From Cloeon dipterum (taxonomy: Eukaryota > Arthropoda > Insecta > Ephemeroptera > Baetidae): a DNA stretch of 64,000 bases. Each line of letters opens with the position of its first letter. The first letter of the stretch is position 1. Location of the stretch: contig NC_088789.1 of the NCBI RefSeq assembly GCF_949628265.1, forward strand, positions 1,550,001 through 1,614,000. The letters run 5' to 3'. Made by a program: the position numbers and the translations under genes. The notes below the pieces were generated by a model. The model worked only from the letters and a program-made list of their open reading frames with translations. It was not told the origin of the DNA and did not search any database. Positions 1 through 64,000 of the stretch are shown here, piece after piece.

Positions 1-792
1 TTATCTATAAAGCTTTTCAAATATGGAACTTTACGCAACAGTGACCAATTAAAAATGTTGCCATTTGAATCGTGGATCTCTACATTTATGAAAGGAAGAA
101 TAAACCCATTTTTCGAATATTTTCATGTGTGCCGTTTCCGTGAAGAGAGAAGGAAACGTCGAGATAAAAATAACAATCCGTGGCACGGTAGAACAAACTT
201 GCTATCCAAATAATTTTCACTCTTGCGCTGCAGCAGCAGCTTTATTCAAAGCCGTGTATCCACTGGTGTATGTACTTTGTAAGCCAGCTGGTTGAGCACC
301 AGGCTCTACCAGCGAAATTGGCAAGAGACCCCAATGCAGTGGTACTCTACTTGGAAACAAAAAGGAATAAAAAGCAGGGGACGTATATGCATGCCAGCGA
401 CGAGTTTGGCTCGCGCAGTGCCAGATCTGTCGCTCGCTCGCGCGCATGCAACAATGCAGCGTGTAGCGTGTGTCGAAAGTGTCATCACGTTCGGCACGCG
501 AAATTATTCCGCAGCGGCCGCTCAGTTTCAATTTATATTGTGCCAGATCAAAAGCAGGCCTATTTCTGGATGAGCGCCGCACTAAATTTCCTGGAAAACG
601 ATTTGTTTTAAGCGTTGCATTCATTGCGGAAGAGCCGCGGGTGCGGATTATTGCGCGCGAGCGTTTATTAAAAACAACTTAGAGCAGAACAAAGAGCGGC
701 GCGCGCGGCCCTTTATTAGCCGACTAAGCCACTTTTCCATCGGGCTCTATTAATGAGCCGCTGCCACTGGGCCGTAAAAAGTTGATAGTTTA

Positions 793-796
<4 letters not shown>

Positions 797-833
<37 letters not shown>

Positions 834-846
834 CTGGCTGGCTGGC
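797..846. repeat. TC microsatellite followed by GGCT repeats
   Basis: About 17 TC units run directly into four GGCT units. Simple sequence; no function is implied. Confidence 0.9.
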
Positions 847-1464
847 GTGCGTGTGCGAGCTTTAATTACCAGCTCTCGCACTTTTCCTCGCGCCACCCGC
901 CGCGAGACGAGCACGCCCCAAACTCCAATTTCGCGGATTTGCTCTCGCAAAATAACGAGGCAAAACTTTTCGCTCGCGCTGGGCTGGGGTTGTTTTTAAA
1001 TTAAACTCGCTCTGTGATCCTTTAATTAAAGTCGAAGGAAATTAGATGAGTTTTCACACCATCATTGAATCGTAAAACATCCACAAAAAGTTGAGCCTAA
1101 AACAGCGCTGGAGAGGATAAAGTGAAGGGGAAAATGTTTTTTTAAGAGGAAAAATAACATATAAAGATAAACAGCAGGCGTCAAATTCACTTATATAAAT
1201 TTTATTATTACATTATTTGCACCGGAAAATCGTAGTGAATGAAAATACAAGATTTTTGTGGTATATGTTGGGCCCCAAAAGCTGAAAGTCTCAATGTTAC
1301 TTCGCATTAGTTTGCAAAACGCTTAGTAATTATGATCCAAATCCAATGATGCAGTAACTTTTGTATCTTGTTTTATAATTATGATGAGTTTCTCGATTAA
1401 AAAGATTACAGGGAAATGTAAACACTATATTTATTTTTTTATTGGATATTTAAATTTTGTTATT

Positions 1465-1545
1465 TGTGACTAATTTTTAAATGCGCGGAGCTTCAATTTA
1501 TTACCGTTTTATGAAAATAAACAAATTAAATTAAGCTAATCTATT
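1465..1545 (+). repeat. Short repeat shared with the calmodulin intron (possible LINE tail)
   Basis: It contains ATGCGCGGAGCTTCA followed by an AT-rich stretch ending in AATAAACAAATTAAATTAAG. The same arrangement occurs at about 28797-28855. This looks like two copies of one retroelement 3' end, but the class is not established. Confidence 0.4.
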
Positions 1546-1761
1546 GTTGTGGCAAGAGGCACTTAAATGTGACTAATTGAGTTGCTCAATAATATGTTGT
1601 TCTTTTTAACAAACAATTCCTCAGTTTGTTTTCTAGGGTTTTTTTTAATTGCATTACAAAAAATATTCATTTATGGATGATGTTTGGATTAGCGAACGGT
1701 TAGGAATTTTAATATTTCATGTTTTGTCATGAAAGCGACAACGGATTAATGTCAGCAAAGT

Positions 1762-2113
1762 CACCGGGGGCCGGATTCACGCGACGCGCAGATATGGTCT
1801 GGTGGCGGGAAAATGAAATTGGCTTGGAAAATTCATCATGAAAATACCTTCAGCACAATGAATATTTTTGTTGTTATTTCTTTACTAAAAGCTGATTAGC
1901 CCGGTAATCGGCGAATGGACCGTTAGATGGCACATCAGGCTAATGGAAATGACACAAAATACGCGGAAATGAAATTATTAGGCCGGTACGCCTCTTTTTT
2001 GACGCTTCTGATTGGCCACTGGACTATCTCCTGCTTGGCCTCCATCATTTCGACGCCATATTTCGACTTCTGGCCGGCGGGAACCAACACAGATCGCAAT
2101 CCGGACCCCGGTG
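1762..2113. mobile_element. 352-bp MITE-like element, family F (CACCGGGG termini), copy 1
   Basis: It starts CACCGGGGGCCGGATT and ends with the near reverse complement (AATCCGGACCCCGGTG), so it has about 16-bp terminal inverted repeats. The interior matches, in reverse orientation, the element at 50703-51053. Both contain a GATTGGCC/CCAATC patch and a CCGTTAGAT patch. No obvious coding capacity, and I could not see a convincing target duplication. Confidence 0.7.
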
Positions 2114-3213
2114 GGAAAAACTTTATTAAGTTATTAAAGGGCGTCTCCCAATTTTCTGTCACTAATTGCAAGCAGTCAAAAATGCTACCTGCGTGTACAA
2201 TCAATGGAATAACTGTTTTGGTCTTGGCAACTTCTGTTTATTAGTATTTCTTCTCTCAGTCCGGTGAATTAAAATTAAAAATTTTTACTCTTATGATTGT
2301 GAGTATTAATTACTGCTCTTTGCGCCTCATTAATCAAATTGCTCGCGCATTTAATCCGGTCTGCCCCTCTCTCAGAGATTCCTGCATGAATAATCCGAGA
2401 TCGACCATTGAAACGAGCAATTAAATTAGCATACCATTATTGGACAGACGAGCGGCGGACGGACGGACGTACAAGCAAAAGCGCGTGCACAAGCAAGGGT
2501 GCGTGGGCGTAAAAGCGAGTGGCACAAAGGCTGGCCGCGAGCCCGAAATAGACGCACATGACGACGGCCCGACCGTTCTGGAAAGCAAATATTTACTGTT
2601 TATAATGACGTGGCTAATTTATTTAAATATCCACCCTTTTGTGCGCGAGCTTGGCGCCGGATTGCAATTTCACAGAAGCGCCCTCGTGCGTGTGTGTGTA
2701 AATTTCGCGCCGCGCACACAATCGAAAACATTTCCTCGTGCGATGAGCAGATTCTCTGGGAACATTTAAAATAAGCGCGCAGTTTTATTTCGCTGAACGA
2801 GAACATAGCAGGGATATTATAATGGTGCATGTGGATTTTCCCAGCAGCTTCACCTGCTGACTCAGCCGCCTAATGGAGCCTCTCTCTGTATTCTTTTTGC
2901 TAGCTCCTATCAGACGCTGACTAGCTGCTGACAATGAGAGAATAAACGTGGTGAGTCAATCCGAGAATATCGTCTCGATCATTCTTTCCTCGACCATCGC
3001 TGCAGTTTTGCCGGCTCGTCAAATTTGCGCTCAAGTGGAGTTGAGCTCGTCAATTTCAAGCACTCGAATAAACCAAAAGCTCCATACTCTTGCATTTTTG
3101 ACCGATGATTGGGGGTGGAATGCGGGTCCATTCGTATTTAGGAAGATTGCGTAAGGTTTACGACTGCTGGTTTGCAACTTTCCAGCATGTGTGAATGAAC
3201 TTTCTTGGGACGA
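2114..3213. other. Non-coding stretch, nothing supported
   Basis: Only short overlapping ORFs are present. The stretch at 3173-3228 resembles 13161-13213: both contain TTTCCAGCATG followed by GGGAC and AAATGTCT or GAATGTCT. It is probably old repeat sequence. Confidence 0.4.
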
Positions 3214-3583
3214 ATGTCTCTTTGGCGAAGTTTCTGAATACTCCAATCGATTCTTGATGGTCAAATTAGGTAAAATGGATATTTTTTCCGACGTGCGGAC
3301 CTTTTTTCCCGCCAAAACAATATGAATGCGAGAAGTGCGCATGCGTCAGGGCTGGCTGGATCTGGCAAAGAAGTCCTTCGTACAGGTGGTCTCGTCTGTA
3401 AGTGCTCAGAACAGCTCTGACGCATGCGCAGTTCTCGCATTCATATTGTTTTGGCGGGAACAAAGTTCTAATTGTGCTACGCACGTCACGCTCGACTTTT
3501 TGGTCGGAAAATATCCACTTTACCTAATTTGACCCTCAAGAATCGATTGGTGGGCTCAGAAACTTAGTCAAAGACGATCTTTA
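3214..3583. mobile_element. Foldback element, family B, copy 1
   Basis: The two halves are inverted repeats. Both ends carry versions of AAGTTTCTGA...CCAATCGATTCTTGA...AATTAGGTAAA, and the inner halves carry GCATGCGTC with CAATATGAATGCGAGAA in opposite orientations. It lies about 280 bp upstream of the mosaic lectin gene. Sister copies are at 11165-11468, 17278-17443 (one arm), 35746-36140 and 39349-39729. Confidence 0.75.
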
Positions 3584-3860
3584 ATTTGAAATTCATCTTT
3601 TTCAATTTAAAAATATAAAAACCATCGTATAACATTAAATTTATCAGTGCATTTTCCGTATTATAAGGATTTCTAAAATGTTAAAACCCGCACGATTTTT
3701 GTTGTGTGGAATATTATTTTGCTAATGAAATAAAATTCTAGTGGAAACATAGCAATGACGCAGGTGTCCTAAAACGGATGTGCGCAAATGATTTTCATTC
3801 CGTCAATTTCTATGAATTTTCCGCTCGCAAACTCAATAAAATCGAAAGCAAATTAAAGTT

Positions 3861-6800
3861 ATGCTTTGCAGTTTGCGATCGGCCGTCAACAGCATGAAGC
3901 TGATTTTTCCTGCAATTTTGATCGTAACTGTGAGTACGCCTCAATTTAATTATCTCCCAATTCTTATATAACCTTTCTCTAGATTTACCTGTGTTGCATT
4001 GAAGGAGCAAGGAATAGAAAAGTCAAGATTATTGGCAAAAGCAAATATATATTTTTATTTTAAATTCTGCTTAATGTTACGCAACAAATATTTTAGATAT
4101 TAAAGTTGTTGTCAAGCAAGCGAAGCCCGCAGCAAATGCTCGACGAAAGTTTGTTATCAGATGCTGTGGACGTCAAAAATGCTCTAAATTTAGTTCACCG
4201 TCCAATAAAACACAATCTCGAAGTAGCACCGGAAAGGTATAGATGGATTATTAAAATTATAAACAAATCACGTGAATCTCCAATTGAAGGCAAATTCTGG
4301 AATAACGATAGAAGCAGAAGCCACAAGAAATGCAGAGGCCTCAGAAAATTCCGAAAATTCAAAACAAGACATTGCAACTACAGAGAAAGATAACTTGCAA
4401 ACGAGCGGAGACAAATTAATGACGCAAACCGATGCTGCTCAAAATGATTTGCCAACGGATGCACAGCCGATAGCTGCCACGGAGCTATCAACTTCACCAC
4501 CCTCAAATAATCAGCCGACTGTTGATCCAATTCTAACAAACAATGAAAATTCCCCTGCTGGTCCAGAATTAACAACTCCTCTATTTTCCGCCCCAACACT
4601 TGGTAAAAAATAACCCATATTTTTGCAATTTGCGATTTCTAATCGTTTTTTAACTTTTAAAAGGCGCATCTGCTAACTCACCTGGAATTTCAAACGCCAT
4701 TACTACAGCACCATTAATAGTTGGGTCAACAATTAAAGCATTGGGAACAACGGCAACAACTATTGCACCACCAAAAGCATCATCTGTTACAACAGTTAAT
4801 CTAGGAACAACAAAAATTAGCGCGGCATCAGCGACATCAAGTAAAGCAGCAGCAGCAACAACAACAATGGCAGCAGCAGCAGCAACAACAAAAAATAATG
4901 CAGCAGCAGTGACAACTGGAGCTGCAGCAGCAACAACTGCAGCAGCAGCAGCAGCAGCGACAACAAATAATGCACCAGCAGCAGCAACAACAACTGTAGC
5001 AGCAGCAACAACAACTACAGCTGCAACAACCACGACAACTCAGGTTCTACGATTGCATTATCAGATTTTAACTCAACTAAAGAAAAATATAATTAGTTTT
5101 CCCTTTGTCCAAAGTCGTCATGTGCAACTTATGCGATGGTAACATATTATCTGATTTAACCAAATTAAATTATTTTATTTAAAATTTTTAACTTCAAAGG
5201 CTCTAGATAGCGCGCAGCAGAGTGGTATGACCAAAAGTCTGAATCAGCAAATTTCCGGTCGTGCTCATATTTCCAACTAATTAGCTGCACCGACGGCAGG
5301 AAAATTCACATCGGCCTGTGGCAGAACCTTTTTCATTGGAAGCACTACAGTAATTAATTCTTAGTAATGGTTGCCATTTTGATTTTCAATTTGCATATGA
5401 CTTCAGTCTGACTACAAAACGGCTGCAGCCAGTTGCTTGAAATTGAATTTAACTTTGGTTTCTCTCAACACAATTGCAAAGTTTCCTTGTATTTCCCAGC
5501 TGGTGCTTGGTAAAATTCTACTTTATCGTGCTTTAATTTTGATTCACATTTAAAGAATCGTTAAAAAAATATTGGACCTCTGGTTCCAACGAGGGTGAAA
5601 TGTGTGACGTGTTGAAAACGTACAGCTGGTGTTCAATGAACGGAATCAATTTTGGAACACAAATCATGAATACATCTCTGTGGAGCAATCCTGTTGCCAA
5701 AGACCCAACTCTCGAACGCTGCATTTCTTATATTGTCGACGGACTTAAGAGTGGTTTGCTGCATTCTGCTTGCACAGAAAAACTGTTATATATTTGCGAG
5801 GTACAATTTTGTATGCATTGGAGGATAAATGCGGTTTTTGATTACGATATTTAGCCATCATGTGCGATGCCTGCCTCTCCAGAGTGCAAGGCTAACGTAT
5901 ATCATTTGAAATTATAATTTAATATGATCTAATTAAGTACGCAGGCATCATTATTCGATGGAGCTGGAAACCTGATTGGTAAAAAGAGTATTAATAGATG
6001 TGTCAGTCAGCCGCGAGGCTATGTGCGTGCCTGCTCTCAGCCAATGAGATGGCGGGATTGAGTCACGTGACTGCTCGAACTGGGCGTGCTTCTCTGATCT
6101 CGCTAGATGTCTCTACTTTCGCAGTAGCCTTCTTACCAGACATTTTTCGAACGCGAATTTCTCGGTTGTTTTATTTCTCGTGGTCATGGTTTCGACTTAA
6201 TGTTGTACATCAACTCGTGCGCTTTCGTTTGAAACCAATTGAGACGCAGATGGCTTCAGTAATTTTGACACGAAAACTCATTTAACATGGGAAAAGATAG
6301 GGAAGTGGATCTGATGGCTTTTAGATCTCGCGGCTGAGACCTCTAATTTTTCAACGATTTTCCTCGTATTTTAATAATTTAAAATTTAGACCCAGGAAGT
6401 TACGGATATTGGCCAAATGCGTGTGGTGACACGTTTCTTTTTGGAAATCGACCAGTACAACCGCATTATAATTGGTTTTCAAATTAAAATAAAATAAACA
6501 ACAATTTTAGCTCACTTGGGAGGCCAACGTTAAAATGTGCTGCAGTTTGGGCATGCAACCATTTTACATTAATTCCAAAAGCGATCAATCATGTATATCA
6601 AGCTTGACTCTTTTTAAAAACTGGAAATACAACTTAAACTACTGGACGGGCGCCACGAGGCAAGGGTGCCCCCAGCAGTGGGCTTGGGGTGGCAATGAGA
6701 TGACCGGAATTCCCACCGATATAGTTTGGGAAGTCGGCCAGCCGGACAACAAGGGTGGCAGAGAAGATTGCATACACTTGAAAGTGAAAAACAGCACGGA

Positions 6801-9189
6801 AGGTACTGTGATCACCGACCGAAACTGCACAGACAAGTACATTTTAGCATGCAGAGTGAGTTTTGCTGCGATTAATTTTTTTTTGGTAAATTCTGCCGTT
6901 TAATTAATCTAGGGAAAACCGGCTTTGAGCTCGTACTGCAGTAAACCATCTTGCCCCAATCAAGACTGCACCCTTAATGTAAATATAGGAGGATTATCAT
7001 AGTTATCATAATAATTCCATATCATATTTTATCTAGGACACACTTTTTACTAAGTTCAAAAACGGCACAGTGATTCTCAATGGTGAGAATAATTATTTTA
7101 TATTTTCTTGTATGCATACTTATATTTGGTTAAAAAGATTACTTTTCATACGGATCTTGGTTTGATGCGTGCGGCAGAAAAATTCTCTTCGCTGAAAAAC
7201 CAGTTGATTATGACGCTCTGTTGAATAAAGGATTATGCCTGAAAAAATTAAATTTCCAGCTAAGTGTGGTTGATGCAAGAAAATATTGCTGCCAAATCGG
7301 ATTCACAATGCTGTCTTTGGAAACTGTAGAAAAGCAAATATGCTTCAATAATTTAGCAAGGCGTAAACATTGTTTTTATTTATCTTCCAAGATTTATGTC
7401 CGAGATTCGCAAACAGGGCATAAATATACAATTTCTGGAGATTACTGGACTTCAGGAACTAATCAAAATTGCACTAGCAAATTTTTGTGGTGCTCAAATG
7501 AAAAGAATTTCTTTAAGAACGAAACCAGGTGGAAAGCAGGAAATCCAACTGCAAACGGAAATTGCGTTTACGCAAACTTCAACTCATCCGATGCAAACTA
7601 TACAGACCTAGGAACAGCAAATTGCATTGAAAAAAAGAGATTCGTTTGCGAGGTACACGAAAGGGGTTATTGGTGGAAACCAATTTTAATCCTGTCTTTA
7701 GATGCGACAGAAGAACACTGGGAGAGATGCTCTTCAAAGCGAATGCGCGATTCTCTGGAATGTCTCCGCTAGTGCGTTTATTATTTATTTATTATTAATT
7801 TTCTTTATATGATCGCTGGTATCTTTTTCAGCTGAAATAGCTTTGTTCAAACTTGGACTGGCCGGCACAGCTTCATATTCGTATCGGCTGAAGGTTCGAA
7901 ACATTTAATTTTAATGGATTATCTGATTCAAATATATGTGAAGTGCTTCATCCGATGCATTGGCATAAACGTGGGAATGGTCAGTTCACTATATCTGCAC
8001 ACCCTCTTGTTTAAAATACACTCATCCACGCTGATTGCAGTTTGCGGACAACGCTTTGGTTACTGACGAGCTTCTGCGCAAACTGGAAATAATTGCAAAT
8101 GACGACCCTCCAACTCTGCAAAGCGGATTCGATGCTTTCGACATATGCAGTCCATTGAGTCAGTCATTAGCATAATTATTGTTCAGACGTGGTGAAACCA
8201 AAAATCGATCCTATTTTAAAATGCAGGGTACGATGACGAGTGCCTCACAGCGTCAAACATTTACACGTGTGGACTACAAAATGCACCAATTTTGACCACC
8301 GGCATGGTGGACGACGGTAAAAATAATGTGACGATCGTAAGAACTTAAATTTAAATCTTAGCTTTTGATCGCCATTGAATCATTTTAAAAGTATGGTCCC
8401 CCTGCTCACTGTACTATAAGAGAAAACGCGTGCTATATTAGCGATGATTTGCCATGCGTTGTAGACGTAAGTATCGAGACTTTATTTTGAGAATTTATCA
8501 CTCATTGTCAGTTATCTTGATCATTATTATAGGCAGCTCGCCGCACCAAATTTTTGGCTGGAAATGGTTTTAATCCAGAAATAGAGAAAATAAATACTGA
8601 TCGTAATTTCAAAATCAGATCCCCTCATGACGTACGCAATTAAAGCTGGAAAAGTCTATGGAATATCGCAAGACTTGTACTCGCCCAGTCCAATAGATAT
8701 TGTAACGACAAATTTAAGAACCAACAAATTTATGACCGACAATTATTTTTGCAGTCTCTCCCTCAGGCATTTACGAATTGCTGCAGCGTGGGCTTGAGGC
8801 TTGCGCATCCAATGTCTGTCAATGAAATTACTTTCTTACGCAATTACGGTACTTACCTCTAATTTAATTAAAGTCAAATGATAACAATTTTCTAATATTT
8901 TCCCTGGTTAGTGGATACTTCGCCTAACGCAATCGTACTCGTGGGTGAACTTTTAAAAATAAACAGTACTCACAACGCCTGGTGCGAGACAGGAGAACCT
9001 GTGCCTGATTATCTCTACGATGTAACCGATAATATCGGCGTCCCTCCCGAAAACCAGAATTCTAAACCTGATTGTAATTATAATGCATATACCTTGCACA
9101 CTGACACCAGATTGCTGATGAAATTAACTCTTGGCCTCACCTATAACGATCCTACCGCTGCAAGATTTTATGTTTGTCAGAATGTATAA
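3861..9189 (+). CDS. Secreted mosaic protein: Ala/Thr-rich mucin-like region, four C-type lectin domains and an embedded OBP-like module
   Basis: A chain of about 26 exons encodes roughly 1,150 residues. Exons: 3861-3929, 3983-~4021, 4097-4236, 4290-4602, 4664-5043, 5200-5257, 5285-5349, 5407-5509, 5556-5800, 5855-5896, 5945-5978, 6390-6454, 6511-6855, 6913-6978, 7037-7082, 7138-7652, 7702-7771, 7832-7893, 7944-7979, 8041-8158, 8227-8336, 8392-8466, 8533-8602, 8646-8701, 8767-8848, 8912-9189. All joins from the third exon onward keep phase with GT-AG borders; the exon 2/3 join is unresolved. Exon 1 encodes a signal peptide (MKLIFPAILIVT; start at 3861 or 3894). Order: basic segment, Ser/Thr-rich and Ala/Thr-rich segments, CTLD1, CTLD2, CTLD3, OBP-like six-cysteine module, cysteine linker, CTLD4. 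Each CTLD after the first follows a short cysteine-containing linker. The protein is probably extracellular and may bind glycans or small ligands (inferred). It could instead be adjacent genes spliced by eye, but phase continuity argues against that. Confidence 0.72.
4664..5043 (+). other. Ala/Thr-rich low-complexity coding exon
   Basis: Exon 5 of the mosaic lectin gene reads mostly as alternating runs of Ala and Thr, built from GCA and ACA codons. It is bounded by an acceptor before 4664 and a CAG|gt donor after 5043. The preceding exon is Ser/Thr/Pro/Asn-rich. This composition suggests an O-glycosylated mucin-like stalk (inferred). The GCA/ACA repetition suggests growth by repeat slippage. 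The valine/alanine-rich ORF on the opposite strand is an artefact of the same tract. Confidence 0.7.
5285..5800 (+). other. C-type lectin-like domain 1 (three exons)
   Basis: Exons 5285-5349, 5407-5509 and 5556-5800 encode an entry strand (ACGRTFFIGS), a helix with a Cys (ASCLKLNLTLVSL), YWTSGSN, LWSNP and a C-terminal ACTEKLLYICE. These match the order of the long-loop CTLD fold. The canonical EPN/QPD and WND sugar/calcium motifs are absent, so calcium-dependent sugar binding is doubtful. Confidence 0.75.
5979..6345 (+). mobile_element. Family E element (CCAAT/E-box foldback), one arm, in a lectin-gene intron
   Basis: It lies between exons ending at 5978 and starting at 6390 and is about 330 bp; the outer limits are approximate. 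It matches the right half of the element at 34055-34792, sharing AGCCAATGAGATGGCGGGAT, GTCACGTGAC (6062-6071), GCTAGATGTCTCTACT and AATTGAGACGC. The open frame across it is incidental. Confidence 0.7.
6390..6855 (+). other. C-type lectin-like domain 2, with a QPD motif
   Basis: Exons 6390-6454 and 6511-6855 encode WPNACGDTFLFGN, then WEANVKMCCSLGM, YWTGATRQGC and WEVGQPDNKGGREDC, ending NCTDKYILACR. QPD is the galactose-type motif of calcium-binding CTLDs and sits at the expected place before the long-loop Cys. The WND motif is not evident. This is the best candidate in the protein for real sugar binding. Confidence 0.78.
7138..7652 (+). other. C-type lectin-like domain 3 (single exon)
   Basis: One 515-bp exon encodes the whole domain, whereas CTLD1 and CTLD2 are interrupted after the first strand. 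Landmarks: SWFDACGRKILFAEKP, ARKYCCQIGFTMLSLET, YWTSGTNQNC, RWKAGNPTANGNCVY and NCIEKKRFVCE. NPT replaces the EPN/QPD triad and WND is absent. Confidence 0.75.
7702..8336 (+). other. Odorant-binding-protein-like six-cysteine module inside the lectin gene
   Basis: Exons 7702-7771, 7832-7893, 7944-7979, 8041-8158 and 8227-8336 are in phase with each other and with the flanking lectin exons. The translated cysteines are spaced C-X29-C-X3-C-X42-C-X8-C-X8-C. This fits the classical insect OBP (PBP/GOBP) signature, including the diagnostic C2-X3-C3 (CFIRC) and C5-X8-C6 (CLTASNIYTC). The segment is predicted to be mostly helical (TDELLRKLEIIAND). OBPs are normally stand-alone secreted ligand carriers; I see no own signal peptide here. 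A chance cysteine pattern is possible but unlikely given five matching spacings. Confidence 0.65.
8646..9189 (+). other. C-type lectin-like domain 4, divergent
   Basis: Exons 8646-8701, 8767-8848 and 8912-9189 encode PGKVYGISQDLYSP, then FTNCCSVGLRLAHPMS, then a long C-terminal part with WCETGEPVP, CNYNAY and ARFYVCQNV before the TAA stop. CC followed by VGLRL parallels CCSLGM of CTLD2. The first strand lacks the usual Cys and the sugar motifs are lost. The exon at 8646 needs an unusually short 43-bp intron (8603-8645). Confidence 0.62.
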
Positions 9190-9710
9190 TTTAAATATTT
9201 TGGATTATTGCTTCACTCACCTAGCAAATTTTGATCCTCTGTTATCTTGTTCTCACCGTCAGTTTTCACGTGTTCTTGATATGAAGTGAATCATAATAGC
9301 AATGACAATATTAGTCCCTTTTATGCATCAAACTCTGTAATGTTGAATTAATTGTGTGCAAAATGCTTTTCAGATTCCTTAGCGAAATTGATCGCAATTT
9401 TATATTTTAAACATGCTCCAAACATTTGAGGATTAAATATTAGAACTGCACGGGGAGTTGGCAAAAATTCTGTTAATCCTCCATTTACTGCAAAACAACA
9501 GCACAAATTTTTACAATTGTTTTCATTCTGTAGTGTGACGAGTGATTTTGCTTCTATTGTATCCAAGAGTTTCAGCGGGTTGTTTGTTAACACATTTAAA
9601 TAATGCCTAATTTCTCCTTAATGTGATTGGCGTTTGATTGAAAAAAATTATAAATTATGTAAATTGACTTTGTTTTGGAGAAATAAATTGAATTGAATTG
9701 AATTCATCAT
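9190..9710 (+). other. 3' untranslated region of the mosaic lectin gene
   Basis: AT-rich sequence follows the stop at 9187-9189. The first good polyadenylation signal is AATAAA at 9682-9687, followed by short GAATT repeats. No credible coding frame. Confidence 0.5.
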
Positions 9711-9828
9711 TGGATTAAATTTGTTTTTATTGAAATTCAAGATGGACGGCTGATGAACAGTTTGTCTATAAAATACACTAGCACTTTCAACGGAAGCTCT
9801 CGTCATGTTGAAAAAAAAATAAGGGAAT

Positions 9829-10208
9829 TAAAGAGGATGGATACCACAAAATCCTAGTTGCCAATGCATGAACTCATCCCTTAGGATTCAGTTGGAGCCA
9901 AAATTGACCTACGTACATTTTTGAGAAAAGGGGCTGCAAAGTTAGCTCTGTCTCCTACTAGGAATGTCTCTCCTTACTTGAAATTCTATTTTATTTCAAA
10001 ACAAAGAGTTTCCCTAAAAGGTTTAAAACACGCTGTTGGACAGATCTCGACGAGAGGAATCGAAATCTCCAAAGAAAATGTGGTCAAGCGCAGCAAATTT
10101 TGGAGGAAAATTGATTTTTTGCTGAGGCTAGCTACTTTTTGGATTATTACAAATTGTTCCAACAATTCAAATAATTTTCAACTGACGTTTTGTATTGATT
10201 CACTTTAA
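9829..10208 (+). repeat. Family C interspersed repeat, copy 1 (+)
   Basis: It begins near GATACCACAAAATCC, includes TTGCCAATGCATGAACTCAT and CCCTTAGGATTCAGTTG, and has an internal hairpin around CAGATCTCGACGAGAGGAAT. It ends near TTGATTCACTTTAAG. Other copies: 11482-11870 (+), 15857-16270 (-), 21112-21300 (-, partial), 42531-42885 (-), 44948-45292 (+), 52022-52340 (+), 53868-54030 (-, partial), 59622-59945 (+), 61715-62103 (-). No coding capacity is evident; class unknown. Confidence 0.8.
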
Positions 10209-11164
10209 GAAAAGAATGACATCGCAAAGTCCTTTGTAGATTACACACAGAGAAGGTTCTAATGTAGACGCACACTTCGCAGTTCTAAGGCTTCCTTTTC
10301 AGCACGGCAAAAGCTATGTCTTATTTGCATAAAACTTTGCTGTTTGCGTCTTACGAACTTTCAAGCGCCACGAAGATAATGCGAGAAGCGAGGCTGTTGC
10401 CTTTTTCGGAAGTTTATTTTCCATTGTAAAAAAATACAAACTCCCCGGAGAGTATTGCCACGTTATTCCGAGAAGCATAAAAGAGCAAAAAGCCGGAGTG
10501 TATTTAACCCAGTCCGGCTCTTCAATTAATTAGACAGCTGGCGTCGATTACATGTGGTCATCGTGGCTAGAATTGTAGAATTTGCAAATCGCACACGCAA
10601 CGCGATTGGTTTATTTGGCCTGGATGCGGCCGATCGATGGACGGGTCGTGTACATCATCGGACGCTAAAGATGATAAATCTCCTCCATCGGCGCAGTATC
10701 TTTCATCATCGGGCGCTGTCCATTTTCGCATTAAAGAAATTGCTCATATCCATTATCTGCTGACGAAAAAGATTGCTCAAAATAGATAAACAACCTACCG
10801 TGCGGCCGAACCTCTTAAAATCGCCGCAATTACCTCATCACTCAGCTTTTTTCACCGCGTGCAGATGTATCGATCGGCGAAAAAAGAGCGCACGTGAACC
10901 GATGATAAGGAAGATGCGCCATGTCTCATGTTTTTTGCGCAATTGTCTCAGAGAGGTGCGGGTTCGTTGCTGATTAGATTGCTGCTGCGGTGAATCAGAC
11001 GTCGTCGCCGTGATAGCTGGCGCTGATTGGAGACTTGTCATCGGAAAGTTATGCATATCTCGTCAAGAATTACAGGAAAATAAAATTCTTTGCCTAGGGA
11101 ATTATATGGCAGTTTAAAAATGTGGCTTCCTGGAAAATATTTCCTCTCTTGCTAGAAAATTAAT
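10209..11164. other. Non-coding stretch, nothing supported
   Basis: Unique-looking sequence with a moderately GC-rich part (10540-11050). I see no coding exon, RNA gene or repeat structure I can defend. Confidence 0.4.
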
Positions 11165-11468
11165 TTAAAGACCGTCTTTGACGAATTTTCTGGGCACACC
11201 AATCGATTCTTGAGGGTCTCGAATTAGGTAAAGTTGATATTTTTTCCGACCAAAAAGTCCAGTGAACTTTTTCCCGCCAAAACAATATGAACTGCGAGAA
11301 GTGCGCATGCGTCAGAGCTGGCTGGATCTGACAAAGAAGTCGTTTATACAGGGTGTCTCTGTGGCGGGAAAAAATTTCGCACGTCGCGCTCGACTCTTTG
11401 GTCGGAAAAATATCCTCTTTACCTAATTTGATCGGTGTGCTCAGAAATTTCGTCAAAGGCGGTCTTTA
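11165..11468. mobile_element. Foldback element, family B, copy 2
   Basis: The terminal inverted repeats are TTTAAAGACCGTCTTTGAC... on the left and ...GTCAAAGGCGGTCTTTAAA on the right. The internal GTGCGCATGCGTCAGAGCTG is shared with copies at 3.2, 17.3, 35.7 and 39.3 kb. A family C repeat follows almost immediately (from 11482). Confidence 0.8.
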
Positions 11469-11481
11469 AATAGAGATCGAT

Positions 11482-11870
11482 GCTAAAAAAATCCTGGAAA
11501 ATGGTTGTTGCCAATGCACGAACTCATCCCTTAGGATTCAGTTGAAGCCAAAATCGACTTTAATAGCACCGTCAATTTTTTTTTAGAAATGACCATTACT
11601 TTTAAAATTGTGAGGACTGTCTCCTTACTTGAAATCTTATCTTAATTTCTATACAAAAAAAAATCCCTAATAGGTTTCATACGCTGTTGAACAGATCTCG
11701 ACGAGAGAAATCGAGATCTGCCAAGAAAATGTGGTCAAGAGCTGGAAATTTAGGGAAAAATTGGAATAAATTGAAGCAAATGTTATTTTTTACTAATAAC
11801 AAATTGTAGAAAAAAATTGTTTATTGCATCCAACAATTAAAATAATTTTCAATTGTCATCCTGTAAAGCG
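11482..11870 (+). repeat. Family C interspersed repeat, copy 2 (+)
   Basis: Carries AATCCTGGAAAATGGTTGTT, the ACTCATCCCTTAGGATTCAG block and the AGATCTCGACGAGAGAAATC hairpin; ends near CATCCTGTAAAG. Confidence 0.8.
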
Positions 11871-14800
11871 AAATATATGTGTTATGCAACCTGTTATTCA
11901 AGAATGCATTGCGTGTTTCCTAATTTGGCCCATTTAAACGACATTGAAATATCACGGCGATTAAATTCTTGTTGCCCGCATTGCCTGGATTGGCCGGTTT
12001 TTTCGAGTTTTCCTACCTGCTGCTGACGTCGCGCACTCGTCAGTCGACTAGTCAAGACGCAATGACAATCGCTGTTGTTTAGCCAGGAATTATTTAGCAA
12101 AGTGCGGCGGCGGACGTCAGCTCTCGCTCTCTATTGTCGTTTTAGGCTAAAAACCCGCATGGCATTTTCCGCTCGATTGCTCCCGGTGCGTTTCTTTGGT
12201 GCACGCACGCTTTTGTCATAATTTGCTTTTATCCCTGTCCTCTCGCCAAAGTGATGCGGGGCAATTCTCGTTCCCGCGTGCGGCGTGCTCGCTCATTCGC
12301 GAAATAGCCGCCATTTTTCCACGGGAAATCTGGCACTTATTAATGGCGGCGGCGATAAATCGGCGGTAGAAGTGGTGCAATTCGTCTCTTTCAAGCGTGC
12401 ACATTTGAATAACGAGCCTCTGAAAATGGGCTCTCGCGCGGTCGGTGCCGTCATCGCGCACAATAAAATTAAAGCGGCGCAGCGCTCAAAGACAAATTTC
12501 TTGCGTGTCCTGCTGACGAAATAAACCGGTGACTGAAGCATTTTCTCGCCGTCGCCGCCGCCGCCGACCCATTTCGCTCTCGACGACCTGTTCTCCTGCT
12601 TTTGCTCGCCCGCGCGCGCGTCCATTTGTTGCTTTTGCGGAGAGCGAACAGGGCCGAAGGGCCTACACACACCGCGCACTTTACACGATTTGCCTGAAAC
12701 TGCGACAGAGTGTGTTGCTGGATTTTTATTGTGCAGCCAGTACTTTTATCATGAGCGTTTTTTTCCTTTACACCCGGCTCTTTTAACGGCCGGGATTTTT
12801 ATACAAACACCTCCAGCAATTATGTGAAATGAAGTGTGATTTACACAAATATTTTCACGCGCTGAAACTTAATTTTTACGTGTCGTTTCATCATTACAAA
12901 AAACAAAAATGATGAGTATCTCCTGCACCAAGAATTTTATAGTAAAAAATTAAAAGTACGAAAGTACCAGCCCGTTGGCTCGCATAGTTAATTAAGGCAC
13001 TCTCAGGAGTGTCAACGCAATGTGAGGAATTTGAGCAGTTCGGAGATCTAATACTGGCTACCCAATGTCAGAAATGGCAAAAAGTGGTTAGTTTAGTGAC
13101 TCGAAATGCTCAAATTGCTCAGCGGGCTGGGAGGCGACTCGCTACTTGCTGCTTTGCACCTTTCCAGCATGCGTGATTTGGCTTCACGGGACAAATGTCT
13201 AGCGTTTCAATGCAGTCCTCGGTGCGGAGGCAAGTGGCCCTTGAGTGGGCTGGGTCCCTGTGCGGCCTGGTGCGCCCATTCAATCCGTTCGCGGTAATAT
13301 TGGCACCCGGGTTTCAGCATTCGTGCTAGTGTAGTAAGCGCCCTTCCCGGTCCTCCGGTCCTCGGACAGGGATAAAAAGAGCAAAAAAGAAAAAAGAAAA
13401 AAAAAGTATCTAGATATTACACGCTATTTGATTGAAAAATATTATGGTTTCGAGGACATTTGGAAAAGTTGTTGTGGAGAATAACGAAAAAAACAAAATT
13501 TGATGAGGAATTTTTGTTATGGTTTTTTTTCAGGAAGCCAAAAAAAGTAGAATTATTCCGGATTTCTTGTTTAAAACAGAAATAAAGCCATCCTAAATCA
13601 CAATTATTAGTCTAACAAAGCTGTAAATATATTCAGGAGAAATCTTCAAATTGTTCAACAACAAACTTAATTTACGGGTTTCAGTTAAATTTGGTAATTA
13701 GTTTTAACCTCAATTTCAAATCACATTGACGAACCAAAGAATTTAAATTAAATTGAATACGCATGTCGATCAAGGAAACAATAAAGGGCTGGGAATCTCC
13801 CGGGGAGTTTCCCAAACTTGTAGTGCAGTTGTTTTTTTATTGCGGTTTTTACCAATTACGCGCGGGTTTTTGCTTTTTAATATAAAGAAATTGAAACAGA
13901 CCAGTTTTACCATTAAACTAACGTTAAACGGTATCTGAAAATCTGGGGTTCCAGCGTTTAGCATTTTTAACTGGTTTTTTCGTAAATAAAAAATCTAAAG
14001 CAATTTTTTTTTTTAGAAAATCTTAAGCAAAATTTTTTAGAAAGGCAAAATTTGTTTGCAAAAAAAAGGAAGAAACTAGCCGCAAAAAGACCTGGAGGAA
14101 CCGACTTATTCCCATGCCCAAGCCCTGCGGTTAAACATACTATTTTAAGTCAACAATAAAATAAAATCGATAATATCTCTAAATAATTATCACTCCCTTG
14201 TCAGTTTATCTCAATTAGTATAGTATGAGTATCTTTTTTAATTGAGATACTATTTTAAATTGATTTTTTTGTTTTGCTTCTACAGTTGTTACTGATTAAC
14301 ATATCAACATATGGTTTGAACTATCAAAAACCTTTCCGCCATATGCGTCTGACGTTTATCTTGTTAGAACACATGACCGATGTGGTTTTATTGATAAAAA
14401 TGCAGTGTCGATAAGCAAATTTTTCCTTCTGTTGCAGTAATTACCACTGTTTCTACTTGAATTCATTTATCGCAGTTATATTAATTACATCAGACGCGTC
14501 TCGACGGATTCGAAGCCCCCGAGGCGCCACGCAAGAGCAGAATATTTTGCTGGAAAGCAAACGTGCCAAAAGCCACTGCAATCGCACCCCAGAGCATCAT
14601 TCGATCAAACCCAATTTCAGGTTTCCTGTTGCCAGAGAGCAGGCGAAACCCAGCGGTCCAATGTTGAAAGGGCGTGAATTCCACTTGATTTTGGTCAATT
14701 TGCCATGATTTGGCGAGCCACCGACCTGCAGGCGCTGAATTTTTCAGGGCGTGGGCAGCGAAACTCGGGGTTTGTGCGGAATATATGTTTTATTCAGCGC

Positions 14801-15856
14801 GCAAGAGGAGCAGCCAGCCATATAACCAGTAAATTGTCTGGGTCAGGGAAGCAGCCCCGCTATATGCGAAACTAACTAACTACACACACGAGGCGCCCGG
14901 CCCGCCCTCTCGGCTCGGCTCGAAAAATTGACCATTTCGCTAAATTGCGCCGAGATTCTGGTCTCAGATCTTCGGTATTAGGTTTTAATTCAATTAGGCG
15001 AACGACTCCTATACGCCCCCGCGATATTGCTCTCGTTATCTCTAACACTTTCACAAAAGGGAAGCTCATTTCATTCTCGCCCTTGAAATAACTTGGTATT
15101 GTGTTTATTGTGACGATCATTGCAAATCAAGTTAAGGTGTCAACATGTATATCAGTTGCGAAACCAAATCTTTACATGTGTACAGCGGTAAACAACAATG
15201 AAAGCCAAGAAGTGGTATTTATTTTGCACTTGAGCTACTTTAACTGCGAGTAATGTCATTTGTTTGTTAATCAAATCACACCCGTCGCTTCCATATTTGG
15301 TCAATCAAAATTAAAAATAGTTTCAAACGAGTGGGAATCAAGCCCTCATAATTAAAAACTAATTTTCACCAAAAGCCGATAATTTGGTCTGAAAATATTG
15401 ACGTTAATACAATTTTCAAGTTGAAATTACAAGGAAACCTCGCGGTCCGACCGCCCTTAACATTTATATTTTGCTTGCTTTAGAGTGAATGACAGGATAT
15501 TGTGTGGAAAATTTTAAAAATCCACTCTTTGTTCAATCACATTGATTTTTTGTTTGTAGATTCTTCTTGACGAGACGAATCGATTAGTGGTCCATTTTAT
15601 ACTTTCTGAAAAACCACTGAATTTTTGCATCAAGGTCACAACAGGGTTTCATTGTTCTTCTTGGGACATTTTTTCTCAAGTAGAAATGTCCTACTTTACC
15701 TATTTTCGACTACTGGTTTTAGCCCTAATAATTCATAAGCTATTATAGAATGGAATATGAGTTACGTTAATTAGGGTTTGTTGAAATTGTCCCGAAGACA
15801 TTAATTTTACATCAGCACGCATCAAACACATCTTGAAAACTCATTATTACTCGTTA
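11871..15856. other. Gene desert with a GC-rich island and a possible retroelement remnant
   Basis: 12000-12700 is GC/CpG-rich and could be regulatory; the overlapping ORFs on both strands there are compositional. 13090-13410 ends in GGGATAAAAAGAGC followed by an A-rich tail, which suggests a retroposed element, but no protein motif is visible. 13410-15850 is AT-rich apart from a GC-rich patch at 14480-14960. No supported gene. Confidence 0.4.
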
Positions 15857-16270
15857 AAGTTGATCGATGAAGGGCGACAGTTTAAAATTATTTGAATTTT
15901 TGGATGCAGTTGCAGTTGATCGATGAACAATTTGTTCTTCGGTTTGCAATAATAAAAAATGACCTTTTGTTTCAGTTAAAATTAAATTTCCAAAATTTCC
16001 AGCACTTGACCACATTTACTTGACAGATTTTCGATTCCTCTCGTCGAGATCTTTCCAACAGCGTGTGAAACCTTTTAGGGAGACTCTTTGTTTTGAAATA
16101 AAAGAGAATTTCTAGTAAGGAGACAGTCCTCACCATTTGAAAAGCATGAAAACTTTGCAGCCACTTTTCTACCAAATTTACAATGCTACTTGTTACAGTT
16201 GTTTCAAATTTGGATTCAACTAAATCCTAAGGGAAGAGTTTATGCATTGGCAAGAAGCATTTTCCTCAAG
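15857..16270 (-). repeat. Family C interspersed repeat, copy 3 (-)
   Basis: Reverse-orientation copy: GGGCGACAGTTTAAAATTAT at the left, CCTCTCGTCGAGATC in the middle and TTTATGCATTGGCAAGAAGC at the right. Confidence 0.8.
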
Positions 16271-17277
16271 ATTTGAACTGCTTGTTTTATGCTGCTGAGC
16301 GATTTTATATTTATAGACCTGAATTTTTGTTTTTGAAAATATTTTTCAATGGTTAAACGATGCGTATCTGTCTGCAGGGTCGCTTGTACCATAACACATA
16401 AAATATAGCATATTTTATTCACAGTCTCATAAAGAACCAATTCTCGGTAGGAAAAAAACTCCTTAAAAGCTCAAATAATCGCCGCGAGGGAGTGCCAAGC
16501 GAGTCAACGGCCTACTTAATAAGATAAGATTATTCCTAAACAAGTATAGGCTCACTTTTTATAAGCCGCCCCGGCCGAATTTGAGGAGGAAAGTTTCAGG
16601 AACGTAAGCGTACACCGTCAAGATGTTGACAGAGAACGCGCGCGCGGAGGCTCTGGGAAATTTGGGCGTGCGAGCAAACAAAGCCTGCTGGAGAACAATG
16701 CCGCAGCTGCATTACCTGCCGCCCCTGGCGATAATTAGTTTGGCCTGGTCTCAAACCGTGTACTCAGCAGCCTCCGCGCGCACTTGAATTAGAGGATTTA
16801 CCGTGATTCTGCCCGCTTCCTTGGGGGGCGCCGCCACCGACGACGCATTAGCGGCCAATTGTTTACCTTCATTTGACCGAAACTTGAATTGGCGGCGGCC
16901 TCCCGTGGCCTATTTGTTCGAGAGGGAGAGTGGTGCGCAACTGAGCGGAGAATGACTGGATAAGACGTGTTGAGAGGCTAAACAAATAAACACAAAGCCG
17001 GATTGTTTTATTTTTTACATTTACACTGCTAAAATGAAAAGATATTGATATGAAAGGCTCATATTGCACCCCCGCGGGACCTGGGCTTAGAGCAAATTCA
17101 CGAAAGAAAGGGAACTGCGCATGCGTCGTGACGAATTTTACGACAAAATTTCGCGTCGACCAATCAGAAACGTGGAGACTAGCCTCCACTGAGCCAATCA
17201 GAAGCGAGCTTTCAAAGTTATGCCTTCGTATTACGCTCTTTGTTTGTAATTTATTGTGAATTTTGTGAATTTTTAAA
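16271..17277. other. Non-coding stretch with a CCAAT-rich patch
   Basis: 16570-16930 is GC-rich. 17100-17215 holds a GCGCATGCGTC motif and two CCAATCAGAA boxes. The 176-residue minus-strand ORF across 16869-17399 runs through repeat B and lacks recognisable domains, so I do not call it a gene. Confidence 0.4.
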
Positions 17278-17443
17278 TATGCGAGAACTGCGCATGCGTC
17301 AGAGCTGGTTTTGGCGGTAAAAAGTTGTACTTGTGCTACGCACGTCGCGCTGGACATTTTGGTCGGAAAAATATCCACTTTGCCTAATTCGAGCCTCAAG
17401 AATCGATTGGTGGGCTCAGAAACTTCGTCAAAGACGGTCTTTA
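17278..17443. mobile_element. Family B element, copy 3 (single arm)
   Basis: Only the right half is present: GCGAGAACTGCGCATGCGTC, a gap, AAATATCCACTTTGCCTAAT, AAGAATCGATTGG and CAAAGACGGTCTTTAA. Confidence 0.7.
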
Positions 17444-18699
17444 ATGTTGAGTCATATTTTTTATAGTTGAAAGTCCTAATTAACTAATGAAGTGCTGTTG
17501 GGAGCGTCACTTGTTTACATAAAAGCCATGCAGTTTCTCTTTTTGTCGCGTTTCTAAATATAGAAATCTTCGCGCACTTCTTGACTAACATAAGGCTGAT
17601 CAAATTTCAAATATATATGCTGCACTTGAACGTGGCACAAGTAGGTTTACGCTCGGCAGCTGCACAAAGGCGGCCGCGGCGCCTGCAAAAGAGCAATCAG
17701 AGTAATTGAACACTCTGCGCGCCTAACACGACGACCACGATGTTTGAGCAAATGCGCGTGCTGTCAAAAAAGTAAATAGACACCGGCCGGCCACTTTTCA
17801 TCTCTCAATTCGAGCTGCTGCTGTTTTATTTTTTGTGCGACCGTCCACCGCAATAAATATCTCTTCTTGCACTATGGTGGCAGCAGGGGAAAATCCACTC
17901 GCACTCGCACGCAAGGCAGCAGGGCAAAAAGCGAATAAATGTGTGATTCAGGAGTCGTATTTTCCGCTGGCGTGCGTATAATACACATAAATATATGCGT
18001 AAGTCTGGCACGTCGCGCGCACCAGCGGCCGCCGACCGAAGTATAGATTTTTTGTTGCCTGCCGCGATGACGGCGTTTAAATAATAAAAAAATCCACGCT
18101 CTCAAAGTGGCCATAAGGAGAAATAAAGAAACCGGCCGGCTGACTAACCAGTCGCCGCGGTGAAAGTTAAACAATGTGTAATCCCTTAAAGTGTGTGTGT
18201 CTGTCGGCCGGGAGCGGTTTGTTTGGCACGGAATCGCGTTTGGCACATGTCAAAAACAAAAAGCAAAAAAATTAGTCGGGCCGCGGTTTTCGGTTTCGGT
18301 TTGAGGTGTTTGGGCGTTCGGGTGGCGCGAGGCGCATCAGCGAGGCAATGATGCGCCTTGCCTGACCTTAGATTTCTTCAACACTGCCACCCCCTCTCAA
18401 ATTCTCCAGTATTTTCGCGGCCTCCGCAATGCAGATATAGTGGCACCAATCAGAGGCCGCGTCTCTGCGGAGCACCAGCGGCTCCGACCAATCCGACCGC
18501 GCTTAACAATGCCGAGGCCGTGTATTATATTATTTGAACTGCAAAACTACGCGGCGCCAAGTAGATCGAGGCTCGAGTCCAGAATTTCGAGATTTCGGGC
18601 CTTTCGAGAGCGTTTTGGGTTCGAATTCGAGGTAATATTTCGAGTTTTGCGGCGATTGATCGCGGTGCGGTGCGCCGGGCGGGGTGCGCGGTGAGCACC

Positions 18700-18830
18700 G
18701 GCGGAGGAATCGCTGGTTGATAGTACACCAAGAGGGAACTACTGTGTAGCTCTTTGAAAATGTTTCAGTAGAAATTGTGCAGAGCTTGTGACAAGTCGCT
18801 CCGGCTTAGAATATCTTAAATTATACAATG
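18700..18830 (+). promoter_or_regulatory. Candidate calmodulin first exon (5' UTR plus ATG), weak
   Basis: Calmodulin genes usually have an intron immediately after the ATG, so exon 1 should end ATG|gt. The best such site upstream of 27506 is ACAATG|GTAAGA (ATG 18828-18830), just downstream of a GC-rich block with CCAAT boxes. It would imply an 8.7-kb intron. A second candidate is ACAATG|GTGGGT at 25089-25091 in another GC-rich block. The sequence alone does not decide between them, and exon 1 could lie elsewhere. Confidence 0.25.
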
Positions 18831-19405
18831 GTAAGAGCAACCATCCGTTTTGCCATCTAATTTTTCCTAACACTAGAGTTATCATTCTTTCGTATTCGGT
18901 GTTTAGTTTTGACTTTCTGATATTGTGACTTACTAAAAAAATTGCCTCCTCTCGGGACACCTAAATATGTAATCCTTGATACACACAGAGATTCTATTTT
19001 CGATGCCTGTTGATTATAAATAACAGGAGAATGCCTGAATACTCACTCGACATGGAGCCAAATTCGAGCCCCGGCGTATATATCCGGCGCCGCGGCACGC
19101 GCCTTTTAATTCACAACCGGCGAATTTCTCGCGCGGTGCTCGCGGCGCCCTTTCTCCCCCACAACACCCCTGTTTCGCAATTGATCCGACCTGCTGCCCG
19201 TGCCCCGGCAGCTCGGCCCCGAAAAACAACCCCCGCGGCCGTTGTCACGTCGAGAACTTGTCCCACACCCAAATAAGTGCATATAAATATCTCCGAGTGC
19301 GTATGTATGACTCATTGTTTTATTCAACTCGGTCGCCTTAATGGTAATTAACGAGCAATTAAGGTGTTTCGGTTATGAGCTAATAATTGTGTCATACCCA
19401 GCGCG

Positions 19406-19433
19406 CACACACACATGTGTGTGTGTGTGTGTG
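19406..19433. repeat. CA/TG microsatellite
   Basis: ACACACACA followed by TGTGTGTG repeats, forming a small palindromic dinucleotide tract. Confidence 0.9.
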
Positions 19434-21111
19434 CGTTGTCGGCTCGCTCGGTTTCGCGATATCTAGGGCATCATTGTATAAAACAACTTGTCAGAGAGTT
19501 AAACACCACGCTGAATCACGAGAAGGACAGTTTTGGTTGGTTTTTTTTGGTTTGTTGGTTTGTCCCCGCCCATTTTTCGCAGGAACATGATAATAATGCA
19601 CACGTTTTTGCTCCTTTACTCTCTCACTGTCAAAAATGAAGAGTACATTGACAGTAAGTACAACATACGTATATGGACGATCTGCATATATATTTCAACT
19701 ATTTCTATCTCTCTATATATTCAGTTTGCGATCCTCTTTATCCTCGTATATTATCGTAATGCCTGCATTTTTGTGAAACTATCTATAAACTGTCGTGCAC
19801 GCAACAATTATTAAGGTTATTTTATTATTTGCTCCATCTTGACGCCACGCGAGAGTGCATTTTTTTGGATATATATTCTCTCTTTTTGTGCTGTGTCTCC
19901 CGTGCAAAGTTGGCAGTCTCCAGTTCTCCACCCTGAATCTAAATAGGTGTACGAACCAACTGCAGATTAGCGGCTTATCTGCTGAAAAAAAGACGTTTAG
20001 AAATATTGGCACGAACGCTGTCTTTATCTCATTTAGTGCGTCGCTATACAAAACACAAAATATACACTCACCGGTAATTTTGCAGATCAGTCGGATACTT
20101 TTCGCATGACACACACTTCCACACACACATATATACAGTCTTATTTCAATAATAATAATTACAATCACACTACTAGACGACACACAAACACATTTTATTA
20201 ACATAATAATTGCATTGTGCTCTGCTGAATCATGGTGATGGTTTAGTTGTTCTGTGCATGGATTTTGTGCTGTAGGTGGATGAAAAATCGACAACAACAA
20301 AAAAAATGGGAATTATTGTACAGAGTCCATTCATTGCGTGCGAAATTTGGTGCGCGAGCAGCAGCGCCAGGCCACTGGTAGAGCTTGCGGAGCGGAGCAC
20401 GTGGATTGGAACTCCCCCTCGCAGCGAGAATGGGTCAAACCAGTGGCACGCTCTAGAAACAAACCCCCGCTCGGGCTCGCTCGATTTTCGGCCCTGCAAT
20501 TCCGCCTGCCCGCCGTTTTGCGCGTTTTGCGCCTCGGTGGTGCCGCGGGTGCGCGCCCGCGGCGGCGGCCCCCAAAGCCCAATTCGTTCGGTTCGCGGGG
20601 CTCTCTCGTGTCGGAATTATTATCATTCCGCATTCGGTGTCGGTCCGTGTGTCGGGCGGTATCGATTTTGAGCTGCCGAGCAGCGAGCCAGCGAGCTCGG
20701 CGGCGTTCTCGTTGCCAGCCTCAAACACTGGCTGGCTCACCTGCTGCTGCTGCTGCCGCCGCCGCCGCCGCCTGCAAATCCCTCGGCGCGGCACTTGCAT
20801 ATGTATGCCCTTTTAATCGTATCCATCCACCAGCCTCGGCCGCGTTGGGACCCAATCCCAGTTTTTCATTTCTGGCCTCGTGTCAGATTTCTGCCATCAT
20901 GACTCGTAACGAGAATATGTTTGTTTCCGGTGGATGTTTTCCCTCAATTTCCGATGAAAACAAATTTCCCTCGACCGGTTTGATAATGTGAAAGTAAGTT
21001 ATTACTCACTTAGACGCGCCTAATTGCTATCTTTGGAGGTAAATGAAAAACAACACGGATAATTCAATTAGTAAAATTTGTTTTCAAGGACTTAATCTAT
21101 TTTTAAATACA

Positions 21112-21300
21112 GTTGAATAAAGGGCGACAATTGAAAATTATATGTTAGATGCAATTAATTTTTTTCTACAATTTAACAGTAAAAATTCAAATGTTTTCCA
21201 TTCCTCGTCAAAATCTGTCCAACCTTTCAAGAAAACTCTTTGTTTTGAAATAAAATCAGATTTCAAGAAACGAAAGAGCCACTTTTCTCAAACGGTGCTA
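21112..21300 (-). repeat. Family C interspersed repeat, copy 4 (-, partial)
   Basis: Starts with GGGCGACAATTGAAAATTAT and carries CTCTTTGTTTTGAAATAAAA. The distal half is missing or diverged. Confidence 0.65.
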
Positions 21301-22079
21301 GCTTCTTGTCGCACTCCTAGCGAAAAAAACGCGGAGCAATTTCCTGGCGCACGAAAGGCCCCGGCCCTCCGTCGAGGGACTCTGAGGATCGCGTGCTGTG
21401 GCGGCGTTCCCGTACCATTGATTAAAGGAAGGCCCCGGCGCAAACCTCATAAATTTTGCAACAAAACATTCATGCGCCCGGCCAGAGAGAGAAATTCACT
21501 CTGCTGCTCCGCGCGGACAATAACAAAGGGCCGGCTGGTGAAAATTTTAGCGGTGGCTCTCCTCCGAGGCCGCTCTCGGCGTAATTGGGGTCGATAATCC
21601 GCGCGCGTCTTTTGCATATTAATCCGAGCAAAGATTAAACTGCCCCGCCGTCGGGTGCGGAAAGTCGGACGGTGGCGTGCGCTGCGCCTGCTGCATTTCG
21701 TGCTTGCGTGCGGCAAATGTGCCAAATGCAGATGAGCCCACTGCGGACGGACGCGGGCTGCGGCGGCGTAATTGAAGGGAATCGAGGTCGCCCGCCCGCC
21801 GAAGGTGCGGACTCGGCACCGGCGTGGGCGCGATCCAGCGGGCGGGCGGGCGGACGGTCTCACCGAATTTCTCCAGAACAATGCGGTGCTATTATCCGAG
21901 CTTCAATTTTGTGAAACAAAAAATTCAGTTTTACTCACAATCAGTCGTGTGTATTTTTATCAGATACTTCCTGCTGATTGTGAATAAGTTGAAAGTGTTA
22001 AAACCCATTGAAAGGTCAAATATTAACAATAAGACTAAAATTTATTGGTATTCACCAGTTGTATAAACCCTTAGTGTTC
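21301..22079. other. GC-rich non-coding block
   Basis: 21330-21890 is CpG-rich with overlapping arginine-rich ORFs on both strands, a compositional effect. No gene is supported; it may be regulatory DNA. Confidence 0.4.
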
Positions 22080-22444
22080 AAAGCCGCCAACAGATGGCGC
22101 CAGCGTATGCTTTCGTCATAAATTTATTTTTAAGGCACTTCCGCTGCAATTTCAGACTCAATCCTGCCACTGTGCGTTCTTTTGACAAGCTGAAAACCAA
22201 AATCGGTCCAGCCATTCGCCGTAAAAACGACGGAAAATATTTTTTATTTAAAAAAAAATAGTGCTTTTCACGATTCTACGGCGATTGGCTGAACCAATTT
22301 TGGTTATCAGCACGTCAAAAGAAAAAAAAAATTAAGTGAAGAATGCACAGTGGCAGGATTTAGTCAGATTTCGCAGCGGAAAAGTCTTAAAATTAAATTT
22401 ATTGCGAAAGTAAAAGGTGGCGCCATCTGTTTTGGTGGCTTCGA
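22080..22444. mobile_element. Palindromic MITE, family A, copy 1
   Basis: The two arms are imperfect reverse complements around an A/T core near 22245. The left end has CCAACAGATGGCGC (22087-22100) and the right end has GCGCCATCTGTTTT (22421-22434). Both arms hold AAAACCAAAATCGGT-type and CAGACTCAATCCTGCCACTG-type blocks. There is no coding capacity. Related copies: 24053-24438, about 28116-28262 (half) and 56229-56388 (half). Confidence 0.8.
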
Positions 22445-24052
22445 TAATTTCTCCGCGCAACTACACCTCGTACGGATGGCTAAACTAAATACAATCATGA
22501 GAAATATATTCCGCTGCTCGCTCAACAGGGTTTATTTATCGATTTTTTTTTGCGGTTGACCTTATCGAACTCTCTTTCTTGCATAAATTGGCCATAAATC
22601 TTTAAATCGGGAAAACTGGCCTATCCTCTTTTGGGACGGCGAGATAAACACCATAAAGATAAGGTAAACGGTACCAATTACGCAGAAGAGAAGCGAGTTG
22701 GAAAAAATATCCGATTCCTCGGGCCTTTTGACGTTTTCTCATTGTGATATTCGCGGATAAAGGTCACGCCACGCGGCCATATATACCGCACGCGGTGTGT
22801 AAATTTCTCCGGGCCGCGCGCTGGAATAATAAATTGTTATCATTGCACAGTGATGCAAACGCGAGATAAGCGGTGGCGAGGCCCGGCACGCACTTCCACG
22901 TCCCGCCGCCGCCGCCGCGGCCGCATGTGGGTAATTTTTAGTGCCAATAATTAAAGCCGCTTTTTGCGCCAGCGTCGTCATCTCTCTGGCGAAACGAGTT
23001 GTGTGCGCAGCACATGTGCGGCGCGCATTTTTCGGCGCTAGCGTCATCCGCGAGGAAATTTTATTTCTCATTACACGCCGGCTGGCGCGCGCGAGTTTTT
23101 GTTCTGCTGATTAACTGACGAATTTTCCTGCTCGTTTGTTTTCTTTCCTCGGAGTCGGGTTTCGCTCAACGACTGGCTTACCTTCAAAACAAATAATAAT
23201 ACTACGACTAGAAACTCGTTTTGCATAAATATTGATTTATCTCATTTGCCTAACGGAGAATACAATATTTGCGTTTGTCAATTTCTGAAGGTCGTGTTCG
23301 CCATTGCCACCTTGGGCTTTCTTATCTGCCGAAAACGCGCACAGCTTTCCTCGTTAAATTGTCTTAATCACATTTAAATCAAAAGTACAGGAATGTTTTG
23401 AGTCGCATTTAAATATTGAAATATTATGGCAACTTTTAGAGGCCGTCTAAATTCTTCAAACAAATTTGCCTAATTTATTCAGCTCCGTATTGCATAATGC
23501 CATTCACTCGAACAATACCAGACGGCGCCTAATTTATCTCTCGACAATTTAATAAGCCTCGATTTTCGCGAAATTGGGTCGCTCTCGTATCTCGTACGCA
23601 TTTCAATCAAATCATTGCAAGCCCGCTCTGGGGCGCAATCCATCTCGCCGCAATTTAAATGGGCGGCACGTGAAACGCTGCGTCTAATTGTCAGCCAGCA
23701 ATGAGTGCGTTCGGGCTATAAAACAAAAGATAATCCAGCGCGCGGCCAGGCTCGCTTATCGCCGGCGGATATCCCGCAAATAGCGCCGCGCGGCCTCACC
23801 TCGCCCCCAGTGTACATTCCGTGCGTACACACACGCGTCGCCGGCCGCAGAAATGATCAATATACGACAACAATAGTCTCAAATCGGCCGCCGCTCTGTT
23901 TGCCAAGCACCGATCACCGCCACAAAGCGCAAATCTTCAAAATCAAACCATTGCGAAAATTTATTCTGCGGCTGGAATAATTTGTAAATTCATAATCAGG
24001 TTATTTAGGCTGTATTTCTGTCGTCCCAGCTGCTTGATAATGAGAAACAAAT
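22445..24052. other. Non-coding stretch with CpG-rich blocks
   Basis: GC-rich parts at 22760-23100 and 23560-23920 alternate with AT-rich DNA. I see no exon with credible splice context. Confidence 0.4.
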
Positions 24053-24438
24053 AGTTTCCGAAGCCTCCAACAGATGGCGCCACCGTAGACTACCGCAATA
24101 AATTAAATTTCAAGGCTTTTGCACTACGATTTCAGACTCAGTGCTGCTACTGTGGGTTCTTTACTTATTTTGCTTTCTTTTGACGTGCTGAAAACCAAAA
24201 TCGGTTTAGCCAATCGCTGTAGAATCGTGAAAACTATATTTTTTAATAAAAAATCTTTTCCGCTGTTTCTATGGCGAATAGCTTAACCGATTTTGGTTTT
24301 GAGCACGTCAAAAGAAAGCAAAATAAGTAAAGAACCCACAGTAGCAGCACTGAGTCTGAAATCGTAGCGCAAAAGCCTTGAAATTTAATTTATTGCGGTA
24401 GTGTACGGTGGCACCATCTGTTGGAGGCTTCGGAAACT
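24053..24438. mobile_element. Palindromic MITE, family A, copy 2 (nearly perfect foldback)
   Basis: About 190-bp arms flank a short A/T loop near 24245. It begins AGTTTCCGAAGCCTCCAAC and ends GTTGGAGGCTTCGGAAACT. CTCF-core-like CCAACAGATGGCGC lies at 24067-24080 and its inverted partner GCACCATCTGTTGG at 24411-24424. The high arm identity suggests a relatively recent insertion or gene conversion between arms. Confidence 0.88.
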
Positions 24439-29223
<4,785 letters not shown>

Positions 29224-30860
29224 ACACCTAATTCCTAATGAATCAAAACTAATTGTATGCAAGAAGAAGCTTAAATGATTGGTCAGAACAGAATTTCGAC
29301 AATTTCTCCTTCACGTACACGGGGGATCTTACCGTACATAACAAAACAACACACTGAGAAATATAAAAAGTGCTTATTTCTTTCATCTAAAATGCATCAA
29401 ACAAGAAATCACAAGACAAAACCCCCTCTTTGAAATATAATATAATGATATGAACTTTTTGTATAAAAATACGTGTCTCTGTGTATATTAAATGTTTTAT
29501 TATAAATGAAAAATGCGCTATATTTTAAGTTGTTCTCTCCTTATTCTTCTACTGTGTGTAGACTCGATTGATTTTCACATTGTGTATAAATACAAATGGG
29601 GAAAAAAGAGAACTTTGGATTTTGTTACGAAGTGACTTGTTATGCGCGGACTACTTGTACATCAATTTTATGAGCAAGTCTGTGTAATTTTTAATTATGC
29701 GAAAGTCAGTATTATATATATTTGGACATATAATGGTTTTAATTGAGGAATTTGGTTGTTTGATTGATTGCTTCTGTTTGTTGACGATACATGAAAGCGA
29801 CGAGTAATAATTATTGTTTGTTCACACTTCTCTCGAGGTAGTAGCATATGTTAATTGATTGATTATACCTACCGACGGCAAGAAAACACACACTCACGAG
29901 ATAAAATGCAACGCGTATGATTTCGAACTTGTCCAGAGTGCATCATCAATCACGCGCGGTTATACTTTGGAAAAATACGAAAAGCTTTTGTCCTCTTAAC
30001 CACTCTATATTATTATTCTTTACGATTGTGCGATTGCGAAAGGTATTTTGCGATCGCGGCGACACACCCTCTTCATTTTTACAATAACAAAATTCAATTA
30101 ATTAATTGATATTGCAACACGCGGTTTAAAATTGTGTATATCAAACAAGCATATTGTGACTACATGTAAGACAAAAGGTAACTTTTTCAATGCATTTTTC
30201 ATCATTGATCGCAATCCAATGGAAGTAAATTTGTAGTCTTAAAAATTAAGAGGGAAAACAATGATAACCTAAATCATAGGATGCCTATAAATATTAAACA
30301 AAAAACATTTTTTCCAATTTAAAAAGGATACATTAAGAAACCTCCAATTAATTAACATTCCACTGTGCTATACTTTCAGCACACATTTTTATTTCCTTTG
30401 CTGTTTGTGTGATTCTTCAAAATTGAACAAGTAAGAAAGCAAGCAATCAACTTTGTACTTATCGCAATGCAAAGGTGACGACGACACACAATTGATTTTA
30501 CTCTGTACTTTGAATGAAGCATTCAATGATGATGACATATAAAAAGAAATTGTTCGATTGCGTCTTGTTACTTCATCATTATGTATGATCATTCTTGTAT
30601 GCTGTTCTTGAATAAAACAAAAACTGTTGAAAACTCTGTGGTGCTGTCTCAAGAAACATCTTGTTGCAAAAGTAAAAACAAAAGATATTAAACATAGCAG
30701 ATAACACACACACACACGCGAACTTCTCGATGCCATATGGAAATGAAAAAAAAACACGATTCTTCTTTTGCCAGGAAGCAGCAAGTTGAGGATGCGACTC
30801 TTTAAATGTTGTGTTTTAGATTAATTTGCAGGGTCGAATAAACACGGTTTCGGATTTCGG
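29224..30860 (+). other. Calmodulin 3' untranslated region (probable)
   Basis: AT-rich DNA follows the stop at 29221-29223. Candidate polyadenylation signals are AATAAA at 30611-30616 and one near 30836. Long 3' UTRs are common for insect calmodulin. No coding frame is credible here. Confidence 0.45.
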
Positions 30861-33426
30861 ATGGTGCGCGAGCCAGCTCGGAACAAGCACACGCATGAAG
30901 GCGATCGAGCGCCGCGGAAAGAAAGAAAGAAAGAAAGAAAATTGAGTCATTGACAGACACTTTTCACGAAAAATGATGAGTGACACGAATATAAATAGAG
31001 GCGGCTGGCCAAGTGTTTCAACTTGGCGGCCCTTGGATTCATTACTTGTGTATGCTTAACGAATACTACAAAATTATTGTACCATAATTATTTATTATTG
31101 TAGATTAATTTAAAAACGATTAAAGTGTGAAAAATACAATAAAAATGACCAAAAATCTTCAGCAATCGCCTTTCCTTTGATCACAACGAGAGCAGACCTC
31201 ACCGCGCATTTTAAAATATAAATTCTCAGTGAGCGGCCGTGAGCGTCGATTCGGATCTAATCGGGCCGTCATTTGCCTCAAATTGCTGCAATTATTCCAT
31301 TCCTTGTCTACCGCTGCGCAATATCATGCGGCGAACCATAACTTACTTAATTGTGTGAGTGATGACGGCCTTCTGCTCAAACTGATTGTCGTGATTCAAT
31401 CTAAATATTCTAAATTTAGGCGCGCGATCCGTTTTTGGCCTGGCCGGCAAGTGTAATTATGCTTGTGCGTGTTAGATTTCGAAGCAGATTTAAATTAATG
31501 TTGCAAAATACTCTGCACGTGATCGGTTATTTTTGCGAAAGAGGAAAGTGCTAAATTATTGATCTTTAAATTATCAACAAGGAAACATAATCAGTCAAAG
31601 TTCACGCAAACAAGAGCGATAATTTGTTTAGAGGAAAGCCAATACTGCTTTAATGAGCATACTTCTGATATCTCTATAACCATTAACTTTTTCCTCTGAG
31701 TATTTGAATGCTGCAAGGTTTCAATTACAAATAAATCGTCATTGAGTTAAAATGTAATTAAAATAAGGAGGAAAATGAGATCATAAACAAGTAAGTTGGG
31801 AATTTCCCATTATCACTTACGAGCTAAAGTTTTCCTCATAATAAAAATTAAACAAAAGCGAGAGAAGAAAAATTTAAATTAACATGTTTTTTCGTTTTTT
31901 CACTACAGCGAAAATTGTTTTATTTTTTATTAAAATTCAGCCATTCGTCGGACAGGCATTTGATTGGACTTTTACTTGGGATACCCTAACGACCTTTTTC
32001 AGGGCACCCGACCTGAGATCCACTCCCAGGCTGTTTTTTCGGCTTTGCCAGCGGCGTCGCTTTTATTTGAGTCTTTTGGTCAATTTCGCCAGTTGCCGGA
32101 AGGGCCCAAGGGGCGCAAGCGACTTAATAAAAATTAAATAATGCAATAATAAAAGCGTAAGGCAAGAGAATTGAATTATCAGTAAATAGGAAAGAGTCGG
32201 GTCATGCCAATAAGCTTTATCAAAATTATCAGTCTGCAATATCAGAATTTGTGGGTACTTGTTTGTCAAAATTATCAATTTTACAGGATATAAGGGGTTG
32301 TAAAAATATTTTTAATCGCATTATCTCACCTACTTGTTCTACTGTGTATAAATAAATGAAAAGCCAGTGAAATCATTTTCTATTTTAACGGGCGATTTTT
32401 GTGACTACTATATTCGCAGCGTATTTTTATTAAACCTTCAGAAGAAGTTCCCAGACACTGTTTAAACATAAATTTCAACAGAGGTAATTAATTTGGTGGT
32501 TTCAAATAACGATAAAAGGCTTACACAAACTCGTACGTGCACTGGCACAATTTTTAAGGGCTATTTTTAGATTTAAAAAAAAACACGCAGCATTTAAACG
32601 TATCAAAAAAAACGATTTTCTCAAAATATCCCGTTAATAGCCTTTACTGTTTATCCAAAAATTAGTTTCCCACAATCAGAAAAAAAATATCACGTACAGA
32701 AAACTTTTTAAAAATTTTAAGTCATAAACTGACGTGAATAATTCAATCGAATTTGCATGACACGAGAATAAATCACCCTGATTTTTCTACCTGAGCGATC
32801 AGGGTTCACCAATTTTGCAATGCGCAAAAATGCACCACACTGTATTTTGCGCGAAAAAACAGCCGGAAAATACCAGTTGTAGGGGTTTCCGCATTTTTCT
32901 GAATTTAACGCACAGTTTTTTGTGATAGTGTTTTTTCCGAAAAGATTCGAGTTTTCGTGAACCCTGAATAACGCGATAGATTAATAAATTCACCTTCATA
33001 AGAGATGAATTGGCACTACTCGTTCAACAATTGCGTTTTAGAGCTGCGGCTGATTCTCTGGAGTCAAACATAGGGGCATCGCGGGTGTGAATTGATGGGT
33101 CAGCTTGCTCGCATCAGACGCAGATACACAAAGCGCCGGCGATTGGCCGTGATCTCTGGCCCGGCGGCACGTCTTCTAAATCCTGATCATAACAGTAAGC
33201 TGCTTTATCAATCGCGCTGAGAGTGACGGGGAAGATCAAGCGACGAAAATAAGTCATTCTCTCGTCTGACGCCGCCTGGAGAAAGATCGCATTTCGCACA
33301 CACACAAATCCGTCGTCAAAAAGAAAGGAGAGTTTGGCCTGGGCCGTTTTATTATTTCAGCAGCCTGCACGGAAAAGTGAAAAAGCGGCAACTTTCAGCA
33401 CACGCACGCACGCACGCACCGCAGCA
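30861..33426. other. Intergenic stretch, nothing supported
   Basis: Contains an AAAG microsatellite (30917-30940) and AT-rich DNA. A segment at 32808-32960 (TTTTGCGCGAAAAAACAGCC) resembles 40740-40860, so it is probably an old repeat. 33000-33426 is more GC-rich and is the likely promoter region of the lectin at 33427. Confidence 0.4.
30917..30940. repeat. GAAA microsatellite
   Basis: About six tandem GAAA units. Confidence 0.85.
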
Positions 33427-36400
33427 ATGAGGAAGAACGACGCGATTTTCCGGCCGCTGGGGTTGCTTAGCTGCTGCTTTTTTGCCTGCGGTGAGTTCGA
33501 TTATTTCCTTGACCCGCAGAGGAAGACCAGCAAGGCAATCCATCAATTTCCCCTGGAATGTGTCAAAACACCCCCGTGACGAAAACAACCTTTTATCAGC
33601 TTCATTTAATGGATATAATCATTAGCACAGTCCCGGGTGGAGAGGGAGGTAAACAAGGAAATGCCATAAATCATGATTTTGTCCTGCACCTGATATAGAT
33701 TTATTTTTTCGAGTTAAAGCAGAAGAGCGCAGGTAAAAAGACTCCCTTACGTGAAAGCGCGCGCGCGCACGCTCGATTTTCCCGTTTGATGTAGACACAG
33801 AGCCGGAGTTGGAGTGCGCGCTTAATCTCGAAAGCGGCACACTGAGAGCGTCATAAATCACTTCATTTACTTGTAGAAAAGTGGGCGAATTATTCGCTGT
33901 TCCACGTTACGCGATTAAGCGTAAGTGGTGCACTAGGTGGAATTAATCTCGAGGTAGGAATGGGGCTGCACATATCTTTCCGCTAAATTTGATGAGTTTC
34001 TACGCTGTTTAATCAACCCGCATCACGACTGATTGTGAGAGCGATATGGAATATGGAAAGTAGAGTGCTTATATTCAGAGTGGTGCCGATTAGCGAACCG
34101 ATGCGCATTCGCCCTGCGCAGATCCCTATCTTTTCCCATGTTAAATGATTTTTCATTAGCAGCTCTGTTTCAAAGTTAGTGAAGCCATCCGCGTCTCAAT
34201 TGGTGTTAAACGAAAGCGCACGAGTTGATCCACAAATTGAGTCGAAACCATGACTATGTGGGAAATTCATGTTCGAAAAGTGCCCCTTTCGCCTGGGAAG
34301 AGAGCTAGAGTTTGCATGCAGGCGACAGCAGAGACATCTGCTCATACCCAGCAAGATCAGTGATGCGCCCGCAGTTCGAGCAGTCACGTGACTCAATCCC
34401 GCCATCTCATTGGCTAAGAGCAGGCACGCACTGCTATGAGGGAGTATTGAAGGGAGCTAGCAAAAAGACTCTTAGCCAATGAGATGGCGGGATTGAGTCA
34501 CGTGACTGCTCGAACTGCGGGTGCTTCTCTGATCTTGCTAGATGTCTCTACTGTCACCTGCTCTAGCTGTTTCAAACACGAATTTCTCGCTTGTTCTATT
34601 TCCCGCGGTCATGGTTTCGACTTATGTCGTAGATCAACTCATTTGACACCAATTGAGACGCGGATGGCTTCAGTAATTTTGACACAGAGCTGCTTTAACA
34701 TGGGAAGAGAAAGGGATCTGCGCAGGGTGAATGCGTGTTGGTCCGCTAATCCGCGCAACTCTTAGTGGAAAGGAAGCTCTACTCTAACTTTTCATTACTC
34801 CATTTCTGGGATAAAGCTGCACTGATTTGACACGAATGCGACATTCTCGAAATCAGGCTCAATCCGCAGTAATCCTGGCTGATGGTGCATGAAGTAACAC
34901 GGCAAGCTTTCGCCTCCCGCTGCGGCAAATTAGCGGCGAGCTTTTTGACACGTCAAACGCGTAAGCCCCTTGGCTTTTGCGATATAGGCAGCCGGTCACA
35001 CTTTGCGAACGGGCAGGTTGCATACACAGCAACAATTTCGCACACAATCTCGAGCGGGCGGGCGAGTGAGTGACACCGGCTATAAATAAAACGCGCGCTG
35101 CCTTATTATTTGCAACGTCAGTCCTGCTCTCCAGTGTACATATTAATTAGTTCCTTTGTCTCCCGTCCAAGTCGGAGGCAGGCGTAATTGCGTGCAAATT
35201 CATTAGGCTCTTTCCCATTGTGCGCCGCGCGCGCTGCAATTTAAGTGCCTTCGCACACGGCACTGCCTTTGCTAATTAATTAAAAAGCACTTTTTGTCGT
35301 TGCAGGCGTCGCGTATCCGGCGGAGCTCGACAGGCTAGAAGCGGTACGTAGCACACACACGCAGCAATTCAGATTAAAGCACTAAATCCGGTCGTAATAG
35401 AAAGAGAAAAAGTAGCGAAATAGACTCGGAATAACACAACAGAGACACGTGTCTGCCGCAGAAACTGATTAAGCCGAATTGTCTCTTGCAGATCTGCCCG
35501 GGCCACGCCGGTCTCACCACTCTGAGTAAGTTTCCTGTTATTCTCTCGCGCCGACACATAATACTTTGCAAATGTGTCTGCACAGGGCGGAGAAATGTGC
35601 TTACTCGGCTCGGCGACAAGTTCTACTACAACAGTTTCCACGATGCAGATCAGGGCGGCCTAGAATTCAAGGTACCCACACATTTATGGTTGGGCTGTGA
35701 ATTTTGTAGACTGTCGACTATTTTTTTCTGAGCCTCTAATCTTTCCAAGACCGTCTTTGATGAAGTTTCTGAGCACAAAAATCGGTTCCTGAGGGTCGAA
35801 TTGGGTAAAGAGGATTTTATAAGACTAAAAAGTCGAGCGCGACGTGCGTAGCACAAGTAGAACTTTTTTTCCCGCCAAAAATACGAACTGCAAGAACTGC
35901 GCATGCGTGAGAGCTGGTTTGAGCACTTGCAGAGAGACCACCTGTACAAATGACTTCTTTGTCATATCCAGCCAGCTCTGACGCATGCGCACTTCTCGCA
36001 TTCATATTGTTTTGGCGGGAAAAAAGTTCGCACGTCGCGCTGGACCTTTTGGTCGGAAAAAATATCTACTCTACCTTAATTCAACTCTACCTCAGGAATC
36101 GATTGGTGTGCTCAGAAACTTTGTCAAAGATGATCGTTAACATTTTAAAATCATTACACACCTTATTGTTAGCAAAAATTCACGTCTCGTTCGTTTTAGT
36201 GGGGCAGAAACCGACTAAAAAACTCGACCATTTTGGCTACAATAAAAGGCTCCACGCACCTTTTCCGGGGGCTGAGAAAATAAAGCCGTCGGCCGGCACT
36301 CCCGTGACGCAATGCAATTGTGTGTCGCGTTATTTTCTCCCTTTGTCAGTTTATACGCGCATTTCGCTCTGCGCTAAACTTTTTTAATCTACTCTCAACT

Positions 36401-37955
36401 TGTCTTTCGTGAATTATTCCGGGGCCGTTTCAACCGCTCCGCCAGCAAAGGTGATTAATTTCTTCCTGCGGGCAAACTTTCCCTTTGTTTCTTTTCCACC
36501 CGCGAGGATGGCACGCGCGTGTTATGCGGAAGAAATGAAAAAAATTGGACTTTAACAAGTTTTTCTCGTGAAGAGTGGAAATGACGTGTGTATATACATC
36601 TGTGACTGACTTGGGAATTTCAGTCAGTCGAGTTTCAACGCAGTCTGAGTCCTCTCTTTCGATTCAGCAAAAGTTTTTATGATTTTTTTTTATAACTCTG
36701 CTCCAATTTTCCCAAAAAAAGTAATTATTTATTGTTATATTTATTTATTTATTTATTTATTTGTATATGCACAACGGTACAACCGTTGGACTCGTCTCGA
36801 CCTCCCCTGACCAGCTGAAGGGTTTAGGGGTGCTTACCCTCCACCCCTTAGTTGTTACACTTGAACCTCCTCGAAAAAAGTAAAATTATGCAATTGATTA
36901 AATTAAAACTCTTGATTCTAGCATTAATTTCATTCAATTTAATCTAATTTGAAAAGATTTTTGTTTTAGTTTTGAATGATGGGACAGAGTGATAATTTAG
37001 AAGGAGTTTTGGATAGTTTAAAAATTTTCAAGCCCAGAGAAAGTATGATAAAAAATTTTATCGAAATTGGAGCAATGGGATTAAAAGGGGATGGGGGTAT
37101 GCAACCCTTAAATACTTAAGCTGGTTAGTGGAGGTCGAGACGAGTCTAACGAGGAGTAGTTTTTGCAATTCTGTTGGTTACAGCCCGAGATTTGGAGGTG
37201 CAAACAACCCGAAAAATCGAAAAATGCCATTTATTTTTCATTTTTGAAGTGCAATTTCTCAAAAACTAAATAAAAAAACAAATAAAACAGCTATATTTCC
37301 GGCTGTTGTTGTTGCGCAAAATTGGCAAACCCTGTATCTGGGAGCTAATTTTGAGTGGGCTGCGAAATGCGACTTTGGTGTAATTTCTAGCTTAGGGCGA
37401 GCCGACTTTGAGAGCAATTTTGCGTCGCCCGCGGAAGGGTTGGGAATTACGGGCTGGTCTAATGCGTGTTGTGGCTGCTTTAGTTGAGCTGGAAGGAAGC
37501 AACAGACTGGTGTCAGCGGCACGCCATGGAATTAGTCAGCGTCGAGTCGCAGGCCGAGCTGCTCCTTTTGCGGGACGACCTGCTCCGCTTCACGGCCAAT
37601 CTGACGTCGCGTAAGCCCCCGATAAATAACGATAAATAAATTCGAAACCAAAACAACCCCTAATGCAGCCGTGCCGTTTCTCTACTGGACGAGCGGACAG
37701 CGTGTCGGCGGCGATGATTTGTGGCGCGTCGAGATCGGACAGGTGGTGGCGGACAGGTTCAGGTGGACCGGCACGCGCGACTGGATCAGGCAGGCCCAAG
37801 TGTACAAATCCACTAAGCCGGGGGACTGCGTCGCCCTCAATACGTACCACGCCTACGTCAATTCGGAGGAGCGGATTAAGACGTACGCCAGACATTGCGA
37901 CAAACGGTCCAGCTTCATCTGCGAGCTCGAGAGGCTGATTTGTCTCGACGAGTGA
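33427..37955 (+). CDS. Secreted single-domain C-type lectin
   Basis: Six exons (33427-33490, 35306-35343, 35492-35525, 35586-35671, 37484-37610, 37669-37955) join in phase with GT-AG borders and give 211 residues. Exon 1 encodes a signal peptide (LGLLSCCFFACG). The C-type lectin fold follows: GDKFYYNSF, LSWKEATDWCQRHAMELVSV, VPFLYWTSGQRVGG, PGDCVAL and ARHCDKRSSFICE. The four core cysteines are present. EPN/QPD and WND motifs are missing, so calcium-dependent sugar binding is uncertain. Such small lectins act in insect immunity or development, but no specific role can be read here. Introns 1 and 4 host MITEs (34055-34792, 35746-36140, 36785-37150). A polyadenylation signal AATAAA lies at 37975-37980, just 20 bp past the stop. 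Confidence 0.87.
34055..34792. mobile_element. Foldback element, family E, in lectin intron 1
   Basis: Long imperfect inverted repeats of about 300 bp each. The left half ends GAGTCACGTGAC..., AATCCCGCCATCTCATTGGC; the right half begins GCCAATGAGATGGCGGGATT...GTCACGTGAC. The outer ends share GGAAAGTAGAG with its inverse. A half copy lies at about 5998-6340 in the other lectin gene. Confidence 0.75.
35746..36140. mobile_element. Foldback element, family B, copy 4, in lectin intron 4
   Basis: Starts CAAGACCGTCTTTGATGAAG and ends in the inverse (ACTTTGTCAAAGATGATCG). The internal halves carry CTGCGCATGCGTGAGAGCTG and AGCTCTGACGCATGCGCACT in opposite orientations. Confidence 0.78.
36740..36762. 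repeat. TTTA microsatellite
   Basis: About six tandem TTTA units, directly upstream of the foldback element at 36785. Confidence 0.85.
36785..37150. mobile_element. Foldback element, family G, in lectin intron 4
   Basis: Termini GTTGGACTCGTCTCGACCTC and GAGGTCGAGACGAGTCTAAC are inverted repeats, with more distant similarity inward over about 60 bp. A related one-arm fragment is at about 56457-56530 (CGACTCTTCTTGACCTCCCC). Confidence 0.7.
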
Positions 37956-37980
37956 GGGAGTGCGTGAGTGAGCGAATAAA

Positions 37981-39348
37981 ACACACGACTGCGTCCGATC
38001 GAAAAGCAAAATTTTTATTTGCAGACGAAATAATGTCAAAAATACAATCATAACCTGGCGAATATGTCTCTATGGACATTTTACACAGTGGAGGTATTTG
38101 GTATGTGTTCATTCTCTGCTTAAAAATTTACTCGTCTCCTGCCTGACAAAGCCGGGAAACAATAAATTTAATGTTCGCTAATTAATTATTTACGTTAGTG
38201 GATCACAGATACTATTTTTTTCAAAATGTAATAATACTATTTTATATATATTATGCTTATGTTAGTATTTTAAACATCTAGGAAAATTGCTCGTGAAAGA
38301 TTTATGAGGACTTGCTTCCTTGCTGATTGATACAGATTATCAAGACTCTCAATCTACTACACAACAAGAGATATTATTCATTATCGTAGCTTCAATTAAC
38401 TGCAAATGTATGGATAATGTAATTGGTTTTTCACGTAGCATCATTGAATATTTTCCCTTGTTTCTTTTCAATCAATTGAATGAATAAATTGTGAAAAAAT
38501 ATATAGATAGAGTGGGAGTTTCAACGCTATATTCATTTTTAACTTATCATCCAGCTCGATTGACGCAAATTTTCGAGGGTTGATGGTCACAATATTGCTT
38601 GCTTTCATTATTTCGTAATAATTAGAAATCGTCTATAATCGGTTCGCTATTTCGTAAAACAACAGTATATGAGGACTTGAATTTAAACGTTTTGTTTTGA
38701 TTCTGCCCTTTCCTCCTAGCTGACGCTCGGACGCTTTTAAAAAGCCATTCGCGAGCGTCAATTATGCTACACTCAAATAACAGAGCGTACAAAAGTTTGT
38801 GAAATTAGTTTCCTCTCTAATTACACAGTCAAGTTGCATTTACGTGCAAGACTCGGCAATTAATGGCATAATATTCATGGACTGCGATCCCTTCCACAGA
38901 AAGTGTATATTGTGACCTATGATATATCTAATTTTACATCATCATATTATCCAATTTCTAACAGTAAACAGCTATACAATGGAAGCAATTTTTATTCCGT
39001 TTTCTTTTTAAATCATCGTGTGAAGAAGCAGGCATATTATGTAGAGTTTCCATTCATTAAATTAATTGATGTGCTGTCGAGAAATGATGAGGTTTACATA
39101 CAAATTTAACTGATAATCACAGATTTGTAATGCTTTTATATCACAATTTGTGTGAAATCAGCACACCCAAAATTTTTGCACACCCAATTTGATTTTTTAA
39201 AACATAAATGCACTTCTTGTACCATTCACCCTGATCTTCCCAAACAAACATTTTTTACTTGCAGTTCTTAAAAAGCATCGATTCTTGCGAAACTTCAGTC
39301 AATGAAGCAACCTACGCAAAAAGTCCAACAAGTGCATGTTCCACGATT
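37981..39348. other. Intergenic AT-rich stretch, nothing supported
   Basis: Follows the lectin polyadenylation site. No exon, RNA gene or clear repeat that I can defend. Confidence 0.4.
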
Positions 39349-39729
39349 TTAAAGACCGTCTTTGACAAAGTTTCTGAGCCCACCAATCGTTTCTTATGGG
39401 TCAAATTAGGTTAATTGGTCATTTTTTCCCTCCAAAAAGTCGAGCGCGACATGCGAACTTTTTTCCCGGCAAAACAATATGAACGCAAGAACTGCGCATG
39501 CGTCAGAGCTGGCTGGATGTAACAAATAAGTCATTCGCACAGGCACAGGCGGTCCCTCTGCAAAACCAGCTCTGACGCATGCGCAGTTCTCGCTTTCATA
39601 TTGTTTTGGCGGGAAAAAAGGTTCGCACGTCACGCTCGACTCTTTGGAGGGAAAAATGACCACTTTACCTAATTTAACCCTCAATAATCGTTTGGTGAGC
39701 TCAGAAACTTGGTCCAAGACGGTCTTCAA
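39349..39729. mobile_element. Foldback element, family B, copy 5
   Basis: TAAAGACCGTCTTTGACAAAG on the left and TTGGTCCAAGACGGTCTTCA on the right, with paired internal CTGCGCATGCGTCAGAGCTG and AGCTCTGACGCATGCGCAGT. The arms are well preserved. Confidence 0.82.
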
Positions 39730-39978
39730 GGAATCACTAAAAGCTTGAAGAAACATCTCGAGTTCAGTTGCAATAATAATTATCGTCAACAAAACGAACT
39801 GGCTTTCATTGCTATCAGTCCATTTTTTTCTACATTATAGAGAGCATCAAGACTAGAAAAAGTTTCAGCGTAGGACTAACCAAGACAAGCTTATTCAGAG
39901 TAACAACTTTTTGCGTGAGCCGGAGAAATGAGCAAAACGGCGAAAGCTGTCAAAACGAAAGGGGTGCTCGCTCACCGT

Positions 39979-40368
39979 CTAGTTGGCCACCTGATACTGA
40001 TAGACGGGCTGCTGCAGGGGCATCCGCTCGGCGCCGAGGTTCCGGAAATGCTGCAGCACGCCCTGCACGATGGTCTCGGCGTCGATTTCGGACGTGTGCG
40101 TCAGGTAGCAGATGTCGTTCTGCTTCTTCCAGTGCATCTGGTAGCGCAGCTCGGCGATGAAGCGCTCCTCGCCCAGCGTCTGGTAGCGGAAGGTGAGCGT
40201 CGAGTAGTCGTAGCCGATGGTCAGCAGGTCCCACTTGATGCCGCCGGCCACCTTCCAGTTGGTGATGTGCGCCACCAGCGGCTTCATCTGCTTTGCCTTC
40301 TCGATCAGCCGGCGCTTCCATTCCACGTAGTAAGCCATCACTCGCGGCGTGTAGCAGTAGCGCTGCAG
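39979..40368 (-). other. Unrecognised 129-residue C-terminal coding exon
   Basis: Begins after a TTTTTAG acceptor, phase 0, and ends with TAG at 39979-39981. It reads LQRYCYTPRVMAYYVEWKRR... to ...VYQYQVAN. It is GC-rich at third positions, rich in Trp/Tyr, has no signal peptide or obvious membrane segment, and shows a predicted helix (YYVEWKRRLIEKAKQ) followed by strands. I assign it provisionally as the last exon of the DEDDh gene because phase and strand fit. I recognise no family. Confidence 0.55.
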
Positions 40369-42496
40369 CTAAAAATACACGCACCAAAGGTAAATTATTT
40401 GAGGAAATAATGCAATTGATTCTTGTAGCCTCGCTGCGTCATCAGTGACGCCTTTTCAACCGATTTGATTATTTTTGCTCGCTCGGAGAGGCTTTGGTTG
40501 CGATATTCTGAGGCCGCGGCAGGCTGTGCCGGCTCAACATTTTTGTAAAATCGCTTTCGACTGGCCATTTTTATTTTTAAAAATCAGTTTTTCTCACCGA
40601 GTGGTCGCATGACACAAAATTCGGCCATTTTTTCGCCTCCTCACTCCAAGGTTTTTATGAAACGCCAGAAATTTGTCCCTAAGGCCGCTGGAAAGGTGCG
40701 AATACCAGCGAGTGGCGCCTCCTACTAGCCTTTCGCCAATTTTGCTATGCAAAAAAATTCACCACTGGTTTTTTTGCGCAAAAAACAGCTGGAAAAACGG
40801 GAAAAACCACTAGTTTTGGGGTTTTCCGAATTAAGCCCCAAATATGTAGGTCATATTTCGCGCCAAAAAATCAGGAAAATTACGCAGCGTTAAAATGTTT
40901 GGTCTTTTAATGTAAATAAATCCCTATTTTTTTGATCATGTGAATTTTTTATCTAAAAAAATGAATTTTATATGGAAAAAATGCGTTAAATTGCAGAAAA
41001 ACCCCAAACAAACACATTTTTTTACAATGCAGTGAATTTTCCAGTAAAATGCGGGTGATTGCGAACCCTGAGGGCAGCCAGTATTAGATCCCTGAACTGC
41101 TCAAATTTCTTTGACACTCCTGAATTAAATTTACTTGTTTCTATTTATTTATTGTTTTCTTTCTAGGAACAGAGCGAAACTTTTACTTGCTTGCAACTGC
41201 AGACTATTTCGATTTTTTTTCTAGGCGTTTTGTGCCTCTTGCAATCTCTTACTTGATATAGTTACAGATCTCTGCCAGTCACGGCAGCTGCCAGTTTAAA
41301 AGGAAGCCTGAGAGAAAAAATTAAGCACTTTAATGAATTCGACAGCCACGCAAACCGTTATCTCCAGCAAAAATTCTCTGCTGAAATTCAGCTCTGGCCG
41401 CTGATGACACCTCTAGTTATCAATAAAATAAATTTAGTTACAAAAAATTAGGATAAACAGAGGCAGGCAAATTTTAAAGATGCAAGAAACATTTTTTTTA
41501 AATAAGAAGGTTCCGTTGGCTTAAAATTTAGCTCAGACTGCATTAAATTTTTGCCTACTTCCTTAGATTATCAACTGCAAGTCATTTTATTGAATTTTTC
41601 GTAGAGGTCTCAGCCAGCCGCCGGAGAAAAAGGGTAAAAAATTAAATGAGAAAAAATTTCTTCTGTTAAGAACTATCAAACTTAACGTTTAAAAATTTGT
41701 TAGCCAAGCTAGCCGCCACCTGAGACCTCTAATTTTTCCTCAATGGACTTACTTGTGGGATATTGAGGGAGAGTGGCGACCCAAAAGCAGTTTCCAAGAG
41801 ACGATAGACTGCTTCAGCGTCACTGGCAGCATCATGTTGTTCCGCTCGCGGTCCAACAATGGCTGTGTACAGAGACTGCAGAGATAAGACAGGAAATTGG
41901 CCGCGCATTTCCATTGAGAAAGGTCCGAAGGAATCGCCAAAGCCGATAACCTGCAGGCAACAAATTATAAATTAGCGGGGTGAGCCGTTTTAAATTATAC
42001 TCTTACGAGTTCAAAAAATTTAGCTTCTAATTTGTGCCTGGCAAGAGCTTGCAGGAGGACAGGCACGTCCAGTTTGATGGTGGAGTGACTGATGAGCACC
42101 ACGCCAGCGTGGTTGCCTTTGGCCGAGTACAACCAGCCCATGAAGCGCTGCAGAGCGAGTTGTTCCTCCACCGACTCGAGGATCTGCCGAGTAACTGTGT
42201 CGATGAGGACTCGGCGCCCTTCATGCACCACCACCTGTTATTGGGACGTTAATTGGGATGCACAAAAATGGCTGTTTGCATACCTGAAGATGAATTTTGC
42301 CGGCAGCTTCATGATTGATGACTTTCGTCGGCAAGACGTATTGGTTAAAGGTGTTATGGCCTGGACAGAAGGCTCCGATTTGGCAGATCAGATCGTCAAA
42401 GTGTCTGTCTGTGGTCTCCAAGTCCCAGGTTACGATGGCGTAATCGCCAGGCCGAATCGTTTCTTCAGGTGGTGGGAACATAAAGTCGCCATTCAT
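39979..42496 (-). CDS. DEDDh 3'-5' exonuclease-like protein resembling the EXO domain of Exuperantia
   Basis: Exons on the minus strand: 42496-42284, 42234-42007, 41950-41753 and 40368-39979, all joined in phase 0, giving 342 residues if the last exon belongs. The N-terminal 213 residues match the pattern of Exuperantia EXO domains (DxxTT.R...D.ICQIgAf.P...F.QYvlP, then GVVLISHS...VPVLLQAL). Unlike Drosophila Exu, the catalytic set looks complete: Exo I DLETTD, Exo II STIKLD and Exo III HDAASD. Exu is a maternal RNA-localisation factor; this protein could be an active nuclease or an Exu ancestor-like form (inferred). The ATG at 42496 is 3 bases after a strong acceptor (TTTCCAG), so an upstream exon exists, either 5' UTR or more coding. 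The last exon is real coding but unrecognised and could belong to another gene. Intron 3 is 1.4 kb and repeat-rich. Confidence 0.68.
40369..41752. other. Repeat-rich intron of the DEDDh exonuclease-like gene
   Basis: Contains a sequence like 32808-32960 (about 40740-40860). It also contains a segment at 41069-41130 that is the inverse of 12985-13075 (TATTAGATC...CTGAACTGCTCAAATT). A third segment, 41605-41735, is bounded by GGTCTCAGCCAGCCGCCGGA and CCACCTGAGACCTCTAATTT and is related to 63560-63660. None has coding capacity. Confidence 0.45.
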
Positions 42497-42530
42497 TTTC
42501 TGGAAATAAAAATTAGTGTGAATTTTTGTG

Positions 42531-42885
42531 ATGCAGGGTGATAATTGAAAATTATTTGAATTGTTGGATGCAGTTGATCGATAAACAACAGTAAAAATTC
42601 AAATTTTTCCAATTTTCTTTTAAATTTCCAGTGCTTGCCGACATATTCTTGGCAGATTTCAATTCCTCTCGTCGAGATCTGTTTAACAGCGTATTAAACC
42701 TTTTAGGGAAACTTTTTGTTAGGAAATAAAATGGGATTTCAAGAAAGGAGACAGTTCTAGTAAAGAGTCAGTCCGAGTAAAGAGACAGTGATAACTTTGC
42801 AGCCACTTTCCTAAAAAATTTAGGTCAATCCTCATGCATTAGCACCAACGATTTTCCAGGTTTTTGCAGTATCCTCTTTAAATTT
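42531..42885 (-). repeat. Family C interspersed repeat, copy 5 (-)
   Basis: GCAGGGTGATAATTGAAAAT on the left and CCTCTCGTCGAGATCTG in the middle. It lies 35 bp upstream of the exonuclease-like first recognised exon, so probably in its 5' intron. Confidence 0.78.
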
Positions 42886-43085
42886 GTGTCTCGTCATGTC
42901 ATTTTATTCCAAAAACAACCCCTTTTATCGCAGATATTGGCAGACATTTTTATGATTCTGTCCATAAAATCCATTTCAAGTTTTATGAAGACAATGCGCC
43001 TTTTACGACGCGTCCGGAGTACGAGAAGTGAGGCACGTGCGTCCTCGTCTGGTCCACATTCTGTCGGTCAATTATTTGCGAGTAC

Positions 43086-43666
43086 CCTGTGATTAAGGAG
43101 AGTAGAGACTAGGAGGCGACATTCGGTATCAAGCTGATACCCTACTATATGCACGCCAGCTTTATTTGCACGGTGTTAGTATGTTGCTAAGCAACGCGAC
43201 TGATTCCTAGTAAACAATCAGTCTAACAATGGGTCGCATTATCGAAAATCGCAGGAAAGCCCCGAAATCTCGCGTTCGGGACGGATACAGACCTTCGGAC
43301 AGTCGGATGGATCGCCAATAACAGCAAAAGTGTCAGCCGCGAGTCATGTTAGTAGGTGAGCTAAACAAGCTTCGTCTAGTGTGCACCAGGTGTGCAAACA
43401 CAACAGACTAACCTGAAGACTTTTTTGCTCTTATTGGCGATCCATCCGACTGTCCGAAGGTCTGTATCCGTCCCGAACGCGAGATTTCGGGGCTTTCCTG
43501 CGATTTTCGATAATGCGACCCATTGTTAGACTGATTGTTTACTAGGAATCAGTCGCGTTGCTTAGCAACATACTAACACCGTGCAAATAAAGCTGGCGTG
43601 CATATAGTAGGGTATCAGCTTGATACCGAATGTCGCCTCCTAGTCTCTACTCTCCTTACCTGTGAT
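43086..43666. mobile_element. Long-arm palindromic MITE (family H) with perfect 8-bp target duplication
   Basis: The element spans 43094-43658 (565 bp). It starts TAAGGAGAGTAGAGACTAGG and ends with the exact inverse; arms of about 235 bp are almost identical and enclose a loop of about 90 bp. It is flanked by CCTGTGAT at 43086-43093 and again at 43659-43666. The 8-bp duplication fits hAT or P superfamily transposition. It sits upstream of the exonuclease-like gene, probably in a 5' intron. Confidence 0.92.
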
Positions 43667-43959
43667 CAATACGTCTCTCCTCAGACAAACCACGCCCTGC
43701 GATCGACCAGAATAACGTCAACAAAACCTTGCCGACCGACTGGCAGGCCCAGGAAAGCCGATGGCAAGCCTGATTCGGGCCGACGAGCGGCTCGGCCAGG
43801 CCTAACAAAGATACGTGTGAGTCAGAGCGGGTTCCTTGGACTCGGTTGCGCTCTAGTGTGGGAGGGCATCGCCCTGGACCAAAGACACACTCGATTGCGA
43901 CCGCGATTTCGCCGCTGCCCACTCGCGACTGACCGAAATTCGAGTCAAATTCTGCACAA

Positions 43960-44300
43960 AGTTACCTTACGAAGCGATGGCTCCTTCCGCAGCCGTCTGC
44001 TTGCTCGTCCGCGTGCAGAAAACCAAAAACAAAAAGGTCACCGGTAAATTAAAATGTGAACTGGCTACCTTGATGTTACCAGCTGTTCTCGGCTGATTCG
44101 GCCGCTCATTGGCTGACGATTTGCGTAGAGCGGCTCTGATTGGTCGGCGCGCGAGACCAGCATCCCAACGAGCTGCATGCTCCTCCACTGCCCTAGTGAC
44201 GACTTTTGCAATGTGTGTGTGGGCGCCGAGAGCGAGAACCGCGAGCCCCACTTCACTCAATGAGATCAGACGCGCAATTCCCAACAGGAAAATGTATGGG
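43960..44300 (-). promoter_or_regulatory. Candidate promoter/5' exon of the exonuclease-like gene
   Basis: On the minus strand this GC-rich block contains two CCAAT boxes (near 44140 and 44110). Further on is CGTAAG|gtaact (donor at about 43966), which could end a 5' UTR exon splicing to the acceptor at 42500. Supported only by motifs and position. Confidence 0.3.
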
Positions 44301-44947
44301 TCGTTTTCTCGTTATATTGTGCAACCAGAGAACTTTCCATGAATCATTGGTAGTTCAAGATCAAATAATGAAATAACAAAAGCAGAAAATAATTCTGTTT
44401 GCCGTCTCGTATATTTTATTCTGCTATAATGAATTGGTCGGGAATAGCATTTCTTTAAGAAAATCAAAATGTGCTACGTGTACGCACGCAGCCGCCCACA
44501 TTTATTTTATAATTATGTGGTGTCTCTTTCAGTGGCAAAAAGGATGCGCCATATTCTATGAAATAAATGTGATATCATTTATTTTATTCCTGTAAAATGG
44601 AAAAAATACATTAACTGATATTAAAGGGCTTCTTTCCCACATTGCTAGTTAAAAAATAACCTCGAATAATTACGTCACACATTCAATACCCTGAATTCGG
44701 CCATTAGAAAATTTATTTTGCTCTCGTCAATCATCATTCTACACCTTACTTTAAGTGATAAAAATAGTAGCATTTGATAATACTTAAATATAACAAAAAT
44801 TTCTGCAAAACTGATACATATTTCATATAGAATTCGACGTGTATAATTGATTTTAAGGTAAAAATAGCTATTTATTATTAAAAATTAATGGGTGGGCGCG
44901 AATTTTCCTGAAAAACATCACAGGATATTATTTTTATATCTTCTTAA
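44301..44947. other. Intergenic AT-rich stretch, nothing supported
   Basis: AT-rich DNA with no credible coding exon. Confidence 0.4.
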
Positions 44948-45292
44948 GAAGATTGATACTGCAAAATCCTGGAAATGCTTGTTGTCAATGCATAAACTCA
45001 TCCCTTAAGGCTTTAGGCTTCAATTAAAGCAAAATGTGCATTTTAATATTTGAGAAAAGTGGCTGCAAACGGTGATGACTGTCTCCTTACTTGAAATCTT
45101 AATTTTATTTCGCAACAAAGACACATCGAGAGGAATCGTCAACTACCAAGAAAATTTGTCCAAGCGCTGGAAATTTTGGAGTAATTTAAAAAAAATTGAA
45201 TTTTTCGTTTTTTTTCAAATTGCTTAACGATCAACTGCTTATTGCATTCAACAATTCAAATATTTTTCAATTGTCACCCTGCATCGATCCAC
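44948..45292 (+). repeat. Family C interspersed repeat, copy 6 (+)
   Basis: GATACTGCAAAATCCTGGAA, then CATAAACTCATCCCTTAAGG, ending TTGTCACCCTGCATCGATCC. Confidence 0.8.
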
Positions 45293-46485
45293 TTACCTTC
45301 TGTTTTTTTTTCTTGCCAGGTTTAGAGCAAAAAGACACCATTTTTTAATTTAATTTGGTCGGATGATAAGTTTTTATTATACATAGTTCAATGCAGGAAG
45401 TTGTAATCTTTAAAGTGTATTTCGCTATAGAGCTAATAACCTGAAATCATATCAAAACATTTTTGGCACTTGTTGCTAATCTCCCATTACTTGCTGTACT
45501 AATTTTTGTATTTTTTGTGGATACATCAAAATCCATAGTTTTCTATCAAAATTGGTAGAGAGCTTTATTTATTTTATCGGGAAAATATCCAAAGTAAAGA
45601 CAGCTAAGGAAATGGTCAGGTTTTGCAACCAGAATAAATTAGCAGTGGCTTTCCGCCTGAACTGTCGATTTTTTTACAATTTTAGTTAGTAGGCCTGCAA
45701 CTGTGTCATCATATCACAGTGTACGAAAAACACTCATTGTGGTACATTGATCTACATAATTTTAATCTCTTAATTAATTAATTTAAAATTTTGATGTGGG
45801 CTATACAATAGTATCATTTTATTTAAAATCTAATTCTTATTTAAAATGACGGCAATAAGAGAACACTTTTTGTTTGTGTGTAATAGGAATATAGAGGATT
45901 ATAAATATTTTACAATTAATGGGCCATGAAAGTGAATTGACATTTTGTAGTCACTTGATCATTGAATGACACGCTCCCCTCTAGAGCTTCGAATAAAGAA
46001 AACTCCCTCTTTGGAATGTTCCCAACACTTAAGAGCTAAAATCCACAGCGATAGAAATTATAGATTTTCAAATTCAATATCACCAACCAACCTCTCATAT
46101 TATAAAGATTTAACTGGAAATTAAACTGATCAACACTATAATACTCACTGCTTCTCACTCGTTTTCCGCTTCAAAACTTTGTACTAGAGTGGGAAAGACT
46201 ATAATCGGATCAGTAAAACTGACCGTTACATTCAGATGCAGAAAAAATAAGTTTCCCTGACTTTGACAACATAATTATTGCTCCTCTACACGCAATTATA
46301 ATGTTCAAGTTATGTGTTCATTTACATCTTTTGACGAAAAAAAATATGTATTGAAAGCCCTCTGAGCAATGTTAAAATATAGCTGACACACCTAAAAATT
46401 TAGCATTGAATGACTAGAATCAATTTAGTGAGAGTAACAAACGCTATATATAATTAATTTATATATAAAAAGTCGAACATCATAA
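45293..46485. other. AT-rich stretch, partly LCLAT1 3' UTR
   Basis: Lies downstream of the LCLAT1 stop on the minus strand. Several TTTATT strings (AATAAA on the minus strand) occur, for example near 45555 and 45827. The exact transcript end cannot be read. Confidence 0.4.
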
Positions 46486-49400
46486 TCAGTTACATTTCTT
46501 CTCATGATGCTTTCGAGCGTAGTGCAGAGCGATTTCCAGATGCTGGAATCCATCGCCGACGAAAGAGAGCATGACGAAGAGGCTGGTGGTGGCCAGAACC
46601 CACATCTGGAACCACCAGAAGCTGAACAACGCATAGATGGAGAACAGGGTGAGTGCAGTCCATGCCACGAACGACAGGTGCAGCGCGTTCACCGTTTTGG
46701 CGCCCACAGGTCTGTCGTGGATTCGGGGGCAGTCCTACCAACAATAAACAACCATCGTCAAGAACTCTCAAATTCTCAATTCAAAGAATTTAACCGTCAT
46801 TTAAAGTCAAATTATCTTTTTATGACATGATAAAAATACAAATAAAATGAATGAAATAATATCTGCGTATAGGAAATCTCAAAAAAGTGAATAATGCCGG
46901 CAGAATTAATTAATTCTTCCAATGTTGGTATCAGCAGTAGCTAAGACTTCGCTTGACTCCCACTCCCCCCACCAGCCAACAAAAGTACAAAATCTGCGGT
47001 TTATGGCGTTTATGCAGTCTAGTCTGTGTCTGTCCAGTCCAGTCAGTGACACTATTAATGTATTTTTAATCCCTTGTTTTTAAAGCTCCCTCATGCTCCC
47101 AGTGACCTGCTAGCGACTTTATTTTAAGGGGAGATCGTTTTTTAACTTTGATTTTGTGACTTAAAACCGTTGGACTTTTGCAATTAGATATATGTACATC
47201 ATTATGTATTAAGTTTGTCGAGTTTATGTATAATTATGATGTGAAGTGGGTAAGGCAAAATCCGCGAAATCAACAACATTGCGGAGAACCCTTTCAAGAG
47301 AAGTGCGAGGCCGCCGATGTCTTCAGTTAATTGATGTTTGGGGAGGTATGTACGTCAAACATTGCTACTTAATTAAGTATATGTATGTATTAGATTAATT
47401 TACCTGAGGGAAGCTCTGTGTTTTGTAGAACTCTTGAAGGCTCTCCTCCTTGTCCTTCCACTGCTGGCAAAGCCATTGTCTGTAGCCGACTTCGTCCAGA
47501 GGCAGCGACTCAATGGCATGTCTGGAAAACGTTGAAGCGTTTTTTAGGTATGTATCATAATCCCATCTCTAAGGAAAATTTTAACAGGAGATTTTCCAAA
47601 TTTCCATCAAACAAAAAATTTGAAAAGGGCTAAAAAAATGTATCCAGGGTAATTTTTTAAATCTATGTTAAAATATCGGCTACAAAGTTTGCGACGAGCA
47701 GCTCCTTTTGGTCCTAATTTGATTATTGTTCCCTTTAGAAATTTTAACAAACAATTTGATCAACTACTATTTATTCAAATTGTTGCCCCTTTTAAATCCA
47801 ACTGAAATTTGTGCATTATTTAAAAAATGGCTTGTTGTTTTAGGCAATCTTTTTTCACCAAGTGGAGAGGGATGAGATTTCACATTGATCTTGGAAAATT
47901 ACCTATGTAAGTATGCAAACATTAACGTAGTTAACGTTTAGGGGTCGTTCCCCCACAAATTATTAGTGAATACAATTTTTAAATTATGTAGTCCAAATTT
48001 TCATTTACCTTTTAATTTTAAAATGGACTTCCTCAGGGAACATCCCTTTAAGCATGTCCTTCTCAGTCTGGGGCACGCTTTTTGGGTAAGCAATCGTTAG
48101 GTCGTAAACAGCATCCAGCTGGCCATCTATAAAATTTTAAAATTTAAATTTAGTGGTTCCGAAAAGATTTTAATCAAAGACACTGACCTCCCCGCAGTCG
48201 CTGGCTGAGGAATGCGAATCCTGTGGTCTTGGGGTGCAGCACTCGCTCGTATTCGGGCAGGTTGTGTTTAGCCGCATACCTGTCGCTGCTAGCTTTACTT
48301 TGTTTCGTTAAATCCGTGCCTTCTGGGAAGATCAGAAGCTGGAAAACATCTTAATATTACTTTCGGAATTTCTTTTCTTCAATGCGGCGGACAAAGCAGA
48401 TTTAAAAAGTGACAGGGTTTTTACCATTCAATTTTTTCAAATTTCTTGCGCATGAAAAGAGTTTTTTCTTTATTTCCCCTGTGAAAATCTAAGATTTACG
48501 TTCGGGGTGGTCAAAATTTCCTCTTCTGTGCAGATTTTATTCTTTAAAATTGCCTCAATACCTAAAAAAACTGACAATTTTTCAAGTCGAGACATGAGCA
48601 AATAATTAGAAAATTAATAAAATAATGGAAAAAATTGAAAAGAACGCTTAATTTTTTTAAATGCGTTTTTTTGCGATCCCAAAAGTGATTTGCTCTCTTT
48701 AGGACTATCCACGCCTTTTTTAGGAGTGAGAATACGTACTTGGCAAGTGTGGCCGATGTCTTTGAAATAGTCCAGCACTTTGTTCATCAGTTTCTGATCC
48801 ATTTCCCACGAGCGGTGGATGTATAGGAAGCAAGTCATTTGCATGACCCAGCCTGAAAGCGAAAATATCGTATTAGCCCAGTGAGTGCTCGATCATATAT
48901 CGAATAATTGTGATTAAAGCGAACGGCTGCCAAATTAATTGCCAAAGACGATTAATCACGCTTAATTGCCATCGTTACCTGGGTGAAACAGCAATTAACA
49001 CTATCATTTGCGCAGTGAATTATGGGGACATTAATTTTTCTTTCCGGGGTGCTTTGAAAAACAGTTTATAAAAGAGGGCAATTGTTTTTTTTTATTATTG
49101 GATTTCTCCGATAATGTGTAGAAGTTTTAAGCAGCAAAACTAGCAAGAGGGAGAGGAAATGCTCAATATTGTTGCGTTTTGTTTAGAGGAAAGCTGCTGT
49201 CAATCAATACAAAACCGCAATAAACACACGGCAACCTCGGGCGCACGCAACTTTTTGAAATATTGAATAGGCGCCGCATTTTTTTTCTTACCCGGTCCTG
49301 GAAAATGTCTGACTGCACTCTTGAGCACGAATTTGAGTCGATGCGACGGCGGGTGGCATCCGTGGAACATGGCTGCCCACAGGTAGTTCCAGTCCAACCG

Positions 49401-52400
49401 AGTCCTGTGATTCATCACGATCAAAGCTCGGTCCTCCGGGTCCACTTTGTCGCCCACAACGACGATCTTGGTTCCCATCATGATTTCCATGAGGGCCTGC
49501 AAATAATGCACAACAAATTACCGTTGAAGCATCTTTGGGGACTGCTTTATCATTTGTCAGCGTGATTTGGCATATATATAATATATGCTCCAGTTCGCTT
49601 GCAACCACTAATTGGCTCCGTTGTGGATTGTCAGCTGGAAAAACTCGAGTGTTTCGTGTTCGTCCGATAAGTTGACAGCAAGATTCTGTTCACTATTTCC
49701 GATACAAGAAATAAAAATAATTGGCCAGCCTCTAATAACATTTTAAAGCAGACCTGCTCTTGCTAATTGGCTATGTTGGCTTTCGTTAAAACACTGTTCC
49801 TATTTTAGATTTTGAAATGGCAACGGTACCAGGGTTGCAAAAATCCGCATTTTTTTAATTGAGGCAAATAATCAGAAAAAACTGCACAGTAGAGAAAATT
49901 TTGACCACTCCCACCGCAAAATTTTAGAGGGAAAATGCGAAAAATTCGTTTCTTGCGCAAGAATTTGGTAAAAACCAGTGGTGAAAAAACCGGGTTGAAA
50001 AGCAAATGCAATCCTGAACGGTACTTTTATGGAGGAAATAAAGGTTTGATACCTGTTACTGGTTGAAAATCAATATTTATGGAAATGAACGTTGCCTGCG
50101 CTGCAACACGCGGGACGTTCGAGCCGAGCCGGTTGCATATCTCGCGCTCGCACGGCGCTGACTGAGATTACTTTTCATTTTATCGCGTGGTGCATTCGTT
50201 CGGCTTTTTATCTGTCCATCGACCGGCTGGATTTATTGGCTACTCACCGTCGGGTAGGTCTCCCAAGCTCCGAAAATGATTTCGGTAAAAGCTCTGTAGT
50301 GGCGCGGGGATAACACCAGCAGCGGCAGTAACGGGCAGTAGAGCAGATAAAATCCAGCCAGGATGCTGAAGTACCACAGTAGACAGAAGGTGACGCCCCG
50401 CAAGTACCCGAGCACACCACCTGCTCGTGGGCCAGCTGCAAAAAATAAGAGAGGTCTGCGTTAGATTGAAGAAGGCCGTAAAAGCAAATCTGCACGTGCT
50501 GCATTGCGGGAGACGACGATTTTGGCACCGCGTGTTCCTTTAACGCTTGCGCTGCACTTCGTCGCCTTTTTAGGGTTATCTAAGATTTGTTACTATCCAG
50601 CTGGATTTTCGTTTGGGTTTACTATTATCACCAGATTGTATCTATTTACTTATAGTGTTAAACATGAGGATTTTGGAATCCCAATATGGTGTTAATTTTA
50701 ATCACCGGGGGGCAGGTTGCGATCTGTTTTGGTTCCCGCCGGTCAGAATTGAATATGGCGTCGAAATAATGGAGGCCAATCAGGAGACAGTCCAGCGGCC
50801 AATCAGAAGCGTCGAAATAGAGGCGTGCCGACCTAATAATTTCATTCCCGCGTATTTTTTTACATTTCCATTAGCCTGATGGGTTATCTATTATCTAACG
50901 GTCGATTCGCCAATTGCAGGGCTAATCAGCTGTTAATAAAGAAATAACAACAAAACTATTCATTATTTTCATGATAAATTTTGCGTTTGTAACTTTCCTG
51001 CCGTACTCTACCAGACGCCATGTCTGCGCGTCGCGTCAATCCGGCCCCCGGTGATTATTTTAATTTGCGTTTATTCAGCTAGTGATTGGCGTGGGCGCAA
51101 GTGGCACCATCAAATATCTCAAACTGGGTGTGGCTGCGATAGTGAGCAACTTGAAACTGGCTGTGATTGATGTTGAACTCTCCAGGGTGTGTGTTAGGTC
51201 CTAAAGTGGCTTCTCCAATTAAAAATCAATTGTAAAAGAACGTCATCACGAGTCGGCGTGATGATAAGCTTTCTGCAGACTTCATTGCAATTATCAGGAG
51301 GGTGTTTGCGGGTGAAAGCGACACACACACCGTGTCAACATACAATGCCACAGTGTTGTTTCGCCCAAGGGAGCCGCACTAGCGCGTCGCGAAAACGCCG
51401 TTGCGGCTACAATACATATTTTTCTGCCCCGCTATCAGATATTAATTCAAAATCGATGTAATCCTCACGCTGGCCTATTTACGGTTGCACCCTCGTCGCT
51501 CGGGGCTTCTTCGTGTGCGAGAGGGCTCGCCATCCCCGTCAGCCCAGCCTGCCTCACGATTCTCGTTTTTCACCTGAAATTACGAGAGATGCCTGGCGGC
51601 CGCTAAAAGTAAAGAGCGCGCAGGGGAATTTATGATGATCGCGGTCGTTTATCCCCGAGTTATATACGCTCTTGTTTAAATCCGAGTTGTGTGTGCACAT
51701 AGCTGGGTGCTGCTGGTTTAATTTTATCGCACCTTTTGCAAGTGGATCAGCACATCTGCATCCAAGTTTCTCGGCCTAATTCGTTCAGTCTTGTGACAGG
51801 AAATGAGGTGGATATAGAAATGACACTAGTTTGCGAACTTGGCTTTGTCTTCTCGATTTTTTCCCTACTTGCGAGACAGTAGCAGCTGCAAGAATAGTCT
51901 TTTGTGGTGCACTTCTGTCTCAAATGGGAAGAATCTAACGTTTTTTTATACCGGCATGGCCCCTCGAACCACACGACAGTCGCCATTTTTAATTAAATGA
52001 ACTGGTTAATTTTTTTAAAGAGGGAAAATCCTTGTTGCTAATGCAAGAACTCATCCCTTAGGATTCAGTTGAAGCCAAAATTGATTTAAGTAGCGGCGTA
52101 ATTTTTTTTAGAAAAGGGGCTGCAAATGGTGAGGGCTGTCTCCATACTTGAAATCATATTTTATTTTAAAACAAAGAGTTTCCCTAAAAGGTTTCATGCG
52201 CTATTGGAGAGATCTCGACGAGAGGAATCGAAATCTGCCAAGAGAATGTGGTCAAGCGCTGGAAATTTTGGATAAAATTTGAAAATTTTTAATGTAAAAC
52301 AAATTGTTTTTTGTATCCAATAATTAAAAAAGCGACAATCATGCCTTTTGAAATAAAATCGAGGATTTTTAAACAATTCTTTATAATTAATTTCAATGTT

Positions 52401-54971
52401 TTCGAAACGGTCGCCGCCAAATTAAGAATTAGAAATTGCATGACCAACTTAAAGTAAGCACGGAAGTGCGCGGTGAGTGTAAATCAAGTTCTTCAAGCTG
52501 CTGATTTAACTGCTGCATAAATTTAATTTTAACGGCCACCGCTGTTTTGAACATTACATTTTATGAGAAATTGAGCAATGAAGACGCCAGACTCTTTTGA
52601 AATTTAAATTGCCTCACATTCTATCCGGCGAGCGTAAATTACACTCTTTTTGCAGATTGAAACACAAATTGAGGTACATATAGTCGTTGCAAAAAACGAC
52701 AGCCGCCCACGCTCATCAATCATGACTTTTGTTGCCCTGTGCACTTGCTGAAAACACTCCTCACTCATTAATAACCTCCAAAACAGCCATTATTTTTTAT
52801 CTCGTAAAGAGCGGCGGCATGGAAATGTACGGCGCGCGAACTAGAGGAAGTGAGCGCCACGAAACGGCGATAAAATTTTCGCGCTGCCAAAAAGCGAAGC
52901 CGGGCAATTTGGCCGCTTGCCGCCAGAAGCACGTGCGTTTTGGCGCGTGCGGCGGGCCCCCAGCACAAATAATTTCTCAAATGTTGCGATGATTCTATTT
53001 CCACACGCTGATGGCGTGTCTTTTAAACGATGTCGCGCAAAACCGCGAGCAAAAACGGCGTCGGTGCGTGCGAGAAGATTGCGCAAAACTCGTTCAGCAC
53101 GCAGCCATTAAGGTCACGCATGCATTTTCTATGAGTTTAACAGGTCAAACTTTTGCTCCCTCGAGTCAAGTGGAAATAAAGGCACTATAAATTATGGAAA
53201 AATTGATAACAAAGAAGACAAGCAGGTTCCCATTAAAACTTTTTCCATCAACACTACTTGTTTAAGAACTGCACCTCCGTGCTTTTCAAAGCAAAGTCTT
53301 GCAAAGCTTAAATAGAACCTTTTCATGTTTATAAAAATCGATCCCACTTGTAGCTGAAGATATTTTCTTTTAGATTTAATGTTCTATCTGAAAGAGAGAT
53401 ACGTACTAACCCAGGAAAAAATTGTTCAGTGAGTAAATAGAAACTGGAGAAAATTTATGCTGGGTTGGTGATCATGCAGAATTTATTCTGTACAAGACTC
53501 TTTATTTTGTGAATGCAAATAGACGTAGAGCAAGAAGATGAACATACTCTTACAGATGCGAACAAACAGTTGAACAAACGGCACCATACTGTTGTTGGCA
53601 GAGAAGAGTGCAATGCTTTCCTTTCCATTATTATCTTTGCTGCTCAAGCAGTTGTGCCGTTTTTGCTACGGCTTCGCTCACTGGTTAATTTGATAAAATG
53701 CTTGCACTCGGTTCTAATTCGAGCCGCGACTTCTTATTAAATAAGAGACACGACCGCAAAGCCCAGCGGTCTCTCGTTTTAAGTGCCAACTTCACTAATT
53801 TGGCGTTTTATCATCAAGATGCTTGAACCGTGAATTCCACTTCGGCCTGGGAACCTTGTTAGAGTAAAAATTCAAATTTTCTGCAAAATTTGCAGCGCTT
53901 GACCTCATTTTCTCGGCAGATTTCGATTCCTCTCGTCGAGATCTGTCCAACAGCGAATGAAACCTTTCAGGGAAACTCTTTGTTTTGAAATAAAATAAGT
54001 TTTCAAATAAGGAGACTGTGCTCACTATGCAGTCACTTTTCTCGCTGCTATTTAGTATCAATTTCAATTATCTTTAAATGTTATAAATAATTTCAGACAA
54101 ACGCGAGGGAAACATTGAAACATCACTAAGTTGTTTTGTGCCAGAGTTGAAAGGGGTGGGTGGTTATTAATTATGGATGGGAAGAGAGCGAGAAGCAAAA
54201 AGCCTCAGTCATCACCATCGCTGACTGAGTGCCGACGCCCATTCAGCGCCGCGGCTTAATTTCTTTTGCGGCTTTTGACTTCTCGTGCAAACAAATTCGT
54301 TCACAGTTAGTGATTGCGCGAAATGCGCCCTGCAATTATTGAGGCCAGTTTAACGCTCGATTACGCGCTTAAGTTGTCACTTCTTTCACGCCTCGCCTAA
54401 ATGATTTGTTCATTTTTAACACTGCGCTAATTTTTGAGGAAATAACGCTTTTAAATAAAAACATAATGGCCGCCAACATTTTCATTAAAACAATATTAAA
54501 TTTGCATCCCACAAATACAAATAATATTAGATGGTAAAATGCTCATATTAGTTCGGATCAATATACTGAAATGCTTTGATCTCGAGCAATAAAATCCAGA
54601 TATTCCAGAATTATATTTTTTTTAAAAAACAGACCTGTTGCAGACTAATCTGACGCCCGCACCGAAGATTATTCAAGTAAATGATCTAATTGGCACGCGG
54701 TCGTGCGAAAAGGCATCCCGGGGACAGCGATAAAACATGCAAAAACGGGATTGAGCGAAGGGCGCTCGCTTGCCGACGCTGAGGACGAAGAAGCAAGCCA
54801 GCCGGACGCGACCAGAATTCGCGAGCGGCCCCGTAATGAGAGCAATCAGCATGCAGAGCTCATTAAGGGCGTCGATTTGCATGCCCACCCACGCGCCGGC
54901 ACGCTGGGCGGCGGGGGCGGCCCCCGGGGGGCTGGACCTGCCCGCCGGAGCCGGCAAGAGGACTCACCCAT
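46486..54971 (-). CDS. LCLAT1: Lysocardiolipin / 1-acylglycerol-phosphate acyltransferase (LCLAT1 / AGPAT8 family)
   Basis: An ER/mitochondria-associated acyltransferase that reacylates lysocardiolipin and lysophospholipids. Eight coding exons on the minus strand: 54971-54968, 50435-50248, 49496-49292, 48852-48740, 48338-48188, 48126-48009, 47521-47404, 46734-46486. They total 1,146 nt (381 residues), with every phase matching; human LCLAT1 is of similar size. Visible motifs: an N-terminal hydrophobic segment (FCLLWYFSILAGFYLLY), the catalytic NHX4D block NHRTRLDW, then GWVMQ, IHRSW, the PlsC block FPEGTDLT, HPKTTGFAF, and C-terminal hydrophobic segments (LFSIYALFSFWWFQMW). Exon 1 contributes only ATG+G in a CpG-rich block and is inferred from phase (ATG G|CT GGC CCA). 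All other exons are secure. Confidence 0.93.
48409..48622. mobile_element. Family D MITE-like fragment in an LCLAT1 intron
   Basis: Shares GGGTTTTTACCA, TTTCTTGCGCATGAAAA, GAAAATCTAAGATTTACG, CTGTGCAGATTTTATTCTTT and GACATGAGCAAATAATTAGA blocks with 56696-56910 and 57567-57923. The termini are degraded. Confidence 0.6.
49830..50016. mobile_element. hAT-like MITE, family D, in LCLAT1 intron 2
   Basis: 187 bp. Starts CAGGGTTGCAAAAATCC and ends AAATGCAATCCTG. It is flanked by a perfect 8-bp duplication AACGGTAC (49822-49829 and 50017-50024). The CAGGG termini and 8-bp duplication are typical of the hAT superfamily. Confidence 0.9.
50703..51053. mobile_element. MITE-like element, family F, copy 2 (inverse of 1762-2113)
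   Basis: Begins CACCGGGGGGCAGGTTGCG and ends TCAATCCGGCCCCCGGTG. The interior is the reverse complement of copy 1 at moderate divergence, including ATGGCGTCGAAATAATGGAG and CCATTAGCCTGATG. Confidence 0.75.
52022..52340 (+). repeat. Family C interspersed repeat, copy 7 (+)
   Basis: GGGAAAATCCTTGTTGCTAA, then AACTCATCCCTTAGGATTCA, with the GATCTCGACGAGAGGAATCG hairpin. Confidence 0.78.
53868..54030 (-). repeat. Family C interspersed repeat, copy 8 (-, partial)
   Basis: GATTCCTCTCGTCGAGATCT and GAAACCTTTCAGGGAAACTC blocks; the outer portions are missing. Confidence 0.65.
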
Positions 54972-55300
54972 GCTGAGAGGCGATCAGTGTGTCATAATAT
55001 TGGCGAAATTGGCCGAATTCGAGTTGGTCCCGGCGTCTCTGGTGTCGAGGCCTGTCTGGCTGCCCGCTCTTACGCTCGCTCGGCGAAAGCGCTCGCTCTC
55101 TCTGGCTCGGGGAGCGGGCGAGCAGCGAGCTGCCGGCCACCCCTCCGCGCAACCATGGCTACCACGCTCTCCGCTTCCCCTCTCGGCTAGAGAATCGCAC
55201 CCCCGAGCAGGGGTGGAACGCTAGGAAGGGTGGGTGTGCAGTGCACCGCACGCACACGACTTTTCAGCCGCACGACCGCGAGCGAGCGAGCGTGCTTTCT
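54700..55300 (-). promoter_or_regulatory. CpG-rich promoter region and inferred first exon of LCLAT1
   Basis: Dense GC/CpG block. The inferred start is ATGG|gtgagt with ATG at 54971-54969. No TATA box is evident at a fixed distance, so a dispersed CpG-type promoter is likely. The open frames through it on both strands are compositional. Confidence 0.45.
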
Positions 55301-56228
55301 TTTTGCGCGCTGATGACCTCTTCACGGAGAGGGTTGCTGTTTATTCTCGGGGGTGGCTCGTTGAGAGAGGCATGCTTGTTTTCCCGTGAATGCTCTAATT
55401 TCTGGCCGCCGCTCGTTTTCTGAAGGCTTCTCTCCCTCCTGATTTCTTATGCAAATTGCGTGCGCTTTTGTTTCGCGAAGAAGCGTGTGGGACGAGAAGG
55501 CTTTTTAATTCAAAATGTGGCAAAATGTCACAGTCTGGAGACGTGCCAAATGCTTTCTATGTTTTACCAATTCTCGAATGGGCCGGCCGCCGCCTCTGCT
55601 GTACATGCAGTGACAAAAATAATCTCTAACATCTCCCTGAATAGAAGACCAGAGGGTGAGTGTGCAAAAAGCGCCATTGTGCCTCGGCCGTCTCGCCCAT
55701 TGACGTGAAAAACGCATTTTAGCACAATCCTTCATTCTCCCCAGCGAGAGCGGCAGAAAAAGCTTTTGGAAATGGAGTCGGCAGTTTGAAGGGTGCGGAC
55801 AAATTACCCAGCTGGTCCATTAGCCGGATGAATTCGGAATTTTGATGTTGAGGAAACGCGAGAGGTCAAAAGAGCGCGATGGATTACTCTTGCTCCCTCC
55901 CCCAAGCACCCTCTCTCGTCTCCGCTTCTGGCTCGGATGGATTATTTATTATTTCACATATATATAGAGAGAGAAGAGGAAGCAGCCGAGTAATACACGC
56001 CAAGGCAGCTAGGCATTCCTCAAACAAACAGGCTCCGCGACCGGCGGCGCAACTGGTGCCGTTGAAAGATCTCGTTTGATCGCGCCTCTTGCTCCGCCAC
56101 CTTCCTTGTTTATCAACCGGCAAATTGCCACTCCATCTGGCTGCAACTCGTTTGGATGACAAGTAATTATGAGGAAAAAACCTTTCCTGTTTAGCTAAAT
56201 ATTTCAAAATTCACCAGCTAGTGTTCAA
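55301..56228. other. Intergenic stretch, nothing supported
   Basis: Mixed composition; overlapping ORFs with no domain or splice support. Confidence 0.4.
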
Positions 56229-56388
56229 ACCGAAAGCGGTTGGCTCAACCAATTTCGGTTTTCAGCCCGTCAAAAGAAAATATATTAAGTGAAGAATGCA
56301 CATTGACAGGATTGAGTTTGAAATCGCAGCGGAAATGCCTTAAAATCGAAAGTATACGGTGGCGCCATCTGTTGGCGGCTTCGAAAAT
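56229..56388. mobile_element. Family A MITE, half copy
   Basis: Carries CGGTTGGCTCAACCAATTTC, CGTCAAAAGAAAATATATTA, GAATGCACATTGACAGGATT and terminal GGTGGCGCCATCTGTTGGCG (CTCF-like core 56362-56375). Confidence 0.75.
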
Positions 56389-56456
56389 TAACGTGTGAAT
56401 TTTGTCTTGGCCATAACTCAAGTTCTAACTGTCAGAAATGCAAAAACTGCATACCG

Positions 56457-56530
56457 TTCGACTCTTCTTGACCTCCCCTAATTATATGTAGGGTTTTAAA
56501 AGTGATCTACCCTCAACCCCCACCCCCAAA
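56457..56530. repeat. Fragment of family G foldback element
   Basis: CGACTCTTCTTGACCTCCCC, then AGGGTTTTAAAAGTG and CTACCCTCAACCCC. It resembles the left arm of 36785-37150. Confidence 0.5.
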
Positions 56531-56695
56531 TTACCATATTTCAACCATGATTAACTTTTTCCTTAAAAAAAATAAATGTAATAAAGGGTGAGTTTTTGAC
56601 ACCCTCCGATAAATATTATTTTTCCCTAACAGATATTATTCCTCCTAATAACCTGCAAACGCAAACAGAATTGCAAAAACCGATTTAAAAAAATG

Positions 56696-56910
56696 CAGGG
56701 CAGTGGTAAAAACCGTTTTTTATTTTTACTAGGTTCTAACAGGCAATTTTTCACCTCAATTTCCAATAATTTTCTAATTATTAGCTCATGACCTCGACTT
56801 GAAAAAACTGTCGGTTAGAGAAAAAAATCTACACAGATTGAGATTTTCACAGGGAAAGATTGGAAAAATTTATTTCTAGCGCAAGAAATTGGTAAGCAAA
56901 TGCTGCCCTG
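56696..56910. mobile_element. Family D hAT-like MITE copy
   Basis: Begins CAGGGCAGTGGTAAAAACCG and ends AAGCAAATGCTGCCCTG. The flanking 8 bp do not match, so the insertion is old or rearranged. Confidence 0.65.
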
Positions 56911-57566
56911 CGTGCAAAACTCATTTCCCGGTCATTTCCGCTGAAATAAGTAAGCAGATCGCGTTCCAATTTAAAAGTATAACACATTGGAAAGTGTGCT
57001 AGTGTGACCGAAAGTGTGCCGAACTGCAGCAGTTCAAGTGAACTGGCACACAGGAGAAATTTCACTTTCATCCTTAAACTTGCCTGCGCTTCTGCGTGTG
57101 TTATGCAACTGCGTCCGCGCGCTTCCACGTAACATCACGCCAATAAGCGAAAGGAGCGAGCGCCGCGGGTTTCGGTTTCGCGAGCCACGCGCCCGTCAAC
57201 ATGAAAGTGAGAGTTTGGACGACCGGCATATTTCCCCGAGATTTTCGCGAGCTATTGATCTGTTTGCTTTTGCACTTGCACACACACCGCGAAAGAGCTT
57301 TTACTTAGCTGCACTGAGACTGAGACAAGAGCCGCGCAAACACGTCAAGACGGTATTATTTCGGCATGTTTGCACAAACGCCTGGCGGCGGCGGCGGCGG
57401 CGGAATTTCGCTTTCCGCGAAGTTTAGCGCGTTGACACGTTTCTTGACTCGAATAAAGACAATTTTACGAGCTTAAAATATTTAGAAAGAAAAAAATTAT
57501 TTTATGCTGGGAAGAGACTTTTTATTCTGACCCCTCACAAAAAATAAATTATTTTAAACCTTATAC

Positions 57567-57923
57567 CAGGGTGGCAAAAAACGCATTTTTAAGTTCAGTG
57601 GAAAAAGCGTTTTTCTTTCGATTTTTACCAGTTTCTTGCAGGAAATGTTTGCACCTCAGTCTGTTTCCATTATTTTTTTTAATTATTTGCTCGTGACCTT
57701 GACTTAAAAAAATTGTCAGAGAGATTTTGGAGAAATTGAGGCAGAAAATGGCAATTTGAAAGAAAAAATCTGCACAGTGGAGGAAATTTTGATCTCTCCG
57801 ATCCCAACTTTTAGATTTTCACATGAAAAATGTGGAATAAATTAATTTCTTGCATTTCTTGAGCAAGAAATTGGCAAAAATTGAGTGGTGAAAAAAACCT
57901 GGTGGTAATCAAATGCAACCCTG
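57567..57923. mobile_element. Family D hAT-like MITE, full-length (357 bp)
   Basis: CAGGGTGGCAAAAAACGCA at the left and AAATGCAACCCTG at the right. It is flanked by CCTTATAC (57559-57566) and CCTTTTAC (57924-57931), an 8-bp duplication with one mismatch. Confidence 0.85.
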
Positions 57924-57973
57924 CCTTTTACATTTCTGTGAATATGAACTAACAATTGTTTACAAATTTTCAG

Positions 57974-58474
57974 ATGGTGTAGGGTGACTTGGAATGATTA
58001 CCATATGTTCTGTGTGAGTGAGACGCACAAAATCGAAGGATATTGGGAGTATGTAACGAGTTATGTTGAAGAGTCTTCGTATCGAGCATTTATCCAGACT
58101 GATTCAAGCGAAGAGCATGAAGAGGTAAAACAAAATCTTACCTCTGGTCCTTTTTGACGGTTGAAATTTTATTCCAGCTGGACTGGCCATTAGGGGCGAA
58201 CAAAAGATGCAAGCTGGAAATATACAGAGAGAGGAGGCTTGCAAACAACGAACCGATCGTTCGCACTACACCACGTCACATTGAAAACTACAGAAACAGA
58301 CACGGCTTACCTCTAGTTTGGACTCCACTAGGCCCCGACGATGTGCCGCACCAGCTTCCCACCACTCCACAGACCTGCGAGCTGATGTACGACTCCGACG
58401 ACTCGACCAAAATGCAGGAATATGCTGAATCGAGTGATGACGACCATGACGAGAGTGATGAGGAAGAGCAGTAG
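57974..58474 (+). CDS. Unrecognised protein with acidic C-terminus (last two exons; 5' end not found)
   Basis: Exons 57974-58124 and 58178-58474 join in phase across a 53-bp GT-AG intron and encode about 148 residues before the TAG. The first codon is split (xxA), so an upstream exon ending with two bases is required; I could not identify it. The sequence has a Trp/Tyr/Cys-containing first part (TWNDYHMFCVSETHKIEGYW), a basic middle (KLEIYRERRLANNEP), a Pro-rich stretch (PLVWTPLGPDDVPHQLPTTP) and an Asp/Glu/Ser-rich tail (SSDDDHDESDEEEQ). There is no signal peptide in this part. I recognise no family. It lies tail to tail with ZIP9. An AATAAA signal is at 58988-58993. Confidence 0.6.
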
Positions 58475-59264
58475 AACAGCAGTTACGCAGTCGGTTTCCG
58501 ACATGACATTCACCTCGCTGTTCGAAACAAGGACATGTCCAGTTTTTACTTTTAGTGGACGCCACTAAACCATCGAAAATGTTATTTTCTTCGTGTATTG
58601 TTACCAATTCGCTTTGTTAACTCCCAATTTTAATTTTTTACCAGTTAAATGCTGAATAGTCTATATATATGTCTAAAACTCATGCTGTTGAAGTGCTTTT
58701 AAATATTTAATGCCTTGTTAATTTTAGCTCTGTCTGAATTTAAATAATTGTTTTAACAAAATATGACTGTTAATGTTTGATAAATAATACAAAAATTTAA
58801 TTTGAAATTTGTAGCTCAAAGCAAAGAGCTGGTTTGTTGTGTTAACCAGTGCTGAAAAAATTCTTAAAACTTGCAATGTTACAAAGCTGTGGGAGGAACT
58901 TTTAATTTTTAATCACTTAATGATATATTTTCTTGACGACCAGTCAGACAGTCAAATCTATTTCATTGTTATGAATACGACTTCGCAAATAAAACATAGT
59001 TGATAATAATAAATTTATCTTATTTCCACCTTTTTAAGAAGAAAATATCCAATATAAAGTATAACAACAAATCTAAGATGCAGAATTGCGCTTTAACGCC
59101 TTCAATGCCTTCAAAGCCGGGCATGTTTGTTTGAAAATCCAATTGTTTAGCAAAACATCACACTTCTTTACATTTGTCCTTTCACAGTAAAAAATAGAAC
59201 TTGTTAGAAAATGGCTTGTTGGCAAAAAAAATGTTTGCACTGAATGTGGTCAAGAACAGTCGGA

Positions 59265-61304
59265 CTAGTGGTGATGGCCCACGGCTAACATTAAAGGCAA
59301 CAACGTGCCCACAACAAGGAAGAAGAGTTCGCGAAGTCTCAAGGTTTTGCTGCCGTGGTTGGCCACTGCGCCGTTTTCAGGGATCAGCGGCTGGTGCGTG
59401 TGCGAGTGAGATCGCTGCGTCAGTTCCGGCAGCACGTGCACGGTGGCGACGTAGAGGAAGGTGCCGGCGCTGAACAGCATCGCTAAGCCGGTGGCGTTCA
59501 CCGAACTCAGTGTGTCTTTACTATCCTGTTGAGCAAAAATGAGACAGTAATATTAATTTGGGTTCGAGAGAGAAGAAATTTACAGGTCCGAGATATAAAT
59601 TTTTACAAACTGTTGCAGCATTTAACTGGAAAATACTTGTTGCCAATGCATGAACTTATTTTTTAAGGATTTAGTTGAAGCCATAATTGATTGAAGTAGC
59701 AGTGGATATTTTTGAAAAGTGGCTGCAAATGGTGAGGACTGTCTCCTTACTTGAAATCTGATTTTATTTCACAACAAAGAGTTTCCCTTAAAACGCTGGA
59801 GGACAGATCTCGACGAGAGGAATCGAAATTGCCAAAAAAATGTGATCACAAGCGTAGAAATTTGGAGAAAACTTGAAAATTTTGATTTTTTTTCATTCCA
59901 ACGATTCAAAGAGTTTTAAATTGTCGCCCTGTACTGATCCACTTTAATGTTTGACAGTTTAGGAGGTAAATAAAATCTCTTGGTTACCAAATAATGGCTT
60001 TTTATCCGGAGATAAAAAAACGAGACCAGAATTTACGACATGTCAAGATTCTAACTATCGCTTTTTGTTTTTGTCGTTTTTGTTTATCTCTGGCGGGGCA
60101 TCACAGATCATTATAGCACTTCCCTGTTTAGTTTACCAGTCAACCTCACGTTTTGATTAGAGACCATTATATATTTTAGCGATAAGAGTCCCATAAAAAT
60201 ACAGAAACACTCACCATGTCTTTCAAGATCTGCAATAATTATTTGATTATTAATTTATTTATTCACCAGGAGACAATTTTTTACTGTATTTTGTTCAAAG
60301 AAGGCAAAAATAGCTGAGCAGATACTCAACATTGAGCATTGCTGAGAAGAAATTGAATTCAACATCAATCAAGGTACCAACCTGTCCAAGACCAAAGTAG
60401 GTCACTAGGGCGGCAATAGGGGCTGATACCGAGAATATGATTAGGTGCTTCCTAATTCTGTTTCTCTCCAAGCCTTCGTGCATGAGGAATGTAACAAGTC
60501 CAAAGGCAGCCGGTGCCTATAATCACAGCAAGTTGTCAATTATCAATTATATTCGTAAATATTTATAAATACCTTGTGTAACATAATAGCTATAAACACG
60601 ATCATTTCAACATCCGTGTGCGCTGTCGACGCAGCGGCTCCCAGGGCAATTCCATCAGCTGCAAAAACAAAAATCAGCACTGCGTAATTTGAGTTTATTT
60701 ATGATTTACCTGCTGCATGAACCACCAAGCCTAAAGTAGCAGTCATACTCTTCTCTTTTTTCGTGTCCACGTCACCTTTAGAATCAAGTTGATAAATCGG
60801 TAATTAATTATATTTGTGTTTTCAGTTACCCCTCTTAGCATTAGCAGACAGTTGATCGACGAGCAACATGAAAACAAATCCAAGCACCAGGGAGATCCCG
60901 ATCAGGGAATGGACGTCAGTGCCTTCATCAGCGTGCTCATTATTTAATTTGACAACTCCTCCAGAGCCTTCGTGTCCTCCTGAATGATCTGTGAGGTTAG
61001 ATGTTGAATAGTTTCGTTACATCATTTTCATGTTTCTCGTACCTGCTGTGTTGGGGGGCATGCTGAGGAGTGACCTGACACCCTCCGGAATGATGACAGA
61101 AAGGGCGGTTCCAACCAACAAACCGGCACCCAAAACCGACACCAGCTGAAGACTCTCCTAAATTTTATAATTCATGAATGTTCTTGCGAATTTTAATTTT
61201 TTTCAAACCTGAGAGAGTGACATGGTGAGCGGTATGGATCCGGAAATATAGCTTCCAACCAGCATCAGCAGGGAAAGGAACACGAGTTTCGTCGTCTCAT
61301 CCAT
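59265..61304 (-). CDS. SLC39A9: Zinc transporter ZIP9 (SLC39A9 family)
   Basis: Moves zinc into the cytosol from the Golgi/secretory compartments or across the plasma membrane. Seven exons on the minus strand: 61304-61209, 61157-61043, 60988-60830, 60775-60710, 60658-60573, 60516-60382, 59525-59265. They total 918 nt (305 residues), close to human ZIP9 (307), with all phases matching. Family landmarks: [20 protein letters not shown], a His-rich loop (DHSGGHEG), [14 protein letters not shown], the metal-binding helices [19 protein letters not shown] and IMLHKAPAAFGL, then [14 protein letters not shown] and a C-terminal [10 protein letters not shown] ending VGHHH. The start ATG at 61304 follows CAAG and gives the expected short N-terminus ([17 protein letters not shown]). 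Intron 6 carries family C copy 9. Confidence 0.96.
59622..59945 (+). repeat. Family C interspersed repeat, copy 9 (+) in ZIP9 intron 6
   Basis: GGAAAATACTTGTTGCCAAT, CAGATCTCGACGAGAGGAAT and the end TTGTCGCCCTGTACTGATCC. It is inserted antisense to the gene. Confidence 0.8.
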
Positions 61305-61714
61305 CTTGCAGGTCGATGAATGAGAGAACTTGAGGTTTTTAATGTACCTATCTACTGTTTTCCTGACAAACTAAACTTGTTCCAGGCGCATCGTCTAACC
61401 GTTGCGTTGGCACAGATTCACAAGTTGTTGTTTGAGATTATCAATTTAAAAATATCAGCATTTTAGACCCTCACGTCTTCAAGCAACGTTGCACATGCCA
61501 AGCGAAAATATTATTACTTTCAACTTTCAAGTTTACTTTCGTTCTTCTGCATCTGCCACACAACCACAACATCGATTCGCCTTCACAGCTGATTGTAGGT
61601 AGTACGGACGGCGCTACCAACCAAATAGACTAGCTCATTAATGAAGAATAACACAAAAATATTAAATTTATTAAATTTATGTACGAATTATTTTATTTTA
61701 CTTTTTGAAATTGA
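61305..61714 (-). promoter_or_regulatory. Upstream region of ZIP9
   Basis: About 400 bp between the ZIP9 start and repeat C copy 10. There is no TATA box at a convincing distance and no other gene. The promoter role is inferred from position only. Confidence 0.3.
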
Positions 61715-62103
61715 AATGTTGGATGCAATTAACTTAATTGATCGATAAAAAATGTATTCTGCAAATGGCAATAGTTATAAAAGAATCTTGCTTCCGTAAA
61801 AATTCAGAATATTTCAAATTTTCTCCAAAATTTCCATCGCTTGACCACATATTTTCTTGACTAAATTCGATTCCTCTCGTCGAGATCTGTCCTGAAACCT
61901 TTTAGGGAAATTCTTTTATTGTGAAATAAAATAGGATTTCAAGTAAGGATGCAGTCCTCGCCATTTGAAAAGCATGCTAACTTTGCAGCTAAAGAAAATT
62001 ACATAGTCAATATTGGTTTGTTTCAACTGACTCCTAAAGAAATGAGTTCACGCATTGGCATCAGGAATTTTCCAGGACTTTGCGGTATCTATCGTCTTTA
62101 ATT
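61715..62103 (-). repeat. Family C interspersed repeat, copy 10 (-)
   Basis: Blocks TGAAATGTTGGATGCAATTA, CCTCTCGTCGAGATCTGTCC and GGAATTTTCCAGGACTTTGC. It separates ZIP9 from the 3' end of YY1. Confidence 0.78.
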
Positions 62104-63188
62104 CGGGTTGAAGTAGAAATAAAACAGGCGTAAGATAGGAGAAATATTTTTATTTGAATTTCTGCCACTTGATGATTCTATGATTATGAACATTCACATC
62201 AATTCACCCCTGACGCTTAATCTAGTTCATTTATGTTCGCAATTTTACTGATCAGACACTCCCTTGACATTACCAGGTCACTTCATTATAAATATACAGT
62301 ATTTCTTCTTAAACTAAAATATAATCCTGAGCCAAAATAGGATTTCTACAGCAATATAGCACGTTACAGTGTTGTTTGTCTTGAAGGCGGTTTACGTAAT
62401 TTTTGCTGTGTTAAAAAACAACTTCGTTCATCAGTTTTTTGTGTCATATTTCACAACATGCTTCATCAAAGGTACTTTGGGTGTGTAGATATTTTAAGGG
62501 TCATCAAATTATAACAAAGAATGCAGTGGTAAAGGAGAAAGAAAGAAAGAAAGAGAGAAAGAAAAGGGTTGTTTAAGAAAGATTGAGATAATAATTAAGA
62601 GATCATTCTTTTCCAGAGTTTGCGAGAAAATTTAATTGGGATAGGCAGTCTTGTTTACAAAATGTTCACGTTTTACTCCAAATAAAGTCTATCCGCAGCA
62701 CAGTTTAGGCTGCGGAAAAGCATAAACACTTGAAAATTACGAGTACAAAACCTTATTTTCCACCTTGTAATTATTATCAATCTTCCTTGTGTACATTACG
62801 TGTGTTCTCTTAGAATTTCGCGGCGGCTCTACGATAACGCAGGGCCACCGCCACAGTAACAGTGAAGTTAAAATCGCTCAAGCTCCCATTCCGTAACCGT
62901 GAATTCTACGAGAACTTGCAGGTGCTATGTACAGAAAGATGAAAAATTCAGCGAAGAATCCTATTCTCCTAGTAGAACACAAAAAATCTAGAATATCTTA
63001 AACTGCTTAAGATGAATTTCGCTCACACTCATCCCAAGGGTGCCATTCAGCTTCTCGCACAAGGAATCAAAGTGAACCGAGATTTGATAAAAAAAAGAGG
63101 ACACGCAACTCGATGGCTGGTGTGGACATTTTTGGTATGAATTTTTGTCTCAGCTGGCCACTAACAAGTCAATCCACTCCAACTCTGT
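62104..63188 (-). other. Probable 3' untranslated region of YY1
   Basis: AT-rich DNA downstream of the YY1 stop. A candidate AATAAA on the minus strand is at 62154-62149. Contains a purine-rich GAAA tract (62535-62565). No coding exon seen. Confidence 0.4.

Positions 63189-64000
<812 letters not shown>

Follow-up and report, generated by a model that had tools for sequence, protein, structure and literature searches.

Odorant-binding proteins (OBPs) are usually regarded as small free proteins of the sensory lymph, and OBP gene counts are used in arguments on the evolution of smell. The mayfly Cloeon dipterum is described as carrying 191 OBP genes, the largest insect repertoire reported at publication, with mostly nymphal expression clusters and strong expression in head and gill; in gills, 82 of 167 OBPs show expression, several of them in HRP-positive gill cell clusters (PMC7250882). 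The main text of that paper treats these genes as OBPs and does not contain the word 'lectin', and our literature searches listed no report of a lectin-OBP fusion. Here we describe a C. dipterum gene in which, as its predicted structure and its paralogs strongly support, the OBP module lies inside a secreted protein with multiple C-type lectin domains (CTLDs) and has no start of its own.

Gene model and domain organization

In the window, the whole 64,000-nucleotide stretch of DNA analysed, spliced alignment yielded a 23-exon model at 3861–9189 on the forward strand, with GT-AG borders and 1,116 amino acids uninterrupted by a stop codon or frameshift. Splicing was modeled with an in-house aligner, guided in the window by segments read from it; because these guide segments were supplied to the aligner, the uncertain part of the model is its splice sites, not the domain order. 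The protein begins with a signal peptide, a CCG-x2-KC motif, and a Thr/Ala-rich stretch, followed by three CTLDs, the OBP domain, a cysteine linker, and a divergent CTLD-like domain. The features are as follows.

3861–3933, + strand: exon 1, start codon and signal peptide MLCSLRSAVNSMKLIFPAILIVTV (gene model; simple hydrophobicity scan, no trained predictor)
4097–4236, + strand: exon 2, conserved RR...CCG-x2-KC motif ARRKFVIRCCGRQKC (gene model, motif pattern)
4290–4602 and 4664–5043 (4290–5043), + strand: exons 3–4, Ser/Thr/Ala-rich, mucin-like stretch (gene model)
5115–5138, 5211–5349, 5429–5509, and 5556–5800, + strand: exons 5–8, CTLD1 (gene model, paralogous loci)
5855–5978, + strand: exons 9–10, cysteine linker PSCAMPASPECKAN and a short linker exon (gene model)
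6390–6454 and 6511–6855, + strand: exons 11–12, CTLD2 with QPD motif and TDRNC (Lectin_C, 33.7 bits)
6913–7082, + strand: exons 13–14, cysteine linker joining CTLD2 and CTLD3 (gene model)
7138–7652, + strand: exon 15, CTLD3 (gene model, family profile)
7653–7701, + strand: phase-0 intron of 49 nt at the CTLD3/OBP border (gene model)
7702–7771, 7832–7893, 7944–7979, 8041–8158, and 8227–8336, + strand: exons 16–20, OBP domain (gene model, cysteines, Pfam)
8392–8466, + strand: exon 21, cysteine-rich linker YGPPAHCTIRENACYISDDLPCVVD (gene model, paralogs)
8755–8848 and 8912–9186, + strand: exons 22–23, divergent CTLD4-like C-terminal domain, with the stop codon at 9187–9189 (gene model)

A preliminary description of this DNA had covered the gene over 7138–9189. 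Its CTLD3, OBP, and linker portion stands, while the start moves upstream to 3861, where the model opens with its own signal peptide. The same description proposed an HMM search of the spliced translation, and the whole protein indeed passes both Pfam cut-offs, with 43.7 bits over two stretches for Lectin_C (cut-off 22.6) and 26.2 bits for PBP_GOBP (cut-off 22). A candidate frameshift near 8632, ahead of CTLD4, was excluded: the linker exon splices straight to 8755, as it does in the paralogs, and the frame stays intact.

Exon 1 contains a second ATG at 3894. Putative signal peptides 5' of the CCG motif were also found in 10 of 20 paralogous loci, namely those where the pattern detected the motif, and the exon 2-type segment (RR...CCG-x2-KC) of one paralog, L044, matches 14 of 18 other loci. 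The mucin-like stretch carries internal 72-nt direct repeats at 4797–5042. The window had no match in Rfam or tRNA scans.

The OBP domain

Five exons with GT-AG borders throughout (7702–8336) encode a predicted OBP domain of 132 residues, whose spacing, C-X29-C-X3-C-X42-C-X8-C-X8-C, is the six-cysteine signature noticed in the preliminary description. Alone, the domain matches PBP_GOBP (PF01395) at 31.1 bits (E 2.8e-7, cut-off 22). A phmmer search of the PDB returned three matches at E <= 1, all OBPs, and a profile of the OBP family returned 17 (best E 1.7e-10), two of them mosquito AGAP gene products and the other 15 named odorant-binding proteins. Among the paralogs, 24 of 24 OBP domains match PBP_GOBP at E <= 0.001, and 46 of 47 models have the six cysteines at the spacing of OBPs; the exception is L029, a fragment that contains a stop and lacks the first cysteine. 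Subfamily B OBPs have one extra cysteine directly after C3. The window protein contains a single PBP_GOBP stretch and is not a double-domain OBP; nor is it a classic OBP, a small stand-alone protein with its own signal peptide, as the domain lies inside the 1,116-residue model. Its first exon opens with an ATG by chance, with no signal peptide after it, in keeping with the earlier claim that the module lacks a start of its own.

The C-type lectin domains

The four lectin-type domains differ in how closely they match Lectin_C (cut-off 22.6 bits). CTLD2 scores 33.7 bits in the window; it was resolved in 19 of 21 loci, and all 19 copies keep QPDN and TDR-x-C, with the WND position reading ITD, MTD, or LTD. 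The subfamily B CTLD2 of L012 has QPD and no Lectin_C match in the Pfam search. CTLD1 falls below the cut-off both in the window (15.2 bits) and in L044 (21.1 bits). By itself, the window copy of CTLD3 also stays under it (18.1 bits), yet 13 of 13 members of the CTLD3 family match Lectin_C at E <= 0.1 (best 4.5e-7), and the L012 copy reaches 34.1 bits. The family profiles of CTLD2 and CTLD3 both match C-type lectins of known structure in the PDB. No EPN or QPD motif was found in CTLD3, and an AlphaFold2 model of the lone window exon, run without an alignment, was discarded at a mean pLDDT of 38.7.

The downstream domain is the most divergent. Lectin_C matched none of nine CTLD4-like members at E <= 1, nor the L012 copy, and the CTLD4-like profile found no CTLD in the PDB, although hhalign gave weak matches to CTLD2 and CTLD3. 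The proposal that CTLDs flank the OBP domain on both sides thus holds upstream, with CTLD3, and is only weakly supported downstream. Since CTLD3 lacks EPN/QPD, CTLD1 lies below the cut-off, and CTLD4 is barely CTLD-like, CTLD2 is the only good candidate for glycan binding.

CTLD3 and OBP in one gene

The phase is 0 both at the end of the CTLD3 exon (7652) and at the start of the OBP domain (7702), within an unbroken frame that runs through 3861–9189 and bears out the expected phase compatibility of the OBP exons with the CTLD3 exon and the downstream linker. The window and L047 have the phase-0 border intron, as do 18 of 19 subfamily B models, and it would be the natural place for a boundary between two adjacent genes, one CTLD and one OBP, that merely look fused. 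Paralogs speak most directly against such a pair: of the 20 10-kb loci fetched, 19 lack the intron, and in these the end of CTLD3 and OBP helix 1 share one open stretch. An 88-residue query spanning the join was searched against the genome and, among the matches listed, 104 of 150 reach residue 85 or beyond with no internal stop, 96 of these at 63% identity or more and eight at 31–43%. The fusion therefore does not rest on guessed splicing. For 92 of the 104 join-spanning matches, the same strand carries a second-half OBP exon no more than 2.5 kb further downstream, with none in the lists for the other 12. Conversely, when the second-half exon lists were condensed to 98 places, a join-spanning exon was found upstream at 96; the remaining two places belong to the L047 locus. 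A separate signal peptide near 7702, which the preliminary description had named as a possible refutation, has no room either, the 49-nt intron being too small for a signal-peptide exon. The inverse order or strand occurs at none of 109 OBP loci among the matches listed. Two genes are thus extremely improbable, and we rejected this candidate on the open stretch across the border.

A large family of lectin-OBP genes

By its sequence, the gene is one member of a large family of lectin-OBP hybrids that has expanded in this lineage, and the predicted join is present at no fewer than 125 loci of the same genome. One genome search gave 184 matches, 149 of the listed ones entering the 109-locus comparison of order, for which 150 of 570 CTLD3-type candidates were listed. 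Among the matches listed, a CTLD3-type match lies just upstream on the same strand at 99 of 109 OBP loci, and at none downstream or on the other strand. In all 20 fetched 10-kb loci, CTLD3 is likewise followed by OBP and then by the linker, and the arrangement as a whole exceeds chance; of these loci, L036 and L050 yielded no CTLD1 and CTLD2 for the centred gene, and some have a missing or weak CTLD4-like match. An exon-by-exon genome search with PF01395 gave one match, L001, a classic-type OBP exon, whose 3-kb locus holds no convincing CTLD match; used as a genome query, this exon gave no further match below E 0.3.

Across 17 loci, identity is 64% for OBP, 65% for CTLD3, and 43% for CTLD4. 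The coding sequence is under constraint: over 180 OBP pairs the median dN/dS is 0.27 and no pair exceeds 1, and over 258 pairs of the CTLD3 half the median is 0.15. The OBP set comprised 41 of the 47 models, leaving out L029, L017, L032, and L035 (stop) and L007 and L039 (frameshift); L030 (the L044 locus again) and L002, L003, L006, and L026 (the window itself) had been dropped earlier. The full L044 model, which has forced frameshifts and one stop, served only as a guide. In subfamily B, CTLD3 and OBP distances are uncorrelated (Mantel r 0.08, a value reached in 463 of 2000 shuffles).

Discussion

We propose, at a probability of roughly 50%, that these proteins are ligand carriers held in matrix, mucus, or cuticle at sensory or epithelial surfaces, with CTLDs anchoring them on glycans and the OBP domain binding small hydrophobic molecules. 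The sequence shows that the model, in a single reading frame, combines a complete six-cysteine OBP with a third CTLD before it and a C-terminal cysteine linker and CTLD-like domain after it, in one predicted secreted protein. The Thr/Ala-rich stretch and the CTLDs, above all CTLD2 with its retained QPD, would anchor this protein to glycans in extracellular matrix or mucus or on the cuticle surface, where the OBP domain would bind its ligands. Together, glycan anchoring and ligand binding would yield a diverse array of tethered carriers that are not washed away by water; gills, antennae, and other chemosensory or epithelial surfaces of the aquatic nymph are plausible sites.

Two other functions deserve weight. 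Insect C-type lectins are frequently immune, and a secreted multi-CTLD architecture in large clustered families with diverse sequences would also suit pattern recognition in hemolymph or gut, the CTLDs binding microbial sugars, the OBP domain microbial lipids or other hydrophobics, and the expansion forming an immune repertoire. We consider this rather unlikely, as no OBP pair among 180 has dN/dS above 1, in a test insensitive to selection at few sites, and as the published C. dipterum OBPs, if they are the same genes, are described as mostly nymphal and strong in head and gill (PMC7250882). A structural or adhesive part, in bulk mucus, gill coat, egg glue, or the cuticle surface, with the OBP domain as a disulfide-rich spacer without ligand, would fit the mucin-like stretch, the many cysteines, and the many copies. 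Some OBP-fold proteins do have non-olfactory roles. Such a part is unlikely, given that the OBP domain keeps its six cysteines almost throughout and is conserved like CTLD3 and more than CTLD4, as a working domain would be, although a spacer could be constrained and conserved in the same way.

The tethered-carrier proposal draws on gill expression only on the assumption that the annotated C. dipterum OBPs are these hybrid genes. The published OBPs are likely the lectin-OBP genes of this genome, and the 191 recorded may largely be such hybrids. The odds lean slightly toward a broader reading, in which the repertoire consists mostly of OBPs within secreted mucin-lectin proteins, a second, matrix-tethered use of OBPs that would have arisen when a phase-0-flanked OBP module was inserted into a CTLD gene and amplified to well over 100 genes for aquatic ligand capture. 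So many loci joining OBP to lectin domains alter the meaning of OBP gene counts. They also offer a concrete idea for keeping small-molecule carriers at a surface in water, and the claim of chemosensory gills in mayflies becomes testable on a defined protein.

Among known systems, classic six-cysteine OBPs (PBP/GOBP, PF01395) resemble the domain in Pfam match, cysteine spacing, and profile match to solved OBPs, but they are small stand-alone secreted proteins, whereas here the domain is internal, lectin-flanked, and without its own signal peptide. The double-domain OBPs of Nasonia and mosquitoes and the dimer OBPs of Drosophila are described as likewise lineage-specific, rearranged, and clustered expansions, although they join OBP to OBP (PMC3428353) and the present genes join OBP to C-type lectin domains. 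Mosquito mosGCTLs (PDB 9ta9, 9t9z) are matched by the CTLD profiles, and CTLD2 here keeps a QPD-type motif; their solved chains, at 151–198 residues, are too short for a CTLD, an OBP, and a mucin-like stretch. With the OBP expansion described in C. dipterum itself (PMC7250882), the family shares an exceptional number of OBP loci.

A lectin–OBP gene and its odorant-binding module

The gene consists of an uninterrupted model, without frameshift or inner stop, that carries an odorant-binding protein (OBP) module amid C-type lectin domains (CTLDs).

3861–9189, forward strand: whole gene model, ATG at 3861 to TAA at 9187–9189, 23 exons, 1,116 amino acids
7702–8336, forward strand: OBP module, five exons with GT-AG borders, 132 amino acids, cysteine spacing 29-3-42-8-8

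The six-cysteine OBP-like module proposed in the preliminary description is thus borne out. It scores 31.1 bits against the Pfam profile PBP_GOBP (cut-off 22), and a PDB sequence search returned three matches, all OBPs. The whole protein exceeds both curated cut-offs, with 43.7 bits for Lectin_C over two stretches (cut-off 22.6) and 26.2 bits for PBP_GOBP (cut-off 22). The aligner was guided by segments read from the window, making exact splice sites less certain than the domain order. The mucin-like exon contains GCA/ACA repeats coding for Ala/Thr (4797–5042; eight overlapping 72-nt copies), and this stretch likely varies in length.

Dispersed repeats flank the gene. Just upstream, a palindrome at 3219–3574 has 67-nt arms that are 88% alike (3219–3285 and 3508–3574), encloses a 57-nt pair at 93%, and has a related copy ~8 kb away at 11155–11359; it looks like a small inverted-repeat, MITE-like transposon. 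Downstream, a second pair (9848–10114 and 11498–11765, 1.65 kb apart) comprises two blocks, 84% and 90% alike.

Domain order and reading frame across the genome

We searched the 190-Mb genome, which includes five long contigs of 33–43 Mb. The OBP query gave 184 matches, of which 149 listed ones were grouped into 109 loci. Since the query with the third lectin domain, CTLD3, was scored for 150 of 570 candidates, all counts are lower bounds. In at least 99 of the 109 loci, a CTLD3-type match lies no more than 2.5 kb upstream on the OBP strand; among the matches listed, no locus has one downstream or on the other strand. Of the other ten, spliced models place four (L004, L021, L024, L027) after a CTLD3 end, and three lie downstream of a join-spanning exon; L029 is a fragment, and two more fall outside this tally. 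The order CTLD3, OBP, linker recurs in all 20 fetched 10-kb loci, some with an absent or weak CTLD4-like match; in two of them, L036 and L050, the search detected neither CTLD1 nor CTLD2 for the centred gene.

At the sequence level, these paralogs provide the strongest evidence for a single fused protein. In 19 of 20 fetched loci, an unbroken frame continues past the final cysteine of CTLD3 to take in helix 1 and the first cysteine of the OBP. An 88-residue query spanning this border yielded 150 listed matches; 104 extend to residue 85 or further, all free of inner stops (96 at 63% identity or more, eight at 31–43%), and for 92 of them an exon of the second OBP half lies in the next 2.5 kb. 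The other 46, including the window gene and the paralog L047, stop at residue 67–80, as expected for CTLDs without an OBP or for an intron at the join. A phase-0 intron lies exactly there in the window gene, L047 and 18 of 19 models of subfamily B, a paralog group located on contig 3 save one model on contig 5; the nineteenth, L007, has a frameshift at the join in its automatic model. Together, the 104 matches, L047, the window gene and 19 subfamily B models bring the number of loci that show the join to at least 125, some of them broken copies. The earlier claim that OBP module and lectin domains form one gene is strongly supported by the unbroken 23-exon model and the join-spanning paralogs. 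Seven divergent join-spanning matches (31–43% identity) cluster at C3:13737015–13779690 on contig 3, possibly a further subfamily of lectin–OBP hybrids.

Identity and constraint of the OBP domain

The six cysteines keep OBP spacing in 46 of 47 models, and all 24 aligned OBP domains match PBP_GOBP at E ≤ 0.001. A PDB search with their profile gives 17 matches at E ≤ 0.01 (best E 1.7e-10), 15 named odorant-binding proteins and two listed under mosquito gene numbers. For the 41 models free of stops and frameshifts, pairwise dN/dS has a median of 0.27 in the OBP (180 non-independent pairs with dS 0.05–1.5, no ratio exceeding 1) and of 0.15 in the CTLD3 half (258 non-independent pairs).

Across all models, distances for CTLD3 track those for the OBP (Mantel r 0.97), mostly because of the subfamily split. 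Within subfamily C, r is 0.52 (22 models; 0 of 2000 shuffles as high); within subfamily B, the distances are uncorrelated (r 0.08, 17 models, 463 of 2000 shuffles as high), which gene conversion or a weak signal could explain. Stand-alone OBPs probably also exist in the genome, since the locus L001 has a classic-type OBP exon (C3:3625495–3625665, CFMEC...) and no convincing CTLD match within its 3 kb.

Lectin domains and other parts

CTLD2 scores 33.7 bits in the window and 24.6 in the paralog L044, both above the Lectin_C cut-off, and its profile matches C-type lectins in the PDB. QPDN and TDR-x-C occur in 19 of 19 resolved CTLD2 copies. The QPD-type motif is characteristic of galactose-type sugar sites, and its conservation points to a functional site of this type for calcium and sugar. 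CTLD1 reaches 15.2 bits in the window, below the cut-off, and a borderline 21.1 in L044; the window CTLD3 falls under the cut-off, while the CTLD3 profile and relatives do match. Neither Pfam nor PDB searches recognize the C-terminal domain, for which profile comparison indicates weak kinship. The subfamily B loci (3 kb each) conserve CTLD2-like, CTLD3, OBP, Cys-linker and C-terminal segments; CTLD2 of one member, L012, has QPD and no Lectin_C match. In all ten paralogous loci (of 20) where the pattern located the CCG motif, a signal-peptide-like exon lies upstream of it.

Possible roles and relation to known OBPs

Our analysis demonstrates a secreted-type protein with fused domains under constraint. 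The lectin and mucin-like parts may hold it on glycans, and its OBP domain may trap small hydrophobic ligands. Family expansion would supply many specificities; in water, such anchoring would prevent loss of the carrier. The published expression of C. dipterum OBPs in gills and head, with 82 of 167 in gills (PMC7250882), fits this anchored-carrier mechanism only on condition that those OBPs are the genes described here. Alternatively, lectin–OBP proteins may serve in immunity or as structural components.

The published 180-Mb C. dipterum genome was described with 191 OBPs, the largest set at that time, and the word "lectin" is absent from the paper's main text (PMC7250882). If it holds the same genes, lectin-fused domains may make up most of that record set. 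No lectin–OBP fusion was found in the titles or opening abstracts listed by literature searches aimed at it, which covered mostly open-access journal papers and the broad result sets in part. The nearest rearrangement found is the OBP–OBP joins described for wasps, mosquitoes and Drosophila (PMC3428353), whereas here an OBP is joined to CTLDs. Both domains are already known; their architecture and its scale appear to be new.
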